NCBI GenBank assembly: GCA_022794035.1
Contig: JAAWDX010000012.1
Coordinates: forward strand, 1 to 64,000
Length of the DNA: 64,000 nucleotides
Direction of reading: 5' to 3'
Source of the DNA: Lachnospiraceae bacterium
Lineage (GTDB): Bacteria > Bacillota > Clostridia > Lachnospirales > Bianqueaceae
This document shows positions 1 to 64,000 of this stretch, piece after piece. Made by a program: the position numbers and the translations under genes. Position 1 is the first letter of the stretch, and each line of letters opens with the position of its first letter. The notes beneath the pieces were generated by a model, which saw nothing but the letters and a program-made list of their open reading frames with translations, had not been told where the DNA came from and made no database searches.

Positions 1-137
1 GGTCTTTTCTTACCGTTCTCTTCTTCGCTGCTTTGCTTGCAAAGCAACGTTTTTTCTTCTCAGATGTTACACTGTTCGATTTTCAATGTCCAATTTATTG
101 TTGCATGATGACTATGCGCTCTACTGAAATAGAGCAG
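1..137 (-). other. rRNA-spacer-like sequence (boxA-like), possible leader of a 23S gene beyond the left edge
   Basis: Read on the minus strand downstream of the tRNA, this stretch carries GACATTGAAAATCGAACAG (about 79-97). It resembles the boxA-type TTGAAAACTGAAC sequence that precedes 23S rRNA in Firmicutes rRNA spacers. It is followed by a purine-rich run and the small hairpin CTTTGCttGCAAAG. A second hairpin, GCTCTA/TAGAGC, lies right after the tRNA. No protein frame is convincing. Inference: an rRNA gene may continue to the left of the window. The rRNA itself is not visible. Confidence 0.35.
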
Positions 138-211
138 TCTGGGTAACAGGAGTTGAACCTGCGGCCTCTTGAACCCCATTCAAGCGCTCTACCAAACTGA
201 GCTATACCCAG
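138..211 (-). tRNA. tRNA-Pro (anticodon GGG)
   Basis: On the minus strand the sequence folds as a full cloverleaf. The acceptor stem is CTGGGTA/TACCCAG (7 bp), the D arm is GCTCAGTTTGGTAGAGC, the anticodon stem is CTTGA/TCAAG, and the T arm contains GGTTCAACTCC. The seven-base anticodon loop ATGGGGT gives anticodon GGG with G at position 37, as is usual for tRNA-Pro reading CCC and CCU. The discriminator base is A. CCA is not encoded, so it must be added after transcription. A consensus promoter lies directly upstream (264-292). Confidence 0.95.
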
Positions 212-263
212 ATCTCAATCACGGGTCATTCAGTCAAGACCGCCATGACCTGCAACGGATAAT

Positions 264-292
264 ATCCTACCACATCCAATTTGATCTGTCAA
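264..292 (-). promoter_or_regulatory. Sigma-A promoter of tRNA-Pro
   Basis: Minus strand: a perfect -35 TTGACA (287-292), a 17-nt spacer and a -10 TAGGAT (264-269). The expected start is near 257, about 45 nt before the mature tRNA 5' end, so the precursor needs RNase P trimming. Confidence 0.8.
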
Positions 293-384
293 CACCTTTT
301 TTTATATTTCTTGCTTCTGCCATTTTCTTGTCATTCCGACTGAAAAATCCATTTTCCTTCTTTAAATTTCTAACACTTACTCCA

Positions 385-413
385 TTGTCAAGCCTGTAGG
401 AATACGGTACAAT
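385..413 (+). promoter_or_regulatory. Sigma-A promoter of the Na/Pi cotransporter gene
   Basis: TTGTCA (385-390), a 17-nt spacer, then TACAAT (408-413). The downstream gene starts at 470, leaving a leader of about 50 nt. Confidence 0.75.
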
Positions 414-469
414 ATAAAGGTATTATGAAAATTTATAGGCTCATAAAGAAATGAATCAGGAGGGTTATT

Positions 470-2275
470 TTGAATCTTACTTCCGTATTAAATCTGCTGG
501 CAGGAATCGGTTTGTTTTTATATGGTATGAATTTAATGGGCGATGGTCTCAAGAATGCCGCCGGTGCCAGTCTGGAACATATTTTAGAAAAATTGACCAA
601 CAGTAAGCTAAAGGGCGTGGCTTTAGGCACAGGTGTCACGGCCATTATCCAAAGCTCGGCTGCCACTTCCATCATGTGTCTTGGTTTTGTCAATGCCGGC
701 ATTATGGTTTTAAGGCAGGCCATTCCTGTGATCATGGGGGCCAATATCGGCTCCACGGTTACCGGTCAAATTCTGAGATTAGGAGATATTTCCGATCAAA
801 ATCTCTTTTTAACAATGCTTAAGCCCTCCTCCTTTGCCCCTATTTTAATTGCTTTCGGTGTCATCTGCATTGTATTTCTTAAAAACCACAGCAAAAAATT
901 AACCAATCTCGCTACGATCCTTTTAGGGCTTGGCATGCTTTTTATCGGCATGTCTATGATGGAAGCCTCCATCTCTCCTTTAAAAGACAATGAGCACTTT
1001 CAGCGGATTTTCTTCCTATTTAAAAATCCCTTTCTTGGCATTTTGCTCGGCGCAGTGGTTACCGCCATTATTCAAAGCTCTTCTGCTTCCGTCGGTATTT
1101 TGCAGGCCATTTCTTCTACCGGTACCGTCTCCTGGGGCATGGCCATTCCCATCATCCTTGGGCAGAATATTGGAAAGTGCGTTACCGTATGGCTTGGCTG
1201 CATCGGAACCACCAAAGATGCCAAACGCGTAGCCTTCTTCCATTTGTTTTTCAATGTATTCGGCGTTATCATCTTAGGTTCCATCATTTATGGCGCGCAG
1301 GCCATCTTTGACTTTGCTTTTTGGGATAACACGCTAAATCGTGGTAATATCGCCGATTTTCATTCTCTCTTCAATATTGTAACCACTCTTTTACTGCTTC
1401 CCTTATCCGATAAGCTTGTCACTCTTTCTGAACATGTGATCAAAGACAAAGAAGAGATTAACGAAAGCCATCGTCTGGATCTTCTAGATGATTTCCTTTT
1501 GAAAACGCCCAAGGTTGCTTTAGAGCATGCGCGGCGCGTCGCTGTCCAGATGGGCTATGCCGTAAAAGAAAACTTTGATATCATTGAAACATTACTTGAT
1601 CATTATCAGGATGCCCCCCTAGCTACACTCGAAAAAAACGAAAACTTTCTTGATAAGGCGGAATCTAAGCTTAGTGATTATCTAGTTAAAATCAATAGCA
1701 GCAACTTAATAACGCAGGACAGCCTGGAAACCTCCGAAATCATTCGTTCTGTCAGCGATTTTGAGCGCATTGGTGACTACTGTGTCAATATCGCCGAGAT
1801 GGCCGAATACAATCTGCAAAATGGCCTCAGCTTCTCCCCGGTATGTATGGAAGAAATTCACGTCATGATGCGGGCCGTAAAAAATATCCTCGCCATCACC
1901 ATCGATGCTTTTGAGAAAAATGACGCCTCCATCGCCGCTCGTGTAGAGCCTTTAGAGGAAGTCATTGATTCTTTAAAAGAGCTGATGTCAAGCCGTCATA
2001 TCGAACGCCTGAAAAACAACCAGTGCTCTGTACAGGCCGGTATCTCTCTGATAGAATTCTTAAACAGCGTCGAACGAATTTCGGATCACTGCTCCAACAT
2101 CGCAATTCATACCATCCGCAAGCTCAGCGATCAGCCCTTCTTCGATACGCATAAATATCTAAATACAGTTCACGAGGGCGTAACCGAAGAATACAAATCT
2201 TTGTACCGCTACTACGAGGCCATGTATTATGAGCCAGCTGAAAAGCTCACAGAACCAGCCTCAGATCCGTCCTGA
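470..2275 (+). CDS. Na+/phosphate cotransporter family protein with PhoU-like C-terminal domain
   Basis: 601 aa. The N-terminal half is a polytopic membrane domain with two inverted Na_Pi_cotrans repeats, each carrying the hallmark QSS segment (IIQSSAATS near residue 61, IIQSSSASV near residue 200). The C-terminal half (about 340-565) is helical and charged and resembles PhoU, which usually couples phosphate transport to regulation. The start is TTG at 470, chosen because AGGAGGG ends 5 nt upstream and an in-frame ATG is lacking before the first membrane helix. The gene is monocistronic, between its own promoter and a strong terminator. Family members take up phosphate in symport with Na+; substrate here is inferred. 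Confidence 0.88.
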   Translation: MNLTSVLNLLAGIGLFLYGMNLMGDGLKNAAGASLEHILEKLTNSKLKGVALGTGVTAIIQSSAATSIMCLGFVNAGIMVLRQAIPVIMGANIGSTVTGQILRLGDISDQNLFLTMLKPSSFAPILIAFGVICIVFLKNHSKKLTNLATILLGLGMLFIGMSMMEASISPLKDNEHFQRIFFLFKNPFLGILLGAVVTAIIQSSSASVGILQAISSTGTVSWGMAIPIILGQNIGKCVTVWLGCIGTTKDAKRVAFFHLFFNVFGVIILGSIIYGAQAIFDFAFWDNTLNRGNIADFHSLFNIVTTLLLLPLSDKLVTLSEHVIKDKEEINESHRLDLLDDFLLKTPKVALEHARRVAVQMGYAVKENFDIIETLLDHYQDAPLATLEKNENFLDKAESKLSDYLVKINSSNLITQDSLETSEIIRSVSDFERIGDYCVNIAEMAEYNLQNGLSFSPVCMEEIHVMMRAVKNILAITIDAFEKNDASIAARVEPLEEVIDSLKELMSSRHIERLKNNQCSVQAGISLIEFLNSVERISDHCSNIAIHTIRKLSDQPFFDTHKYLNTVHEGVTEEYKSLYRYYEAMYYEPAEKLTEPASDPS

Positions 2276-2283
2276 TTACATAC

Positions 2284-2320
2284 AAAGAGCCTTTCCACTT
2301 AAGGAAAGGCTCTTTTTTTA
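2284..2320. terminator. Intrinsic terminator between the Na/Pi gene and leuB
   Basis: A perfect 13-bp stem (2284-2296 with 2303-2315) with loop ACTTAA and a T run on the plus strand. It ends the Na/Pi transcript. The convergent leuB could also use the stem, although the U tract on that side is weak. Confidence 0.88.
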
Positions 2321-2323
2321 TGC

Positions 2324-3406
2324 TTAGATCATCTGACAGATCTGATCTCCCATTTCATTCGTTCCCAGCTTCTCGCAGCCCTCTGACCATATATCCGCCG
2401 TACGGTATCCCGCTTTCAGCACCTGCCGCACCGCTTCCTCTATCGCATCCGCTTCCGCCTCCAAATCCAGCGAATAGCGCAGCATCATAGCCGCTGACAA
2501 GATGGTAGCAATCGGATTGGCAATATTCTGCCCGGCAATATCCGGCGCCGAGCCATGACTGGGCTCATATAACCCTCGCTTTTCTGCTCCTAGGCTTGCC
2601 GATGACAGCATCCCGATCGACCCCGTCACCTCGCTCGCCTCATCCGAAAGAATATCGCCAAACATATTTTCCGTCAAAATCACATCAAACTGCCCCGGAT
2701 TTTTCACAAGCTGCATAGCGCAGTTATCCACCAAAACATGCTCCAGCTCTACCTCCGGATAGTCCTTAGCAACCTCCTCCACCACACTCCGCCACAGGCG
2801 GGAAGAATCCAGCACGTTCGCCTTGTCCACGCTCGCCACCTTTTTTCGGCGCTTCATCGCAACCTCAAAGGCCTTCACGGCAATGCGGCGAATCTCTTCT
2901 TCACTGTAGACAAGCGTATCCGTAGCCTGCCGGATTCCGTCGATTTCCTCAGTAAAACGATTTCCAAAATATAAACCGCCTGTCAGCTCTCTCATAATCA
3001 TCATATCAAAGCCATCACCAATGATCTCATCCCGTAGCGGACAGCGCTCCTTCAGCTCCGGATACAGATAGGCCGGGCGAATATTGGTAAAAAGCCCCAT
3101 TCCCTTCCGAATAGCCAGTAATCCCGCTTCCGGGCGCTCCTGCGGCGGTCTGTTATACCAATGGGAATTGCCAACATTTCCGCCGACAGCTCCTAATAGT
3201 ACGCTATCGCTCTTTTTAGCTGCCTCCAAAACCTCGTCGGTCAGCGGCACGCCATAGGCATCGATAGAAGCTCCTCCCATCAATAATCTCTCATAATGAA
3301 AAACATGTCCGAACTTTTCTCCTACCGTATCCAACACCTTAACTGCCTGCTCGACAATTTCCGGTCCGATTCCATCTCCCGGCAATAAGACGATTTGAAA
3401 TTCCAT
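2324..3406 (-). CDS. leuB: 3-isopropylmalate dehydrogenase
   Basis: 360 aa. It oxidatively decarboxylates 3-isopropylmalate to 2-oxoisocaproate with NAD+, the third step of leucine synthesis, in the cytosol. Visible family signatures are [11 protein letters not shown] near the N terminus, the metal-binding GDILSDEAS, and the NAD-binding [14 protein letters not shown]. The start at 3406 (MEFQIV) is preferred over an ATG nine codons upstream because AGAAGGGAG precedes it, while the upstream ATG has no Shine-Dalgarno sequence. The leuCD and leuA genes are not in this window, so leuB stands alone here. The next gene on the same strand upstream is topB, 71 nt away. Confidence 0.95.
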
Positions 3407-3477
3407 GCTATAGAATCTCCCTTCTGCTCTCATATAAATTCATTTAGTTGCTTTATTATAGACCCGCCGAGTTCAAA

Positions 3478-5658
3478 TTACAAGTTTTTTCCTTTTTCTT
3501 TTTCGGCCTTAAATCCCTTAATCTCGATCTTCCCTTCTTTCGTCAGGTAAAGCAGCGCCGTTCCCTTTTCATGCGTTTGTGGCAGCGTCATGACGATTTC
3601 TTTCTCTTTTCCCTGCAGCAGCTGCGTCATCTGTGCATCATCAAGCTGCGCACCATACCGCTCTAGGCTATTGAGCCATACGGTAAACTGACATCCTTTA
3701 CGCCAGTGACTGCAATAATAAGACTTGCTGTTCTTATAGACCTCTCCTTTTGCGCATAGCGGACACTTGCCCAAAGGAGGAAGCCCCTCCTTTTTTGCCG
3801 CTGTACGGCTCCTGCCCTTTCTCTTATACTCTTCCTTGGCAAATTGTACCTGTTTTTCCTCTGCAGAAGCACTGACAATAAACTGCACATAGCGCTCGAT
3901 GCTTTCCATAAAACGCTGCGGCGCCATCGTTCCCTGATAGATTTTATCTAGCGCCTTTTCCCATTTAGCCGTCATCTCGGGCGATTTGAGCTGTCCCGGT
4001 AAAATGCCAATCAGTTCCTTGCCCTTCTCGGTAGGCAGCAGGCTCTTTCCTTTTCGCTGAATATAGCGCACCTTGATCAGGCGCTCGATGATGGAGGCTC
4101 GCGTGGCCGGCGTACCTAAGGATAGCTTATCCAGCTCTTCCTTAAGCGCTTCCTCTTCTATATATTTCCCGGCATATTCCATCGCCGTCAGAAGCGTTGC
4201 TTCTGTAAATGGTTTGGGCGGCTGTGTTTGCTTTTTCTCAATTTGGGCAGAAAGGATCGGGATTTCGTCGCCCTTTTGCAGCATAGGCAGCTCCTCCTCG
4301 CTGCTCTTTTCTTTATGAAGCGCCATAAAACCGGGATTCAGCGTTGTCCGGCCTTTTGCTACAAAGTATTCCTTTTCAACCTTCAGAATGACCTCCGTGG
4401 TTTCATATTCATAAGCGGGATAAAAGGCTTCTATCAGACGCCAGGCAACCAATCGATAGATCTTTGCCTCATCCTCTGGAAGCTTGCTCAGATCAGGCTT
4501 TTTAGGGGTGGGAATGATCGCGTGGTGATCCGTAATTTTACTGTTGTCAATAATTCGCTTTGTAAAAGTAAGGCCGGGAAGCTTCATAAGTGCATCATGA
4601 AATTCTGGGGTATTGATCGCATGCAGTGTACTGCGCACTGTCTCCTTCATATCCTCTGATAAATATCGGCTATCGGTTCGCGGATAGGTCAGCAGCTTGT
4701 ACTTTTCATACAAATTCTGCGCTAATGTCAGCACCTTGCTGGCTGAAAAGCCATAGCGCCGATTGCCTTCGCGCTGCAGCTCCGTCAAATCATACAGCAG
4801 CGGAGGCTGCTGCTTTTTTTTCGTTTTGGTTATGCTCTGCACGACTGCCTTGCCGGCCATTTCTGCCAGCTGCTTGATGCGCTCTGCTTCAGCCGGTTCC
4901 TCAATATGGGTAATTTTATTTTTGGTCTCTTTGCCGGATTCGCTGGTTCCTTTTTCCCAGCGGAACCAAAGACTGCTGAATCTTTTTTCTTTTTCATGCT
5001 GCAGCCTTACTTCATAATAATCCTTAGGGATAAAGGCATCAATTTCCTTTTGCCGATTGACGATCATAGCCAAAGTCGGCGTCTGAACGCGCCCGATCGA
5101 AAGCAACACATCATACTGCAGCGTATAGGCCCGGCTTCCGTTGATTCCTACCAGCCAGTCCGCTTCGCTGCGGCAGCGTGCGCTTTCATATAAATGATCA
5201 TACATGCGCCCATCCTTTAAATTTTGGAAGCCCGCGGTAATCGCCTCTTCTGTCATGCTGGATACCCATAAACGTTCAAAGGGCTTTTTACATTTTGCCA
5301 TCTGATAAATATAACGGAAAATCAGCTCCCCTTCGCGCCCGCTATCGGTGCCGCAAATGATTTTATCGATTTCCTTATGATTCATCCATTTCTTTACAAT
5401 CGCAAATTGCTTGTTGGCTCCCCGAATCACCTGCAGCTGGATTTCTTTCGGAATGATCGGAAGATCCTGAAAGTTCCAGCGCTTATACTTTTCATCATAA
5501 CGCTCCGGAGCGCAGAGCTCGATCAGGTGCCCCACTGCCCATGTGACCACATAGGCCTCGCCGATCAGACAGCCTTCTCCTTTTTCCTTACAGCCAAGTA
5601 CATTGGCATAGTCTCTGGCGACCGAAGGCTTCTCTGCTACCACAAGTACCTTTCCCAT
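3478..5658 (-). CDS. topB: DNA topoisomerase III (type IA)
   Basis: 726 aa. It relaxes negatively supercoiled DNA and decatenates replication or recombination intermediates through a 5'-phosphotyrosyl intermediate. The N-terminal Toprim domain begins VVAEKPSVA and contains the acidic GTDSGREGELIF. The active-site tyrosine lies in LLTYPRTDSRYLS near residue 310. The C terminus has a zinc-finger-like segment (CPLCAKGEVY...YCSHWRKGC). The RBS AGAGGAG precedes ATG at 5658. Length and motifs fit the TopB family rather than TopA. A rho-independent hairpin separates it from rpsU upstream, yet no strong promoter is obvious in the short gap, so read-through from rpsU is possible. Confidence 0.93.
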   Translation of the reverse strand: MGKVLVVAEKPSVARDYANVLGCKEKGEGCLIGEAYVVTWAVGHLIELCAPERYDEKYKRWNFQDLPIIPKEIQLQVIRGANKQFAIVKKWMNHKEIDKIICGTDSGREGELIFRYIYQMAKCKKPFERLWVSSMTEEAITAGFQNLKDGRMYDHLYESARCRSEADWLVGINGSRAYTLQYDVLLSIGRVQTPTLAMIVNRQKEIDAFIPKDYYEVRLQHEKEKRFSSLWFRWEKGTSESGKETKNKITHIEEPAEAERIKQLAEMAGKAVVQSITKTKKKQQPPLLYDLTELQREGNRRYGFSASKVLTLAQNLYEKYKLLTYPRTDSRYLSEDMKETVRSTLHAINTPEFHDALMKLPGLTFTKRIIDNSKITDHHAIIPTPKKPDLSKLPEDEAKIYRLVAWRLIEAFYPAYEYETTEVILKVEKEYFVAKGRTTLNPGFMALHKEKSSEEELPMLQKGDEIPILSAQIEKKQTQPPKPFTEATLLTAMEYAGKYIEEEALKEELDKLSLGTPATRASIIERLIKVRYIQRKGKSLLPTEKGKELIGILPGQLKSPEMTAKWEKALDKIYQGTMAPQRFMESIERYVQFIVSASAEEKQVQFAKEEYKRKGRSRTAAKKEGLPPLGKCPLCAKGEVYKNSKSYYCSHWRKGCQFTVWLNSLERYGAQLDDAQMTQLLQGKEKEIVMTLPQTHEKGTALLYLTKEGKIEIKGFKAEKEKGKNL

Positions 5659-5693
5659 TTCTCCTCTGCTCCTCCTGCTGTGCTAATAAGTTG

Positions 5694-5728
5694 AAAGGCC
5701 CTGATTCCATTTGGAATCAAGGCCTTTT
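5694..5728 (-). terminator. Terminator or attenuator after rpsU
   Basis: Stem AAAGGCC(c)TGATTCC / GGAATCA(a)GGCCTTT with a 4-nt loop, just past the rpsU stop. The U tract on the minus strand is short (CTTTCAACTT), so termination may be partial, allowing topB expression. Confidence 0.65.
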
Positions 5729-5735
5729 AGATTCA

Positions 5736-5912
5736 TTAGTTATACTTTCTCTTTCTGGCAGCCTCAGACTTTTTCTTTCTTCTCACGCTGGGCTTTTCGT
5801 AATGTTCTCTTTTACGAACTTCCTGCATGATTCCAGCCTTAGCACAATTTCTCTTGAAACGACGAAGAGCGCTATCTAATGACTCGTTCTCTTTTACAAT
5901 TACGTTTGACAT
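5736..5912 (-). CDS. rpsU: 30S ribosomal protein S21
   Basis: 58 aa, [13 protein letters not shown]... ending in the basic tail [13 protein letters not shown], typical of bacterial S21. S21 sits on the small-subunit platform near the 3' end of 16S rRNA and assists initiation. The start at 5912 is set by a GGTGGAG Shine-Dalgarno sequence and family length; a longer frame upstream is not S21-like. It is driven by a near-consensus promoter at 5985-6013 and followed by a hairpin. Confidence 0.96.
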
Positions 5913-5984
5913 GTCACTCCACCCTCCCCTCCAGTTGCAGATTGTCGTGCCTGTAACTTTTGGGCAATTTATAAGCACTATAAA

Positions 5985-6013
5985 ATTATACTAAGCAGTC
6001 CGCTTTTAGTCAA
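5985..6013 (-). promoter_or_regulatory. Sigma-A promoter of rpsU
   Basis: Minus strand: TTGACT (6008-6013), a 17-nt spacer and a perfect TATAAT (5985-5990). This is one of the strongest promoter matches in the window, as expected for a ribosomal protein gene. The leader is about 65 nt. Confidence 0.85.
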
Positions 6014-6075
6014 GTATTTTCTGGGACTTTTTTTAAATTTTTCTACTAAAAACAAGCTGCTTGCCATCCTCTGCA

Positions 6076-6534
6076 TTATTTTTTCTTTTTGAACAGACCT
6101 TTTTTCTCGCCCTGCTCCAAAACCTTCTGGTCATACACATCCAGATCATCTTCGACCAAATCATCTCCTACGATGGAATCTGTAGGCTCTACCGCATTCG
6201 GATCTGCTGTTTTCTGTGTCAGATCCGGCTCCTCCACACTGGCAATCTGGCTGCGCAGCACTGGGATCATAACGCTCTTATTGGTACCAAATTCAACGAT
6301 CAGACAATCGTTAACAATGTTGACCACCTTACCGTACATCCCGCTGTTGATCAGAACCCAATCTCCAATCTTAACTGCATTTTGCATGGCTTCTGTCTGT
6401 TTCTGGCGCTTTCTCTGCGGGCGAATCATCACCAGATAAAGAATGACAATAAACACGGCATAGATACCGAGCATTCCTAACATTCCACCGCTGCCTGCCT
6501 GACCAGACGCAGCTGCTGTTTCTAATAAAAACAT
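6076..6534 (-). CDS. yajC: Preprotein translocase accessory subunit YajC
   Basis: 152 aa. There is a single N-terminal membrane helix (about residues 20-40, GIYAVFIVILYLVM), then the family signature IRPQRKRQKQ and the cytosolic core VKIGDWVLINSGMYGKVV. YajC associates with SecDF near the SecYEG channel. The protein is longer than the ~100 aa norm because of an acidic tail ending in a Lys-rich FKKKK. The RBS TTGAGGAGG precedes ATG at 6534, and the gene has its own promoter (6575-6604). Next to tgt, as in many bacteria (tgt-yajC), but secDF are not present here. Confidence 0.93.
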   Translation of the reverse strand: MFLLETAAASGQAGSGGMLGMLGIYAVFIVILYLVMIRPQRKRQKQTEAMQNAVKIGDWVLINSGMYGKVVNIVNDCLIVEFGTNKSVMIPVLRSQIASVEEPDLTQKTADPNAVEPTDSIVGDDLVEDDLDVYDQKVLEQGEKKGLFKKKK

Positions 6535-6574
6535 TGATTTTCCTCCTCAATAATAAACGAACTCATATTGTAAA

Positions 6575-6604
6575 ATTATACATGCTTTCTTTATATATTG
6601 TCAA
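6575..6604 (-). promoter_or_regulatory. Sigma-A promoter of yajC
   Basis: Minus strand: perfect TTGACA (6599-6604), an 18-nt spacer and perfect TATAAT (6575-6580), located between tgt and yajC. Confidence 0.82.
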
Positions 6605-6632
6605 TACAGATTCTGGAAAATTAACAAACTCT

Positions 6633-7778
6633 TTACTTGCTTTCCCCTTTTTCCTGCTGATACCCTGCCAGCCTCTGCTTTTTATACTGCGCATACTGCC
6701 CTGCCTCCAGCGCAGCCCGTATCTCTTCCATCAGATGATTATAATAATACAGATTATGCAGTACGCAAAGGCGCATGCCCAGCATCTCTTTTGCTTTTAA
6801 TAAATGCCGGATATAGGCCCTGCTGTAATGGCGGCATGCCGGACACTGGCAATCCTCTCCAATTGGCCTGTCATCCAGCTTATATTTTTCATTCCAGAGA
6901 TTTAACTTTCCTGCATTGGTATACACATGCCCATGACGCCCGTTTCGTGCGGGCAAAACACAGTCAAAAAAATCTACGCCTCGCTCAACCGCTTCCAAAA
7001 TATTTTCCGGCGTGCCCACCCCCATCAAATAAGTGGGCTTATTCTGCGGCAGCAGCGGCACGGTCACTTCTAAAATGCGGTACATCTCTTCGTGTGTCTC
7101 TCCCACCGCCAGACCGCCAATCGCAAAGCCATCGAGGGGCTTTTCGCGGATCGCCTTGGCATGCTCCCTTCTGACATCCTCTAAAACACCGCCCTGATTG
7201 ATACCAAACAAAAACTGATGCGGATTCAGCGTTTCCTGCTGCGCATTCAGCCGGGCCATCTCTGCAATGCAGCGGTCAAGCCATCTGGTCGTGCGGCTGA
7301 CCGAATTCTCAATATAGCGCCGATCTGCCTTGCTCGGCGCGCATTCATCAAAGGCCATCGCAATCGTAGAACCCAGATGGGATTGAATTTGCATACTTTC
7401 TTCTGGTCCCATAAAAATTTTCCTGCCATCCACATGCGAAGCAAAGGTCACACCCTCTTCTTTGATCTTTCCTCTCAGCTCCGTTAAAGAAAACACCTGA
7501 AATCCGCCGGAATCCGTCAAAATCGGTCTGTCCCAGTTCATAAACCGGTGCAGTCCCCCCAGCTTATAAATCACATCATCTCCCGGCCTCACATGCAAAT
7601 GATAGGTATTAGAAAGCTCCACCTGACATCCGATTTCCTTTAGATCCATCGAGGACAATGCTCCTTTAATGGCGGCTGCCGTCCCCACGTTCATAAAAAC
7701 CGGCGTTTCAATGATGCCATGCGGTGTATGCAGCCGCCCTCTCTTAGCCAGTCCTTCTGTTCGAATTAGTTCATACAT
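6633..7778 (-). CDS. tgt: tRNA-guanine transglycosylase (queuosine pathway)
   Basis: 381 aa. It exchanges guanine-34 in GUN-anticodon tRNAs for the queuosine precursor preQ1. Seen: the catalytic-site segment TDSGGFQVFS, the nucleophile region DFFDCVLPARNGRHG, and the zinc site CQCPAC...H near the C terminus. It belongs to the bacterial Tgt family in length. The start at 7778 lies 8 nt after the GT2 stop, so tgt is probably cotranscribed with the upstream glycosyl cluster. queA, the next enzyme of the same pathway, is in this window at 15.2 kb but on the other strand and under separate control. Confidence 0.96.
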   Translation of the reverse strand: MYELIRTEGLAKRGRLHTPHGIIETPVFMNVGTAAAIKGALSSMDLKEIGCQVELSNTYHLHVRPGDDVIYKLGGLHRFMNWDRPILTDSGGFQVFSLTELRGKIKEEGVTFASHVDGRKIFMGPEESMQIQSHLGSTIAMAFDECAPSKADRRYIENSVSRTTRWLDRCIAEMARLNAQQETLNPHQFLFGINQGGVLEDVRREHAKAIREKPLDGFAIGGLAVGETHEEMYRILEVTVPLLPQNKPTYLMGVGTPENILEAVERGVDFFDCVLPARNGRHGHVYTNAGKLNLWNEKYKLDDRPIGEDCQCPACRHYSRAYIRHLLKAKEMLGMRLCVLHNLYYYNHLMEEIRAALEAGQYAQYKKQRLAGYQQEKGESK

Positions 7779-7786
7779 CGATCTCT

Positions 7787-8767
7787 TTACTTATCTTCCT
7801 TTCCGTTTTCTGCTCCCTCGTCTCGGATTACTCGTTTTTCAATTCTATAGCGCGGTCTTGCCTTGACCTCCTGATATATTTTACCAATATAACCGCCCAG
7901 AACGCCCAGACATAAAAGCTGCATGCCGCCCAGCAGCCAGATGGAAGCAATGATCGCTGTCCATCCCGGCACGGCAGCTCCGCAGAGTTTAGAAATCAGT
8001 GCATATAAAAGCGCAAGACCGCTGCACAGCGAAATCAAAATCCCCAGCAGCGAAATCATCTTCAGCGGCTTTACGCTGAAAGAGCTGATCCCTTCTATGG
8101 CAAATGCAATCATCTTTTTTAGCGGATACTTCGACTCTCCGGCAAACCGCTCCCCTCTGTCATAATAAACAACATCCGTCTTATAGCCGATCTCCGGCAC
8201 GATCCCCCGCAGAAACAGATTCACCTCTCTGTATTCCGCCAGCGCATCCAGCGCCTCCCTGCTCATCAGACGGTAATCGGCATGATTATTTAAAACATGC
8301 GTCCCCAGCCAATTCATCAGCTTATAAAATGCCAGCGCTGAATTGCGTTTAAAAAAGGTATCGGTTTTCCGCTCCTTCCTCACGCCATACACGACCTGAC
8401 AGCCCTCTTGATATTTCTGTACAAATTCATCCAGCACTTCAATATCATCCTGCAAATCAGCATCCATCGAGATCGCAATATCACAGCGTTCTCTCGCCGT
8501 CATCAGCCCGGCCAGCAGCGCATTTTGATGTCCTCTGTTATGCGCCAGCTTGATCCCTGCAAAATGAACATTCTGCTGCGTTAACTCCTCAATCAGCTGC
8601 CACGTCCTGTCGCGGCTGCCGTCATCCACCAGCAAAACTCTGCTTTCCTCTGAACAAATTCCCGCTTGCATCATCCGCTGCAGCTTGTCCAAAATCCGTT
8701 TGGAAGTTTCCGGCAGCACCTCCTCTTCATTATAACAGGGTATGACAATATACAAATTAGGAATCAT
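7787..8767 (-). CDS. GT2 glycosyltransferase, undecaprenyl-phosphate sugar transferase (GtrB/DPM1-like)
   Basis: 326 aa. The N-terminal GT-A domain starts YIVIPCYNEEEVLPE and has the nucleotide-sugar/metal motif DADLQDD near residue 100. Two C-terminal membrane helices (about 230-290) anchor it. Proteins of this type transfer glucose or another sugar from a nucleotide donor to undecaprenyl phosphate on the cytoplasmic side. It overlaps the upstream GtrA gene by 11 nt. Together with GtrA (flippase) and YfhO (likely GT-C transferase) it forms a plausible three-part machine that decorates a wall polymer or lipid. The sugar is not determinable from sequence. Confidence 0.9.
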   Translation of the reverse strand: MIPNLYIVIPCYNEEEVLPETSKRILDKLQRMMQAGICSEESRVLLVDDGSRDRTWQLIEELTQQNVHFAGIKLAHNRGHQNALLAGLMTARERCDIAISMDADLQDDIEVLDEFVQKYQEGCQVVYGVRKERKTDTFFKRNSALAFYKLMNWLGTHVLNNHADYRLMSREALDALAEYREVNLFLRGIVPEIGYKTDVVYYDRGERFAGESKYPLKKMIAFAIEGISSFSVKPLKMISLLGILISLCSGLALLYALISKLCGAAVPGWTAIIASIWLLGGMQLLCLGVLGGYIGKIYQEVKARPRYRIEKRVIRDEGAENGKEDK

Positions 8768-9209
8768 AGCCTTCCTCCTTTTGCTGCTTGGCAGCAGAAT
8801 CCTTTTTAAAAATAATCCATTTGCTGAAAATATAATTGATCACAATGACCACGACGTTGGCGGCAATCTTCATCGGCATCTCCCACCAGTGCAGGCATTC
8901 GACCGTCAGATAAAGAAACGCTACATCTACGCCCAGCGAAACCACCCGCGCCGCAAAGAATTCAGATGCTTCACGCAAAACCACCTGCATTCTCCAGCTC
9001 CTGCTTTCAAACACAAACAGCTTATTGGTAATGTAAGCAAAAAGCACCGAGAGCACCCACGCCAGCACATCCGCCGCCACTAGCCCGATCCCCATCCAGC
9101 GCCGAAAAATGTGGTAGCTAACGATATTGATCAGCGTTGTAAACGCGCCGAAAACTACATACAGCACTAGCTCCTTATACCGGCTCAGCAGCGTCTTGAT
9201 CCTGTTCAT
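8757..9209 (-). CDS. GtrA-family membrane protein (lipid-linked sugar flippase)
   Basis: 150 aa, with four predicted membrane helices and the family opening YVVFGAFTTLINIVSYHIF. GtrA proteins are thought to flip undecaprenyl-phosphate-linked sugars across the membrane. The start is placed at 9209 (MNRIKTLL), with AAGGAGAAGGAGA in front; a longer frame begins upstream but is basic, low-complexity and inside yfhO. The ATG lies within the last codons of the YfhO gene (35-nt overlap), and its own stop overlaps the GT2 start, so translational coupling across all three genes is likely. Confidence 0.88.
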   Translation of the reverse strand: MNRIKTLLSRYKELVLYVVFGAFTTLINIVSYHIFRRWMGIGLVAADVLAWVLSVLFAYITNKLFVFESRSWRMQVVLREASEFFAARVVSLGVDVAFLYLTVECLHWWEMPMKIAANVVVIVINYIFSKWIIFKKDSAAKQQKEEGYDS

Positions 9210-11604
9210 TCTCCTTCTCCTTTTCCAGCGGCAGCGCTTGTTTGCGATTTTTTTGCTTTTGATCCCATCTTCTTCCAATCAGCCAGTAAAGCAACAGTGC
9301 GGCAGCGCCGCCAAACGTGCCGATGGCTCCTGCCGTGAGCCCCGGTGTCCGGTAACGCAGCTCAATCTCATGAGTTCCTTCCGGCACCACAAGTCCCATA
9401 AAGCCAACATTCACCTTTTCCAGTTTGACTGGCTCTCCGTCGATATAAGCTGACCAGCCCTCTTCCCACGGAATGCCAAAAAAGACAAATTCCTTTTCCG
9501 CGAAGCTGCTCTGCGCCATCACGCCGGTCTTGGTTTTCCAAATGGCATCCACCGTCTTAGCTGCCCTTTGTTTACAGGCCTCTTTATAGGCGGCCTCTGT
9601 ATAGCGCAGCTTGTCTACATTCTCTACATGTGAGAGAATCCTCTGCATATCATACGCCTGTTCATCTGTGAGCGCAACTGCCTGCAGCATCGCAGCCGCC
9701 TTATTGCTGTCTGCGACGTTGTCCAGCTCGCTTTTTAAAATATATTCATCATACACAAAGCCCATGGGAATATAAAATTCATTTTCCCAGACATTATAGC
9801 CCGCCATCTGATCATAATAGCGGTATCCCGGCATCAATGTGCCCGCTTCTTGATTTTCGGGGTCGCCAAAAGTATCAGAAGCGCCTAACCTGTCAAAATA
9901 CCAGTGCACGGAAAGAAGCCCGCGCACCGCATATTGGCTCTCCGGAATCTTTGAATTGACATTGCGCGATTCTCCGATATAGGTATAAAACTCCATCAAA
10001 GAGGCCGGCACAATGCTATGAAAGGCCCGCATACAGGAAACTTTCCAAAACATGCCCATATTGATCAGGGCGTCATCGGCATCAATCCGAATGAGCTCTT
10101 CTTTATCGGGAATGGTAATTTTTTCTTCACCTTGAATCGCATCCGGAATCAAATAATTTTTAGTATCATAGGAACGGCTTTTACCCCAGAAAACGAAGAA
10201 ATTTCCGTAAAGAATCGAGATGATGCACACCGCCGTCAGGCACTGCGTTACAAATAGATGAGGACGCTTCCGCAAATTAGGAAGGAACTGGATCAGTGCC
10301 AAAAGAGATAAGACAGCAGTAATGCTGATCACGATAAACTGCAGCCAGTTCTCTTCGTCATACAGTCCGATTCGATCTAACTGACCATCCTTAAACTGCG
10401 GTGTCACCGCCAGCGCCACCACAACGACCAGCGTTACGGCCAGCACCTGCCAGCTGTTTCGGCGCAGGCGCCGCTCATATCCATGGTCTAAGGCCAGCAC
10501 GGTGGCCAGAATCAGCATCAGAGTCAGCATATAGAACCAGCGCGCATAATAGGAAGCATTGAAGGCTACAAACAGGCTGTTGAGCCCCGGGACGAGTGCC
10601 ATCAGCAGCAAAATTTTAAGCAGATAGCTGAGCCAGCTTCTGCGCTTTGTCTGGATAAACGCCAAGGCGCCGCAGGCATTAAACAGGGGCAAATAGGCAC
10701 TGAGCGAAGTCCATTTGGTATTGGCATCCGGAAGCAGCACTTGCTTAGAGGGCAGGTCCGGTGGAAATAAAAAGCTCAGCAAAATAGCCGGCAACCGTTC
10801 TTTACTGCTGTACAGCCACATGCCAAAGCCGCTGGGCGGATTATCGACTCTTGGATTTTGCAGCACTGTCAGGATGGACGGAAGCATCAGGATACCGCTC
10901 ATAATAAATCCAATGACCGCTTCCAAAAGGATGGTAAAAAATTTTTTCCAGCTGCGCTCATAGGCTTGGCACCCGATGCGTACAAAATAGTAAATCACAA
11001 CGAATACAACCTCGCCTACAAAGAAAAAATAATTGACTAAAGCATTGGCGCACACGGCTAATGCCAGCACGCCTCGCGTTCCATGGTCCATATATTCATC
11101 CATGGCAATTAAAAGCAGCGGGAAAAAGATAATCGCTTCATGAAAATGATTGAAAAAGATATTGTAGATGGAATAGCCGCAGAAGGCATATAAAACGCCG
11201 CCTAGCATGGCAAATTCCTGGTTTTTGACATACCGCTTCAGATAGGCTGTTCCCATCACCGCCGCACAGCCAAATTTAAGAATCAGCAGCGGTCCCATCA
11301 GATAAGGCACAAAGTCATTGGGAAACGGAATCGTCATCCAAAAGAAAGGACTGCCCAGCAAATAAAAGGAATAGGAGGCAATAAAATTAGCACCAATATC
11401 CGTGTACCAATTCCAGCCCCATTCTCCGTTTCGTATGGCATGATGCGCAATTTTATAAAAAGGGATCTGCTGAGAATTAAAATCTCCTACAAATAAAAAA
11501 TATCCCTGATCTATGATCATGGCCGGCACAAAAAGAACCAATGCAATCGCAATGGCGATCAGGAATGTTTTTCCATAGAGCTTTTTTATCGTGAGTGATT
11601 TCAT
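9175..11604 (-). CDS. YfhO family membrane protein (probable GT-C glycosyltransferase)
   Basis: 809 aa from ATG 11604. It has many membrane helices in the first ~470 residues, with an early acidic loop motif (VGDFNSQQIPFYK) of the kind seen in GT-C enzymes, then a large extracellular domain (about 500-770) and a final C-terminal helix. YfhO of Bacillus takes part in lipoteichoic acid glycosylation. I chose 11604 (MKSLTIKK, preceded by GAAGGGAC) over a TTG 14 codons upstream that lacks a Shine-Dalgarno sequence. First gene of YfhO-GtrA-GT2-tgt. A clear upstream promoter could not be fixed. Function is inferred from family and neighbours. Confidence 0.87.
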   Translation of the reverse strand: MKSLTIKKLYGKTFLIAIAIALVLFVPAMIIDQGYFLFVGDFNSQQIPFYKIAHHAIRNGEWGWNWYTDIGANFIASYSFYLLGSPFFWMTIPFPNDFVPYLMGPLLILKFGCAAVMGTAYLKRYVKNQEFAMLGGVLYAFCGYSIYNIFFNHFHEAIIFFPLLLIAMDEYMDHGTRGVLALAVCANALVNYFFFVGEVVFVVIYYFVRIGCQAYERSWKKFFTILLEAVIGFIMSGILMLPSILTVLQNPRVDNPPSGFGMWLYSSKERLPAILLSFLFPPDLPSKQVLLPDANTKWTSLSAYLPLFNACGALAFIQTKRRSWLSYLLKILLLMALVPGLNSLFVAFNASYYARWFYMLTLMLILATVLALDHGYERRLRRNSWQVLAVTLVVVVALAVTPQFKDGQLDRIGLYDEENWLQFIVISITAVLSLLALIQFLPNLRKRPHLFVTQCLTAVCIISILYGNFFVFWGKSRSYDTKNYLIPDAIQGEEKITIPDKEELIRIDADDALINMGMFWKVSCMRAFHSIVPASLMEFYTYIGESRNVNSKIPESQYAVRGLLSVHWYFDRLGASDTFGDPENQEAGTLMPGYRYYDQMAGYNVWENEFYIPMGFVYDEYILKSELDNVADSNKAAAMLQAVALTDEQAYDMQRILSHVENVDKLRYTEAAYKEACKQRAAKTVDAIWKTKTGVMAQSSFAEKEFVFFGIPWEEGWSAYIDGEPVKLEKVNVGFMGLVVPEGTHEIELRYRTPGLTAGAIGTFGGAAALLLYWLIGRRWDQKQKNRKQALPLEKEKENEQDQDAAEPV

Positions 11605-11690
11605 ACTGTGTCCCTTCTTGCTTTCATTCTTATTGGATTCATACAAATGATACCTGTTAATTGTATCAAAAAGAACCCTATAAGTAAAGC

Positions 11691-11726
11691 GAAAAAAGCG
11701 ATATGGCTCCTGATAACCATATCGCC
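11691..11726 (-). terminator. Intrinsic terminator of the feo operon
   Basis: Minus strand: the 9-bp stem GCGATATGG/CCATATCGC (11698-11706 with 11717-11725), followed directly by six T residues. It sits 20 nt after the feoB stop. Confidence 0.88.
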
Positions 11727-11746
11727 TTTTGTTTTAGGACTGTATT

Positions 11747-14134
11747 TTATGATCTGGCTGCTTTTGCCGGCCGGACCAGCATGAAGATCATGCCGGCAAT
11801 CAGTGCGGCGGCCAGAATCGCTCCCAGTACACTTCCGCCTCCGACAAACAGACTGCCGATCTGATATACAATAAAGGCAATCACATACGCAAATACACAC
11901 TGATACCCAATGGCAAACCAGGTCCACTTTGCATTGTTCATTTCCCTCTTGATGGCGCCGATTGCGGCAAAGCACGGCGCGCACAGCAGGTTAAACAGCA
12001 GGAAGGAATAGGCAGCAAGCGGCGTAAAGACCGCACGCATATTGCTCCAGATTTCCCAGCCGTTTTCTGCCACTTCTTCCAAACCGCCAAACAATACGCC
12101 AAAGGTGCTGACCACATTTTCTTTTGCAATCAAGCCTGTGACCGAGGCAACAGCGCCTTGCCAGTGCCCCCAGCCCAGCGGTTTGAAAATCCAGGCAAAA
12201 AGGTTGCCGATTCTGGCTAATATGCTGTCGGCCATGTCCACCATGCCAAAGGAGCCGTCTGCCCAGCCAAAGCTGGAAGTAAACCAAACTAATATGGTAG
12301 CCAGCAGAATAATTGTACCGGCCTTCTTGATAAAGGACCAACCGCGCTCCCACATAGAGCGAAGAACATTCCCTAGCGTAGGCCAATGATAGGCAGGAAG
12401 CTCCATGACAAAGGGAGCAGGCTCTCCTGCAAACATCTTTGTCTTTTTAAGCATGATGCCTGAAACTACAATGGCCGCAACTCCTACGAAATAAGCGCTG
12501 GGGGATACCCACCAGGCCCCGTCAAACAACGCACCTGCGATCAGGCCAATAATGGGCACCTTTGCTCCGCAGGGGATAAAGGTCGTTGTCATAATTGTCA
12601 TTTTTCGGTCCCGATCATTTTCAATCGTTCTGGAAGCCATGATACCGGGCACACCGCAGCCTGTGCCAATCAGCATGGGAATAAATGATTTGCCGGAAAG
12701 CCCAAACTTGCGGAAAATCCGGTCCATCACAAAGGCAATTCGTGCCATATAGCCACAGCTTTCCAAAAAAGCTAAGAACAAAAATAAAACCAGCATTTGC
12801 GGAACAAAGCCAAGTACAGCTCCCACACCTGCAACGATTCCGTCTAAAATCAGCCCGGAAAGCCACTCCGCACAGCCAACCGCTTCCAGCCCGTCTCCGA
12901 TCAGCACAGGAATTCCTGGCACCCATACGCCATAGTCAGCCGGATCCGGCTCCGGCACCTCTTTTGCTTCCAAATACTCCTCATAAGTAACGGGAATCTC
13001 TTCTTCTACATTTCCCTCATCATCATAAAGATAAGCAACTGTCTTTAATGTTTTTGCATCGCCCGGCTCTATTTCTGCCTCCTCTGCGGCTGCCTCAAAG
13101 GCTTCCACCTGTGCTCCGGGCACGATGTACTCCTCCTGCGCGCTTTCATACTCTTCAGAGCCAATTCCAAGCAGATGCCAGCCGTCACCGAACAGACCGT
13201 CATTCGTCCAATCCGTAGCCCAGTCGCCAACAGTGGTAACCGAAACATAATAGACTAAAATCATTACGAGTGCAAAGATCGGAAGCGCTAAAAAGCGATT
13301 GGTTACAACGCGGTCGATCTTGTCGGACGTAGAAAGCTTATTTGTATTTTTCTTTTTATAGCAGCCTTTGATAACAGAAGCAATATAGATATACCGTTCA
13401 TTTGTAATGATGCTTTCCGCATCATCGTCCATCTCCTGTTCCGCAGCCTGAATATCAGACTCTATGTGCTGCAATAGGTTCTGATCTAAAGCTAGCTGCG
13501 CTAATACCTTTTCATCTCTTTCAAAAATTTTTATAGCATACCAGCGCTGCTGCTGTGCCGGCATTTCATGCAGCGCTGCCTCTTCGATATGTGCAATTGC
13601 ATGTTCAATCGCGCCGCTGAAGCGATGCCGGGGAATTGTCTTGTCCTCTTTAGCTGCCTGCACCGCAGCCTCTGCGGCTTCCATGATGCCATTTCCCTTT
13701 AATGCCGAGATCTCTACCACCTTGCAGCCAAGTGCTCTGGACAGTTCCTCCGTTTTAATATGATCTCCATTCTTTTTCACTATGTCCATCATATTAACCG
13801 CTACGACTACCGGAATTCCAATTTCCACAAGCTGCGTAGTCAAATAAAGATTTCTCTCCAGATTGGTTCCATCTACAATATTTAAAATTGCATCTGGCCT
13901 CTCATCAATCAGATAATTTCTGGCCACTACTTCTTCTAATGTGTACGGTGATAATGAATAGATACCCGGAAGATCTGTAATGGTGACGGTATCATGCTTT
14001 TTCAGTTTTCCCTCTTTTTTTTCTACTGTAACGCCAGGCCAGTTGCCCACAAATTGGTTGGAACCTGTCAAGGCATTAAATAAAGTGGTTTTGCCGCTAT
14101 TGGGATTTCCGGCTAATGCAATACGAATACTCAC
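11747..14134 (-). CDS. feoB: Ferrous iron transport protein B
   Basis: 795 aa, the membrane permease for Fe2+. The N-terminal G domain has G1 AGNPNSGKTT, G3 DLPG and G4 NMMD, followed by a helical GDI-like segment. The membrane region starts near 280 and includes the gate-type motifs FIPCGAKVP and GTGCGVPG. An acidic, Glu/Asp-rich insert of about 110 residues (about 315-425) separates the first membrane helix from the rest and should be extracytoplasmic. It lies downstream of two feoA genes, with a perfect operator-like palindrome in the gap just before its start. RBS: GGAGGG before ATG 14134. Confidence 0.96.
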   Translation of the reverse strand: MSIRIALAGNPNSGKTTLFNALTGSNQFVGNWPGVTVEKKEGKLKKHDTVTITDLPGIYSLSPYTLEEVVARNYLIDERPDAILNIVDGTNLERNLYLTTQLVEIGIPVVVAVNMMDIVKKNGDHIKTEELSRALGCKVVEISALKGNGIMEAAEAAVQAAKEDKTIPRHRFSGAIEHAIAHIEEAALHEMPAQQQRWYAIKIFERDEKVLAQLALDQNLLQHIESDIQAAEQEMDDDAESIITNERYIYIASVIKGCYKKKNTNKLSTSDKIDRVVTNRFLALPIFALVMILVYYVSVTTVGDWATDWTNDGLFGDGWHLLGIGSEEYESAQEEYIVPGAQVEAFEAAAEEAEIEPGDAKTLKTVAYLYDDEGNVEEEIPVTYEEYLEAKEVPEPDPADYGVWVPGIPVLIGDGLEAVGCAEWLSGLILDGIVAGVGAVLGFVPQMLVLFLFLAFLESCGYMARIAFVMDRIFRKFGLSGKSFIPMLIGTGCGVPGIMASRTIENDRDRKMTIMTTTFIPCGAKVPIIGLIAGALFDGAWWVSPSAYFVGVAAIVVSGIMLKKTKMFAGEPAPFVMELPAYHWPTLGNVLRSMWERGWSFIKKAGTIILLATILVWFTSSFGWADGSFGMVDMADSILARIGNLFAWIFKPLGWGHWQGAVASVTGLIAKENVVSTFGVLFGGLEEVAENGWEIWSNMRAVFTPLAAYSFLLFNLLCAPCFAAIGAIKREMNNAKWTWFAIGYQCVFAYVIAFIVYQIGSLFVGGGSVLGAILAAALIAGMIFMLVRPAKAARS

Positions 14135-14146
14135 GATTCCCTCCTG

Positions 14147-14162
14147 TTGTTAGTTTTAACTA
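14147..14162. promoter_or_regulatory. Operator-like palindrome between feoA and feoB (DtxR-family type, inferred)
   Basis: GTTAGTTTTAACTAAC: perfect 7-bp arms GTTAGTT/AACTAAC with a 2-nt centre, 13 nt before the feoB start. The arms are identical to those of the palindrome at 14705-14720. The form resembles binding sites of metal-dependent DtxR/IdeR/MntR repressors. No regulator gene is in the window. Confidence 0.7.
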
Positions 14163-14178
14163 ACTCTAAATCAAAAAT

Positions 14179-14400
14179 TTATTCGATTTCGATCATTTCT
14201 GCGTCTGCTTTTCGCAGTGATAGCTCATAGCTGCGCACGGTAATTTCAACGGGATCTCCCAGCGGCGCAACCTTACGCACATAAATCTCCACGCCCTTAG
14301 TAATTCCCATATCCATAATGCGCCTCTTGACAGCTCCTTCTCCATGCAGCTTTTTAACTTTTGCCCGACCACCTACTGGCACTTGCCTTAATGTTTTCAT
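14179..14400 (-). CDS. feoA: FeoA domain protein (second feoA)
   Basis: 73 aa, an SH3-like FeoA domain (LRQVPVGGRAKVKKLHGEG, then RRIMDMGITKGVEI and APLGDPVEI). FeoA proteins are small cytosolic partners of FeoB. The RBS GGAAGGGAG precedes ATG 14400. It lies between another feoA (74 nt upstream) and feoB. This copy is the more typical one, with the conserved LGDP segment. Confidence 0.93.
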   Translation of the reverse strand: MKTLRQVPVGGRAKVKKLHGEGAVKRRIMDMGITKGVEIYVRKVAPLGDPVEITVRSYELSLRKADAEMIEIE

Positions 14401-14474
14401 TGTTCTCCCTTCCTTTTTAAAATTTGAACATCAGCTCTAAGGCTGTTTTTTGATTATTTTACGCGCACTGCGCG

Positions 14475-14690
14475 TTAATCAACCATAATCTTCCCTGCCA
14501 TTTCACGGCTGATTGCCACTCTGGAGCCTTTTATGTTGACAATTAAATTTCCGCCTATGGCCGCAATCACTGTCACTGCTGCCCCAGCTACAAAGCCAAG
14601 ATTTTCTAAATGACCTTTTACCTCTGTTTTTCCTCCGACCTTTTTAATCATCATTTCTTCATCTGTATTGGCTAGTATCAATGGCATCAT
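14475..14690 (-). CDS. feoA: FeoA domain protein (first gene of the feo operon)
   Basis: 71 aa, MMPLILANTDEE... with the FeoA core VKGHLENLGFVAGAAVTVI and IKGSRVAISREMA. It is shorter and more divergent than the second copy, lacking the LGDP segment. Tandem feoA genes before feoB are common in Clostridia. The start at 14690 follows GGGGGAAG; an ATG one codon later is an alternative. The leader holds two operator-like palindromes. Confidence 0.9.
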   Translation of the reverse strand: MMPLILANTDEEMMIKKVGGKTEVKGHLENLGFVAGAAVTVIAAIGGNLIVNIKGSRVAISREMAGKIMVD

Positions 14691-14704
14691 TTTCTTCCCC
14701 CTTC

Positions 14705-14720
14705 GTTAGTTCTAACTAAC
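14705..14720. promoter_or_regulatory. Operator-like palindrome in the feo leader
   Basis: GTTAGTTCTAACTAAC, with perfect 7-bp arms and a 2-nt centre. It lies between the predicted feo promoter and the first feoA, so a bound repressor would block elongation or initiation. Confidence 0.75.
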
Positions 14721-14730
14721 CTTTGTTTAT

Positions 14731-14759
14731 ATGTTAGCATAGACTAACTCCTATGTCAA
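14731..14759 (-). promoter_or_regulatory. Sigma-A promoter of the feo operon
   Basis: Minus strand: perfect TTGACA (14754-14759), a 17-nt spacer and -10 TAACAT (14731-14736). The third palindrome falls inside this promoter. Confidence 0.75.
14733..14748. promoter_or_regulatory. Third, degenerate operator inside the feo promoter
   Basis: GTTAGCATAGACTAAC: the same 16-nt length as the other two sites, with outer arms GTTAG/CTAAC kept and the centre changed. It covers the -10 and most of the spacer of the feo promoter, the classical position for a repressor. Confidence 0.6.
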
Positions 14760-15000
14760 GACTTTTTTATTGATTTGATTTGCTCTGCTGGGCTTACGCC
14801 AGTTTATTGATTTTTTTCATTTTGGCGGAAATTTTTCCACTACCCCGATGCTTTTCCACCATGTCTAGCTGAGCTTCTTCCACCAAACAATTAGTGCCAT
14901 CGCTGCCTTAACGGATAATTTTCCACTATCATTTGATTTTACGCCAAAGTCAGTGGAAATTTTTCAGCTAATTTTAATTTTTCTGCCACACACAGCTGAA
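14760..15000. other. AT-rich intergenic stretch with repeated TTTCCAC words
   Basis: No gene is visible between the feo promoter and the queA leader. The stretch contains TTTCCAC or TTCCAC at 14834-14840, 14853-14859, 14878-14883 and 14920-14926, and the inverse GTGGAAA at 14953-14959. Two related AT-rich words (GGAAATTTTTCC and TGGAAATTTTTCAGC) and CGCCA/TGGCG pairs also occur. I cannot assign a role. Confidence 0.3.
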
Positions 15001-15004
15001 CTTA

Positions 15005-15013
15005 TGATACAAT
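15005..15013 (+). promoter_or_regulatory. Extended -10 promoter at the start of the structured element
   Basis: TGATACAAT (TG-n-TACAAT) with no good -35. Transcription would begin almost exactly at the element at 15014. The surrounding 23 nt (AGCTGAACTTATGATACAAT and on) match 20 of 23 positions of a sequence upstream of the DUF4358 gene near 54.03 kb. Confidence 0.5.
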
Positions 15014-15082
15014 AAAGGCGGCAAGGTAGTTTTGAGAATTCAAGCCTCTGAGCCGCCTTCAAAGTTTGCCTTTGGCAAACTT
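15014..15082 (+). repeat. Structured repeat element, copy A (upstream of queA)
   Basis: Stem-loop 2: AAGGCGGC (15015-15022) pairs with GCCGCCTT (15052-15059) across a 29-nt loop containing ATTCAAGCCTCTGA. It is followed by stem-loop 1, the perfect hairpin AAGTTTGCC-TTT-GGCAAACTT (15062-15082). The 29-nt loop has the same length as copy C at 54.1 kb and matches it at 20 of 29 positions, and the core matches the tandem array at 50.7-51.0 kb. It could be a leader of queA, a small RNA, or a mobile intergenic repeat. Confidence 0.7.
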
Positions 15083-15094
15083 GTGATATCGCCA

Positions 15095-15103
15095 TGATAC
15101 AAT
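15095..15103 (+). promoter_or_regulatory. Extended -10 promoter of queA
   Basis: TGATACAAT again (TACAAT 15098-15103), without a recognisable -35, about 70 nt before the queA start. The GC-rich inverted repeat CGGGA...TCCCG follows in the leader. Confidence 0.5.
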
Positions 15104-15172
15104 AAGAAAACGGGACGACCGCAAGAATCCCGCAAGGATTATTCTACTACATATGAACGGAGACATACCTCT

Positions 15173-16231
15173 ATGAAAACCAGCGATTTTTATTTTGATC
15201 TGCCTGAAGAACTCATTGCTCAGGTTCCTCTGCCAAACCGCACAGATTCACGGCTTTTGGTTTTAGATAAAGAGACCGGTGCGATTACGCACAGTCATTT
15301 TCATCAGCTGGATCAATTTTTACGCCCCGGCGATCGTCTCGTATTAAACGATACGAAGGTTTTACCCGCCCGGCTCATTGGGCGCCGCATAGATACGGCA
15401 GCTCAGGTGGAGATTCTTCTGCTTAAACGGCTCAGTGCTGATGAAATTCATGCACAGCAATTACCTGATGGCTGCATTTGGGAAGCGCTGGCCGGCCCGG
15501 GCAAACGGGCCCGCCTTGGTCATCAGCTGACCTTTGGCGATGGCCGTTTGAAGGCTGAAGTTGTTCGGGTTCTTCCCGATGGGAACCGTTTGGTTCAGTT
15601 CAAATTTGAGGGCATTTTTGAGGAAATATTAGATGAACTCGGTCAAATGCCGCTTCCTCCTTATATCCACGAAAAATTAGAAGATCGGGACCGGTATCAG
15701 ACTGTCTATGCCCGTGAAGAAGGCTCTGCTGCTGCTCCTACGGCCGGTCTCCACTTTACTAAGGAATTATTGGCTTCCCTGCAAGAACATGGAATCGATA
15801 TTTCTTTTGTTACGCTTCATGTTGGCTTAGGTACATTTCGCCCTGTAAAAGCGGATCAGATTGAAGATCACGTAATGCACAGAGAGATTTATCATATTGA
15901 TGAGGCGACTGCTCAGGCGATCAATGAAACGAAACGTAAAGGAGGTCGCATTATTGCCGTTGGTACAACCTCTTGCCGTACTCTCGAATCGGCTGCTGTC
16001 TCTCCCGGTGTGATTCAAAGCGGCAGCTCTGAAACTGGAATTTTTATCTATCCCGGATATCAATTTAAAATTTTAGATGCTTTGATCACCAATTTTCATC
16101 TTCCGGAATCTACGCTGATCATGCTGGTCAGCGCTCTTGCCGGACGTGAGCACACATTAAATGCATATCAAAAGGCTGTACAGGAAAAATATCGCTTTTT
16201 CAGCTTTGGCGATGCTATGTTCATCCAGTAG
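15173..16231 (+). CDS. queA: S-adenosylmethionine:tRNA ribosyltransferase-isomerase
   Basis: 352 aa. It transfers and rearranges the ribosyl group of SAM onto preQ1-modified tRNA to make epoxyqueuosine. Seen: the opening [15 protein letters not shown], the conserved [12 protein letters not shown] (the segment before it, YAREEG, is also typical), [13 protein letters not shown], and the ending SFGDAMFI. Length is normal for QueA. The start follows ACGGAGACATACCTCT. The gene is alone on the plus strand between a structured leader and a bidirectional terminator. Its pathway partner tgt lies 7.4 kb away on the minus strand. Confidence 0.96.
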
Positions 16232-16260
16232 AAAAGGGCTGAATGCCAGCCTCTTAAAAT

Positions 16261-16290
16261 AAAAAATGGTGGAAATCTCCACCATTTTTT
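16261..16290. terminator. Bidirectional terminator between queA and the cell-wall hydrolase gene
   Basis: The 13-bp stem AAAAAATGGTGGA/TCCACCATTTTTT around a 4-nt loop, with A/T tracts on both sides. It serves the convergent genes on each strand. Confidence 0.9.
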
Positions 16291-16314
16291 TAATTTCTCT
16301 CATTCGCAGCTTTT

Positions 16315-16974
16315 TTATCGGAAGAATAAATGGCCTCCGTGCTGCCCAATAAAGCTAAGTGCTTCCATAAACCAGGAATAATCGCAGGCACTGGATACAA
16401 AGTAGAGCGCTCCTTGCGAATAATCCTCACCTGCCAGTGCTCTGTCCACTGCCTCATATACAGAGGCGCTTGGCGTCATACTCCATAATGTTCCGCTTGA
16501 TGCAGGATCAAACTGACCAGGAGCTAAAATTACCTCTGTAACAGAACTACCAAACCCTGCTCGAACACGGTTTAGGATCACATTGGCTACCATGATCTGT
16601 CCCTGCAAATCTTCTCCGCCCGCTTCTGCCATTACAATCATAGAGAGAATGTCGCGCTCCGAAACGCCTACGCTCACTGCTGCGTTTTGAGAAGCTTTAA
16701 ATGAATACTGAGTAAGCCTTGCCTGCGCTTGCTCCTCTTCTTTTTTTGCCTGGATGATTTCATCTAACTGAACTGATGCTTCTTCGATATGTTCCTCCGA
16801 AACCTGCTGCCATACTTCTTTCAAAGTGACATCTTCCTCAACAACACTGTGTTCGTTATTCATATATGCCTTCTGAAGAGGCGATTCATAGCTATATGCA
16901 CTAATGTCATACGCAAAACCAGTAGATACGGCTACCATAACGCTGAGCATCATAAAACAAATTCGACCTTTCAC
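16315..16974 (-). CDS. SleB/CwlJ-type cell wall hydrolase
   Basis: 219 aa from GTG 16974. The N terminus (residues 1 to about 22, MKGRICFMMLSVMVAVSTGFAYD) is a signal peptide. A charged linker follows, then the Hydrolase_2 domain (about 100-219) with the conserved MIVMAEAGGEDLQGQIMVAN (catalytic-type Glu in AEA) and VILNRV. Family members cut peptidoglycan, often cortex during germination. The GTG start is chosen because AAAGGAGG sits 4 nt upstream and the signal peptide then begins correctly; an ATG-led longer frame adds 26 residues without a signal. It could act in vegetative wall turnover rather than spores. Confidence 0.85.
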   Translation of the reverse strand: MKGRICFMMLSVMVAVSTGFAYDISAYSYESPLQKAYMNNEHSVVEEDVTLKEVWQQVSEEHIEEASVQLDEIIQAKKEEEQAQARLTQYSFKASQNAAVSVGVSERDILSMIVMAEAGGEDLQGQIMVANVILNRVRAGFGSSVTEVILAPGQFDPASSGTLWSMTPSASVYEAVDRALAGEDYSQGALYFVSSACDYSWFMEALSFIGQHGGHLFFR

Positions 16975-17061
16975 AATACCTCCTTTTGAATAGTCAAACA
17001 AACCATTCACAATCGAGAAAGATTTCCGGTAATTTTTTACCGCTTTACTCAATTATATGAA

Positions 17062-17090
17062 ATTATAAGAGGTAATATGCAGAAAGTCAA
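17062..17090 (-). promoter_or_regulatory. Sigma-A promoter of the cell wall hydrolase gene
   Basis: Minus strand: TTGACT (17085-17090), a 17-nt spacer and perfect TATAAT (17062-17067). The leader is about 80 nt and contains the small hairpin GGTAA-aaaa-TTACC. The match to the housekeeping consensus argues for vegetative expression. Confidence 0.8.
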
Positions 17091-17178
17091 TCAATTTGAA
17101 ATTATTTCGTCACATTGTATAATTAAAAATAACATATTTTGTAACTATTATACATATTTATTAACCATTTTGTATCTT

Positions 17179-19266
17179 TTAGTTAATACTTTTGTAATAT
17201 TTATTCTCTCCCTCTGGCTGCAGCCAATCCGTATTCGGCTTACAAATCAGCCGCGCATCCAGGTATGCCTGATCCAGCCCCAGCACTGTCTGGCCCTGAT
17301 AGCTACCTGAAGGATTTTTCTGCACGACTAATGCAGCATCGGTATTGCTGTCATCTTCCAGACACAGAGGAAGCATCAAACTCATACAGTTCCCCTTCGG
17401 GAAATAACAGGGAATGGCCGTTCTGAAATTCCATCTTACCCTTTTTAACGCAATCTCAATCGCATCCTCCATTCGGCTTCTCAATCTGCGAAATATCTTG
17501 TCATTCTCCGCAATATAACTTGACAAAGAAGCATATGCCTGCTTTTGTGCCTCGCTCCCCCTGCCTTTATTTTCTAGCGCCGCAATTCTCTCCAGCGCCT
17601 GATCATCGCCATAGCAGCATTCACGCAAATACCCTAGCGGCAGTCGATGCAGATTATCAATAATGATGTGTTCATAATCTGTCAGCAGTTCTTTTGTCAA
17701 ATCATATATTAGATCTTCATTCTTTTCCACATAGCTAGGCACCTGCGGCAAAGGATTAAAATAACTGGTCAGTAATTTCCCGTATCCATTTTTTCCTCTG
17801 ATTCCGGCCATTGCAAAAGCTTCAAACTTCCATTCCTCTTTTCCTTTCTGAGGATTAGGCACAAAACAAGCATAGATATCATCATAATGGTTATTTACCA
17901 GTCCTGTGTTAAAGGCCGCGAACTGACGATCCTGGGAAATACACACCTTATCCTCCTGAAGCAGCCGATAAAATGTATACTGCATATACTTTTTCAAAAT
18001 GAAATACCGCCCATAGTGCCGCTGATCATCCCATCTTTCCGGAAGCGCTAAATCAGCCAATTCCTTTAAGAAATCCTGCCAATATCCAAGGTCTGCAAAA
18101 TATTCTAATGATTTTCCCGGCGGAATCGGGTGTTCTTCTTCTCTTTCTTCCTCTTCCTGTTCCTTTTTCGGAGAGCCCACAAAGCTCAGATACCATTGCT
18201 TGCCGTAAGGACGTTCATTTTTCTTAAGGACAGCTATCATATCTTCTTCGTCAAAAACGACGGGAAAGGTAATCGAATAGCTTCTGGCCTGCACCGTTTT
18301 CTCTTCTAAACTTTTTTGATAGGCTGCTGCTAATTCCTTTTCAGGCTCCTTCATGCCGCGGCGTTTCAAAAACTCTATGATCTTAGGCGGCAAATACGCT
18401 AATCGTGTAAATTCACCCGCATTTTCCGTATGCTCTGCTTTCGCCGGCTCCTGCACCGCTTCCTCTTTTTTAGGAGGCCTAGCGGCTTCCTCTTTTTCTG
18501 GCAGTGCCGCAGAACCCTTTAACGGTTCCTCCCTTATTGTAATCAGCACATTGGGCACCCCATGAATCACGACATCTTTCATTTCTAAATATGCCGGCAT
18601 CTCCTGCAGCATATTTTTCATTTTAGAAAATCCATAGTTTTTAGACGAGAAACCTCTTTCGACCAAATATTTACTGATTTTAGCCATATGCAGTTCCTCC
18701 CCTTTAGGGAACATTCCGCATAAAATCTGATAAATTTTATTTTTTTCCTGATCAGTAAACTTTTCTTTTCCCCTTTTCTCTTCCTGCGTATCTTTAGACG
18801 CAACTGTCTGTACGAACTGAGGATATCGTCTTTGATAAGGCGTATCCTCCTGCTTCATTTTTCCGCTATGCACTACAAGACGTTTCAGGTTCTGCGTTTT
18901 TCTCTGTACACCACCTATTTTCAGCAGTCCGGCTCCCATTTCATTTTCCAGCTCGGCCATCTCTGATGAAGTAGGAACCCATACAGCATTTTTAGTCTCT
19001 TCTGATTTTATGCCCTGTTTTTCTTGCGGCCATGGCCGCAAAATGATGTTGGAATTAGAATGACCGTCGTATTCATAATCTTCTAATACAATAAATTCTT
19101 TCAATTCTTTCATTAAATTTTTCATGCGCGCAAAACCGTACCTGCGGCATCCATGCCCTGAAGCTGTCAGCTCCTTGCCGACTGCTGAAAGCGCATAGGG
19201 CTCATTGAAATTTAACTTTTCTTTTAAAAGCTCATAAATTTCTTTTTTATTCAGTTCTGTAATCAT
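17179..19266 (-). CDS. Double LOTUS (OST-HTH) domain protein with C-terminal DUF3825
   Basis: 695 aa. Two winged-helix LOTUS-like units are visible: residues ~5-75 (LLKEKLNFNEPYALSAVGKEL...RRYGFARMKNLM) and ~170-245 (YQILCGMFPKGEELHMAKISKYL...KNYGFSKMKNML). A Pro/Glu/Lys-rich linker follows, then a region resembling DUF3825 (about 390-660; ADLGYWQDFLKELADLALPERW, FNTGLVNNHYDDIYACF). LOTUS domains bind RNA (G-rich or G4 RNA in eukaryotes); DUF3825 has no known activity. The start is 16 nt after the rex stop, with GAGAGG upstream, so it is likely cotranscribed with rex. Cytosolic, no membrane segments. Likely an RNA-associated regulator; the function is unknown. Confidence 0.75.
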   Translation of the reverse strand: MITELNKKEIYELLKEKLNFNEPYALSAVGKELTASGHGCRRYGFARMKNLMKELKEFIVLEDYEYDGHSNSNIILRPWPQEKQGIKSEETKNAVWVPTSSEMAELENEMGAGLLKIGGVQRKTQNLKRLVVHSGKMKQEDTPYQRRYPQFVQTVASKDTQEEKRGKEKFTDQEKNKIYQILCGMFPKGEELHMAKISKYLVERGFSSKNYGFSKMKNMLQEMPAYLEMKDVVIHGVPNVLITIREEPLKGSAALPEKEEAARPPKKEEAVQEPAKAEHTENAGEFTRLAYLPPKIIEFLKRRGMKEPEKELAAAYQKSLEEKTVQARSYSITFPVVFDEEDMIAVLKKNERPYGKQWYLSFVGSPKKEQEEEEREEEHPIPPGKSLEYFADLGYWQDFLKELADLALPERWDDQRHYGRYFILKKYMQYTFYRLLQEDKVCISQDRQFAAFNTGLVNNHYDDIYACFVPNPQKGKEEWKFEAFAMAGIRGKNGYGKLLTSYFNPLPQVPSYVEKNEDLIYDLTKELLTDYEHIIIDNLHRLPLGYLRECCYGDDQALERIAALENKGRGSEAQKQAYASLSSYIAENDKIFRRLRSRMEDAIEIALKRVRWNFRTAIPCYFPKGNCMSLMLPLCLEDDSNTDAALVVQKNPSGSYQGQTVLGLDQAYLDARLICKPNTDWLQPEGENKYYKSIN

Positions 19267-19282
19267 ACATGTATTAATCCTC

Positions 19283-19918
19283 TCAATTTTGATTGCTGAA
19301 TTTATAAGATAATCTCATTAAACTATCTGATAAATGAACATTCTCTACGATAACCGTTGGGTCTGCTAATTGTAAATCAATAGATGCAAAATTCCAAATG
19401 CCTTTAACGCCGCATTCTACCAATAAATTAGCCATATGAATCGCTTCGGCTTTAGGGATCGTAAGCACACCGATATCAACCACATTTTCATTGATATACT
19501 TTTCAAGATTCTCTATAGATTGCACGGTTCTCCCGCCAATCGTCTGTCCGATAATCTCAGGAGCAATATCGAACATTGCCGTAACATGGAATCCTCTTTT
19601 TTCAAAATTTGTGTAATTTACGAGCGCCTGCCCTAAATGTCCGGCTCCAATAATAATAATATTATGAACTTGATCAATCCCCAATATACGGGCTACCTCT
19701 TGATACAGTACCTCCACGTGATATCCGTATCCCTGCTGTCCAAATTCACCAAAATGATTCAGGTCCTGTCTTACCTGTGATGCCGTCAGTCCCATCCTTC
19801 GGCTTAACTCTCCTGAAGAGATTCTGGTAACATTATTATTAAGGAGCTCGCCCAGATATCGATAATATCTGGGTAATCTTCGAATCACGGCATCAGAAAT
19901 ATAGTTTCGGTTTACCAT
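19283..19918 (-). CDS. rex: Redox-sensing transcriptional repressor Rex
   Basis: 211 aa. N-terminal winged helix (residues ~1-80; VIRRLPRYYRYL, then ISSGELSRRMGLTASQVRQDL) and a Rossmann domain with GAGHLGQAL for NAD(H). Rex represses fermentation and respiration genes until the NADH/NAD+ ratio rises. The start at 19918 follows GAGGGG. It has its own promoter (19975-20003), divergent from the RseC-like gene, and the LOTUS/DUF3825 gene follows it. I found no clear Rex operator (TTGTTAA-N4-TTAACAA) in the intergenic region. Confidence 0.96.
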   Translation of the reverse strand: MVNRNYISDAVIRRLPRYYRYLGELLNNNVTRISSGELSRRMGLTASQVRQDLNHFGEFGQQGYGYHVEVLYQEVARILGIDQVHNIIIIGAGHLGQALVNYTNFEKRGFHVTAMFDIAPEIIGQTIGGRTVQSIENLEKYINENVVDIGVLTIPKAEAIHMANLLVECGVKGIWNFASIDLQLADPTVIVENVHLSDSLMRLSYKFSNQN

Positions 19919-19974
19919 ACGAAGAACCCCTCATTTTCAATACTTTGAAATTTTCTATGATTTCAAGCCTTTAT

Positions 19975-20003
19975 ATTATATCAATCTCCTTTCATAAAAG
20001 CAA
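19975..20003 (-). promoter_or_regulatory. Sigma-A promoter of rex
   Basis: Minus strand: TTGCTT (19998-20003), a 17-nt spacer and perfect TATAAT (19975-19980). Confidence 0.75.
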
Positions 20004-20013
20004 TTCTTTTTCA

Positions 20014-20042
20014 TTGAAAAAAAAACCAAATCCCTTTATAAT
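20014..20042 (+). promoter_or_regulatory. Sigma-A promoter of the RseC-like gene
   Basis: TTGAAA (20014-20019), a 17-nt spacer of mostly A residues, and perfect TATAAT (20037-20042). It is divergent from the rex promoter, with only 10 nt between the two -35 boxes. Confidence 0.8.
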
Positions 20043-20075
20043 ACTTTTAATACTAAGAAGGAGTCTTGATACACC

Positions 20076-20483
20076 ATGCATGAATTCGGAACCGTTATTG
20101 CGATCAAAGAATCTCTCATACAGGTCGAAATTCCCCGTTCAAAACGCTGCCGGGGCTGCCATGCCTGTACTCCTTTAAATGGAAAGGATTCTATGACGCT
20201 ATTTGCTTTAAATGATTGCCAGGCCGCCATAGGGGATCAGGTACAAATTCAGATTCAGGAATCCGGTGAGCTTTCTGCGTCTTTACTGCTCTATGGCATT
20301 CCTTTAGCTGTTTTCTTAATCAGCCTTGTACTGTTCGCTCTTTTTTTACCTGAAATTCCAGCCCTCCTGCTTTCTTTTCTTATTCTATCCCTTGCTTATT
20401 TAGCGATTCATTTTCTGTCTAAGCGTCTAAATAGAGAGCGCTATATGCCGCGCGCCGTTCTGATTCTCCCCTTCGTCAAATAA
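20076..20483 (+). CDS. SoxR-reducing system RseC family protein
   Basis: 135 aa. The N-terminal half is a small beta domain with the Cys motif CRGCHAC (about residues 26-32), typical of RseC/MucC. Two membrane helices follow (about 75-95 and 98-115) with a basic tail. In other bacteria RseC accompanies Rnf complexes and SoxR reduction, or sigma-E control. No rnf genes are near. The start follows AAGGAG. The gene is divergent from rex, so a redox role is an attractive but unproven link. Confidence 0.82.
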   Translation: MHEFGTVIAIKESLIQVEIPRSKRCRGCHACTPLNGKDSMTLFALNDCQAAIGDQVQIQIQESGELSASLLLYGIPLAVFLISLVLFALFLPEIPALLLSFLILSLAYLAIHFLSKRLNRERYMPRAVLILPFVK

Positions 20484-20500
20484 GCATCCCCAAAACTATC

Positions 20501-20528
20501 ACCTCGCCCTCCCTTCTTTCATATGATA
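20501..20528 (+). promoter_or_regulatory. Possible sigma-K-type promoter of the Cys-rich protein gene
   Basis: AC (20501-20502), 17 nt, then CATATGATA (20520-20528). This fits the Bacillus sigma-K pattern AC-N16/17-CATAnnnTA. No sigma-A box of comparable quality is present. Such short consensus matches are weak on their own. Confidence 0.4.
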
Positions 20529-20558
20529 CAGTAAATTGAAAGAAAGTCGGGAGGTTTT

Positions 20559-21446
20559 ATGATGTCTAAAAATGCATCCCTCTTCAACAAAGCATCCGGA
20601 AGCCGGTATATGACCCGCAAACCGGATTGCTGCCCCACCTGTCCCCCTTATACGCCTGCTTCGCCGTGCCATTGCAATCCGGCGCCCAATGAAAACTGCA
20701 AGGATATTTGTGTGAACCCTCCGGTAGGGCAGCCTAAATCGCTTACCCTGCTTGCTCCTGTCGTTTTTGATGAATGCGGTTTAAATCTCTGCAAGGTTGT
20801 GCAAAGAAATGTATTCTGCAACCCCGAGATTGCATCCATTCGTCTGCGCGTAATCGATATTGACTTTAATATGGGACGCGGCGACCATTCTTCGCATATT
20901 GAAACTCTGCGCAGCCGCCCAAGCTGCAGCCGGATCACCCTCAGCGGTATCCGTGTAAAGCTGGCTGTGACTGTTTTAGATCGCTGCCAGAATGTTCTGG
21001 ACACCTTTATTATGGTAGAAGAGTATCTGCCGGCCTGTCAGGACGATCCGTGCTATGATGAAGAAGCAAATCCCTGCAGCCTTTGCATGGAGCTTTACAC
21101 CCCGTACGGATTAAGCTATCTGTCTCAAGATCCGCCCTGCCCCACCATCAACTATTTTGGTATGGAAGAGATGGGCGCATGCGGTATGGGCAATAACAGC
21201 CTGCGTCAGGGTGTTGGCGCTCAGGCACTGGCCAAAGTCGTTCGCTTTGATCCGGAGGACGGCGTGGTTGCCATTGGCTTAACCATTTATCTGAAATCTA
21301 TCTATTTTGTTCAGTACCGTGTTCCTCACGAGGGCCTCGCAGTACCGCCCAAATGCGATGCCATTGTCGATCAGTGCGACGCCTGCAAAGATTTTGTTGA
21401 AGGCGATCTGCTCAGCCTCAATTTAAAGCCGCTTGATTTTTGTTAA
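20559..21446 (+). CDS. Cys-rich hypothetical protein, possible spore coat/outer layer protein
   Basis: 295 aa from ATG 20559; a second ATG (20562) is spaced better from GGGAGG. It has 22 cysteines, many in the Pro-rich N terminus (PDCCPTCPPYTPASPCHC) and in a C-terminal cluster (KCDAIVDQCDACKDF). There is no signal peptide or membrane helix. The middle (about 60-270) looks like a beta-rich domain. I do not recognise a named family. Cys-rich proteins made late in the mother cell often crosslink in spore coats, and the sigma-K-like promoter would fit, but this is inference. It ends at a strong bidirectional terminator. Confidence 0.7.
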   Translation: MMSKNASLFNKASGSRYMTRKPDCCPTCPPYTPASPCHCNPAPNENCKDICVNPPVGQPKSLTLLAPVVFDECGLNLCKVVQRNVFCNPEIASIRLRVIDIDFNMGRGDHSSHIETLRSRPSCSRITLSGIRVKLAVTVLDRCQNVLDTFIMVEEYLPACQDDPCYDEEANPCSLCMELYTPYGLSYLSQDPPCPTINYFGMEEMGACGMGNNSLRQGVGAQALAKVVRFDPEDGVVAIGLTIYLKSIYFVQYRVPHEGLAVPPKCDAIVDQCDACKDFVEGDLLSLNLKPLDFC

Positions 21447-21450
21447 AACA

Positions 21451-21490
21451 AAACCCCGAGGGACGCTATTTTAGCGTCTCTTGGGGCTTT
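21451..21490. terminator. Bidirectional terminator between the Cys-rich gene and the rluD-like gene
   Basis: Long hairpin CCCCgAGgGACGCT-ATTTT-AGCGTCtCtTGGGG (21454-21486), with A-rich and T-rich flanks. Confidence 0.88.
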
Positions 21491-22434
21491 TATGCGCGCA
21501 CCGTTTCTAACACCGTTTGAAAATAGTCCGGCAGCTCTGAATCAAATTCCATATACTCTCCTGTAACAGGGTGCACAAATCCCAGACATTTCGCATGCAG
21601 AATCTGACCCGGCCAAAATGGATTGCTTTTCAGTTTCTTCTCAGCCGCTGTTGTCTCCCGGGACGGTCCATAGACTGTATCTCCCAAAAGAGGATGCCCA
21701 ATACTCTTTAAATGCACGCGGATCTGATGCGTGCGGCCCGTCTCCAGCGTAACCTCCAGATATGAAAAGCCTTTAAACTGCTCCAGCACTCTATAATGCG
21801 TAACAGCCCTCCGCCCATCTGCACGGACACACATTTTCTTTCGATCCGCATCCATCCGCCCAATCGGCGCATCAACTGTTCCTTCCGTATCTTTAAAAAT
21901 GCCATGCACGACCGCATGATAAACCCGCTGGATATCATGCTCCTTCAGCAAGGCGCTCATCCCCTGATGCGCCCGGTCGCTTTTACATACACACAAAAGC
22001 CCTGATGTATCCTTATCAATTCTATGGACAATCCCCGGCCTAAGCACGCCGTTAATTCCGGAAAGCCGATCTCCAAAATGATATAATAAGCCATTTACCA
22101 GCGTTCCGCTTTCATGTCCGGCTGCCGGATGTACCACCATACCTCTCGGCTTATTCACAATTGCCAAATCATGATCTTCATATAAAATCGAAAGATCCAT
22201 CTTTTCCGGTTCTGTACAAAGCTCCTTAGCCGGCGGCAGACACACCCATACTGTATCTCCTCTGCGCAGCTTATAACCGGCCTTTACCGTTTTGCCATTG
22301 ACCTGAATCCTTCCTTCCGCCAGCAAATTCTGAGCGCGCGATCTTGTAACCTCCGGCAAGAGGCAGCTCACCCAAACATCCAACCGCTCTCCGGCCTCTT
22401 CGTCTCCTACCACCTGTTCAAAAATCTGTTCCAC
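21490..22434 (-). CDS. RluA/RluD-family 23S rRNA pseudouridine synthase
   Basis: 314 aa. N-terminal S4 domain (about 14-75; RLDVWVSCLLPEVTRSRAQNLLAEGRI) and a catalytic domain with HRIDKDTSGLL, whose Asp is the catalytic residue. It isomerises uridines in 23S rRNA; the exact site is not predictable, though RluD (helix 69) is closest in layout. The start overlaps the end of lspA by 17 nt, so it is translated from the lspA transcript. This lspA-rluD pair is conserved in Firmicutes. Confidence 0.92.
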   Translation of the reverse strand: MEQIFEQVVGDEEAGERLDVWVSCLLPEVTRSRAQNLLAEGRIQVNGKTVKAGYKLRRGDTVWVCLPPAKELCTEPEKMDLSILYEDHDLAIVNKPRGMVVHPAAGHESGTLVNGLLYHFGDRLSGINGVLRPGIVHRIDKDTSGLLCVCKSDRAHQGMSALLKEHDIQRVYHAVVHGIFKDTEGTVDAPIGRMDADRKKMCVRADGRRAVTHYRVLEQFKGFSYLEVTLETGRTHQIRVHLKSIGHPLLGDTVYGPSRETTAAEKKLKSNPFWPGQILHAKCLGFVHPVTGEYMEFDSELPDYFQTVLETVRA

Positions 22435-22966
22435 CGCTTCCTTGCTTCCTTCCTTTTAATTCATCCGCAATATCCTCCAGCAGCTCCTTTTGGAAAAATG
22501 CTGTCAAACAAAAGAGAATGCCAAACACAACCACATAGCAGTCTGCCACATTAAAAACCGGAAAATCAATCCATTTAAAATAAAAAGTATCTACCACAAA
22601 GTGACGCAGCACACGGTCCAGCAAATTGCCAATCGCCCCCGCCATAACCACAATGCTGCAAACCTTGGTAAGCCGAAACTTTTTTTCCGGCCCGAGCCGG
22701 AAATAGACGTAGGCCAACCCTACAATCATCGCAATAGTAAGGATGGTAAACAGCCACTGCTGATTCTGCAGGATTCCAAAGGCCGCCCCCCGGTTTTCAA
22801 CATATGTGAGCTCAAATACGCCCGGCCATAATACTATAGCCGGCTTTTCCTTTAATGTACTGATTGTCCATAGCTTCACAAGCTGATCAATAGCCACCAG
22901 CCCTGCTGTGGCCATCAGCCATACGGCAACCTGTTTTATCCGTTTCCCTATCCCATTTGCTTTCAC
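22418..22966 (-). CDS. lspA: Lipoprotein signal peptidase (signal peptidase II)
   Basis: 182 aa with four membrane helices. It cleaves the signal peptide of prolipoproteins after diacylglyceryl modification. Conserved segments are seen: VENRGAAFG, GAIGNLLDRV and FPVFNVADCYV; the Asp of NLLDR and of NVAD are the catalytic pair. There is a slightly long N terminus and a short C-terminal tail. Overlaps ylmH upstream by 4 nt and the rluD-like gene downstream by 17 nt. Substrates in this window include the TPR, DUF4358 and GerS-like lipoproteins. Confidence 0.95.
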   Translation of the reverse strand: MKANGIGKRIKQVAVWLMATAGLVAIDQLVKLWTISTLKEKPAIVLWPGVFELTYVENRGAAFGILQNQQWLFTILTIAMIVGLAYVYFRLGPEKKFRLTKVCSIVVMAGAIGNLLDRVLRHFVVDTFYFKWIDFPVFNVADCYVVVFGILFCLTAFFQKELLEDIADELKGRKQGSGGTDF

Positions 22967-23745
22967 TTTTTATCTCCTAAGTATTCTATCACCAGCTGAA
23001 TACGTCCCGATTTTGAAAAGCCTTTGTCTTCTAAAATTTTCAATCTGCCCTTTCCGCGAAGCGTAATTTTATCTCCTACTGAGACCAATTTATCTCCCTC
23101 TAAAATCTGCAGTCCGTTTCGCGAAGCGCGCCCAGCAGCAATCCATTTGAGCGCCTCTGCACGCCCCATATGAAAGCCTCTGCTGATCACAGCGTCAATT
23201 CGCAGTGAAGATATGCTGATCACACTCAGCACGCCCTGCTGCGCCTTAGGAAGCTCCTCTGAGGAAACCTCGCGTACCATCACGCCCGCTGCGCCTACAC
23301 TCGTCAGCTCGCGCTGAATATAGGAGCTTATCTCCTTCTTCACCCAAAGATACGCTCCTTGATCAGCCGTTAGCAGATCGCCCAGCTTATCTCGGCGGAT
23401 TCCCGTTCCCATCAGTGCTCCCAAATAATCGCGATGTCCGGGAATATGCTTCAAAAAGCGCTGATCGAGCGGTTTGATCTGCAAAAGAACAAGCTCCTCT
23501 TTGAGCAGCTCAGCCAGTGATTCTTTCATATAATCCGGATAAAATACTGCCAGCTGCCGCTCTGCCTCTGGGTAGCCTCCAAAAAAGGATAGACAAACAG
23601 GAAGCCTTCCTTCCATAGAGGAAAGGAGGCTTCTTTGATGATCGTCCAAAAAATCGCTGAACGTAATATATCCAGTTTGATCGGCCGTAACCGCTAAATC
23701 TTCCATATGGCCGATAAACCATTTATCATCCTGCTGCTGCATCAT
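22963..23745 (-). CDS. ylmH: YlmH-type S4-domain RNA-binding protein
   Basis: 260 aa. An N-terminal YlmH domain with GHRDYLGALMGTGIRRDKLGD near the middle, and a C-terminal S4 domain (about 185-250; LRIDAVISRGFHMGRAEALKWIAAGRASRNG). YlmH associates with ribosomes and has been linked to rescue of blocked peptidyl-tRNA and to cell division. It follows sepF by 2 nt, as in the ylm/division clusters of other Firmicutes, and overlaps lspA by 4 nt. Confidence 0.92.
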   Translation of the reverse strand: MMQQQDDKWFIGHMEDLAVTADQTGYITFSDFLDDHQRSLLSSMEGRLPVCLSFFGGYPEAERQLAVFYPDYMKESLAELLKEELVLLQIKPLDQRFLKHIPGHRDYLGALMGTGIRRDKLGDLLTADQGAYLWVKKEISSYIQRELTSVGAAGVMVREVSSEELPKAQQGVLSVISISSLRIDAVISRGFHMGRAEALKWIAAGRASRNGLQILEGDKLVSVGDKITLRGKGRLKILEDKGFSKSGRIQLVIEYLGDKK

Positions 23746-23747
23746 GT

Positions 23748-24335
23748 TTACTGATCAATTCCCCAAGGGAAAGCAAGCCCTCCCTCTGTTTCTAAGGTTT
23801 CCCGGATGTCTACATCTCCTGCAAAATCAACATTATCCGGTGCAATCATAAAGATCTTATCCGCAATCCGCTGAATGTTGCCGTCCATCGCACAACAGCA
23901 CCCACAGAGAAAATCTGTAATTCTCTGTGCAATTTTATGCTCTACAAACTCAAGGTTGATGATCACCGGCTTCTTGTCTTTGATATGTTGAGAAATTTCT
24001 CTGGCCTCCTCAAAGGTTTCCGGACTGGCAACCACTACCTCCATCTGCACATTGGCATGCAGATTCAAAACCTTATTATTGCGAACTCCTGACATACTGC
24101 GCGTGCTGGCAGAACGATAGCTATCGCTTCCGTATCCGCTATAGCTGCTGCGGCCGCTGTCATAACGGCTGCTCTCCTGGCGTCTGCTGAAGGCATCATA
24201 GCTGGTAATTTTGCGGTCTGCTATTGTATCCTCCGCCTCATCCTCTTCATATTCATCTTCATACTCATCGTATTCTTCTTCTGCTGCCGCGCTTAATCCT
24301 AATGCTCCCGCTAATTTGTCTACAAACTTGCTCAT
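23748..24335 (-). CDS. sepF: Cell division protein SepF
   Basis: 195 aa from ATG 24335 (MSKFVDKLAGALGL), with AAAGGAGAAGTACAG in front; a longer frame upstream lies in the leader. The N-terminal amphipathic helix targets the membrane. A long acidic Tyr/Ser/Arg-rich linker follows (about 18-95), then the FtsZ-binding core (about 105-195; VASPETFEEAREISQHIKD, KPVIINLE, DFLCGCCCAMDG). The CCC run in the core is unusual, since this place is more often small residues around FLxGxxxA. Driven by its own promoter and followed by ylmH. Confidence 0.94.
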   Translation of the reverse strand: MSKFVDKLAGALGLSAAAEEEYDEYEDEYEEDEAEDTIADRKITSYDAFSRRQESSRYDSGRSSYSGYGSDSYRSASTRSMSGVRNNKVLNLHANVQMEVVVASPETFEEAREISQHIKDKKPVIINLEFVEHKIAQRITDFLCGCCCAMDGNIQRIADKIFMIAPDNVDFAGDVDIRETLETEGGLAFPWGIDQ

Positions 24336-24393
24336 CTGTACTTCTCCTTTTTTCTCCGGATGGTAATCCCGGGTGAGATATTTATCTTTTCCT

Positions 24394-24422
24394 ATTATTG
24401 CCTGTTTCCGGCCTCTTGTCAA
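24394..24422 (-). promoter_or_regulatory. Sigma-A promoter of sepF-ylmH-lspA-rluD
   Basis: Minus strand: perfect TTGACA (24417-24422), a 17-nt spacer and AATAAT (24394-24399). The leader is about 55 nt. Confidence 0.75.
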
Positions 24423-24473
24423 TAAAAACTTTTGTCGAAGGCCGCAAATATTTTGTAAATATTTTAAAGCTGA

Positions 24474-25586
24474 TTATTTCTTCACCATCTGATTGGCCTT
24501 ATCATAATCATTCTTTGCTTCTTCATACCGTTCCAGCTTCTGCAAGATCTGTCCCCGTGTATAATAAGCCCACGCATAATCTGTTTTTAGTTCAATACAG
24601 CGATTGAGATCCGTAAGCGCCTGTTCTAGGTTGCCAAGCTGCAAATAGCAATAGCCTCGATTACCCAGTGCCACGGCATCCTCCTCACTTTGCAGATATT
24701 TTGAATAATCTGCAATCGCCTCTTCATACGCCCCCCGACGATACTGAATATTGGCTCTTCCTTGGTACAAAACCATATCCTCCGGGTCCTCTTCCATGGC
24801 AGCGGCATAATCAGCCAGTGCCAAGTCATACTCCTCCATCGCGGCATACACCTCCGCGCGCTTAAAGAGAAACTCCTTTCCTAGGGCTGAGTCGGTACTC
24901 ATTTTTGCATACTGATTATAATCCTGCAGTGCGTCTTCATAGCGCTCCAGCATGCGGTAGGCCTCTCCGCGGTTCCAGTACACAACAGGATTCTGCGGCT
25001 CCTTTTCTATTGCCGTGCTATAGTCTGCAACAGCTTCTTCGTATTTACCCTGTTTAAAATAAACAGAAGCCCTGTTATTGACTGTTACCATACGCACCGG
25101 ATCCATCGTCAGCGCCTGATCATAGTCATGAATTGCCTCATCATAGGCCTCTTTTGCGTGATAAGCATCCCCTCGATTAGAAAAATATCCTGCATCGGAT
25201 CCGTTCATCTCGATTGCTTTTGAAAAATCTGCAATCGCCTCATCGTATTTCTCCTGATAGTAATAAACAAGACCGCGGTTGTTATAATATACGTCGATTC
25301 CGCCATCCAGTTCAATCGCCTTAGAAAAGTCGCTCAGCGCCTGATCATACTTTTGCAAATTCAAATAGGCCATGCCTCGATTATTATAAATTTCATCCTT
25401 TTGATCATTAAGGCGCAAAATCTCCTCATAAGCAGCGGCCGCTTCTTCATATCGACTCTCCGCATAGGCACTATCCCCCTGCTCCAGCAATTCTTTAATC
25501 TTTGCTTCTTTATTACAACCTGTCAGGCTCATCAAAAGCAAAACCATCCCTGCTGCTGCCATCATGCATTTTATTTTTCTGCTCAT
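24474..25586 (-). CDS. TPR-repeat lipoprotein
   Basis: 370 aa. A lipoprotein signal with lipobox LTGC (cleavage before Cys24), then about ten 34-residue TPR units covering the rest, each with the A..Y..G / A..DY..A pattern (for example YNNRGMAYLNLQKYDQALSDF). It is anchored on the outer membrane leaflet and presumably works as a protein-protein scaffold. The RBS GGAGG precedes ATG 25586. It lies 26 nt after the HlyD-like gene, so they are likely one operon. No specific partner is known. Confidence 0.87.
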   Translation of the reverse strand: MSRKIKCMMAAAGMVLLLMSLTGCNKEAKIKELLEQGDSAYAESRYEEAAAAYEEILRLNDQKDEIYNNRGMAYLNLQKYDQALSDFSKAIELDGGIDVYYNNRGLVYYYQEKYDEAIADFSKAIEMNGSDAGYFSNRGDAYHAKEAYDEAIHDYDQALTMDPVRMVTVNNRASVYFKQGKYEEAVADYSTAIEKEPQNPVVYWNRGEAYRMLERYEDALQDYNQYAKMSTDSALGKEFLFKRAEVYAAMEEYDLALADYAAAMEEDPEDMVLYQGRANIQYRRGAYEEAIADYSKYLQSEEDAVALGNRGYCYLQLGNLEQALTDLNRCIELKTDYAWAYYTRGQILQKLERYEEAKNDYDKANQMVKK

Positions 25587-25612
25587 ACATACCTCCGCTC
25601 TGCTATAAAATA

Positions 25613-27037
25613 TCAGCTGTTGATCTTAATCCGATCGTATAAACTGATCCCTTCTACAATCGCATATCCCTGTGCCTGATAAATTTTTTTAATAATCTGG
25701 AATTGTTCATAGCCTCCGTTGACTACATAAACGCCCTCTACCTGCTCGATTTCGCTGATTGTAGTCGTATCCGTAGAATTTTCTGCCTGAATGACAGTTC
25801 CCGCCTGCACAGACTCTCCTAGCTCTATATAAGCTTTTCCATCTACCACAGCTGCTACGGTAAGCTTTTTGAAGCTGACTCCGCTGCCTTCTACGGCCAG
25901 CACCCCCTGGTCATTTCCGCTACTGACAATATATGCTGCCGGCACGCAATAATAGCTCTGCTGCACAATACAGCTATCCGATATTTTAATGCCGCGCCGG
26001 CTGTTTTTAGTAAAGACCAAATTTGCTATCCGGTCGTTCATAAACTCCTGCACTTTACTGTTTAGCTTTAAGACCAATTTGTACTGATTGTCGCCAACCT
26101 GCTCCAGACTTTGAATGATCCCTGTCATTTTTTCCGTACTGTTATATACAAAAGAAACTGAATATTCTCCTGAAAAATACTGCGCCTGCTCCTCTGTGAT
26201 ATAGATCACAATATTCCAGACCGGAGAAGAAATCAGGCGATAGAGCGGTGTTCCGGACGTAATCTTCTGCATATTGATCTCAAAATAAGAATACGCTCCA
26301 TTATACTGATTGATAAAATCCGCCCCAATTTGATCGACCGTCCAGCCCTCATAGCCATCATAAGAATAGTCAATTACGCCCGCATCCGACAGGTACAGAT
26401 TGCTGAGCACAGAGCTCTGTTCATTCAAATAAATCCCCTGCTGCGACAGCAGAGCGGCAACCTTTGTATTGCTCATCAGGGAATACATGTCCTTGCGTTT
26501 AGATACTGCATCCTCCAGATTTTCCTTCAGCCGGTACATAGCCGCATAATCATTCTCTGTCTTATTTCTTAAATAAGAAGCAATCGCGCTGCTGATACTA
26601 TTATCAAGCGAATTAAAGGCTTCTTCATATTCGCCGCTGTCAGCCTCCTGAATCTGAGAATATATCTCACTGATCTTTTCCTCTAAAATATCTCCATAAT
26701 AATCATCCATCAGCGTGCATACTAAAGAGCCCTTCTGAAGCTCCTTTCCGCCGGGATGATAATACTGTACAATTCCGTCCGCCGTGGCCTTCACCAGCTG
26801 TTCCTCTCTGATGACAACCCCCTGCGCGGAGAATGTCTCCACAATTTCTCCCTGCTTCGCCACTACATAATTTAGAGTGTCGCGGCTTAAAAAAATAACA
26901 AATTGTGCAACCAAATAAATCATTACAAATAATGCAATGAAGTATGTGAAATGCACCTTTGACTTTTTCTGCCCAGTGCCGGACCTCGGCCTGGTATTTC
27001 CTTGACCCGATGATTGAGTCTGTCTATAATCTGGCAA
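25613..27037 (-). CDS. HlyD-like membrane-anchored periplasmic-adaptor-type protein
   Basis: 474 aa from TTG 27037, preceded by GGAAGGAAGAG; no ATG occurs before the membrane helix. Pro/Gly/Gln-rich cytosolic N terminus (1-25), one membrane helix (about 30-48), a first biotinyl-lipoyl-like half (GEIVETFSAQGVVIREE), a helical hairpin (about 115-205) and a C-terminal beta domain. It resembles HlyD/membrane fusion adaptors, but no ABC or RND transporter is adjacent. A similar gene near sepF is common in Lachnospiraceae from memory. Its function is unknown; an envelope or division role is possible. Confidence 0.75.
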   Translation of the reverse strand: MPDYRQTQSSGQGNTRPRSGTGQKKSKVHFTYFIALFVMIYLVAQFVIFLSRDTLNYVVAKQGEIVETFSAQGVVIREEQLVKATADGIVQYYHPGGKELQKGSLVCTLMDDYYGDILEEKISEIYSQIQEADSGEYEEAFNSLDNSISSAIASYLRNKTENDYAAMYRLKENLEDAVSKRKDMYSLMSNTKVAALLSQQGIYLNEQSSVLSNLYLSDAGVIDYSYDGYEGWTVDQIGADFINQYNGAYSYFEINMQKITSGTPLYRLISSPVWNIVIYITEEQAQYFSGEYSVSFVYNSTEKMTGIIQSLEQVGDNQYKLVLKLNSKVQEFMNDRIANLVFTKNSRRGIKISDSCIVQQSYYCVPAAYIVSSGNDQGVLAVEGSGVSFKKLTVAAVVDGKAYIELGESVQAGTVIQAENSTDTTTISEIEQVEGVYVVNGGYEQFQIIKKIYQAQGYAIVEGISLYDRIKINS

Positions 27038-27084
27038 AACTGCTCTTCCTTCCCGTTTTGTACTGACACAAATATAACGCAGTT

Positions 27085-27113
27085 ATTTTACCATACAAGT
27101 CACTTTCTTTCAA
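27085..27113 (-). promoter_or_regulatory. Sigma-A promoter of the HlyD-like/TPR operon
   Basis: Minus strand: TTGAAA (27108-27113), a 17-nt spacer and TAAAAT (27085-27090), about 50 nt before the TTG start. Confidence 0.72.
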
Positions 27114-27150
27114 GCTTTTCCCTAAATCTGTACTAAAAAAGCCCCCTCCT

Positions 27151-27180
27151 TCATATGCTGTACCATTCATCGCATACTCC
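27151..27180 (+). promoter_or_regulatory. Possible sigma-E-type promoter of spoIVA
   Basis: TCATATG (27151-27157) about 15 nt before CATACTCC (27173-27180), close to the Bacillus sigma-E pattern (ATATT-type -35, CATACAnT -10). spoIVA is a sigma-E regulon gene in Bacillus and Clostridia, which supports the reading. The predicted start would be near 27187. Confidence 0.5.
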
Positions 27181-27214
27181 TTATGATTCAAATTTGGAAA
27201 GGACGGAATCCATT

Positions 27215-28699
27215 ATGACAGATACTTTCAACTTATATCAGGATATTTCAGCCCGTACGGGAGGCGACATTTACATTGGAGTCGTCGGCCCGGTGCGCAG
27301 TGGAAAATCCACCTTCATCAAAAGCTTTATGGAGCTTCTCATTCTTCCCGGCATAGCCGATGAAAATGAACGCCAGCGTACAATCGACGAGCTGCCCCAA
27401 AGCAGCAATGGCAAAACGATTATGACCACAGAGCCCAAATTCATTCCTAAAGAAGCAGTAGAGGTAAACCTAGAACCAGATCATGTACATTTCAAGGCTA
27501 AAATGATCGATTGTGTCGGCTATCTCATCCCCGGCGCCCTAGGCACCAGCGAGGACGGACAGCCGCGTATGGTCAAAACTCCTTGGTCTTCTCAGGAAAT
27601 GCCCTTTACACAGGCAGCTGAAATGGGAACCCATAAGGTCATTTCCGAACATAGCACGATTGGCCTTGTTGTCACTACTGACGGATCGGTAACTGATCTG
27701 GAAAGAGAAAATTATGTAGAGGCTGAGCAGCGTGTCATCCGCGAATTGAAGGCTCTCGGAAAGCCCTTTATTGTTGTAATGAATACCAACCGGCCCCGAA
27801 GCGAAGAAACAGCCCTCCTCTGCCAGCAGCTTACCGAAAGCTATGATGTGCCTGTCATTCCTGTCAACAATCAGCAGCTTCGTTTAGAGGATGTGCAAAA
27901 TATTATTCACGCTTTATTAGAAGAATTTCCCATCCATGAGCTTCAGCTGTATCTGCCTCACTGGATGGAAACTCTGCCGACTCAGCATTTTATCAAACAG
28001 GCGCTTCTTCATCTGCTGCGGCAAGAGGAGACTGTCTTCATGAAGCTGCGTCAGGTGCATGAATTTATCCAAACATTAGAAGCCTGTGAATTTGTTAAAA
28101 AGGTTCATTTAGAGCAGCTCTCTCTTGGCAGCGGCCGCGTCCGCCTGCAGGTCATGATGGAGGACGGCCTCTTTTATCAGGTATTAAGTGAAAGTACCGG
28201 TCTCTCCATTGCCGATGATAAAGAGCTTTTCACCCTCATTCAGGATCTTTCGGTGGCCAAAAAACACTATGACAAACTGAAAACTGCTTATACAGAGGCG
28301 ATGAACCGTGGCTATGGGATTGTAGATCCCTTAATGGATGAACTGAATCTGGATTCTCCGGCCATCGTTCGTCAGGGCAGCAAATTTGGCGTAAAGATCA
28401 AGGCCAAAGCTCCCTCTATTCACCTCATTCGTACGGATGTAGAAACAGAAATCAACCCCTTTGTCGGCACCCAGCAGCAAAGTGAGGATTTTGTAGCCTA
28501 TCTAAAGGCTGAGATGGAAAAGGCGCCCGAACAGGTCTGGGATTCTGAGATCTTTGGCAAATCGCTTTTTGATCTCGTGCATGAGGGCCTGCAAAATAAG
28601 CTTGTCAAAATGCCGGATGATGCTCAGATGAAGCTGCAGCATACGCTGGAGCGCATTATCAATGAAGGGCGAGGCGGTCTAATCTGTATTATTTTATAA
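27215..28699 (+). CDS. spoIVA: Stage IV sporulation protein A (spore coat morphogenetic ATPase)
   Basis: 494 aa from ATG 27215 (MTDTFNLYQDISARTGGDIY), the usual SpoIVA length. It polymerises on the forespore outer membrane in an ATP-dependent way and forms the basement layer of the coat. Walker A is GPVRSGKST (Lys31). The C terminus ends GGLICIIL, matching the conserved membrane-targeting tail. An in-frame ATG 60 nt earlier lies inside the predicted promoter, so it is rejected. It is monocistronic with a strong terminator. Its presence shows the lineage forms, or recently formed, endospores. Confidence 0.97.
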   Translation: MTDTFNLYQDISARTGGDIYIGVVGPVRSGKSTFIKSFMELLILPGIADENERQRTIDELPQSSNGKTIMTTEPKFIPKEAVEVNLEPDHVHFKAKMIDCVGYLIPGALGTSEDGQPRMVKTPWSSQEMPFTQAAEMGTHKVISEHSTIGLVVTTDGSVTDLERENYVEAEQRVIRELKALGKPFIVVMNTNRPRSEETALLCQQLTESYDVPVIPVNNQQLRLEDVQNIIHALLEEFPIHELQLYLPHWMETLPTQHFIKQALLHLLRQEETVFMKLRQVHEFIQTLEACEFVKKVHLEQLSLGSGRVRLQVMMEDGLFYQVLSESTGLSIADDKELFTLIQDLSVAKKHYDKLKTAYTEAMNRGYGIVDPLMDELNLDSPAIVRQGSKFGVKIKAKAPSIHLIRTDVETEINPFVGTQQQSEDFVAYLKAEMEKAPEQVWDSEIFGKSLFDLVHEGLQNKLVKMPDDAQMKLQHTLERIINEGRGGLICIIL

Positions 28700-28701
28700 T
28701 C

Positions 28702-28749
28702 AAAAAGACCTTTGGAAAACATACAGCTGTCGTTTCCAAAGGTCTTTTT
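28702..28749. terminator. Bidirectional terminator between spoIVA and gltX
   Basis: A 17-bp stem (AAAAAGACCTTTGGAAA, 28702-28718, with 28733-28749) and a 14-nt loop. A/T tracts on both sides serve both convergent genes. Confidence 0.9.
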
Positions 28750-28759
28750 AATATTTAAT

Positions 28760-30409
28760 TTAGCAATCCTGCGCAGCCTGATCCAACCGGGCCAGCACTC
28801 TTTCTTTTCCTAAAATCTGCATCACCGTATGCAGGTCCGGCGCCTGGCTGCGTCCGCATATGGCTACCCGGAGTACCATGGATAGATCGCTCACACTTCC
28901 GGTATAGCCGGAGGGATCTTTACGATATGCCTTCATATCAGATGTAAAGCCATACCGCGGGCATAATTCCTTTAACGTCTCGAACCAAGCGGTGCTGTCC
29001 TGCGTTTCATCATATGCCGCTGCATAATCCTTTAAAATCTGAGTAATCGTATCACGAGAAAGCTGCGCAGGCATCTGCGCATAATCCGGCTCAAAAAGCT
29101 CCTCAAAGAAGAAGCTGACATATGCCTTCACCTCACTCCACCGCGCAAAATCCTTGCGTGGCTTCTTGCCGCCTCTGCCAATGGACAGGATGGCTTTTGT
29201 ATAAGCTTCATCCCGTGTGATCAGCGCATGAAAATCGGGATCATATTCTGCCGTCCATTCCTTGACGGCTTCATAAACCTGCTCTGCCGTCATACGCGAT
29301 ACGACGTTTTTACAGATATCATTCATTTTATCCAGATCAAACAGTGCGCCTGAGCTTCCCATTTTATTGGTGGTAAATTTGAATTCATCCAAATCAGCCA
29401 TCGGATTTGCCAAACGCCACTCCTCAAAATTAGAATTCAGCAGCGTCATGATATATTCCATAATGGCCGGAATCGGCACGCCTGTCTGGAAATAATAGTC
29501 CAGAGCAAATTCCGGATCCTTTCGTTTTGACAATTTGCGTTTTGAGGAGCCTTCCTGTTTCATCAGCTGGGCCGTATGAATATATTTAGGCCTCCTCCAG
29601 CCCATGGCATCAAAAAGCTGCAGATGGATCGGCAGCGTAGCCAGCCACTCCTCGCCGCGCACAACATGCGTTGTTCCCATCAGGTGATCATCCACTACAT
29701 GCGCAAAATGATACGTCGGAAGTCCGTCTGATTTTAGGATCACGACATCCTGGTCATTCTCCGTGACTTCGATTTTGCCCTTTGCTAGATCTGTATGATG
29801 CACCTTATGCTCTATAGATCCTTCAGAGCGATACCGGATCACATAGGGGATTTTTGCCTCCAGCTTGGCCCGGATCTCCTCCATGGTCAGATTTCTGCAT
29901 TTTGCATAGGCGCCGTAATATCCAAAATTCTCTTTTTTCTCTTCTTGGCTCCTGCGCATTTCTCCAAGCTCTTCTTCCGTACAGAAACAGGGATAGGCGA
30001 TTCCTTTGGCGACCATATCCTTTACATATGTCTGATAGATTTCACTGCGGCGGCTTTGATGATAGGGCCCGTAGCTTCCCTTATCCCCTTCCAGCGAGGC
30101 TCCCTCATCAAACTGGAGTCCAAAACGGCTAAATACAGATAAAATCGTCTCTACGCCATTTTCTACCAGCCGCTTTTGATCCGTATCTTCAATTCTCAGA
30201 TAAAAAACGCCTCCGCTCTGATGCGCCAAACGCTCGTCTGTTACCGCACCGTATAGATTGCCCAAATGCATAAACCCGGTCGGGCTTGGCGCTATGCGCG
30301 TTACTTTTGCGCCTTCTGGCAGCTCTCTTTTGGGATAGCGCTTCTCTATATCGGCTGGTGTTAAATGAATATGCGGAAATAAAAGCTCCGCCAATTGCTC
30401 CTGATTCAT
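28760..30409 (-). CDS. gltX: Glutamate--tRNA ligase
   Basis: 549 aa, class I synthetase charging tRNA-Glu. The HIGH-type motif is SPTGFMHLGN (about residues 41-50) and the KMSKS-type motif is LSKRK (about 300). The protein has an extra ~35-residue N terminus before the catalytic fold and is longer than the ~490-residue norm. This longer type is familiar from Lachnospiraceae. A Cys-containing segment (YPCFCTEEEL) sits in the connective insertion. The start overlaps plsY by 4 nt. It is the last gene of the long minus-strand block that begins upstream at rbgA. Confidence 0.93.
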   Translation of the reverse strand: MNQEQLAELLFPHIHLTPADIEKRYPKRELPEGAKVTRIAPSPTGFMHLGNLYGAVTDERLAHQSGGVFYLRIEDTDQKRLVENGVETILSVFSRFGLQFDEGASLEGDKGSYGPYHQSRRSEIYQTYVKDMVAKGIAYPCFCTEEELGEMRRSQEEKKENFGYYGAYAKCRNLTMEEIRAKLEAKIPYVIRYRSEGSIEHKVHHTDLAKGKIEVTENDQDVVILKSDGLPTYHFAHVVDDHLMGTTHVVRGEEWLATLPIHLQLFDAMGWRRPKYIHTAQLMKQEGSSKRKLSKRKDPEFALDYYFQTGVPIPAIMEYIMTLLNSNFEEWRLANPMADLDEFKFTTNKMGSSGALFDLDKMNDICKNVVSRMTAEQVYEAVKEWTAEYDPDFHALITRDEAYTKAILSIGRGGKKPRKDFARWSEVKAYVSFFFEELFEPDYAQMPAQLSRDTITQILKDYAAAYDETQDSTAWFETLKELCPRYGFTSDMKAYRKDPSGYTGSVSDLSMVLRVAICGRSQAPDLHTVMQILGKERVLARLDQAAQDC

Positions 30410-31050
30410 TTTGATTTCTCCTCTTTGTCCTTCTGATCGATTTTTACCTTTTGTCCCATCTTAACCTCCTGCCCGTGCACAAGCCGTTTGATATTGGCTC
30501 TATGCCGCCAAAAGCCGGACACTGCCAGACAGGCTACTAAAATCAGCACTTCGATTCCCTGCGGCTCTTTGATGTAGAAAAAGGCGGCAGTAATCACCAG
30601 CAGAAGCATATATGTCAGTGAAGCCAGCGACATATACTTAGTAACGGCCAGCAAGATAAGCGCAGGAATGCCTGCAATCAGCAAAAGGCGGATATCGGCG
30701 GCCAGAAAAATGCCTATGGTGGCCGCTACTCCCTTGCCGCCTCTGAACTGCATATAAAAAGGATAGTTATGCCCCAGTACAACGCCTACGCCTCCCCAGA
30801 GCAGCAAATACTTTTGATCATATCCCCAAAGCAGCGCTATGATGACCAAGGCCAGCACGGCCTTTAAAATATCCAGAGCCAGCGTCGCAATTCCAATCTT
30901 GGTTCCCAGCACGCGAATTGCATTGGTAGTTCCTGCATTGCCACTGCCGTATTGCCGAATGTCCACTCCTTTTATCAGTTTGCCCAAAATATAGGCAAAC
31001 TGCAGGCATCCGCACAGATATCCGATTCCGATACACAAAAGTCTTTCCAT
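30406..31050 (-). CDS. plsY: Acyl-phosphate:glycerol-3-phosphate acyltransferase
   Basis: 214 aa integral membrane enzyme that makes lysophosphatidic acid from acyl-phosphate. Signature segments are GSGNAGTTNAIRVLG (about 37-51), the glycine-rich RGGKGVA, and an N-terminal membrane helix. A short Lys-rich cytosolic tail ends the protein. It follows der by 15 nt and overlaps gltX by 4 nt. The der-plsY order is conserved in Clostridia (often followed by gpsA, which is absent here and replaced by gltX). Confidence 0.95.
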   Translation of the reverse strand: MERLLCIGIGYLCGCLQFAYILGKLIKGVDIRQYGSGNAGTTNAIRVLGTKIGIATLALDILKAVLALVIIALLWGYDQKYLLLWGGVGVVLGHNYPFYMQFRGGKGVAATIGIFLAADIRLLLIAGIPALILLAVTKYMSLASLTYMLLLVITAAFFYIKEPQGIEVLILVACLAVSGFWRHRANIKRLVHGQEVKMGQKVKIDQKDKEEKSK

Positions 31051-31065
31051 CTCTATCGCACCATC

Positions 31066-32394
31066 CTAAAATCTTTCATTTAAAACGCCTCTTTCCCGGA
31101 TAATAAACTTTATCGGCGTTCCTTTAAATCCAAATGAATTTCTTAGGCAGTTTTCTAAATACCGCCTATAAGAATAATGCATTAGCTCCGCATTATTGAC
31201 AAACAGTACAAAGGTAGGCGGCTTGGTTCCGATCTGCGTCATATAAAAGATTTTAAGCCGCTTTCCTTTATCAGACGGAGGCTGATTCATAGAGGTGGCG
31301 TCATACAGCACATCGTTTAATACGCCTGTCGCAATCCTCATCGCATGATTTTCTGCAACCAGATCCACTGTTTCAAAGATTTTTTCGATGCGCTGTCCTG
31401 TCTTAGCGGAAATGAAAATTTTCTGCGCATAAGGCATAAAGCTGAGCACTGTATCAATGTCCTTTTGGTATTCATAAATGGTTTTGTCATCTTTCTCGAT
31501 GGCATCCCATTTATTCACAGCTACGATGATTCCTTTGCCCTTTTCATGGGCAATGCCTGCAATTTTGGCATCCTGCTCCGTAATCCCTTCAACGGCATCG
31601 ATCATCAAAATAGCCACATCGCAGCGCTCCACCGCCGCTACAGAGCGCACCACTGAAAAACGCTCCAATTCTTCTTTTACCCTATTATGGCGGCGGATGC
31701 CTGCCGTATCAATAAATATATAGGGCTTGCCTTTGTACTCCACCCGCGTGTCAATTGCATCCCGCGTCGTGCCCGCTATATCGCTGACGATCACTCTGTT
31801 TTCACCCAGCAGTTTATTGATCAAAGAGGATTTTCCTGTATTGGGCTTTCCGATAACGGCTACATGCAGGACCTCTTCCTCGTCCTCGGCATCCGTCTGC
31901 TGAGGAAAATGCTTGATCACCTCATCCAGCATATCTCCCATACCAAGCCCCTGTTCCGCCGAAATCGGCTGTGGATCCCCTAGGCCTAATCCATAAAACT
32001 CATACACCGGCGTAAGATCGTTCATGTTATCCAGCTTATTGACCGCCAGTACCACCGGCTTTTTAGCGCGGCGCAGCATGTTGCTTACCTCGCTGTCTGC
32101 ATCCGTCATTCCGGCCTTTGCATCCACGAGAAATAAAATCACGTCCGCCATCTCTATGGCCATCTGCGCCTGTTCTCTCATATATTTTAAAAGAAGATCA
32201 TCGGTTTTAGGCTCGATACCACCGGTATCAATCATCGTAAAGCTATGCCCCAGCCAGTCTGCCTCCGCATAGATCCGGTCTCTGGTTACGCCCGGTGTGT
32301 CCTTTACAATGGAGACCTTTTCCCCGGCCAGACGGTTAAACAATGTCGACTTTCCCACATTGGGCCGTCCTACAATCGCCAAAATCGGTTTCAT
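31066..32394 (-). CDS. der: Ribosome biogenesis GTPase Der (EngA)
   Basis: 442 aa with two tandem GTPase domains and a KH-like C-terminal domain. The first P loop is GRPNVGKST (residues 8-16), the second GKPNTGKSS (about 182-190). Both have DTAG/DTGG (G3) and NKxD (G4) motifs. It is required for 50S assembly. It overlaps the DUF512 protein gene by 4 nt, a pairing conserved across Clostridia. Confidence 0.97.
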
Positions 32395-33710
32395 TGCCCT
32401 CGTCCCCTTTCTATCATCGAATGAATCAAATCACTTCCAGAAGATTTTACTATAGATATCGGAATCTGTAAAGTATTTTCCAGCTCCGTCAAGGTCATGT
32501 CATCCAGCAGCACCTCTTCGCCGGAGCGCAGCAGATTTTCAGGCAAAAGCAGCCTTTCCCCCAGCTCCTGCCCTTTTAGCTGCGCGCAGATATCCTGCCC
32601 TGTCAGCAGACCTGTCACTGTAATGTGCTCGCCGAAGAAATGATTCACGATCACATGCACCCGTATATGCAGCTTCGGATAGCGCTCCTCTAAACGCTGA
32701 CATAGCTGCCGGATATATCCGCTAGCACTCGGCGCCGTTACTAAGCTCAGCTCCGCCTCATACGCTGCCTGCGGATCCAGCGCTTCGATCGCTTCCATAG
32801 CCTCATCGACAAAAAGCCTCATCATGCCAACGCCGTTTTCAATCTGCAGATATCCGTCATAGCGCTCTTCTTCCGGCAGCTCACGGCCCGCCTGAATATA
32901 GAACTCATCTGACAAATGAATAAAGTGCATGCCGTCCTCGGCAAAAAATTGCTGCTGATACGGCTCCACCTGATCGATGATTCTCGCGCAGTCCTCCGCA
33001 TCAAAAGCCTCCAGAGGATATAAACCCTCCCGGTGCCGGCTCAGCCCCACCGGCACGATGCTCACGCTCTGCATCTGCGGCCTCAGGCTGCTCAGCTCGC
33101 GGATGGTGCGGTCCAGCGCTTTGCCATCGTTAACCCCTTTACAAAGCACAATCTGCCCGTTTAACGTAATCCCCGCCTGCGCCAAACGGCGAAGACGCTC
33201 CATAATTTCTGATGCTCTGGGATTACGCAGCATAGCCACGCGCAGCTGCGGATCCGTCGTATGCACCGAGACGTTGATCGGAGACATCTGATAGCGGATA
33301 ATTTTTTCAAAATCTGCCTCCTGCATATTCGTCATCGTGATATAATTGCCATTTAAAAATGACAATCGCGCATCATCATCTTTAAAATAAAGCGTATCCC
33401 GCATTCCCTTCGGCAGCTGATCAATAAAACAAAAAATACAGTGATTATGACAGTGCTGATATGTGCCCATGAACTGATCCTCAAAAATCAGTCCCAGATC
33501 CTCATCCTCATCCTTTTCAACCTCACACTGCGCTGTTTCCCCATCCTTTGTCAAAATCTGCAGCGTAATATATTCACTGTCCATCAGATAATAATAATCC
33601 AGCACATCCTCCACCGGCTGGTCGTCAATCGAAAGCAGGATATCTCCTGCCTCAAGCCCCAGCTCTTCTCCAATGCTCCCCGGCTGTACGTCCTTTATCT
33701 TCTGCTGCAT
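32391..33710 (-). CDS. DUF512 protein: PDZ plus radical-SAM-like domain
   Basis: 439 aa. N-terminal PDZ-like domain (about 5-65; [23 protein letters not shown]), then a radical-SAM-type cluster motif C-x3-C-x2-C in [14 protein letters not shown] (about 87-100), and the DUF512 C terminus. The family occurs with der across Clostridia. Its substrate is unknown; the PDZ-radical SAM pairing suggests action on a protein or cofactor. Upstream of der with a 4-nt overlap and 10 nt after pgeF. Confidence 0.88.
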
Positions 33711-33720
33711 CCGCTCTCTC

Positions 33721-34554
33721 CTATATCAGCTCCAAAAATGCTGCCTGTGTGCCGCGCTCATTGCCCATTCTGCGGTGAGAATGGAAATACTGCGCATGAC
33801 ATTTAGTACATAGATCCGTCACTGTGATATGCTCCTTCTGAAGTCCGGCCTCCTCTAAGATCAAAGCATTCGTTTTCCACAGATCCACATAGCTTTTTCC
33901 CTCTTGCTCTGCCGGACGTATGATTTCCGCCCGCCAGGCGGGAAACGCTGATGCAAACTCTTTCTCCACGTCACTGCCCACTTCAAAGCAGCAGGGTCCA
34001 ATGGAAGGGCCGATTCCCGCAAGCATGTCTTGCGGACGGCACGCAAATTCCTTTTCCATGCGCTGTACCATCTTCTTTCCAATCTCCAGCACGGTTCCTC
34101 GCCAGCCGGCATGCGCCAGCCCAATCACCTTTTTCACAGGATCCAAAAAAAACAGGGGTACGCAGTCCGCATAAAAGGTCACTAAGCAAACCTGAGGCTT
34201 ATCTGTAATCAAGCCGTCCACCCCTTCCAGCTCCTTAGGCTTAAAAATCCCTTTTCCCCGGTCCTGCTGATCCACATATACAATTCGATCTCCATGAACC
34301 TGATCAGAAAAAACCATATCTCCCACATAAATATCGGATACATAGCTGATTCTGCGAAAATTTTCCACCACGGCCGCTTTGTTGTCCCCTCTGCCAAAGC
34401 CTAAATTCATGGGTCCTAAAGCCCCTTGGCTCACACCGCCGCGCCTTGTTGAATACAAATGACGCACCAAGCCTGTTTCATCGAACGAGGGAAAGGTTGT
34501 ATAATACACAGCTCCATTTCGCTGAATATGCAGCGTCTCACTTTTAAATTCCAT
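33721..34554 (-). CDS. pgeF: Peptidoglycan-editing factor PgeF (YlmD/YfiH, DUF152)
   Basis: 277 aa from ATG 34554. Laccase-like Cu-oxidase fold with zinc/copper-binding residues in DCVPLFF, AHAGWRGTV and GIGPSIGPCCFEV. PgeF removes misincorporated L-Ser from muropeptides in Escherichia coli; purine nucleoside phosphorylase activity is also reported for relatives. The start is chosen for AAGGAGAAGGTA and family length; the longer frame overlaps yraN in another frame. It overlaps yraN by 11 nt. Confidence 0.93.
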   Translation of the reverse strand: MEFKSETLHIQRNGAVYYTTFPSFDETGLVRHLYSTRRGGVSQGALGPMNLGFGRGDNKAAVVENFRRISYVSDIYVGDMVFSDQVHGDRIVYVDQQDRGKGIFKPKELEGVDGLITDKPQVCLVTFYADCVPLFFLDPVKKVIGLAHAGWRGTVLEIGKKMVQRMEKEFACRPQDMLAGIGPSIGPCCFEVGSDVEKEFASAFPAWRAEIIRPAEQEGKSYVDLWKTNALILEEAGLQKEHITVTDLCTKCHAQYFHSHRRMGNERGTQAAFLELI

Positions 34555-34918
34555 TACCTTCTCCTTCAAATGCATTATGATAATGATGGATTTTCCAGCG
34601 CCCGGCCTCCTGCCAGAGCTCAAGCACATCAAAGCGGCAGGCTCTGTCAATTTCGCGACTTTGCCGCAGATAAAACAGGGCCGTTTGATACAGCCGCCGC
34701 TGTTTGCGCGGATCGACCGCCAGTACCGGTCTGCCGCTTGCCAAACAGCTGCGGTATTTGACCTCGACAAATACCAGCGTTTCCCGCTGCTGCGCGATCA
34801 GATCGATCTCGCCTTGCCGGCTCCGGTAGCGCTGCGCCAGGATCTGGTAGCCTTTATGCTCCAGATATCGAGCGGCCAGGGCCTCTGCCTGCAGCCCTTT
34901 TTCATTGGCTGTTTTCAT
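34544..34918 (-). CDS. YraN family endonuclease-like protein
   Basis: 124 aa. UPF0102 fold with the nuclease-like residues ARYLEHKGYQILAQRYR, GEIDLIA and VFVEVKYR. It resembles Holliday-junction resolvases or restriction enzymes, but the cellular role is not established. It overlaps rnhB by 17 nt upstream and pgeF by 11 nt downstream, so translation is coupled. The order rbgA-rnhB-yraN is conserved in Firmicutes. Confidence 0.93.
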   Translation of the reverse strand: MKTANEKGLQAEALAARYLEHKGYQILAQRYRSRQGEIDLIAQQRETLVFVEVKYRSCLASGRPVLAVDPRKQRRLYQTALFYLRQSREIDRACRFDVLELWQEAGRWKIHHYHNAFEGEGNGI

Positions 34919-35552
34919 TTTGTAAAATATTTTTCAAAAAGCTGCGGCGATGAATGGGCAGGGGACCAAGCTGACGAATGGCATCCCTGTGCTGCTGCGT
35001 ACCGTAGCCTTTGTGAGAGGCAAAGCCGTATTCCGGATATAACACGTCGTAAGCGCGCAACATTTCATCCCTTGTTTCTTTGGCAATGATGCTGGCGGCC
35101 GCAATGGACACGGACAGAGCATCTCCTTTAATAATGGCCTCCTGCAAAATGCTGACCTCCTTAAGCTTGACGGCATCGATCAAGAGAAGCTCCGGCTTTA
35201 CAGTCAGCGCCTGAACTGCCTTTTGCATCGCAAGCTTAGTCGCTTCTAATATATTGATCCGATCGATCGTCTCTACATCCACAATCCCCACGCCAATGGC
35301 CACTGCTTTTTCTTCAATCTCTATTTTAAGCTCCGCTCTGCGCTTAGCACTCAGTTTTTTAGAATCATCCACTCCGTATATCGGTCTGTCAGGGTCCAGC
35401 ATGACCGCAGCGGCTACCACAGGCCCCGCTAAGGGCCCCCTGCCGGCTTCATCGATGCCCGCAATGCGGCTGATTCCTTTTGCCCTGGCCTTCTCTTCAT
35501 ATTCAGACATAAGACGGTATTTTTCTTGCGGATCAATCCTCTGTCTGCTCAT
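34902..35552 (-). CDS. rnhB: Ribonuclease HII
   Basis: 216 aa from ATG 35552 (MSRQRIDPQEKYRLM), with GGAGGAGG upstream; the longer frame lies inside rbgA. It cleaves RNA in RNA:DNA hybrids and excises misincorporated ribonucleotides. Catalytic motifs are GIDEAGRGPLAGPVVAAAV (Asp, Glu), VDDSKKLS, LLIDAV and ASIIAKETRD. Overlaps rbgA by 20 nt and yraN by 17 nt. Confidence 0.96.
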   Translation of the reverse strand: MSRQRIDPQEKYRLMSEYEEKARAKGISRIAGIDEAGRGPLAGPVVAAAVMLDPDRPIYGVDDSKKLSAKRRAELKIEIEEKAVAIGVGIVDVETIDRINILEATKLAMQKAVQALTVKPELLLIDAVKLKEVSILQEAIIKGDALSVSIAAASIIAKETRDEMLRAYDVLYPEYGFASHKGYGTQQHRDAIRQLGPLPIHRRSFLKNILQNENSQ

Positions 35553-36435
35553 GTGTTTCCTCCTCCGGACTTTCCAATGTAAGGCGGCCCAGCTTTCCAC
35601 CTCTAAATTCATCCACAACCAGCACCGCCGTGCGCTCTGCATCGATGATGCCTCCTGCGCGCAGGTGCCCCCGCTTTTTCCCGATCTCTTCCAGCAAATG
35701 CTCTGCACTTAGCGCCAGCTGCTGTTCATTTAGCTTGTAGCGCTGCATCAGCGCCTGCGGATAGCGCTGTTTCAACGCTTCGATCAGATTGACGGCCAGC
35801 GTATACGTATCCAGCACCTCATCACGGATGGAACCAATAAAAGCAATTTTATATCCCGTTTCCAGATCCTCAAACTTGGGCCATAAAATCCCCGGCGTAT
35901 CGAGAAGCTCCAGATCGCCGCGCAGCTTGAGCCACTGCTTGCCTTTGGTCACCCCTGGCTTATTGCCCGTTTTAGCTGCCCCGGAGCGTCCGACGATCTG
36001 ATTGATCACCGTAGACTTGCCCACATTGGGAATTCCCGTGATCATCATCCGAATCGGTTTATTTTGATACCCCTTGGCTGCATCGCGCTGCCGTTTTTCT
36101 TTGCACAGCTCCAGCGCCATCATCGGGATTTCTTTAATGCCCTTTCCGTGCAGTGCGTCCATGGTGACTACGCCATATCCCTGCTTCTGATACCATTCCT
36201 TCCACTGTCTGGTCATACTCTCGTCTGCCAGATCTGTCTTATTCATGGCAATAATGCGAGGACGGCGCTGCCACAATTCATTCAGATACGGATTTTTACT
36301 GCTATATGGAATACGGGCATCAATCACCTCTACCACCACATCCACTAATTTAATATTCTCTTCCATCATCCGTTTCGTTTTGGTCATATGCCCCGGATAC
36401 CAGTTGATATTATTTTTCTTCGTATTTTGATCCAT
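35533..36435 (-). CDS. rbgA: Ribosome biogenesis GTPase RbgA (YlqF)
   Basis: 300 aa, a circularly permuted GTPase for late 50S assembly. It opens INWYPGHMTKTKRMMEEN. Permuted order: NKTD (G4, about 66-69), then GIPNVGKST (G1, about 134-142), then DTPG (G3). The C-terminal ANTAR-like helical domain contacts rRNA. First gene of the overlapping rbgA-rnhB-yraN-pgeF series. A 45-nt gap separates it from the upstream P-loop gene. Confidence 0.95.
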   Translation of the reverse strand: MDQNTKKNNINWYPGHMTKTKRMMEENIKLVDVVVEVIDARIPYSSKNPYLNELWQRRPRIIAMNKTDLADESMTRQWKEWYQKQGYGVVTMDALHGKGIKEIPMMALELCKEKRQRDAAKGYQNKPIRMMITGIPNVGKSTVINQIVGRSGAAKTGNKPGVTKGKQWLKLRGDLELLDTPGILWPKFEDLETGYKIAFIGSIRDEVLDTYTLAVNLIEALKQRYPQALMQRYKLNEQQLALSAEHLLEEIGKKRGHLRAGGIIDAERTAVLVVDEFRGGKLGRLTLESPEEETHEQTED

Positions 36436-36480
36436 CAGTTTTTTATTCCTTTCTGTCCTTCTCTTTCCATTAAGAAGGGG

Positions 36481-36993
36481 TTAGATAAACCGGTCCTTTA
36501 TATCTGATAAATACTGCCCGGCCGAAAGCTCTATTTTATACGCCGCCTCTGTTTCGTTCTGATTCTGGACGAAAAATTGATTCCACGCCTCTTCATTCGT
36601 CATGGCGACAATGAATTCTTTGGTATTTCCTCTTTCCTGCATTCTTTTTATATATTCATCCCGGGCCTCTTTGGCAGGATACACCATACAATAGGCAAGC
36701 CCCTGTTCTTTTAAATAAGATAGAATTTTTGCATTATAAGAAAGCAAACCGATCTGTCCATTTTTAAGCAGTCTTTCAATCTGGCAGATAATATAAGAAA
36801 AAGAATCTTCTTTTACTGCTCTGCCCCGCTGCATCTTCCCTGCTTCCTTTTCCTCGCGGGACATATGCTGCAGTCCATATTTATAGGTCGCCTTCATTTC
36901 ATCTAAATCCACAAACCGGCTGTCGCTTTCTGCCAAATAGGTTTTGCCCACAGCCGGTCCGCAAACAATCAGCTGACAGGGAATTTTTTGCAT
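36481..36993 (-). CDS. P-loop NTPase-like hypothetical protein
   Basis: 170 aa from ATG 36993, after AAAGGAACGGAG. The N terminus reads QLIVCGPAVGKTYLA, a Walker A (GPAVGKT), followed by FVDLDE, a Walker-B-like acidic segment. The size and the later Y..KR..ERG segment suggest a kinase-like P-loop protein. No family is recognised. Placed between lepB and rbgA. The longer ATG frame overlapping lepB is rejected for lack of homology-like sequence. Confidence 0.6.
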   Translation of the reverse strand: MQKIPCQLIVCGPAVGKTYLAESDSRFVDLDEMKATYKYGLQHMSREEKEAGKMQRGRAVKEDSFSYIICQIERLLKNGQIGLLSYNAKILSYLKEQGLAYCMVYPAKEARDEYIKRMQERGNTKEFIVAMTNEEAWNQFFVQNQNETEAAYKIELSAGQYLSDIKDRFI

Positions 36994-37028
36994 TTGTAAC
37001 TCCGTTCCTTTCTCACATTCATACGGTA

Positions 37029-37059
37029 AAAGGCTGCCTGCATCACTGCGGCAGCCTTC
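37029..37059 (-). terminator. Hairpin after lepB (terminator or attenuator)
   Basis: Minus strand: AAGGCTGCC...GGCAGCCTT (37030-37038 with 37050-37058) followed by a short U tract (TTTTACC). Probably partial termination before the P-loop gene. Confidence 0.6.
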
Positions 37060-37075
37060 GTTGCTCTCCTTTTGA

Positions 37076-37843
37076 CTATCCGATTGGCCTCCAGGCCTCT
37101 TTGGGCCACCAACAGACAAACACCCTTCCAATAATATCAGACTTTGACACTGCCCCTATTGTCTGATAACGGCTATCCGTCTTGCCAGAGGGATTATCGC
37201 TCAGCACAAAATAAAAATCACTCGGCACCGTATAGGGGTATATCATTTGATTTGGCATATACGCCGTCTTTCCGTTACAATATGACGTAATAAACTCTTT
37301 CCCATTTACCGTAATCGTACCGGTTTCATCAATCACAATCTTATCGCCCGGCACACCAATCACACGGCTGATCGCTTCCTGCTTCTCTCCGCCCGCCGCT
37401 TCGTATTCAAATAACAAAATATCGCCTCTGTCCGGTTCTTTAAACCGGTACACTAGCTTAGAAATTAAAACATGTTCATTTTGCTGCAGTGTAGGATTCA
37501 TGGATCCATCCGGCACCTTTACAGATTCGGCCACAAAAGTAGTCAAGATCCAAATCACTAAAACCGCAAGCAGCAAATCCTTGATCCATGTGGCGATATC
37601 AAACGTAATCTTGAGACCCCTTTTTCTCTTTTCCTTTTTGCTCTGCGCCTTCTTCTGGGCAGGCTCCTGTCTCTTGTTTTGAGATGAATCAGATGCCTTT
37701 TGCGTTTCTTCTTTATGCGTACGCTCATAGCCTGCGGGATCTCTTTTATCACCCGGGAAATCATCCATTAATATATCGTCAAAATCAAACTCCATCAATT
37801 CAGACAGATTTTTCTCCTGACCTTTTTGATCTTTTTGCTCCAT
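37076..37843 (-). CDS. lepB: Signal peptidase I-like protein with altered catalytic dyad
   Basis: 255 aa. A charged 85-residue cytosolic N terminus, a membrane helix (about 86-104), then the S26 peptidase fold. The nucleophile Ser114 is present in PDGSMNPTL. The box that normally reads K-R-V-I-G-x-P-G-D is ISRVIGVPGD: Ser159 (codon AGC, 37367-37369) replaces the general-base Lys. The later box reads SDNPSGKTDSR instead of the usual GDNRxxSxDSR. It either uses another base, is poorly active, or is a non-catalytic relative. The RBS GAGGAATTCTG precedes ATG 37843. Downstream of rplS, separated by a terminator. Confidence 0.85.
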   Translation of the reverse strand: MEQKDQKGQEKNLSELMEFDFDDILMDDFPGDKRDPAGYERTHKEETQKASDSSQNKRQEPAQKKAQSKKEKRKRGLKITFDIATWIKDLLLAVLVIWILTTFVAESVKVPDGSMNPTLQQNEHVLISKLVYRFKEPDRGDILLFEYEAAGGEKQEAISRVIGVPGDKIVIDETGTITVNGKEFITSYCNGKTAYMPNQMIYPYTVPSDFYFVLSDNPSGKTDSRYQTIGAVSKSDIIGRVFVCWWPKEAWRPIG

Positions 37844-37875
37844 CAGAATTCCTCATTACAGATTGGTAAATGCAG

Positions 37876-37900
37876 AAAAAGGGACTTTATGTCCCTTTTT
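37876..37900 (-). terminator. Terminator of rplS
   Basis: The perfect 10-bp stem AAAAAGGGAC/GTCCCTTTTT with a 5-nt loop; U tract on the minus strand (and on the other). Confidence 0.85.
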
Positions 37901-37932
37901 CTTTTCTCATTGTTTACAGATCGCATACAGCA

Positions 37933-38280
37933 TCAGATTTTTTCTTTAACCTTTGCTGCCTTGCCGACTCTGTCACGAAGGTAATTCAATTTCGCTCTGC
38001 GAACCTTACCTTTTCTTACTACCTCGATTTTCTCGATGACAGGAGAATGTAAAGGCCATGTTTTTTCAGTACCAACGCCATAAGCAACACGACGAACCGT
38101 AAAGTTCTCGCGGATGCCGCCATTCTGACGCTTCACTACAGTACCCTCAAACATCTGAACACGCTCTCTGTTTCCCTCTTTAATACGTGCGTATACACGA
38201 ATCGTATCACCGATTGCAAACTGAGGGATATTTTCTTTCAGCTGCTCATTCTCAATCTGACGAATAATATCAGGATTCAT
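37933..38280 (-). CDS. rplS: 50S ribosomal protein L19
   Basis: 115 aa. L19 sits at the 30S-50S interface. The sequence has the conserved [20 protein letters not shown] and [30 protein letters not shown] before ATG 38280. It has its own promoter inside the trmD 3' end plus a leader of about 110 nt, then a strong terminator. Confidence 0.97.
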
Positions 38281-38394
38281 GAGTCAACCTCCTTCCTTCT
38301 GAGAAGCTCAATAATATATGCACCTTTTCAGGGCTTCATACCAGCGGAGCATCCGATAATCATAATGTGCCAACACATAGCACTACAGATACAG
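38281..38394 (-). promoter_or_regulatory. Leader of rplS (candidate L19 autoregulatory leader)
   Basis: About 105 nt between the predicted start and the rplS ATG. A hairpin GTGC-tatgtgttg-GCAC occurs in it. Bacillus rplS has an L19-binding leader, but I could not align this leader to that family. Confidence 0.3.
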
Positions 38395-38423
38395 ATTATA
38401 CCACAGGCTCATCCTTTTGTAAA
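38395..38423 (-). promoter_or_regulatory. Sigma-A promoter of rplS
   Basis: Minus strand: TTTACA (38418-38423), a 17-nt spacer and perfect TATAAT (38395-38400), inside the last codons of trmD. Confidence 0.75.
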
Positions 38424-39163
38424 CTTCTTTTTGCTAAAACCTGCTTGTAAATTTTTTTCTCCTGCGGGCCCATTTTTTCCTCGCATATCATATCCGGCCT
38501 CTTATCCAGCGTGGTCTCTATCGCCCGTTCCATGCGCCATTTTTCAATATTGGCATGATGGCCGGAAAGCAGTACCTCCGGCACCTCTTTCCCATGAAAT
38601 TCTCTTGGTCTGGTATACTGCGGATATTCCAGCCACATTCCCGAAAAGGATTCCTCCTGAGCCGAGGCCTCATTTCCCAAAACGCCGTCTACCATACGGG
38701 CTACCGCATCCATCACAACCAGTGCCGGCAGCTCTCCTCCGGTCAGCACATAATCCCCAATTGAAATTTCATCCGTCACAATTTCATCCAGCACCCGCTG
38801 GTCAATCCCTTCATAATGCCCGCATAGCAGAATGATTTCCTCATTTTCCGCCAGCTTTCTCACCCTCTGCTGCGTCAGCGTTTTTCCTGCCGGCGACATA
38901 AAGATAACAGGCGCCGCAGGCGAAACAAAACGGCGTTTTACATCTTCACAGGCTTCCCAAACGGGGGGGGCCTGCATCACCATGCCCGCTCCTCCTCCAA
39001 AAGGATAATCATCCACGGTATTATGCTTATTATGGGCATAATCGCGGATATCAACTGCTTCTACCGTAATCAGGCCTTTTTCGATGGCACGCCCCAGCAC
39101 GCTATGCGCTACCGCCTGCTTAATCATGTCCGGAAATAATGTTAATACCACAAATTTCATCAT
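38396..39163 (-). CDS. trmD: tRNA (guanine-37-N1)-methyltransferase
   Basis: 255 aa, a SPOUT-class enzyme using SAM to make m1G37, which prevents frameshifting. The window's own tRNA-Pro has G37 and is a predicted substrate. Conserved: VVLTLFPDMI, PFGGGAGMVMQAPP, the knot segment LLCGHYEGIDQRVLDEIV and SIGDYVLTGGELPALV. Overlaps rimM by 4 nt. The trmD-rplS order is conserved. Confidence 0.97.
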   Translation of the reverse strand: MMKFVVLTLFPDMIKQAVAHSVLGRAIEKGLITVEAVDIRDYAHNKHNTVDDYPFGGGAGMVMQAPPVWEACEDVKRRFVSPAAPVIFMSPAGKTLTQQRVRKLAENEEIILLCGHYEGIDQRVLDEIVTDEISIGDYVLTGGELPALVVMDAVARMVDGVLGNEASAQEESFSGMWLEYPQYTRPREFHGKEVPEVLLSGHHANIEKWRMERAIETTLDKRPDMICEEKMGPQEKKIYKQVLAKRSLQKDEPVV

Positions 39164-39681
39164 GTACGCAGCCCTTTTAACAGATGGACGATAATTTCAC
39201 TCTTTTCAGCATCCATCGATACAATGCATTCATGGATCACCGGAATGAGCAGCTCATTACCGCTGGTTTCCCGCACGCAAAGCACTTCATTGCTGCCAGT
39301 GAATAAGATATCCTCTACCTCTCCCAGCAGCTCTCCGCTCTCTTCCTTTACCGTAGCTCCCATGAAATCCCGAATATAAAACTCATCTTCTGCCAGCGGA
39401 AGCGCTTCCTCATCCGAAATCCACAGACAGCCTCCCCGCATCGCTTCGGCCTCATTCCGGTCCTTCACTTCTTTAAAGCTTAAAATGACAAGATTTTTAA
39501 AAAACTGTACCCTTTCAATGCTCAGCTCCCGCTGGATATCCCTGTCTTCCTCCGTAGCGCTGTAATGAACCGATTTTAACGCTAAAAAACGCTGAGGATC
39601 CTCCGTTGTCGGAAACACCTTAACGGCTCCTTTAATTCCATGCGCTGAACTCACTATGCCCACCCGAAACCAAGAACTCAT
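39160..39681 (-). CDS. rimM: 16S rRNA processing protein RimM
   Basis: 173 aa, a 30S maturation factor. N-terminal barrel (FRVGIVSSAHGIKGAVKVFPTTED) and C-terminal PRC-barrel (EFYIRDFMGATVKEESGELLGEV...NELLIPVIHECI). RBS GGGAGG before ATG 39681. It overlaps trmD downstream by 4 nt. Between khpA and rimM is a strong hairpin. Confidence 0.95.
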   Translation of the reverse strand: MSSWFRVGIVSSAHGIKGAVKVFPTTEDPQRFLALKSVHYSATEEDRDIQRELSIERVQFFKNLVILSFKEVKDRNEAEAMRGGCLWISDEEALPLAEDEFYIRDFMGATVKEESGELLGEVEDILFTGSNEVLCVRETSGNELLIPVIHECIVSMDAEKSEIIVHLLKGLRT

Positions 39682-39699
39682 CTTTAACCTCCCAGTACA

Positions 39700-39730
39700 G
39701 AGGGGAGCCAGCTCCTCACTGACTCCCCTC
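39700..39730 (-). other. Intercistronic hairpin between khpA and rimM
   Basis: The 8-bp stem GAGGGGAG/CTCCCCTC with a 15-nt loop just upstream of the rimM Shine-Dalgarno. There is no U tract, so a stability or processing element is more likely than a terminator. Confidence 0.5.
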
Positions 39731-39764
39731 CATTGGTAAGATAAAGCACATATTTGCCTCTATC

Positions 39765-39995
39765 TTACTGCATAATTTCTACAGAAACTTTTGCATCCTG
39801 CTTAATGGCAGCTGCTTTCACGACTGTACGGATTGCTTTCGCAATTCGGCCCTGCTTGCCAATCACTTTTCCCATATCCTCAGGGGCAACCTTAAGCGTA
39901 ATCACTTGCTCATCGCCGTTTAACTCTTCACTTACAAGGACTTGTTCCGGATGGTCAACCAAGGACTTTGCAATGATTTCAACCAGCTTTTTCAC
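39765..39995 (-). CDS. khpA: KH domain RNA-binding protein KhpA
   Basis: 76 aa, a single KH domain with the GKQGR-type loop (VIGKQGRIAKAIRTVVKAAA). KhpA pairs with KhpB in several Firmicutes and affects small RNAs and cell elongation. 19 nt after rpsP and followed by a hairpin before rimM. The DNA order rpsP-khpA-rimM-trmD is typical of Firmicutes. Confidence 0.95.
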   Translation of the reverse strand: MKKLVEIIAKSLVDHPEQVLVSEELNGDEQVITLKVAPEDMGKVIGKQGRIAKAIRTVVKAAAIKQDAKVSVEIMQ

Positions 39996-40014
39996 TGTTT
40001 TTACCTCCTGACGC

Positions 40015-40254
40015 TTACTGCACGCCGGCGATCTTGAGAAGCTTCTTTACAGTCTCAGTAGGCTGTGCTCCTTGAGAAAGCCACTTGCTTGCAAGCTCCT
40101 GATCAATTTTGATCACGCTGGGCTCTTTTGTGGGATCATAATAACCGATCTCCTCAACGAAACGACCATCTCTGGGTGCGCGAGCATCTGCAATGACAAT
40201 TCTATAGAAGGGTGCTCCTTTAGAGCCCATTCTTTTCAGTCTCATCTTTACCAT
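40015..40254 (-). CDS. rpsP: 30S ribosomal protein S16
   Basis: 79 aa with the conserved [28 protein letters not shown]16 is an early assembly protein of the 30S body. RBS GGAGGTGACAAA precedes ATG 40254 (an alternative ATG two codons in is closer to the usual N terminus). 71 nt downstream of ffh. Confidence 0.97.
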
Positions 40255-40325
40255 TTTGTCACCTCCTCAACCTATTTTATGAAAACCAGTTTAAAGCATA
40301 GCCTCCAACTGGGATTTTCCTGTCA

Positions 40326-41678
40326 TTAGAATCCAAATGGATTTTTCCCGCCAAGTCCTGAAAGCAGGCCTCTGCGTTTTCCCTTTTTGCCACTGAACTG
40401 CTTCATCATCGCCTTTGACTGCTCAAACTGCTTCAGCAATCGGTTCAGCTCCTGAATCGTAGTTCCCGATCCCTTCACAATTCTCCGCTTGCGGGACGCA
40501 TTCAAAATCTGCGGCTTTCTCCGTTCTTCCGGCGTCATAGAATAAATGAGAGCCTCTACTCTGCCGATCGCACTTTCATCGATATCAACATCCTTCAGCT
40601 TACTGCCAATTCCCGGCAGCATTCCCAAAAGAGAACTCATGCTTCCCATCTTTTTTACCTGCTGCATGCTTGTCAGAAAATCCTCTAAATTAAAATCCTT
40701 TGACATTACACGCTGCGTCAGCTCTTTGGCCTGCTCTTCATCGATCGCTTCCTGCGCTTTTTCAATCATGGTCAGCACATCGCCCATGCCTAAAATACGA
40801 GAAGCCATCCGCTCTGAATGAAATGGTTCAATATCATCCAGCTTTTCTCCAACACCGGAAAATTTGATTGGCTTTCCGGTAACTGCTCGGATCGAAAGCG
40901 CCGCACCGCCTCGGGTATCGCCGTCCAGCTTAGTCAGCGCTACACCGGTAATGGAAAGCTGCTCATCAAAGCCTTTGGCAACATTAACCGCTTCCTGACC
41001 CGTCATTGCATCGACTACCAGCAATATCTCTGAAGGATTTACCGTATTTTTTATGGTTTGAAGCTCTTCCATGAGGGCCTCATCGATCTGCAGACGACCC
41101 GCTGTATCCAGCAGGACTAAATTACAGCCCATATCCCTCGCTTTTTCAATTGCCTTCTGCGCAATCAAGACCGGACTTGTTTCCGTTCCCATCTCAAATA
41201 CCGGTACATCGATTTGTTCTCCCAACACCTGCAGCTGTTTAATTGCTGCAGGTCGGTATACATCGCAGGCCGCCAGCATGGGCTTTTTCCCTCTGTTTTT
41301 CAGCATCTTCGCCAGCTTAGCAGCCAGCGTGGTCTTACCGGCGCCCTGAAGGCCTACCATCATCATAACCGTTGGTGATACGCTGCCATACTGCAGTGCT
41401 GACTCCTCATCAGAGCCCATAAGGGCAATCATTTCTTCATTAACGATCTTAACAACCTGCTGCCCCGGCGTCAGGCTTTTCATCACATCTTGGCCGATTG
41501 CCCGTTCCTGAATCTTATTGATAAATTCCTTAACAACCTTAAAATTAACATCGGCTTCCAGAAGCGCAAGCTTAACCTCCCGCAGCGCCTCCTTCAAATC
41601 CTTTTCCGTTAATACGCCTTTACCGCGCAGCTTCTTAAAAACGCCTTGCAGCTTATCAGACAAATTTTCAAACGCCAT
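40326..41678 (-). CDS. ffh: Signal recognition particle protein Ffh
   Basis: 450 aa. NG GTPase domain with GLQGAGKTTLAAKLA (G1), DTAGRLQID (G3) and TKLDGD (G4), then a Met-rich M domain (about 300-430; LTSMQQVKKMGSMSSLLGMLPG) ending in a basic Gly/Lys tail. It binds signal peptides and 4.5S/6S RNA and delivers ribosomes to FtsY. 5 nt after ylxM, one operon. No SRP RNA is seen in this window. Confidence 0.97.
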   Translation of the reverse strand: MAFENLSDKLQGVFKKLRGKGVLTEKDLKEALREVKLALLEADVNFKVVKEFINKIQERAIGQDVMKSLTPGQQVVKIVNEEMIALMGSDEESALQYGSVSPTVMMMVGLQGAGKTTLAAKLAKMLKNRGKKPMLAACDVYRPAAIKQLQVLGEQIDVPVFEMGTETSPVLIAQKAIEKARDMGCNLVLLDTAGRLQIDEALMEELQTIKNTVNPSEILLVVDAMTGQEAVNVAKGFDEQLSITGVALTKLDGDTRGGAALSIRAVTGKPIKFSGVGEKLDDIEPFHSERMASRILGMGDVLTMIEKAQEAIDEEQAKELTQRVMSKDFNLEDFLTSMQQVKKMGSMSSLLGMLPGIGSKLKDVDIDESAIGRVEALIYSMTPEERRKPQILNASRKRRIVKGSGTTIQELNRLLKQFEQSKAMMKQFSGKKGKRRGLLSGLGGKNPFGF

Positions 41679-41683
41679 GCCTG

Positions 41684-42031
41684 TCAGCTCCTAATCTGAA
41701 TTTCATTTTTTAGTTTCTGCAGCTGCATCAGGCACTCTTCCTTCGGCGCCTCTGCTTCGATCTGCTGCTCCAGCTTTTCTATTTCTTTTGAAACTTTAAA
41801 TAATTTTTCTCTCATATGGAGCTGCCTCTCCATCTTTTCCAGCAGCTCTAACCCACGATGCAGCGCATCACTTACTCCTTGGCGGCTGATATTTAGCTCT
41901 TCTGAAATTTCTCCCAGCGACCAGTCCTCGAGCAAATACATCTGACAAATGGCTCTTTGTTTTTCTGTCAGCAATTCACCGTAATAATCCAGCAATAATG
42001 TCTGTTCATATCGCTTATCCATGTTGATCAT
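41684..42031 (-). CDS. ylxM: YlxM-family HTH protein
   Basis: 115 aa from ATG 42031 (MINMDKRYEQ). The HTH of sigma-70 region-4 type is visible (LLTEKQRAICQMYLLEDWSLGEISEELNISRQGVSDALHRG, with the recognition helix near 45-55), then a coiled coil. YlxM binds SRP RNA in some Gram-positives and is nearly always next to ffh. GGGAG precedes the start by 5 nt. The leader contains a perfect 12-bp inverted repeat whose 3' arm runs into this Shine-Dalgarno. Confidence 0.93.
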   Translation of the reverse strand: MINMDKRYEQTLLLDYYGELLTEKQRAICQMYLLEDWSLGEISEELNISRQGVSDALHRGLELLEKMERQLHMREKLFKVSKEIEKLEQQIEAEAPKEECLMQLQKLKNEIQIRS

Positions 42032-42038
42032 AAGTTCT

Positions 42039-42070
42039 CCCGGTGTCAAGCTCTAAACCTTGACACCGGG
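42039..42070 (-). promoter_or_regulatory. Perfect 12-bp inverted repeat at the ylxM transcript start
   Basis: CCCGGTGTCAAG (42039-42050) and CTTGACACCGGG (42059-42070), an 8-nt loop. The predicted transcription start (about 42066) falls in the upstream arm, so the RNA would begin with a hairpin of about 8 bp. The Shine-Dalgarno GGGAG overlaps the end of the downstream arm. It may be an operator, an mRNA 5' stabiliser, or a translation switch. Confidence 0.7.
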
Positions 42071-42072
42071 AC

Positions 42073-42101
42073 ATTATAACAAAAAAGCCTCCCTGCGTCA
42101 A
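42073..42101 (-). promoter_or_regulatory. Sigma-A promoter of ylxM-ffh
   Basis: Minus strand: TTGACG (42096-42101), a 17-nt spacer and perfect TATAAT (42073-42078). The -35 lies in the loop of the nadK terminator. Confidence 0.8.
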
Positions 42102-42112
42102 GGGGGCTTTTT
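42082..42112 (-). terminator. Terminator of nadK, overlapping the ylxM promoter
   Basis: The stem AAAAAGCCcCC/GGgAGGCTTTTT with loop TTGACGCA and a T run on the minus strand. Promoter and terminator share sequence. Confidence 0.8.
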
Positions 42113-42145
42113 ACTTTTTTATAAAATATGTAACCATATCAAAGG

Positions 42146-42997
42146 TTATAAAGGCCGCATTTTCTTTTGCAGCACCTCATAGAAGCTGCGCTGCAGCAGC
42201 TTGACCATGGGAAATGTGTATTTACTTTTCTTAACAGAAATCCATGTTCCTTCCGACAGCGAAATGGTCTGCGCTCCATCCGCACTTAAAAGTGCTTCCT
42301 TTCCTTTGCTGGAGGCAGCAATCTGAAACCGCAGCTGATCCTGTCCCATCAGCACGATCGAGCGGTCCATCATAGCATGGCTGCATAGAGGCGTCAAAAT
42401 CAAATTATCGGCAACAGGATTGAGGATGGGACCTCCTGCAGAAAAATTATAAGCTGTTGAACCGCAGGGCGAAGCCACAATCACGCCATCAGCTCTAAAT
42501 TTAGCCAGAAAATCATCATTTACATACGTATCGATCGTTAATAAACCATCCAGCAAATTGCGGTGAATCACAAAATCATTGATGGCCCATAACAGCTCTT
42601 TCTGCTCTTCGTGGCCAAACGGCGTCACCTCTGCCTCCAAAATCAGCCGGCTTTCCACCTGAAAACGCCCCTCCAGAACTTGCTGCAAAGATGTCTCGAG
42701 CGTTCCCGGCTCTGCCTCCGTCAGATAGCCCAGCGTTCCCAGGTTGATCCCCAGGATCGGCACTCCCGTTCCCAAAAGAAAATGTGCCGCCTGAATCATC
42801 GTGCCATCTCCGCCCAGTGCGATCGCCAAATCAAGCGTTTCTTTTCTCTGCAAGGGCTCGGCCCCTACTACTTCCACCATGTCTGAGGGTACATAAGTCT
42901 CGGCGCCCTGACTTCTTAAAAAAGAGAGCGCTTTTTGTGTATGGCAATAAGCACAGTCTCTTTTTTCATTCGGATAAACCAATACTTTCCTTATCAT
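42146..42997 (-). CDS. nadK: NAD kinase
   Basis: 283 aa from ATG 42997. It phosphorylates NAD to NADP. Conserved: ALGGDGTMIQAAH, ILGINLGTLGYLTE, the NDFVIHR-type segment and GSTAYNFSAGGPIL. The long upstream frame is the LysR gene read in another frame. The start overlaps the LysR stop by 1 nt (TGATG), so coupling with the regulator is likely. The Shine-Dalgarno is weak, consistent with coupling. A terminator follows. Confidence 0.95.
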   Translation of the reverse strand: MIRKVLVYPNEKRDCAYCHTQKALSFLRSQGAETYVPSDMVEVVGAEPLQRKETLDLAIALGGDGTMIQAAHFLLGTGVPILGINLGTLGYLTEAEPGTLETSLQQVLEGRFQVESRLILEAEVTPFGHEEQKELLWAINDFVIHRNLLDGLLTIDTYVNDDFLAKFRADGVIVASPCGSTAYNFSAGGPILNPVADNLILTPLCSHAMMDRSIVLMGQDQLRFQIAASSKGKEALLSADGAQTISLSEGTWISVKKSKYTFPMVKLLQRSFYEVLQKKMRPL

Positions 42998-43914
42998 CAA
43001 TCTTCTATCTCTGCTTTCATTTCTTCTAAGCTGCTTATAAATGCTTTGTCCAGTTCTGTCATATGATAATACTCCGGATAAATCAAAATATCCTCCAGCC
43101 AGTTCTCTTCCAAATTGCATGGTCTTTGCACCAGCTTCATTTCTTTTAACAGCGATGCCGGCAGCGCCGCTGCCCACATATATGTTCCCGGAACCTTCTG
43201 CAGCATTTCAAACTGACTCCACTTCTCATGCACCAGAATACTTTTATCGTTCTGATGATTCTTGCCGGCATGCCGCTCTTTTACAATAAACGGAAGCTCC
43301 TCATCGCCATGTTCCAGACTAATGCCATTCTGCAGGTCCTCAAGCGTAAGCTTCTCTTTTTCCGCCAGCGGATTATCCTGCGACATCACAACCAAAAAAC
43401 GGCTGCTCCACAGAGAGCGGCTGCTTAAGTGCTTTTCCTCGATCAAATTCATATAATAAGCCCTGCGCTCCTTGACGCAGCGCATAATCCCCATATTGCA
43501 TTCGCCATTTACCACGCGCTCCAGCGTACGCATTGTATTTGTCTCTTGAATATCAATGCTGAAGCCCTGATCCTTTTTAAGGCGATTGATAAACCGGTCA
43601 ATCCCATAGGAAGCATAGCTGGCTCTGGGAATGCAAACAGAAAAGGTCACGGCCTCTCCCCTGTTTTGATAAAGAGATTCCATTTCCTGAATTTTGCTCA
43701 GCACCTCTCTGGCCTGATCCAAGAAAATCTTGCCCTGTGCGGTTGGCGATACGCCGTGATAGGTTCGGCTAAAGAGCGTAAGCCCAACTGAATTTTCAAG
43801 CTCTTTAATTGCCTTGCTCAAATTAGGCTGCCCCATATAGAGATTTTCTGCTGCCCGTGTAATGGAGCCTGTTCTTTCGACCTCCACTGCATATCGTAAA
43901 TGAGAAATATTCAT
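42997..43914 (-). CDS. LysR-family transcriptional regulator
   Basis: 305 aa from ATG 43914 (MNISHLRYAVEVERTGS), with AAGGAGGAAAGCCT upstream. The HTH is at residues 1-60 (TRAAENLYMGQPNLSKAIKELENSVGLTLFSRT); the effector domain from about 90 is more diverged. It is divergent from the hydrogen-sensing operon 245 nt away and translationally coupled to nadK. LysR regulators often control the divergent neighbour, so the hydrogenase operon is a candidate target, but no palindromic site is proven. Confidence 0.92.
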   Translation of the reverse strand: MNISHLRYAVEVERTGSITRAAENLYMGQPNLSKAIKELENSVGLTLFSRTYHGVSPTAQGKIFLDQAREVLSKIQEMESLYQNRGEAVTFSVCIPRASYASYGIDRFINRLKKDQGFSIDIQETNTMRTLERVVNGECNMGIMRCVKERRAYYMNLIEEKHLSSRSLWSSRFLVVMSQDNPLAEKEKLTLEDLQNGISLEHGDEELPFIVKERHAGKNHQNDKSILVHEKWSQFEMLQKVPGTYMWAAALPASLLKEMKLVQRPCNLEENWLEDILIYPEYYHMTELDKAFISSLEEMKAEIED

Positions 43915-44049
43915 AGGCTTTCCTCCTTCTCTGCGCAAAAGCTTCTGTATCTTGTTAAGTATACCGATTTTCATATGACCTGTCAATTAAATTGGAATGT
44001 TTTTATAAACACTTTTTCTCTTTCTCTTATAGACGGAATTGTTCCTGTA

Positions 44050-44058
44050 TGTTATAAT
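44050..44058 (+). promoter_or_regulatory. Extended -10 promoter of the hydrogen-sensing operon
   Basis: TGTTATAAT (TG-n-TATAAT 44053-44058), without a good -35, which suggests an activated promoter. A leader of about 95 nt contains a GC-rich stretch (GGCGCCGCGCC) flanked by TTGGA/TCCAA. Confidence 0.55.
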
Positions 44059-44158
44059 TTTAGCAATCTGGAAAAGGTGTCTTTTTGGACGGAGCCGCAT
44101 AGGCGCCGCGCCCTTTATCCAAATAAAATCCTATTCATATTAGCATGGAGGCGTACTT

Positions 44159-44401
44159 ATGAAAGTTACAATTTGTATCGGCAGCAGCTGTCATTTAAAA
44201 GGATCTCGTGAGATTGTTGAAATTCTTCAAAAATTAGTAGAAGAAAATCATCTGGAAGATCAGGTAACTCTGAACGGCGCTTTTTGCATGGGAAACTGTA
44301 TGCACGGTGTCAGCGTAAAAATCGGTGAAGAGCTCTTCTCCGTACAGCCCGAAACGGCTCGCAGTTTCTTTGAAAATGAAGTAAAGCCCCGTTTAAGCTA
44401 A
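44159..44401 (+). CDS. Thioredoxin-like 2Fe-2S ferredoxin domain protein
   Basis: 80 aa, MKVTICIGSSCHLKGS... with Cys11, and CMGNCMHG near residues 43-50. This resembles the 2Fe-2S domain of NuoE/HoxE-type subunits (Cys pattern C-x(n)-C-x3-C). It is a small electron carrier, the first gene of the operon. GGAGGCG precedes ATG 44159 and it lies 13 nt before the sensory hydrogenase gene. Inference: it feeds or drains electrons from the hydrogenase. Confidence 0.85.
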   Translation: MKVTICIGSSCHLKGSREIVEILQKLVEENHLEDQVTLNGAFCMGNCMHGVSVKIGEELFSVQPETARSFFENEVKPRLS

Positions 44402-44414
44402 GGAGGTTTCTAAA

Positions 44415-46097
44415 GTGGCTGAATGTTTATTATCCGATCAAAGGATGGACTGTAAAAACTGCTATAAATGTATCCGGCACTGTCCGGTAAAATCCATCCG
44501 CTTTTCCTCTGGGAAAGCACAGATTATTGACACGGAATGTATTCTTTGCGGCCAGTGCTATTTAGTCTGTCCTCAAAATGTAAAAATCATCCGTGATGAT
44601 CTTGATAAAGCGAAAAACCTAATCCGTCAGGGTGCCCCTGTTTATGCCAGTATCGCACCCTCTTTTGTGGCCAACTATCCGGGGGCTACGATCGCCTCTA
44701 TGCGCAAAGCGCTAAAAGCTTTAGGTTTTGCAGATGCTCAGGAAACTGCGATCGGCGCCGAAATCGTTAAAACCTATTATGATCAGATGATTGACGAAGA
44801 AAAAGCAGATGTGCTCATATCCTCTTGCTGTCACTCTATCAATCTGCTCATTCAAAAGCATTATCCTGAGGCTCTTCCTTATTTGGCTCCCGTACTTTCC
44901 CCGATGCAGGCGCATTGCCGCCAGATCAAAAAGGAATTTCCTGAGGCCAAGACTGTCTTTATTGGCCCCTGCATCTCTAAAAAAGACGAAGGTGATCAAT
45001 ATCCCGGTATCGTCGATTGTGTTCTCACCTTCCCTGAACTGACTAAATGGCTTTTAGAAGCAGGTATTCAAATTGATGCCGTCACTGATGAAGAGACTGC
45101 CAAAGCAAGATCCCGTATCTTCCCCACCTCCGGTGGTATCCTGCGCAGCATGTTCCAGCAAAATTCCAATTATTCTTATCTAGCGCTGGACGGCGTAGAA
45201 AATTGTAAAAATGCCATCGAAGAAGTGCTCCGGGGCAATCTTAATCACTGCTTTATTGAAATGTCTGCTTGTTCCGGGAGCTGCATCAGCGGCCCTGCTA
45301 TGGAGAAAAACGCGGCTTCTCCCGTTATGAATTATAAACGGGTATCTGATTATGCCGGAGAAGAGAGCTTTGGCGTTTCCCTTCCGCCGCTCGACGATAT
45401 TCATAAGGCATTCCATTCCATGGAGATCCATCCTGCACTTCCTGATGAAGCTGCTATATTGGATATTCTGCGAAAAATGGGAAAAAATACCGAAGCTGAC
45501 GAATTAAACTGCGGAAGCTGCGGCTACAATACCTGCCGTGAAAAGGCGATCGCTGTTTTTCAGGGAAAGGCTGATCTGAACATGTGTCTTCCCTTCTTGA
45601 AAGAAAAGGCAGAATCCTTCTCCGATACCATTATTAAAAACACGCCCAATGGCATCATCGTTTTAAATGAACAGCTGGAGGTTCAGCAAATCAATGCCGC
45701 CGCCCGTAAGCTCATGAATATTCGCAATATCAGTGATGTTCTGGGGGATCAGGTTGTGCGTATTCTGGATCCGAATATCTTTCTTGAGGTTCTGGAAAAT
45801 GGCCGCAATATTTATGCGCGCCGTGTGTATCTTGCTGAATACCGCCGCTATGTAGAGCAGACAGTTATCTATGACCGCAGCTATCATGTCCTCATGAGTT
45901 TTATGCGTGATGTAACGGACGAGGAAGCACAGCGCACGCAAAAGGAAAGCATCAGCCAGCAGACGATTGAGATCACAGATAAGGTGATCGATAAACAAAT
46001 GCGCGTTGTACAGGAAATCGCTTCTCTCTTGGGTGAAACAACAGCTGAAACCAAAATCGCGCTCACCAAGCTGAAGGAGTCGTTGAAAGATGAATAA
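44415..46097 (+). CDS. Sensory-type [FeFe]-hydrogenase with C-terminal PAS domain (group C-like)
   Basis: 560 aa from GTG 44415, after AGGAGG. Two 4Fe-4S motifs (C13-x2-C-x2-C-x3-C23 and C42-x2-C-x2-C-x3-C52), then the H-cluster domain: L1 SSCCHS (Cys138, Cys139), L2 IGPCISKKDE (Cys186), L3 MSACSGSCISG (Cys286, Cys290). A second Cys-rich domain (NCGSCGYNTC...C, about 366-391), PAS domain (about 403-500) and a helical tail follow. The L3 region lacks the G-G-G of catalytic M-type enzymes. PAS-bearing, phosphatase-linked relatives are regarded as H2 or redox sensors. Its stop overlaps the PP2C start by 8 nt. Confidence 0.88.
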   Translation: MAECLLSDQRMDCKNCYKCIRHCPVKSIRFSSGKAQIIDTECILCGQCYLVCPQNVKIIRDDLDKAKNLIRQGAPVYASIAPSFVANYPGATIASMRKALKALGFADAQETAIGAEIVKTYYDQMIDEEKADVLISSCCHSINLLIQKHYPEALPYLAPVLSPMQAHCRQIKKEFPEAKTVFIGPCISKKDEGDQYPGIVDCVLTFPELTKWLLEAGIQIDAVTDEETAKARSRIFPTSGGILRSMFQQNSNYSYLALDGVENCKNAIEEVLRGNLNHCFIEMSACSGSCISGPAMEKNAASPVMNYKRVSDYAGEESFGVSLPPLDDIHKAFHSMEIHPALPDEAAILDILRKMGKNTEADELNCGSCGYNTCREKAIAVFQGKADLNMCLPFLKEKAESFSDTIIKNTPNGIIVLNEQLEVQQINAAARKLMNIRNISDVLGDQVVRILDPNIFLEVLENGRNIYARRVYLAEYRRYVEQTVIYDRSYHVLMSFMRDVTDEEAQRTQKESISQQTIEITDKVIDKQMRVVQEIASLLGETTAETKIALTKLKESLKDE

Positions 46098-47265
46098 TCT
46101 ATGTACGGATATCGGCTACTACAGCCTGAATAAAAAAGGGGAAAACCTTTGCGGCGACCGCGTGGAGGTTGTTCCACAGGGCAGCAACTCTACTGTAGTC
46201 GTATTAGCAGATGGTTTGGGAAGCGGCGTAAAGGCTAATATCCTCTCTACCCTAACTTCTAAAATCATTTCTACTATGATGGCCGCCAATATGAGCATCG
46301 AGGATTGTGTACATACGATCATTTCAACACTGCCCGTTTGTCAGGTGCGCGGTGTGGCCTACTCGACCTTCACCATTATTCGCGTGGTAGAAAATGAATA
46401 TGCTGAGATCATCCAGTTTGATAATCCGGATGTCATTCTGCTGCGCGACGGCGTTCATCTGGATTATCCCAAGCAGCTTCTTCAGATTGAAGGTAAGAAT
46501 GTTTATAAATCCCGCATTCGCCTTCAGGAATATGATACCTTTATTATGATGAGTGACGGCGCTATTTATGCCGGCATCGGAGAAGAGCTGAATTATGGCT
46601 GGCAGCGTGACAACATCATCGATTTTATGGAGGTCATGTATGACAAGGATTATACGGCCAAAACGCTGAGCACCATTCTACTCAACGAATGTAATAAGCT
46701 CTATGGATACATGCCCGGCGATGATACCACTGTTTGTACGATTAAACTGCGCAAGCGAAATCCTATGAATTTAATGATCGGACCTCCTGCAGATCCGCAA
46801 GATGTCAATAAAATGATGTCTCTTTTCTTTTCCAAGGAAGGAAAACATATCGTTTCCGGCGGCACCACCTCTACTCTTGCGGCCGCCTATCTGGGAACCG
46901 TCGTGGATACCGGTCTGCCGCTCTATCTGGATCCGGATATTCCGCCTACCAGTAAAATCAAGGGAGTGGATCTGGTTACCGAAGGTGTAATTACGATTAA
47001 CCGAGTAGTGGAATATGCAAAAAACTATCTTGAGGATAATGAAAGCTATTCCCAGTGGAGCTATAAAAAAGACGGCGCTTCTTTGATCTCTCGCTTGCTC
47101 TTTGAAGAAGCAACCGATATCAATTTCTTTGTTGGCCGCGCCATGAACCCGGCTCATCAAAATCCGGATCTGCCCATCAATTTTAATATCAAGATGCGCC
47201 TGGTCGATGAGCTTTGTACCTGTCTGCGCAAGATGGGTAAACAAGTCAAAATCAGTTATTTCTAA
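46090..47265 (+). CDS. SpoIIE/PP2C-type protein phosphatase with a novel C-terminal domain
   Basis: 391 aa. The N-terminal PP2C domain (about 1-220) has the metal-binding VVVLADGLGSGVKAN, MMSDGAIYAG and GDDTTVC motifs. The C-terminal ~165 residues (from NLMIGPPADPQD, with IVSGGTTSTLAAAYLG) are not recognised and are conserved-looking. There is no membrane segment. It is translationally coupled to the sensory hydrogenase, so it is the likely output of that sensor, dephosphorylating a Ser/Thr protein (possibly an anti-anti-sigma factor). No STAS partner is in the window. Confidence 0.85.
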   Translation: MNNLCTDIGYYSLNKKGENLCGDRVEVVPQGSNSTVVVLADGLGSGVKANILSTLTSKIISTMMAANMSIEDCVHTIISTLPVCQVRGVAYSTFTIIRVVENEYAEIIQFDNPDVILLRDGVHLDYPKQLLQIEGKNVYKSRIRLQEYDTFIMMSDGAIYAGIGEELNYGWQRDNIIDFMEVMYDKDYTAKTLSTILLNECNKLYGYMPGDDTTVCTIKLRKRNPMNLMIGPPADPQDVNKMMSLFFSKEGKHIVSGGTTSTLAAAYLGTVVDTGLPLYLDPDIPPTSKIKGVDLVTEGVITINRVVEYAKNYLEDNESYSQWSYKKDGASLISRLLFEEATDINFFVGRAMNPAHQNPDLPINFNIKMRLVDELCTCLRKMGKQVKISYF

Positions 47266-47286
47266 TACTTATAACTAGGAGGAATT

Positions 47287-48714
47287 ATGATTAAGTACGA
47301 TACACATGTACAGCATTTAAAATATCGTGTACTTCAATCTGTTGCCCGGCACCACTGGCAGGGCGATCTGAGTGATTCTATTACCGAAATTTTAAAAACA
47401 GAGATCATCCCCGGCAAAAAAGCGACGATGCGCTGCTGCGTCTATAAAGAGCGCGCCATTGCGGCGGAGCGGGTTAAGCTTGCTATGGGCGGCAATAAAT
47501 CCAATCCTAACGTCATTGAAGTCATTGATATTGCCTGCGACGAGTGTCCTGTCGGCGGATATGCCGTGACCGATGCCTGCCGCGGATGTATCGCCCATCG
47601 CTGCGAGCTTGCCTGCAAGCGGGGCGCCATCTCTTTTGATATGCATCAGCGGGCTGTCATTGATAAGGATAAATGTGTAGAATGCGGTGCCTGCAGCAAG
47701 GTTTGCCCTTATTCTGCCATCAAAAACTACAAACGCCCCTGTGAAACTGCTTGTAAGGTGAATGCTATCTCCATGAATGAGGACAAAGCTGCTTCGATTG
47801 ATGACAATAAATGCATCTCCTGCGGCGCCTGCGTATATCAGTGTCCCTTTGGTGCTATCATGGATAAATCGTTCATGCTGAATGCAATTGATTTTCTTAA
47901 GGGTAGCGAAAATAACCAGAAATACAAGGTATATGCTGTGGTTGCCCCTTCTATTGCCAGCCAGTTCACACAAGTGAAGCTAGGACAGGTGATCACCGGC
48001 ATCAAAGAGCTTGGTTTCTTCAGCGTCATTGAAGCGGCCTGGGGTGCTGATCTGGTTGCTTATCAGGAATCTGCCGAGCTGGCCGAAAAAGGCTTTTTGA
48101 CAAGCTCCTGCTGCCCCGCCTTCGTTGATTATGTGAAAAAGAATTTCCCCAAGCTGATTGATCATATTTCCCACAATCTTTCTCCGATGGCAGCGATTGC
48201 ACAAAAAATGAAAGAAGCCGATCCTGACTGTAAGATTATCTTTATCGGCCCCTGCACCGCTAAGAAAAAAGAATTTCAGCTGGAAAGCGTACGGCCTTAT
48301 ATCGACTGTGTATTGACCTTCGAGGAGCTGCAGGCTCTGTTTGGCAGTCGCGACATCGAGCTGGAATCTCTCCCGGAAGATGTGCTGGATAATGCTTCTT
48401 ATTATGGCCGTATCTTTGCCCGCAGCGGCGGTCTGGCCGATGCTGTCCGTCAGGCTCTGAAGGAGCATGGCATGGAGGATTACGATTACCGGCCTATCTC
48501 CTGTGATGGAATTGAGGCGTGCCGTATGGCTCTCTTAAAAGCCAATGCCGGTAAGCTGCCTGAGAATTTCATTGAAGGCATGGCCTGTACCGGTGGGTGT
48601 ATCGGCGGCGCCGGTTGCCTAACGCATGAAGAAAAGGATAAACGTCAGGTTGACGTCTATGGCCGTGAGGCTCTGGAAAAGACGATCAGTGACGCGATTC
48701 ATGTTTTAAAGTAA
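47287..48714 (+). CDS. [FeFe]-hydrogenase, group B-like
   Basis: 475 aa. An N-terminal region with a conserved Cys-rich segment (C84, C87, C98, C101, C106, C110), two ferredoxin-type 4Fe-4S motifs (CVECGACSKVCP 130-140, CISCGACVYQCP 176-186), then the H-cluster: L1 TSSCCPAF (Cys275, Cys276), L2 IGPCTAKKKE (Cys323), L3 GMACTGGCIGGAG (Cys434, Cys438). The last differs from the MxCxxGCxxGGGQP of group A. Likely catalytic, H2-producing or H2-oxidising in fermentation. RBS AGGAGGAATT before ATG 47287. Last gene of the operon, followed by a terminator. Confidence 0.9.
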   Translation: MIKYDTHVQHLKYRVLQSVARHHWQGDLSDSITEILKTEIIPGKKATMRCCVYKERAIAAERVKLAMGGNKSNPNVIEVIDIACDECPVGGYAVTDACRGCIAHRCELACKRGAISFDMHQRAVIDKDKCVECGACSKVCPYSAIKNYKRPCETACKVNAISMNEDKAASIDDNKCISCGACVYQCPFGAIMDKSFMLNAIDFLKGSENNQKYKVYAVVAPSIASQFTQVKLGQVITGIKELGFFSVIEAAWGADLVAYQESAELAEKGFLTSSCCPAFVDYVKKNFPKLIDHISHNLSPMAAIAQKMKEADPDCKIIFIGPCTAKKKEFQLESVRPYIDCVLTFEELQALFGSRDIELESLPEDVLDNASYYGRIFARSGGLADAVRQALKEHGMEDYDYRPISCDGIEACRMALLKANAGKLPENFIEGMACTGGCIGGAGCLTHEEKDKRQVDVYGREALEKTISDAIHVLK

Positions 48715-48750
48715 TGAACTGCTGACAGTAAAAAAGATCCTGCAAATTAT

Positions 48751-48807
48751 GAAACCGACCTCCCCATTAGACCAAAATCTAATGATTGGAAGGTCGGTTT
48801 CTTTTTT
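48751..48807. terminator. Bidirectional terminator after the hydrogenase operon and the uridine kinase-like gene
   Basis: A long stem GAAACCGACCT...AAGGTCGGTTTC with an inner ATTAGA/TCTAAT stem, T tract on the plus strand, and A-rich flank on the other side. Confidence 0.85.
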
Positions 48808-48830
48808 CAGAATCTCTCTACAAAGCTGCT

Positions 48831-49394
48831 TTATTTTTCTACACAGCTTCGTACATAGTTTTCTATTAATTCTTTACCTTTTCCTTGGAAATTATGTCCA
48901 TTTAATACGATGTCGGCCTGCAGCTTCGTCGGAATAAAATATTTTGTTTCACTGTACTTGGCAGAGTTTAAATAAAAGTCTGCGATATCCTCCATCGTTC
49001 CCCGCCCTGCTTTCATATTGCGGACGATTCTGCGGTACATGCGAATCTCTGGATCCAGATCCATATATATCTTTAAATCCTCCAGCTCACGCAGCTCTGG
49101 GAAATAAAGCACGGTCAGTCCTTCTAAAATGACAATATCCAAATCCTCGCGGCTGCAAATCTCCTTTGCTGCCTCATAATATGCCTCAAAATTAAGTGAT
49201 TCCGGGCAATTATAATCATCATATTCCAAATTTGACAGAGGTGAGGTCATCTTTGGCAGGGGACGGTTAAAATATTGATCGGTCGGCAAAAGCCCTACCT
49301 GATACTCCTTAAAATCTTCCAGAAGCATTTGTGTAAAAGTAGATTTTCCACTTGCAGAGCATCCTGCGATGGCAATAACAAAAGGTTTTTTCAT
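48831..49394 (-). CDS. Uridine kinase-like P-loop protein
   Basis: 187 aa. Walker A GCSASGKST (residues 11-19), then DQYFNRP, and a lid-like YRRIVRNMKAGRG. It resembles uridine/cytidine kinase and phosphoribulokinase family proteins, about 20 residues shorter than classical Udk. Substrate not provable. It lies 32 nt after the UDPGP-family gene, so both likely form an operon in pyrimidine or sugar-nucleotide metabolism. RBS: GGAGGATG before ATG 49394. Confidence 0.82.
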   Translation of the reverse strand: MKKPFVIAIAGCSASGKSTFTQMLLEDFKEYQVGLLPTDQYFNRPLPKMTSPLSNLEYDDYNCPESLNFEAYYEAAKEICSREDLDIVILEGLTVLYFPELRELEDLKIYMDLDPEIRMYRRIVRNMKAGRGTMEDIADFYLNSAKYSETKYFIPTKLQADIVLNGHNFQGKGKELIENYVRSCVEK

Positions 49395-49426
49395 TTGACA
49401 TCCTCCATTTTGCCGCTTGGCGGCGA

Positions 49427-50662
49427 TTATAAGTCTATACCGGTCTTTTTCACTAACAACGCTCTGGCTGAATCAAGGGAATCTACGCCAACCCGATTTT
49501 TAATAGGTGCAAACTCGTCTTCGCGTATGACTTCAAAGACGGTCACCGCATCAAAGAATGCCAGAATATCAAAAATAAATGTTTCCAGCTTATAGCCATT
49601 GGGCTCCTCCGGATGTACTGGATTGCCTTCGGCATCTATACATTCGATTTTTTTATTGGCCCTGTGGATCGGCATTTTTTCATTAGCCCTTTTCTCCGTG
49701 GTTTCAATGTGAAAAAGATAATTTAGGGTAACGCCATAATTATACTTGTAATTTCCTGTTTCGTCCATGGAATTTCTTAGCTCATCTGTCAATTCTGAAT
49801 ATTCAACAACAGAGGGCCGGCCATTGCGCAGACAAATAGCTCCTACCTTCTCATCAGGATTTACCTTCGCAATTACTTTGGCGCCCGCCGCATGTCCATT
49901 GGCAATCGTGGCTCCGATGAATACCGGATCACCAATGTTTTGCAGTACATTGTCCACTGAAAATACATTGAGCCATTCAATTCCATTTTCCTTCATTTCA
50001 GCAATCATTCCATTTCTTTGCAGAGAACTGAACCAGCCGCCATTGCCATTAGGGGTCAGCGATATCCTGCCCTTCTCTTCTAAGAGAATTTTTCCCTGAT
50101 GATCCAAAGACGGTGCCATATCTTGCTTGAAAAAGTGAATGTACGCCTGCGGATATCCAAAAAACTGATGCTCCTTAAAAAAGGCTACGGTCTGCTCATG
50201 ATTGCGTTCGCTTGTCATGATATACAGGTGCATATGCGCTCCTAATGGTTTGGTGTTGGCCTCTATGTTACGCAGGAGAATTTCAAATAAATATAATGGT
50301 TTTGTGATGCCTACGTTCAGCGTGCCTTTGGGGCCATCAAAGCCCAGCCGGCTGCCCTGCCCTCCGGCTAAAAGAACAGCCGCCACCTTTTCCTGTCTTA
50401 GTACCTGCTCTCCTATACAGCGAAAGCGCTCCTCCTGCTGCTTAATTTGCTGCTGGGTAAGCGTCTGGATGGGTGCTATCTGATCCTGATTGGTCTCTGG
50501 ATTACTGCGCATTGCTTCTTCGATCATCGTATACTCTAAACTTTCGATCTCCTTTTCCAGCTCCCTCTTTTCTTCTTGATTCAGCTGGCTATAAAACCGA
50601 AGCACATGCTCCTGTCCGTGCTCTTGCAGGGTTTTGTACATCATTTCATATTGATTCATCAT
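49427..50662 (-). CDS. UDPGP-family uridylyltransferase (eukaryotic-type)
   Basis: 411 aa. The pyrophosphorylase signature LLAGGQGSRLGFDGPKGT (about 99-116) and the metal/substrate region VDNVLQNIGDP are clear. This is the UAP1/UGP2-like superfamily, distinct from bacterial GalU/GlmU. It makes a UDP-sugar (UDP-GlcNAc, UDP-Gal or UDP-Glc) from UTP and sugar-1-phosphate; which one is not visible. Followed by the uridine kinase-like gene. RBS AAAGAGGAGGAT before ATG 50662. Confidence 0.88.
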   Translation of the reverse strand: MMNQYEMMYKTLQEHGQEHVLRFYSQLNQEEKRELEKEIESLEYTMIEEAMRSNPETNQDQIAPIQTLTQQQIKQQEERFRCIGEQVLRQEKVAAVLLAGGQGSRLGFDGPKGTLNVGITKPLYLFEILLRNIEANTKPLGAHMHLYIMTSERNHEQTVAFFKEHQFFGYPQAYIHFFKQDMAPSLDHQGKILLEEKGRISLTPNGNGGWFSSLQRNGMIAEMKENGIEWLNVFSVDNVLQNIGDPVFIGATIANGHAAGAKVIAKVNPDEKVGAICLRNGRPSVVEYSELTDELRNSMDETGNYKYNYGVTLNYLFHIETTEKRANEKMPIHRANKKIECIDAEGNPVHPEEPNGYKLETFIFDILAFFDAVTVFEVIREDEFAPIKNRVGVDSLDSARALLVKKTGIDL

Positions 50663-50689
50663 ATCCTCCTCTTTCGCTTAGAATATAAA

Positions 50690-51008
50690 GTCTCAAAGCA
50701 ACTCATAGCGCGGTTCAAACACTTGAATATAGAGAAATTTAAGACCGCACATCGTCATACCTTTTACACCGGAGTTGCGTCGCAACTCGCAGCGCGGTTC
50801 AAATACTTGAATATAGAGAGATTTAAGACCGCACCTCATCATACCTTTTATGTCAGAGTTGCGTAGCAACTCAAAACGTAGCTCTTTTTTTTGAATACAC
50901 AGTAATAGCTAGCTACGTCCGTCATACCTTTTACATCAGAGTTGCGTAGCAACTCGCAGCGCGGTTCAAACACTTGAATATAGAGAAATTTAAGACCGCG
51001 CTTTTAGC
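50690..51008 (-). repeat. Tandem structured repeat array, about 84-bp period, four units (copy B)
   Basis: Four units on the minus strand. The hairpin GAGTTGCG(T/A)..CGCAACTC starts (plus) at 50772, 50856 and 50939, spacing 84 and 83 nt; a partial fourth ends at 50704. Between hairpins lies a stem-loop GCGCGGT...ACCGCGC with ATATTCAAGTGTTTGAACCGC (minus). Unit 3 (50856-50938) has the different stem ACGTAGCT/AGCTACGT (50876-50883 with 50911-50918), keeping pairing. The last unit runs into the DHHW coding end. No coding potential within. Relatives at 15014-15082 and 54049-54122. Confidence 0.85.
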
Positions 51009-52114
51009 CAAACAAAGCTCTGATCTGTACACAAAAAGTCCATATTATACAAGCAGAGAATCTGCTTGATCTGCTCCTGCTCGATCAGCTCTGACAGGTT
51101 TTCCCGATAATACCGCAAATCGATCATGATGATTTCCTGATATACTTCTGCTAAAAATGGCACCATGCTATTCGCATAGGAATCTTTAAGCAGCAACAGG
51201 GTCTCCTGCCGCTCGGCCGCTTCATTATGCACTCTGGTAAGTCCATAATTGCCTCCCATAAAGGCTGTATATTGATCCTTCTTTTCAAACATCTCCGGCA
51301 TCAGCACGGTAGCGCTTTTTCCCTCTGCGGTCCATACTGCATGCAGGCCTGGGGAATCCATCACCCAAAACTGCTCCTGCGGATATCCAAACACCGGCGC
51401 CTGCGAATAAAGGCTTCCTTTAAACTCTTCGCTCATGCACCGAATTTCTCTCGTCATGATATCTGCTACGCTCTCTCCTCTGCTCTCCATCAGCGCCTGA
51501 TAGGCATAGGCAGCTCCGCGCATTGTCCAGTGATGATCTGATTTAAAATAAATAGCTTCTTCTTTATGCCCGACAAGCTCATCATAAGCACATACAAAAT
51601 AAACCGATTCTGGCAGTGCTTCACGAATGATTTCAAGTGCCTGCTGTGGTGAATATGTCAGCGCGTATGCAGGCAGCTCATCCTGATAAATCCAGGAAGC
51701 AGTAGGTGCCAGCAGAAATTCAGTATGAACGGTCTCCGGCAGCTTCTTTGTCCACGCTGCCAGTGTCTGCATATTGGCTTCCAGCTGCTCAAATGAAATA
51801 TTTTTCACCTCAATCAGCCGATGATCGCCGGCAAAATATATATCGCCAATCTGCTCCCGCCCGTTCAGGCGTTCTATTGAATTTTTAAGCTGAATCCATT
51901 GATCTCGAAATGGAATATGATCTGCCATATAGGTTTCCAGATCTTCCATATAGGCTCCGCTGCGAATGTTCTGCCAGTTTGCCTGCGGCATCGCGGCCAA
52001 ATAGCGGTTTTCCATAGCAGAAAATCCTTTGCCGGCCGTCCACATTTGCCCTAGAATCAATACCAGGATGAGCCCCCCAATGATGAATACGGTACATTTT
52101 TTATTTGTTCTCAT
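50990..52114 (-). CDS. DHHW-family protein (AlgJ/AlgX-like)
   Basis: 374 aa. N-terminal membrane anchor (about 8-28), then an SGNH-like extracytoplasmic domain with SDHHWTMRGAAYAY (about residue 192) as the catalytic-type Asp-His. AlgJ/AlgX-type proteins accept acetyl groups from the MBOAT partner and acetylate a polysaccharide. The last residues (KARS) are encoded by the arm of the repeat array, whose TAA gives the stop. Start at ATG 52114, 2 nt after the AlgI stop; same operon. Confidence 0.9.
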   Translation of the reverse strand: MRTNKKCTVFIIGGLILVLILGQMWTAGKGFSAMENRYLAAMPQANWQNIRSGAYMEDLETYMADHIPFRDQWIQLKNSIERLNGREQIGDIYFAGDHRLIEVKNISFEQLEANMQTLAAWTKKLPETVHTEFLLAPTASWIYQDELPAYALTYSPQQALEIIREALPESVYFVCAYDELVGHKEEAIYFKSDHHWTMRGAAYAYQALMESRGESVADIMTREIRCMSEEFKGSLYSQAPVFGYPQEQFWVMDSPGLHAVWTAEGKSATVLMPEMFEKKDQYTAFMGGNYGLTRVHNEAAERQETLLLLKDSYANSMVPFLAEVYQEIIMIDLRYYRENLSELIEQEQIKQILCLYNMDFLCTDQSFVWLKARS

Positions 52115-52116
52115 AC

Positions 52117-53514
52117 TTAAAACCTAAAATATAAAAATGGATTATAGGTATCGCTCACCAAAAAAGCCATACAAATGATAAAGAGCCCAATCCATATTAC
52201 GTTTTCTAAAACTGCCAGCTTGGTTTCTTTCCAGTGCCATTTTTTATGCCATGGAATCGATGCTACCATGCCCATGATAATACAAATACCATAATTTTTC
52301 AAGTAAAAAAGCGCCCCTTTGCTCAGCAGCGGTGCGCCGCTCAGGCCAAACATGGTTTGCAGCCAAAGCTTCATCATCGCTAAATCCTCTATGGAAAAAA
52401 TGACCCAGCCAATCAATACAATCAGCAGGGCATACGCATGCTGCAAAATCTTTGGCAGCTTAGTCAGATACCTGCCTAATAATGCCTTCTCCAGCAAAAG
52501 CCATGCTGCATAATACAGTCCCCAGATCACAAAATTCCAGCCAGCTCCGTGCCAGATTCCCGTCAAGAGCCACACAATGAATATATTTCGGTATTGCTTT
52601 CTTTTCCCTTTTCTATTGCCTCCCAGCGGAATATAAACATAGTCCCTGAACCAGGAGCTCAGCGAAATATGCCAGCGCCGCCAAAAATCGGTAATGCTCT
52701 TTGCAATATACGGATAATTAAAATTCTCTAAAAAATTGAACCCCAGCATTTTGCCAAGTCCAATTGCCATATCGGAATATCCGCTAAAATCAAAATAAAT
52801 CTGCAGGGCAAAACAAACAGCCCCCAGCCACGCTGAAAGTATACTCAGCTCTTCTGCTCCTGATGCGGTCAGCGCCGCAAAAACCTGCCCCACCTGATTG
52901 GCAATCAGCACCTTTTTTCCCAATCCAATCATGAAGCGTGAAAGCCCTTCACTCACCTGATCCCAGCTTTCCTGCCGGTGATTTAGCTCATGGGCGATTG
53001 TCGTATACCGCACAATGGGGCCGGCTATCAGCTGTGGGAAAAGCGCCACATAGGCTCCCAAATCCAGCGGACTTTTTTGAGGCTTCGCTTCTCCCCGATA
53101 TACGTCAATCGTATATGACATAGTCTGAAATGAGTAAAAGGATATTCCAATCGGAAGCGGCAAATTAAGAAGAGGCAGCTCAGTCCCCAGAACGCTGTTC
53201 ATCGTGCCAATCAAAAAATCTGTATATTTAAAAAAGCCCAGCATACCTAAGTTAAAAATCACTGTGGCATAGATCGCTCTGCGGGCTTTTTTATGATTTC
53301 CTTTTTGATTCCATCGATCTGCATATAACGCGAAGGAGTAATCTGCCGCTGTAGAGATCAGCATCAAAATTACATATACCGGCTCTCCCCACGCATAAAA
53401 TAGCAGGCTGAGCAGAAACAGGATCCCGTTGCGCGCCCTGCGCGGCGCCAGATAATATAAAATCAAAACCAGGGGCAAGTAGCCTAGAATAAAAGTTACG
53501 CTGCTAAATACCAT
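52117..53514 (-). CDS. MBOAT-family O-acyltransferase (AlgI-like)
   Basis: 465 aa with about 12 membrane helices. The MBOAT core and active-site histidine are in LLTGIWHGAGWNFVIWGLYY (about 310-330); RSITDFWRRWHISLSSWF-like segment precedes it. It moves acetyl groups across the membrane onto a surface polymer. RBS not obvious; it begins 2 nt after the DUF4358 stop. Cotranscribed with DHHW, DUF4358 and SGNH genes. Confidence 0.93.
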   Translation of the reverse strand: MVFSSVTFILGYLPLVLILYYLAPRRARNGILFLLSLLFYAWGEPVYVILMLISTAADYSFALYADRWNQKGNHKKARRAIYATVIFNLGMLGFFKYTDFLIGTMNSVLGTELPLLNLPLPIGISFYSFQTMSYTIDVYRGEAKPQKSPLDLGAYVALFPQLIAGPIVRYTTIAHELNHRQESWDQVSEGLSRFMIGLGKKVLIANQVGQVFAALTASGAEELSILSAWLGAVCFALQIYFDFSGYSDMAIGLGKMLGFNFLENFNYPYIAKSITDFWRRWHISLSSWFRDYVYIPLGGNRKGKRKQYRNIFIVWLLTGIWHGAGWNFVIWGLYYAAWLLLEKALLGRYLTKLPKILQHAYALLIVLIGWVIFSIEDLAMMKLWLQTMFGLSGAPLLSKGALFYLKNYGICIIMGMVASIPWHKKWHWKETKLAVLENVIWIGLFIICMAFLVSDTYNPFLYFRF

Positions 53515-53516
53515 AA

Positions 53517-53996
53517 TTATCTTTCCATGACTTCGTTAACAATTTGCTGCGCCAGCTCAGGATCGCCTGAAATGCTGACGATCACATAAGGTCCTTCTGT
53601 CTGCACCAATGCCTGTTCGAGCCGCTGCAGTTCCTTGGGATTATAGGTTTTTACGCTTTCCTTTTGCTGCTGGATCCTCTGCTCTGCCGCTTTCTTCACT
53701 GTGATAGCCGTTTTTTCGTCCGAACATTCAAAGACGGCAATCTCCTCTGTTGTCGCTCCCGCGCTTAAATAGAGATATGCCTCCTTAATCTGGTCTGCCT
53801 GCAGATTATACAGCAGCAGTGCCATCTCCTCTGTGCTCAGCGTCACGTGATCCTCATAGCTAATTTCGCTGCTGAGCCGCTGTGCGAGCTTTTCTATGTC
53901 AATCTGACACTCCTCTTTTGAGGCGCATCCTCCCATAAAAGTCATCCATACGCTCACCCAAAGCAGCACCAGTGCATAATGAACCTTTTTTCCCAT
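53517..53996 (-). CDS. DUF4358 lipoprotein
   Basis: 159 aa. Lipoprotein signal with lipobox MGGC (Cys24); the rest is a small DUF4358 domain (QIDIEKLAQRLSSEI, AYLYLSAGATTEEIAVFE). Function unknown. It occurs next to MBOAT/SGNH acetylation genes in Lachnospiraceae, so it may be an accessory outer-surface factor. The Shine-Dalgarno is GGGGA before ATG 53996; a repeat-associated promoter module lies about 30 nt upstream. Confidence 0.8.
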   Translation of the reverse strand: MGKKVHYALVLLWVSVWMTFMGGCASKEECQIDIEKLAQRLSSEISYEDHVTLSTEEMALLLYNLQADQIKEAYLYLSAGATTEEIAVFECSDEKTAITVKKAAEQRIQQQKESVKTYNPKELQRLEQALVQTEGPYVIVSISGDPELAQQIVNEVMER

Positions 53997-54025
53997 TCCC
54001 CGTTTATCCTTTCCCGTTTTTATTT

Positions 54026-54034
54026 ATTTTACCA
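54026..54034 (-). promoter_or_regulatory. Extended -10 promoter module of the DUF4358-AlgI-DHHW genes
   Basis: Minus strand: TGGTAAAAT, within AGCTGAACTTGTGGTAAAAT, which matches the module at 14994-15016 at 20 of 23 positions. The -35 is not clear. Confidence 0.45.
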
Positions 54035-54048
54035 CAAGTTCAGCTCTG

Positions 54049-54122
54049 GAGTTTGGCGCTTTGCGCCAAACTCAAAAGGCGGCTCAGGAGCTTGATTAGC
54101 CTAAATTGCCTTGCCGCCTTTT
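54049..54122 (-). repeat. Structured repeat element, copy C
   Basis: Minus strand: AAGGCGGC (54113-54120) pairs with GCCGCCTT (54076-54083) across a 29-nt loop containing AATCAAGCTCCTGA, then the perfect 11-bp hairpin GAGTTTGGCGC/GCGCCAAACTC (54049-54073). The 5' arm supplies the last codons (KGGKAI) and TAG stop of the upstream SGNH gene. Same loop length as copy A. Confidence 0.75.
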
Positions 54123-54931
54123 ACCGTATGCTGCAATAAATAATCCAACCATAGCTCACAATATTCTGCTGTTAAATGGATTCCATCCGTCGAAGCATCA
54201 GGCTGCAGGGCTCCGTTTTCCCCAATCAGCGCATCGCCCGGGCTCAGATAGACACAATTCTCTTCCTCGGCCATTGCCTTGATCATCTGATTGCGTTCTG
54301 CAATTCTTGCATTGGTAAAGACATCACCCTCTGCATCCTTTTCTGCTGAAACCGGAATAATGCCCTGTACATAGATCACGATTCCCGGCTGCAATTCCTT
54401 GATCTTACGAACCAGCTTGCGATAGTCTTCAATAAAAATTTCTGGATAGGGCCAGCCAATTTCATTGATGCCAAACATCAGATATGCCTTTCCATATGTC
54501 TTTTCTCCCAGCACATCATATGCCGTTCCCATCTGGCCTGTTGCCAGCTCATAGAGCGCATCCTCACCCATTTTATCGATGCTCATCCCTCTCTCCGCCA
54601 AAAAACGGGGCGTCGTCAGACCCGTTCCCAGCTGCAAGCCCTGTGTGCGGGAATCTCCGATAAAGACCGCGTCATCCAAATATGAAAGCTCCGCCTTTTC
54701 GGCTGGCGCCGAGCTTTCCATAGAGGCAGAATCTGAAACATCGGGTATACTCACTTCGCCTGCCGGATCCTGTGATTCATTTCCCGGCGCGTCTTCCTGC
54801 GAAGATTCTGTTGTGAGCGATCGGGAACTCTCCTCTTCATATGTATCCGTTCCCAAAACGCCTGATTTAATCACCAGTACAATAAAAATGCATAATAAAA
54901 CAACCATTATACCCAGCTCTGCCCGCTTCAT
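54101..54931 (-). CDS. SGNH/GDSL-type hydrolase, membrane anchored
   Basis: 276 aa. N-terminal membrane helix (about 5-25), a Ser/Glu-rich linker (about 35-80), then the hydrolase: block I VFIGDSRT (nucleophile Ser), block III FGINE, block V DGIHLT. A likely surface esterase or acetyl transferase partner. The stop codon and the C-terminal KGGKAI are formed by the repeat. Promoter at 54984-55012. First gene of the operon-like group SGNH-DUF4358-AlgI-DHHW, though a promoter module between them allows separate expression. Confidence 0.9.
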   Translation of the reverse strand: MKRAELGIMVVLLCIFIVLVIKSGVLGTDTYEEESSRSLTTESSQEDAPGNESQDPAGEVSIPDVSDSASMESSAPAEKAELSYLDDAVFIGDSRTQGLQLGTGLTTPRFLAERGMSIDKMGEDALYELATGQMGTAYDVLGEKTYGKAYLMFGINEIGWPYPEIFIEDYRKLVRKIKELQPGIVIYVQGIIPVSAEKDAEGDVFTNARIAERNQMIKAMAEEENCVYLSPGDALIGENGALQPDASTDGIHLTAEYCELWLDYLLQHTVKGGKAI

Positions 54932-54983
54932 CCCTGCTCTACCTCTTTATCTTCTCTCTGTATTTCGTGTGTTGGTAAAGACT

Positions 54984-55012
54984 ACTCTATCACACCCCCC
55001 AGCTCCTGTAAA
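54984..55012 (-). promoter_or_regulatory. Sigma-A promoter of the SGNH gene
   Basis: Minus strand: TTTACA (55007-55012), a 17-nt spacer and TAGAGT (54984-54989) with an upstream TG; leader about 45 nt. Confidence 0.55.
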
Positions 55013-55050
55013 CCCCTCATTGGCAAAGTTAATAATATTTAAAGAACCCT

Positions 55051-56082
55051 TTACTTTTTTAACCATTTCTGCAAAAATTCGTAACTTCTCCCGCCGTGAA
55101 TCTGATGGCCGCCCTCAAATACATCCAGCTCCATACGGTTCTCTACATCCCACATCTGATAAGCCTTATGCAGCGCCTCATAGCAGTTCATCACTCCGCA
55201 AAGCGGGAAAATGTCGTCGTCTCTGCCGGCCTCCAGCAGCAAAGGACGCGGCAGGCAGAGCCCCAGCACATCACACATCTCACCGTGACCATACACCTGC
55301 GGCACAAAATTATCGCTGCAATGAAAAATCTTTAAAATAGAGTCCCGATATGTACAGCCGGCCCCGCTAATCACAGTGGCCTTTAACCGCTCATCCAAGG
55401 CAGCAGTATACATCAGCGTTGTTCCTCCGCCCGATATGCCCATCGCGCCGATCCTCTCTGCATTTACCATAGGAAGAGACTGCAGATACTCTATGCTGCG
55501 CATCACATCGCGCACTCGCACGCCTGACATTGTCTTTCCCATCATCAACAGATTCATGCTCATCCGAAAGCAGCTGCTCTGCGAAGCATTTTTCTGCTTG
55601 TCCTCCTCAAAACGCCGCATGCCAAAGCCCAGCATCTCCGGAGCCAATACGACAAATCCCTGCATACACAGCATGGCCGCGAAATCCTTCTGGTATCCTT
55701 CGCCTAAAGCTCTTGCCTCATGCTGCGGTGTCAATCCGACAATCTCTGTCATGCCTGCTCCGTGACCGGCTACTGCTATCACAGCAGGCGCCGGCTCGGT
55801 GAGGCCATTCGGGACCAGCAAATATGCCGGAATCTCCATACCATCTTCACCGTCAAATACCACAAGCTGCTGACGAAATTCTTCTCTTTTCACCTCTGAA
55901 ACAACTCTCGCATTCAGAGCGCCATACTGCGCCGGAAAGCCGGCCAGATCGCTTTTTAAAGCTTTCTGCCAGCTTTCCCGCCACTGTTTCCAGTCTGCTT
56001 CATTTTTTTCATTCGGCATTCTATATTGCGGCCGATTTTGATCATACAGTCTTTCAAAATAAGTATCCATATCCATCATCAT
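55051..56082 (-). CDS. Alpha/beta hydrolase, acetyl-xylan-esterase/dienelactone-hydrolase-like
   Basis: 343 aa, cytosolic (no signal). Nucleophile elbow GAMGISGGGTT (Ser in GISGG, about 218), acid in the LEAGRDDDIFP region and His in EGGHQIHGG near the C terminus. The substrate is unknown; similar proteins hydrolyse acetyl esters or other small esters. Start at 56082 after GGAGGAACTT, 16 nt downstream of mazF, so probably cotranscribed. Confidence 0.82.
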   Translation of the reverse strand: MMMDMDTYFERLYDQNRPQYRMPNEKNEADWKQWRESWQKALKSDLAGFPAQYGALNARVVSEVKREEFRQQLVVFDGEDGMEIPAYLLVPNGLTEPAPAVIAVAGHGAGMTEIVGLTPQHEARALGEGYQKDFAAMLCMQGFVVLAPEMLGFGMRRFEEDKQKNASQSSCFRMSMNLLMMGKTMSGVRVRDVMRSIEYLQSLPMVNAERIGAMGISGGGTTLMYTAALDERLKATVISGAGCTYRDSILKIFHCSDNFVPQVYGHGEMCDVLGLCLPRPLLLEAGRDDDIFPLCGVMNCYEALHKAYQMWDVENRMELDVFEGGHQIHGGRSYEFLQKWLKK

Positions 56083-56098
56083 AAGTTCCTCCGCTTAA

Positions 56099-56476
56099 TC
56101 AGGACGTAAGCTGTGTTTGCTGCTTTTCCTCTGGCTCAATCCCCATACTAATCAGCAGGCAGGCATCGATACGCTGCATCGCTTCATGGTTCAGATGGCA
56201 GATCCGATCCTTTAATCTCCGTTTATCAATTGTTCTGATCTGCTCCAGCAGCACCACAGAATCACGTACGAGTTCATATTCATTTGCTTTAATAGCCACA
56301 TGCGTCGGCATTTTTGCTTTATTGATTTTCGATGTGATCGCTGCGCATATCACGGTAGGACTATAGCGATTTCCAATATCATTTTGAATAATCACCACCG
56401 GACGGATCCCTCCCTGCTCTGATCCCACTACCGGCCGCAAATCCGCATAAAACACATCTCCTCGTTTAATTACCAT
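56099..56476 (-). CDS. MazF/EndoA-type mRNA interferase toxin without visible antitoxin
   Basis: 125 aa, PemK/MazF fold: [32 protein letters not shown], then ICAAITSK and [14 protein letters not shown]. It resembles Bacillus NdoA, which cuts mRNA at UACAU and is encoded with the antitoxin NdoAI after alr. Here 131 nt separate alr from this gene and contain no frame for an ~80-90 aa antitoxin. Start at 56476 (MVIKRGD). Followed by the esterase gene. Confidence 0.9.
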
Positions 56477-56607
56477 AATAACACCCCATATCCTTCTCTG
56501 TTAATTGATATCTTCTGTCTCTTTTAAATGTCCAGATGCATTTTTAAAAATGATCTTTTATGAAAGGATTGCCTTATATTTTCTAATTTATACAGGATTT
56601 TAAAATT

Positions 56608-57774
56608 TTATAGGAGTACTCTCGGCACTCGCTTTGTCAGCTGGCAAACCAGCTCATAATGAATGGTATCGGTTAATTCCGCAAGACGCATAGCCGGTAC
56701 CCCTTCTCCTATCAGCGTTACCTCATCTCCCAGCTGTACCTGCGGAATATCGGTTACATCTACCATAAACTGATCCATACAGACTCGCCCTGTAATGGGC
56801 GCCTTTTTTCCTCGAATCATGACATATCCGATATTAGAAAGGCGTCTGGGATATCCGTCTCCATAGCCAACCGGAATGGTTGCGATCCGGCTTGGCCTTG
56901 TTGTTACATAGGCTCCGCCGTATCCAATTGCAGTACCTGTTGGTACTTCTTTTAAGTGCACCACATGGCTGATCAGGCTGAGCACTGGTTTTAGCGATGT
57001 TTCGCAGATGTCCATTTCTGCTGACGGATATAAACCGTAGAGCATTACGCCCGCCCTTGCCATCTTTTTGCTTACCGGCTGTTTCTCCAAATCAGCCGTT
57101 TCATAGGCTGCCCTGTACTCCATGATGGCAGCACTGTTTGCTGTATGATGAAGGGGAATCCATACGCCTTCCTTTTCTAAGCAGTCTAAAAAAGTATCAT
57201 AGCGGTTCTGCTGCTGCCGGGCCTGTGATTTATCTGCTTCATCTGCCCTCGCAAAATGCGTATAAATACCATCGATAGAAAGCTGTGGCAACCGCATGAT
57301 ATTTTTAATCTTTTGAACAGACTCCTCGCTGCAGGCAAATCCAATCCGCTGCATGCCTGTTTCCAGCTTAATATGCACCAATCCCTTTTTTCGCTGCTTT
57401 ACGGCCGCTTCAGAAAGAGTCCTTGCCTGCCACTCTTCATATATCGTAATATGAATCTGATGCTCCAATGCCTCCGTGTATTGTGCCGGATCCGTATAGC
57501 CTAAAATTAAAATCGGATGCGTGATTCCCAGTTCTCTAAGCTCTACCGCCTCTTCTATGGTTGCCACTGCAAAATAATCGGCGCCTTCCTGCTCCAGGAT
57601 CGGTGCAACATACTGCACGCCATGACCATAGGCATCCGCCTTAACAACGCCTGCCAGAAGGACCTGCGGTCCGATTTTTTCTCTTACTATGCGTATATTA
57701 TGCCTTAGGGCTTTTTCATCTATGTACGCCCGCACCCGGAAATATTCAGATGCTTTTTCGTTTGTTGATTGCAT
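56608..57774 (-). CDS. alr: Alanine racemase
   Basis: 388 aa, PLP enzyme converting L-Ala and D-Ala for peptidoglycan; also controls spore response to Ala. PLP-Lys segment VVKADAYGHG (about residue 46), the Tyr-containing GYGGAYVT region, and RVCMDQFMVDVT. Located after the GerS-like lipoprotein gene (29 nt gap), the same arrangement as gerS-alr2 in Clostridioides difficile. Upstream of mazF. Confidence 0.96.
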   Translation of the reverse strand: MQSTNEKASEYFRVRAYIDEKALRHNIRIVREKIGPQVLLAGVVKADAYGHGVQYVAPILEQEGADYFAVATIEEAVELRELGITHPILILGYTDPAQYTEALEHQIHITIYEEWQARTLSEAAVKQRKKGLVHIKLETGMQRIGFACSEESVQKIKNIMRLPQLSIDGIYTHFARADEADKSQARQQQNRYDTFLDCLEKEGVWIPLHHTANSAAIMEYRAAYETADLEKQPVSKKMARAGVMLYGLYPSAEMDICETSLKPVLSLISHVVHLKEVPTGTAIGYGGAYVTTRPSRIATIPVGYGDGYPRRLSNIGYVMIRGKKAPITGRVCMDQFMVDVTDIPQVQLGDEVTLIGEGVPAMRLAELTDTIHYELVCQLTKRVPRVLL

Positions 57775-57803
57775 ATTTTCTGACTCCCTTTATCCTATGC
57801 GCC

Positions 57804-58448
57804 TTATGGCTGACTTGTTATTGCAAAATCTTCATCGGCAAGCGTGGGATTCATCTGGAAGGTTTGATAACTCATATGTATCGAAGGCTTTCCCTCCGTA
57901 TCCAGAATCTCTAAAGAAAGCGGCGTTCCCGTTCCTTTTGCCAGCGTAAGCTGAGCAGATGCAATTTTTTTATGCTCACCTGAGTAGCTTGCCTGCAACA
58001 CCAATGTATCTCCTTCGCCTTCACTAAAACTTCCTTCATTTGACTGATACGCTTCTACAAATGTATATAATAAAAGAGCATCCCTTACCGGCGTTTGCTT
58101 GGCCTCTATCTCGCCCCCGATGGTCGGGTCCGTCTGTACGACTCTCTCGCCGTCGCTGATTGTCAGTACGCCTGCAAAGCTTTCCGGTTCTAAAATCTCC
58201 ATCCGGTACTGTCCGCTGATTTTGGCTCTTTGATTGACGCGATATGTATTTTCTCCTTTGTTGGAATGAAAAACAATATCTACCTGCGCTTCGTAGCTTT
58301 GCAGTGCCTCCAGCATGGCTAATGCGCTCTCCTCGTCAACTACCTTTGCTGTCGTACCCGTTTTACAGCCTGTCAACATCAGAAGTATCCCTATCATACA
58401 CCCGATGAGGCAAATTTGCAAGTGGTTTTTCCATTTTTTTCCATTCAT
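57804..58448 (-). CDS. LolA-like lipoprotein, GerS-like
   Basis: 214 aa. Lipoprotein signal with lipobox MLTGC (Cys28), then a LolA/LppX-like beta-rich domain (VDIVFHSNKGENTYRVNQRAKISGQYRMEILEP; later IHMSYQTFQMNPTLADEDF). In C. difficile GerS, encoded before alr2, is a lipoprotein needed for cortex modification and germination through CwlD. Matching type and gene order suggest orthology, but sequence reading cannot prove it. RBS AGGAGA before ATG 58448. Confidence 0.7.
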   Translation of the reverse strand: MNGKKWKNHLQICLIGCMIGILLMLTGCKTGTTAKVVDEESALAMLEALQSYEAQVDIVFHSNKGENTYRVNQRAKISGQYRMEILEPESFAGVLTISDGERVVQTDPTIGGEIEAKQTPVRDALLLYTFVEAYQSNEGSFSEGEGDTLVLQASYSGEHKKIASAQLTLAKGTGTPLSLEILDTEGKPSIHMSYQTFQMNPTLADEDFAITSQP

Positions 58449-58537
58449 TTTCCATTCTCCTATATGACATGATATGCTCTAGCATATGGAGTTAAAAAAT
58501 GGAATATTCCTTGCCAGCCTTATACAGATGTTTACGT

Positions 58538-59200
58538 TTATTCATACGCTCGCAATACTTTTAAAATTTCCACATATCTTTCAATTTTCTGATACTTTAT
58601 TCCCATTTTTTGTAAATAAATATCTGCAATAGGTTTACCTGCCTGCACTTCATTAAGTAGAAAATAGGTTCTGGCAATATCATATTCTTTAGGTCCTCGG
58701 CAAACATTGGCAAAATCACTGACTACCTGCCTCCCCTGCTCCGTCAGGATAATATTATAAGGATGAAAATCGCCATGGCACAGTACATTTCCCTCCGGCA
58801 GATTATGCAGCAGTTCTGATAGGTCTGATTGAACTTCTTTTTTACCGCACACCTCCTTTATCCACTGTTTATAGGAAATTGCTTCTTTTGAGCACTTGCT
58901 AAGCCAGGATGTGTGTATCCGGACAAAGCTGTCCATCGCCTGCTCAAAAGTCTTTGGCTGCATCATCCGAGACGCCAGGCTCTCACCTCGTACATACTCC
59001 ATCACTAGCCCGTAACGCCCTCCTTTTTCTACCATCTCATATATTTGAGGGACCTCCACCATCAAACTGTTAACCAAGCAATGATGATTATATTCACATT
59101 CTACTGCATTTTGAGAATAGCCCTCCTTAAACAATTTCAATATGCATCCATTTTCCATCATAAAAATCTCAGCGGTATTGCCTTCCGCGATTTTCTTCAT
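58538..59200 (-). CDS. Aminoglycoside phosphotransferase (APH)/choline-kinase-like protein
   Basis: 220 aa. Kinase fold: the N-lobe starts MKKIAEGNTAEIFMMENGCILKLF; the catalytic loop is LCHGDFHPYN (about 137-146) and the metal-binding segment VSDFANVCRGPKEYD. Phosphorylates a small molecule (aminoglycoside, choline, homoserine or sugar are possible). Not evidence of resistance. RBS AAAAAGGAGAGG before ATG 59200. A terminator separates it from ung; it is followed by the GerS-like gene after 89 nt. Confidence 0.85.
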   Translation of the reverse strand: MKKIAEGNTAEIFMMENGCILKLFKEGYSQNAVECEYNHHCLVNSLMVEVPQIYEMVEKGGRYGLVMEYVRGESLASRMMQPKTFEQAMDSFVRIHTSWLSKCSKEAISYKQWIKEVCGKKEVQSDLSELLHNLPEGNVLCHGDFHPYNIILTEQGRQVVSDFANVCRGPKEYDIARTYFLLNEVQAGKPIADIYLQKMGIKYQKIERYVEILKVLRAYE

Positions 59201-59222
59201 CGTCCTCTCCTTTTTAAATCAA

Positions 59223-59260
59223 ACAGCGGTATATCCTTCAAATTTCAGATATACCGCTGT
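59223..59260. terminator. Intrinsic terminator after ung
   Basis: A perfect 13-bp stem ACAGCGGTATATC/GATATACCGCTGT with a 12-nt loop; T-rich tract on both sides. It isolates ung from the APH-like gene. Confidence 0.85.
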
Positions 59261-59276
59261 CTTTATTATAATACTT

Positions 59277-59948
59277 CTATTCAATCTGCCAATCAATCGG
59301 CTCCATGCCATGCTGACTTAAGAACTGATTGGCTTTTGAAAAATGCCGGCAGCCAAAAAAGCCATTATAGGCTGAAAGCGGACTCGGGTGAGCTGCTTCC
59401 AGAACCAAATGCTGTCGATTGGTAATGAGCATCTTCTTGTTTCTGGCATTGCGCCCCCAAAGCAAAAAGACAACTGGCTTTTCCCTCTCATTTAAAAGTG
59501 AAATGATCCGATCGGTAAAAAACTCCCATCCCATTCCTTTATGGCTGTTGGCCTGTCCTGCTCTCACCGTCAGCACTGCATTCAGCATTAAAACTCCTTG
59601 ATCTGCCCACTTTTTCAGATATCCGCTCTGCGGCATCGTGCATCCCACATCCTGACAAAGCTCCTGATAAATATTATGCAGAGACGGAGGAATTTCAATT
59701 CCAGGCTTAACAGAAAAACTAAAGCCATGTGCCTGTCCAGGGCCATGATAAGGATCCTGGCCCAAAATAACTACCTTCACTGCCTCATACGCCGTCGCCT
59801 GCAGTGTAGAAAAAATCTCATACATATCCGGATAGATCGTACGGGTCCGATATTCCTGCGCTAGAAAGCGATGCAGCTTTTGATAATATTCCTTTTCAAA
59901 TTCCGGCGCCAGCAGCGGCATCCAATCATTCGTAAATTTAGGAGCCAT
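59277..59948 (-). CDS. ung: Uracil-DNA glycosylase
   Basis: 223 aa. Excises uracil from DNA. Motif [21 protein letters not shown] (catalytic Asp in GQDPY) and motif [12 protein letters not shown] (His). Family 1 enzyme, standard length. 9 nt after the amidohydrolase gene, so cotranscribed. RBS in the amidohydrolase end; ATG 59948. Confidence 0.97.
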
Positions 59949-59957
59949 GATCGCTGC

Positions 59958-61115
59958 TTATGCCTGATATACGACTTCGCCGTTGATCAGGGTTGCTACC
60001 GCTTTAGCATCCACATCCAAAATCGGGTTCTTATCATAAATTACGATATCGGCATCCTTGCCGGCCTTCAGGCTGCCTACACGATCCTGCAGCTCCAGAA
60101 TCTCAGCGGCATTGATCGTAATTGCCTTTAAGGCTTCCATAACCGGCAGTCCAGCCTGTGCTGCCAAGCCTGCCATCAGCGGCAGATAGTAGCAGGGAAT
60201 AACCGGATGGTCCGTCATAATCGCAACCTTGATACCAGCCTGATACAGTACATTAGGCGTCTCAAAGCTCTTGTTTTTCAGCTCAAATTTGCTGCGGCTT
60301 CCAAAAGAGGGGCCTACGATCGCCACTGCCTTTTCCTTTACCAGATCCTCGGCAATCAGATGTCCCTCTGTGCAGTGATCCAGCGTAATCCGCACATTAA
60401 ATTCCTTTGCAATCCGCAGTGCGGTAAAGATATCATCCGCACGATGCGCATGTGCCTTTAACGGAATTTCTCTATTAAGTACAGGCATCAGAGGCTCCAT
60501 TTTAAAGTCCAGCTTAGGAGTCTCGCCCTTCTTCTCTGCTTCTTCCTTAGCCTTTTTATACTCACAGGCTTTAAATAAAGTTTCTCTCAGGACAGCTGCC
60601 GTGCCCATACGTGTCATTGGCATTTTTCCCTTGCCATTGTATACACGCTTAGGATTCTCACCAAAGGCAATCTTCATAGCCAAAGGAGCCTTAACGATCA
60701 TATCATCAACACGATGTCCTACCGTCTTAAAGGCAGCAAACTGACCACCGACTACGTTTGCACTCCCAGGGCCGGAGGCTACCATCGTCACGCCATGCTC
60801 GCGCGCTTCCTGCAAAGAAATATCGTTAGGATTAAAACCGTCAATAGCACGCACCTGAGGCGTTACCGGATCGGTCATCTCATTTGTATCGTTGCCTTCA
60901 AAGCCAATCGCCTCTTCATCCATACCCAGATGGTCATGCGCATCAATAAAACCAGGAAATACCAATTTGCCGCTGGCATCGATCACCTGGCAATCTGCCG
61001 GAGCCTGCACAGAAGCGCCTACCTCTACAATCTTACCATTATCAACCAGAATATCGCCTTGGATAACCTGATCATTTTCCATGGTATAGAGAGTACCATT
61101 TTTAATTAAAATCAT
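59958..61115 (-). CDS. Amidohydrolase family protein (metal-dependent)
   Basis: 385 aa, composite-domain amidohydrolase. Metal ligands: PGFIDAHDHLG (HxH), the His of LKAHAHRADD, TLDHCTEGH, and the Asp in MTDHPVI. Close in layout to imidazolonepropionase/dihydroorotase relatives of unknown substrate. RBS GGCGAGGAGG before ATG 61115. Its own promoter lies within the nnr 3' end. Followed by ung. Confidence 0.88.
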   Translation of the reverse strand: MILIKNGTLYTMENDQVIQGDILVDNGKIVEVGASVQAPADCQVIDASGKLVFPGFIDAHDHLGMDEEAIGFEGNDTNEMTDPVTPQVRAIDGFNPNDISLQEAREHGVTMVASGPGSANVVGGQFAAFKTVGHRVDDMIVKAPLAMKIAFGENPKRVYNGKGKMPMTRMGTAAVLRETLFKACEYKKAKEEAEKKGETPKLDFKMEPLMPVLNREIPLKAHAHRADDIFTALRIAKEFNVRITLDHCTEGHLIAEDLVKEKAVAIVGPSFGSRSKFELKNKSFETPNVLYQAGIKVAIMTDHPVIPCYYLPLMAGLAAQAGLPVMEALKAITINAAEILELQDRVGSLKAGKDADIVIYDKNPILDVDAKAVATLINGEVVYQA

Positions 61116-61165
61116 CTTTTACCTCCTCGCCCTTATTTTACAAAGAGCTTTTTAAAATTGTTTTA

Positions 61166-61194
61166 ATTATACCAGCTTCACAGCCTGTTTGCAA
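61166..61194 (-). promoter_or_regulatory. Sigma-A promoter of the amidohydrolase-ung genes
   Basis: Minus strand: TTGCAA (61189-61194, in the nnr coding end), a 17-nt spacer and perfect TATAAT (61166-61171). Confidence 0.75.
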
Positions 61195-62722
61195 TCATTT
61201 TTTCTAAGTCAATCTGTGCCGCAATGTCCGAAGCCGTCATGCCATAAACACCATGCGCCTCCCGCGCCAAATCTCCTGCGAGCCCATGCAGATACACCCC
61301 CGTATAGGCAGCCTTAAAAGTAGAGACTCCCTGTGCGCAGAGTCCGGCGATCATACCCGCCAGCACATCCCCCGAGCCTGCTGTTGACATCCCCGGATTG
61401 CCGGTTGTATTATAAAACACCTTGCCTTCAGCGCCCTGCACCAGCGTGACCGCATCCTTCAGCACAATCACGCTCCGGTACTGCTCCTGCAGCCGGCATA
61501 TGGCCTCCTGCGGACACCGCATCACCTCCTGCACCGAACACTGCAGCAGTCTAGCTGCTTCTCCCATATGCGGCGTTAAAATCGTATTTTCCCGCACACT
61601 GCGGCGCAGCAGGAGCGCCTTTAGCTCCTCTTCCCTTGCCAGCCAGTTCAGTGCATCTGCATCCAAAACCAGCGGTACCTGCTGCGAAAGCCGCTCCAAC
61701 ATTCCCTTCAAAAAGCGCCCTACGTACTCTTGCTGACCCAGCCCTGGCCCGGCCAGTACGGCAGATGCCTGATCCAGCCCCGCAAACGGCAGCTCTTCTT
61801 TATCATACGGCGTTGTAATCGCTTCCGGAAGGCTCACCTGCAGCACAGAAGCAGCCTCCTTCGGAATCGCCGCATCCACAAGCCCCACGCCCATTTTATA
61901 CGCGGCGCGGCCGCTCAAAATGGCGGCGCCTGTCATGGATCTGCTGCCGGCTATCATAAACAGTCTTCCATACGTTCCTTTATGACTGCGGCTGACCCGC
62001 TTAGGCAGCAGCCCCTTCACATCCGAAGCCTCCAGCACAAAGGCAGAAGCCTCTCCCAGCGCCGGAACCGTCTCCGGCATGCCGATTTCAGCTACCTGCA
62101 CCCTGCCCGCATGCTCCTTTCCAGGAAACAGGAGAAGTCCTGGTTTCAGGCGGCAAAACGTAATTGTTTCATCAGCCTCTACCGCGCATCCCAGCACGGC
62201 GCCGGTATCGCTCTGTACGCCGGAGGGTATATCAACGGCTAGGACCTTGACCGCTTCCTCCTGATGCGCCCGGTTCACTGCTGCGATCATCTGCGCCCAA
62301 AAGCCCTGCACCTCTCGGTCCAGACCTGTACCGAAAATCGCATCCACAATCCAGTCGCTCCGCCGCACCAGCTCCGCCGCCTGCCCGACCTGCTCTTGCT
62401 GTACTACCGGGACCTGATACGCCTCCAGCAATGCATAATTGATTCTGGCATCGCCTTTTAAGGATTCCGGCCTTCCGCCCAAAAGCACCTGCACCGAAAG
62501 CCCCTGAATCTTCAGCATCCGTGCAATGGCAAATCCGTCTCCGCCATTATTGCCCGCACCGCACAAGATCAGCACTCTTTGCCCGCGATCGCAGCACTGC
62601 AAAAGCCAGTCCGCTACGCTGCGCGCCGCCGCCTCCATCAGAAGGAGCCCCGGAATATGAAGCTCCTCAGCCGCATACCGATCGGCCTCGCGCATCTGTT
62701 CTGCTCTGCTTATCCACTTCAT
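61178..62722 (-). CDS. nnr: Bifunctional NAD(P)HX epimerase and ADP-dependent dehydratase
   Basis: 514 aa. N-terminal YjeF_N epimerase domain (about 1-210; LCGAGNNGGDGFAIARML) and C-terminal ribokinase-like dehydratase (about 225-510; HKGTYGRLFMIAGSRSMTGAA, LTPHMGEAARLL, GNPGMSTAGSGDVLAGMIAG). Repairs hydrated NADH/NADPH. The NAXD catalytic Asp is in GSGDVL. Start at 62722, 2 nt after the transglutaminase-like gene stop. Confidence 0.96.
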   Translation of the reverse strand: MKWISRAEQMREADRYAAEELHIPGLLLMEAAARSVADWLLQCCDRGQRVLILCGAGNNGGDGFAIARMLKIQGLSVQVLLGGRPESLKGDARINYALLEAYQVPVVQQEQVGQAAELVRRSDWIVDAIFGTGLDREVQGFWAQMIAAVNRAHQEEAVKVLAVDIPSGVQSDTGAVLGCAVEADETITFCRLKPGLLLFPGKEHAGRVQVAEIGMPETVPALGEASAFVLEASDVKGLLPKRVSRSHKGTYGRLFMIAGSRSMTGAAILSGRAAYKMGVGLVDAAIPKEAASVLQVSLPEAITTPYDKEELPFAGLDQASAVLAGPGLGQQEYVGRFLKGMLERLSQQVPLVLDADALNWLAREEELKALLLRRSVRENTILTPHMGEAARLLQCSVQEVMRCPQEAICRLQEQYRSVIVLKDAVTLVQGAEGKVFYNTTGNPGMSTAGSGDVLAGMIAGLCAQGVSTFKAAYTGVYLHGLAGDLAREAHGVYGMTASDIAAQIDLEKMIANRL

Positions 62723-62724
62723 CC

Positions 62725-64000
62725 TTATAATGCCTTTATAATCCGAATCAATATATCGGCCAGCCCTACATTATAGCCGCTGCTGGCGTATACACCACAT
62801 AATCCATCATTGAGCACCAAAACAAGCGGCAGCTTATCCGGATCCACATACATTCTCCGGCCCAGCGTATTCACATTCTCATGAAAATCATCATAGACCA
62901 GACGAATCCCCGGGATCTCCTTCAGCGCCTTTGCCAGCGTAGCCTGCTGCACCGCATCCTCATCCCTCAGCATAAACAGAATATCTGCATCTAGCGTCCT
63001 AAACTCCTCTGCCTGCTGCATCATTTCATTTAAAATATGCTCGGTGGGTTCTTTCCCCTCTTCAATCCATACCAAAATATTCTTAGGCTTTTTCAGCAAT
63101 GTGCTGGCCTTGACCTTCTGTCCTTTAACTGCCTGCAGATCAAAATCTACAATCTCATTATTAGAAAGAGTCTCTGCCAGATCCACCTCGCGTTTTTTAA
63201 GCTCGATCCGGCGCTCTTCCCCTGCCTTAAGCGTAAAGATATACGCATAGGCATACATATGCCCGTTCGGCAGACGATTTACCGTCAGCAGCCGGTACTC
63301 TCCCGGCTCTGTCTGGCAGCAGAATTCCCCCTTTTCATTCACTGCCGGCAGATCGATCCGGCGATAGATTCCGTCCTGCAGCCGCCCTACCGTAAAGCTC
63401 TGACGATAGATCCACTCCTCCGGCTTTTCACAGACAAATGTCAGCTCTGCCTTTTTCTCCTTAGACTCTGTCTGCTTTGCTTTCACAAAATGATCCTTTT
63501 TCCAGTACTCCGCGTTTCCATCCACTGGGCTAAGCCGTGCCGCCATCCCTAAACTGCGGCAAATAGCAACAAAAAGAATTTTCCGGCTAATTGGATCCGT
63601 TTTTCCGCTTTGCAAGGACTCAGCAGGCGTATAAAACAGATCCTGATAGTCCATCTGCGACTCACTCGTCAGATGCTCCTCGAGCCATGTCATGATCCGC
63701 TCCGGCTTTTGCTGAAACTCCTTTTTCGTCTTATCGTCAAAATACTGCTGAATCTTCTCACGGTACTGCGTAAGCGTCTCGTTCCATACTCTTGGGCAAA
63801 GCACATAGGCAGCAAAAATCTCCTCCGGATACTCCTGTGCAAATTCAGCCGCACAAATCAAGTGCTCATCCAGCACCTCTTTTTTTACATCCCGGTAATC
63901 CTTTTTCGTCAGCGACTGCAGCAGCGCCTTTCTGTACTTTTGATCGCCCAGGGCGCCCTGCGCCAAAAAGGCGGCAATACTTTCAAAGTTACCTTTTGCA
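62725..64000 (-). CDS. Transglutaminase-like/carbohydrate-binding hypothetical protein, cut by the window edge
   Basis: At least 425 aa visible; the frame stays open to the right edge, so the N terminus is missing. An apparent start at 63966 would be TTG without a Shine-Dalgarno. The first part (ICRSLGMAARLSPVDGNAEYW) has the transglutaminase-core look: a Cys (ICRS), then G..AR..., with a later acidic residue; the catalytic His is not clear. A beta-sheet middle with GEYRLLTVNRLPNGHMY and a thioredoxin-like C-terminal portion (ILVWIEEGKEPTEHIL...LDADILFMLRDE) follow. Upstream of nnr in the same operon. Function unknown. Confidence 0.6.
   Translation of the reverse strand, partial: AKGNFESIAAFLAQGALGDQKYRKALLQSLTKKDYRDVKKEVLDEHLICAAEFAQEYPEEIFAAYVLCPRVWNETLTQYREKIQQYFDDKTKKEFQQKPERIMTWLEEHLTSESQMDYQDLFYTPAESLQSGKTDPISRKILFVAICRSLGMAARLSPVDGNAEYWKKDHFVKAKQTESKEKKAELTFVCEKPEEWIYRQSFTVGRLQDGIYRRIDLPAVNEKGEFCCQTEPGEYRLLTVNRLPNGHMYAYAYIFTLKAGEERRIELKKREVDLAETLSNNEIVDFDLQAVKGQKVKASTLLKKPKNILVWIEEGKEPTEHILNEMMQQAEEFRTLDADILFMLRDEDAVQQATLAKALKEIPGIRLVYDDFHENVNTLGRRMYVDPDKLPLVLVLNDGLCGVYASSGYNVGLADILIRIIKAL

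Follow-up and report, generated by a model that had tools for sequence, protein, structure and literature searches.

In the window, that is, the whole stretch of 64,000 nucleotides analysed here, from a genome designated G000, two minus-strand genes, coding for a DHHW protein (PF14286, E 1e-28) and for a UDPGP protein (PF01704, E 9e-41), are separated by an array of four units of 83-84 bp, which reads in the direction of both genes (Table 1). TRF places the array at positions 50697-50999 (3.6 copies with a period of 84; its score of 357 is well above that of any other array of the window), and a repeat search recovers four 80-nt copies with spacings of 84, 84 and 83 nt, in agreement with the regular four-unit period of 84 and 83 nt described in a sequence-only reading of this DNA. 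On the minus strand each unit is formed by a large hairpin A, with arms AGCGCGGT/ACCGCGCT and a 29-nt loop containing TATTCAAG, by a small hairpin B (GAGTTGCTACGCAACTC) and by a linker (TGAYGTAAAAGGTATGACG) with a decayed -10-like site. The perfect palindrome that the reading had ascribed to every unit (GAGTTGCGTMGCAACTC) is intact in three of the four but broken in the UDPGP-proximal unit, whereas the larger stem-loop is present in all four; in unit 3 its stem is ACGTAGC..GCTACGT, still complementary, instead of the GCGCGGT..ACCGCGC found elsewhere. The copies are at 71, 100, 64 and 94% of the reference. The high identity noted earlier is thus not uniform along the array, and recent duplication can be upheld for units 1, 2 and 4 but not for unit 3. 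In unit 3, at 64%, both sides of the stem have changed, which was the first sign that pairing, rather than sequence, is being kept. In single-strand folding three of the four units beat most shuffled sequences (DNA z -2.2 to -3.6).

Table 1. Repeat units and their parts in the window.
Feature	Position	Strand	Evidence or score
Single type-1 unit upstream of queA-like gene (15173-16228)	14999-15099	+	79.6 bits
Four type-1 units between DHHW 3' end and UDPGP start	50687-51018	-	TRF, repeat search, cmsearch R2 (50920-51018, 72.5 bits; 50837-50919, 54.5; 50753-50836, 62.2; 50687-50751, 36.7)
Hairpin A, DHHW-proximal unit, arms AGCGCGGT/ACCGCGCT	50958-51002	-	sequence, ORF
Hairpin B, DHHW-proximal unit, GAGTTGCTACGCAACTC	50939-50955	-	sequence, folds
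Decayed -10 site GGTATGACG, counterpart of family TGGTATAATA	50920-50928	-	sequence, cmsearch
Hairpin A, unit 3, compensatory stem GACGTAGC/GCTACGTT	50875-50919	-	sequence, folds
Hairpin B, unit 3	50856-50872	-	sequence
Decayed -10 site GGTATGATG	50837-50845	-	sequence
Hairpin A, unit 2, GGTGCGGT/ACCGCGCT	50791-50835	-	sequence, folds
Hairpin B, unit 2, GAGTTGCGACGCAACTC, perfect	50772-50788	-	sequence
Decayed -10 site GGTATGACG	50753-50761	-	sequence
Hairpin A, UDPGP-proximal unit	50707-50751	-	sequence, folds
Broken hairpin B, UDPGP-proximal unit	50690-50704	-	sequence
Single type-1 unit between GDSL/SGNH gene and DUF4358 gene	54030-54132	-	63.4 bits

The minus-strand TATGAT/TATGAC motifs pointed out before are present in the linkers, at the position of the TGGTATAATA of the family described below, and the view that the units are neither a gene nor a terminator nor a known operator holds. 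The DHHW gene ends within the array, its last codons and stop (..LKARS*) being provided by the 5' arm of the DHHW-proximal hairpin A. In G001, of the same genus, no array separates the DHHW orthologue from UDPGP, and the stop codon of the one overlaps the start codon of the other; the junction has TTTGTTTGGTTAAA in G001, and TTTGTTTGGCTAAA followed by the first unit in the window genome. The window array lies between two co-directional genes and is a decayed outlier; with its decayed -10 sites and one broken hairpin B, it has the appearance of an old insertion. Of the two single units in the window, the one upstream of the queA-like gene is preceded by a -10 site (TGATACAAT) and has TGATACAATA on both sides, and the other forms the last codons and the stop (..VKGGKAI*) of the GDSL/SGNH gene. 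An AT-rich repeat (..TTCAGCTAATTTTAATTTTTCYGCCACACACAGCTGAACTTATGATAYAATA) lies upstream of several G000 units (window positions 14880-15010; L210, L215, L221) and may be a further promoter-bearing module.

With the array or one unit as query, blastn detected nothing beyond this locus, either in the same genome or in 57 relatives, and Rfam searches of the region, the whole window and 20 dispersed copies gave no match to the units at the gathering score. However, covariance searches, which had been proposed along with these two checks, uncovered a diverged, dispersed family, as the sequence-only reading had suspected; blastn alone would have argued wrongly against dispersal. A model built from the four array units only (R1) already matched 30 places of the G000 genome at E<1, many of them in adjacent pairs upstream of genes. 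A second model (R2, 26 copies; counts taken at E<=0.1) found 60 copies in G000, 13 in G001, 51 and 53 in G004 and G008, two sister species of another genus, 31 in G017 and 6 in G018, with 0-3 in the remaining members of the bacterial family and none across one whole genus. A third (R3, 112 sequences), run on 392 genomes of the order, detected the units in 9 of the 19 members of the bacterial family and weakly in two of the 373 other genomes. In one of these two, a single copy (L396:1380-1720) has a promoter, a hairpin and AGTTTGCCGC..GCGGAACT, a leader similar to those of the bacterial family, ahead of an ORF that to us resembles UDP-galactopyranose mutase. Phage and plasmid collections gave no match to the units, and no description of this repeat family was found in the open-licence literature searched. 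Matches to the bare palindrome GAGTTGCGTAGCAACTC (at least 120 in 85,000 genomes) were rejected as non-homologous, their contexts being unrelated or those of other repeat families, with different flanks; the palindrome GAGTTGCTACGCAACTC also lies within other, apparently unrelated repeat families of Gastranaerophilales, Paceibacterota and Acidimicrobiia MAGs (L062-L141). The four repeats of the window form a local, decayed array within a family of two-hairpin DNA units that had not been named before. These small interspersed repeats are specific to one bacterial family, with up to about 60 copies per genome.

The consensus unit is formed by TGRTATAATA, hairpin A, with 8-bp arms and a loop of 29-30 nt, hairpin B (GAGTTTG..CAAACTC) and a short tail (CGATATCGTCA), followed by TGRTATAATA again (TGGTATAATA). 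Units are 83-105 bp long and occur in arrays of one to four tandem units plus a fraction. In the alignment of 112 sequences all 21 modelled pairs show changes on both sides, with 324 double-change cells against 114 in shuffles; pairing cells amount to 80.1%, as compared with 68.0% in shuffles and 34% when the register is slid by one column. Fitting the alignment to a model favours the structure, yet this bias is much too small to account for the contrast. A model-free scan for the arms gave 118 units, in which 97.6% of arm pairs are Watson-Crick, with four G:U and 11 A:C. RNA helices usually tolerate G:U; since G:U is here no commoner than A:C, the arms of hairpin A may be constrained, or corrected, as DNA.

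The first units of arrays are in a fixed register with a -10 element. In 65 of 95 cases this element ends exactly one base ahead of the hairpin A 5' arm; it reads TATAAT in 53 and TACAAT in 10 of the 95. A TTG is found upstream with a spacer of 17 nt in 30 of the 95, of 18 nt in 10 and of 16 nt in four; the 22 later units within tandem arrays had none at these spacers. First copies, as judged by these motifs, sit on predicted sigma-A promoters. The nearest downstream ORF is in the sense direction for 86 of 98 arrays, most of the exceptions being antisense frames within the repeats, and the start codon lies at a median of 80 nt past the unit (94 loci with a sense ORF; only sense ORFs were sought). 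The downstream genes are without a common function. Few target genes are shared across genera (trxA in G000 and G004, a radical-SAM gene in G001 and G004), and within the genus of the window G000 and G001 share one further gene. Past the last full unit the 5' arm recurs in 18 of 28 cases in G008 (2.4 expected by chance) and in 10 of 23 in G004 (2.0 by chance), but in G000 it does so at a rate near chance (4 of 26, against 2.5). In computed folds of RNAs beginning at the predicted start, the 3' arm is paired with this downstream arm around hairpin B, at energies between -37 and -44 kcal/mol and z values between -2.2 and -4.1.

Sites free of units in G001 include, besides the DHHW/UDPGP junction, trxA (TATGCTAGAATAA, with nothing after it) and the queA promoter. 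At a fixed offset past hairpin B a second -10-like site shares the variant base of the first (at position 5, 47 matches against 32 expected; none of 2000 permutations was as high). In G004 and G008 the right-hand site is usually continued by a partial unit, so that the flanking copies may come from tandem duplication rather than from target duplication. In samples of 23 and 28 loci, G004 and G008 have 11 orthologous loci in common, with conserved -35 and -10 elements; by a rough reckoning fewer than one would be expected for unrelated sets, as against about 14 if some 45 loci were all shared. The upstream flanks of the 11 shared promoters have an identity of 0.62, against a background of 0.30. 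The arms of orthologous G004 and G008 units, however, are no closer (0.68) than those of unrelated copies from the two genomes (0.70), whereas within each genome the arms agree (0.86 and 0.90); most are GGCGTGGC/GCCACGCC in G004 and GGCGCAGC/GCTGCGCC in G008, with a few intermediates. The unit arms have thus undergone concerted evolution, whether by conversion, by re-insertion or through a co-evolving factor.

A second unit family shares the -10 borders (TGRTATAATA-CCCACACAGGACGACCG-CAAGAATCCCGAAGGGATTCTTG-hairpin(AAGTT..AACTT)-ATGGTATAATA); it forms mosaic arrays with type-1 units, in L441-L450 (G001) and in L362, L371 and others (G000), and occurs at about 15 more places in G001. In two IMG/VR sequences (L451:12500-13160 and L452:11500-11830) the same prophage end (an endolysin gene, then TTGTAAATCGGGCTAAACTATGGTATAATA) is joined to two different host loci, one of them the gene at G000:C9:91095. 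Each joint coincides precisely with the -10 edge of a type-1 unit, and the phage end supplies a -35-like TTGTAA 17 nt upstream. In L451 (7661-10846), moreover, a tail-like protein of 641 aa is followed immediately by an ORF of 368 aa that resembles a reverse transcriptase (YMDD); by its layout the pair is a candidate diversity-generating retroelement.

Our favoured explanation, to which we give an even chance, is that the units are transcribed 5' leaders, acting in cis, that also spread; their function as leaders is what we infer. At the usual sigma-A spacing, the -10 of the first copy would direct a transcription start within the 5' arm of hairpin A, and the RNA would carry the 3' arm, hairpin B and, at many loci, the 5' arm of the next copy, which would pair with the 3' arm to give a strong stem closed around hairpin B. 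The likely effect would be on the stability of the mRNA 5' end, or on the amount of read-through or start-up transcription into the gene, and each added copy would bring another -10. Spread would probably occur by gain of a unit beside TGRTATAATA and by local tandem duplication. Against a leader, the downstream genes lack a common function, the recurrence of the 5' arm past the last unit is near chance in G000, most of the 5' arm of the first copy is upstream of the expected start, which leaves hairpin A partly outside the RNA, and near-pure Watson-Crick arms would be unusual if the helix were maintained as RNA alone. The last trait is shared with a DNA operator, in which the arms would be half-sites of a trans-acting regulator, placed across the start site at about -5..+3 and +33..+41, and the switch of the whole set of arms between G004 and G008 would follow a change of specificity. 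The symmetry without G:U enrichment and the switch itself fit an operator; however, several unrelated arm sequences coexist in G000 and in G017, the arm centres are 37-38 bp apart, and a DNA-binding protein has no need of the locus-specific covarying stems inside hairpin B, and we regard this explanation as quite unlikely. We consider unlikely a broader scenario for the whole bacterial family, in which the leaders of dozens of unrelated genes would contain one -10-coupled two-hairpin module, a trans-acting factor would read this module, the specificity of this factor would have changed between the sister species with all its target sites following by concerted evolution, and mobile units and temperate phages would land at the same -10 edge. 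A single-ligand riboswitch, T-box or attenuator family would likewise be structured, covarying and located in leaders; it is extremely improbable, given the absence of an Rfam match at the gathering score, the unrelated downstream genes and the finding that in G000, G004 and G008 hairpin B is not consistently followed by a U-tract. An intrinsic terminator was rejected, since in these three genomes neither hairpin A nor hairpin B has a GC stem with a U-tract directly after it; in G017 copies T-runs begin only about 5 nt past the stem.

Alternatively, the units could be selfish, non-autonomous mobile repeats of the MITE or BOX kind, whose machinery prefers TGRTATAATA, so that their place and orientation at promoters would reflect target choice and not a host function; this we hold to be somewhat unlikely. 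Copy numbers from 0 to 60 within one bacterial family, sites gained in G000 relative to G001, units inserted in the 3' ends of ORFs, mosaic arrays with the second unit family and the junctions of two prophage ends with host DNA at that same -10 edge all speak for a mobile repeat, as does the target-duplication-like -10 site with a common variant base on both sides. For the last, however, tandem duplication explains the right-hand site equally well, given the partial second unit in G004 and G008. Moreover, most sampled loci appear common to G004 and G008 despite flanks at 62%, constraint is suggested by the strict covariation and by the identity of arms across a genome, no terminal inverted repeats were seen by eye and no encoded or linked transposase was found. 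REP-type elements moved by a RAYT (REP-associated tyrosine transposase) are very improbable: Y1_Tnp proteins of 258-305 aa are encoded in G000, G001, G004, G017 and G018, but the hits examined in G001, G017 and G018 have no unit within 1.5 kb, the one in G004 is about 1.6 kb away from a unit, G008, with its 53 copies, has no hit, and unit-free genomes also have the gene. Linkage to a RAYT was rejected, as no such gene flanked by units was found among the hits examined. Integron attC sites were also rejected: the arms GGCGTGGC, GGCGCAGC, AAGGCGGC and others lack the GTTRRRY/RYYYAAC core boxes, and there are no ORF cassettes between units.

Among known systems, REP/BIME elements with RAYT are likewise dispersed, palindromic intergenic units found in mosaic arrays; the present units differ by their promoter register, their larger structured loop and the lack of a transposase linkage in our searches. 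The put sites of phage HK022 are two adjacent RNA stem-loops just after a promoter that act in antitermination, making RNA polymerase terminator-resistant; the resemblance is one of layout, and the units are present in dozens of chromosomal copies rather than two. The closest known kind are BOX/MITE-like small interspersed repeats, BOX above all. The units are short, non-coding and dispersed in intergenic copies, and modular, with one to four units, partial last units and mosaics with type-2 units. BOX elements of Streptococcus pneumoniae, which are over-represented between convergent genes and were judged parasitic, are also small, modular, intergenic and lineage-restricted, with a variable number of tandem modules and predicted RNA stem-loops, and reach about 100 copies per genome (PMC3049150); G000 has 60 covariance matches. 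However, BOX has terminal inverted repeats and is not described as tied to a promoter -10 (PMC3049150), and by description the units are set apart by their sigma-A register, their orientation facing the next gene and their covarying, genome-specific arms. For TnGBS, ISLre2 and ISKra4 insertion site and orientation are set by the sigma-A promoter, as the position and orientation of the units follow it, but these elements land 15-17 bp upstream of the -35 and have a DDE transposase and inverted repeats (PMC3942029), whereas the units lie directly downstream of the -10 and encode nothing. In our reading, promoter anchoring and one-way orientation are new for BOX/MITE-like repeats.

The unit family is invisible to ordinary blastn and Rfam searches, and its -10-anchored repeats are one way in which promoters can be duplicated. 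The genome-wide switch of arms at conserved promoters of G004 and G008 is a natural experiment, on concerted evolution or on a hidden trans-acting factor. Dozens of unrelated genes appear to share one kind of structured leader in this bacterial family and, if the units do act as leaders, one recurring structured promoter module would control or shape the expression of a large set of genes.
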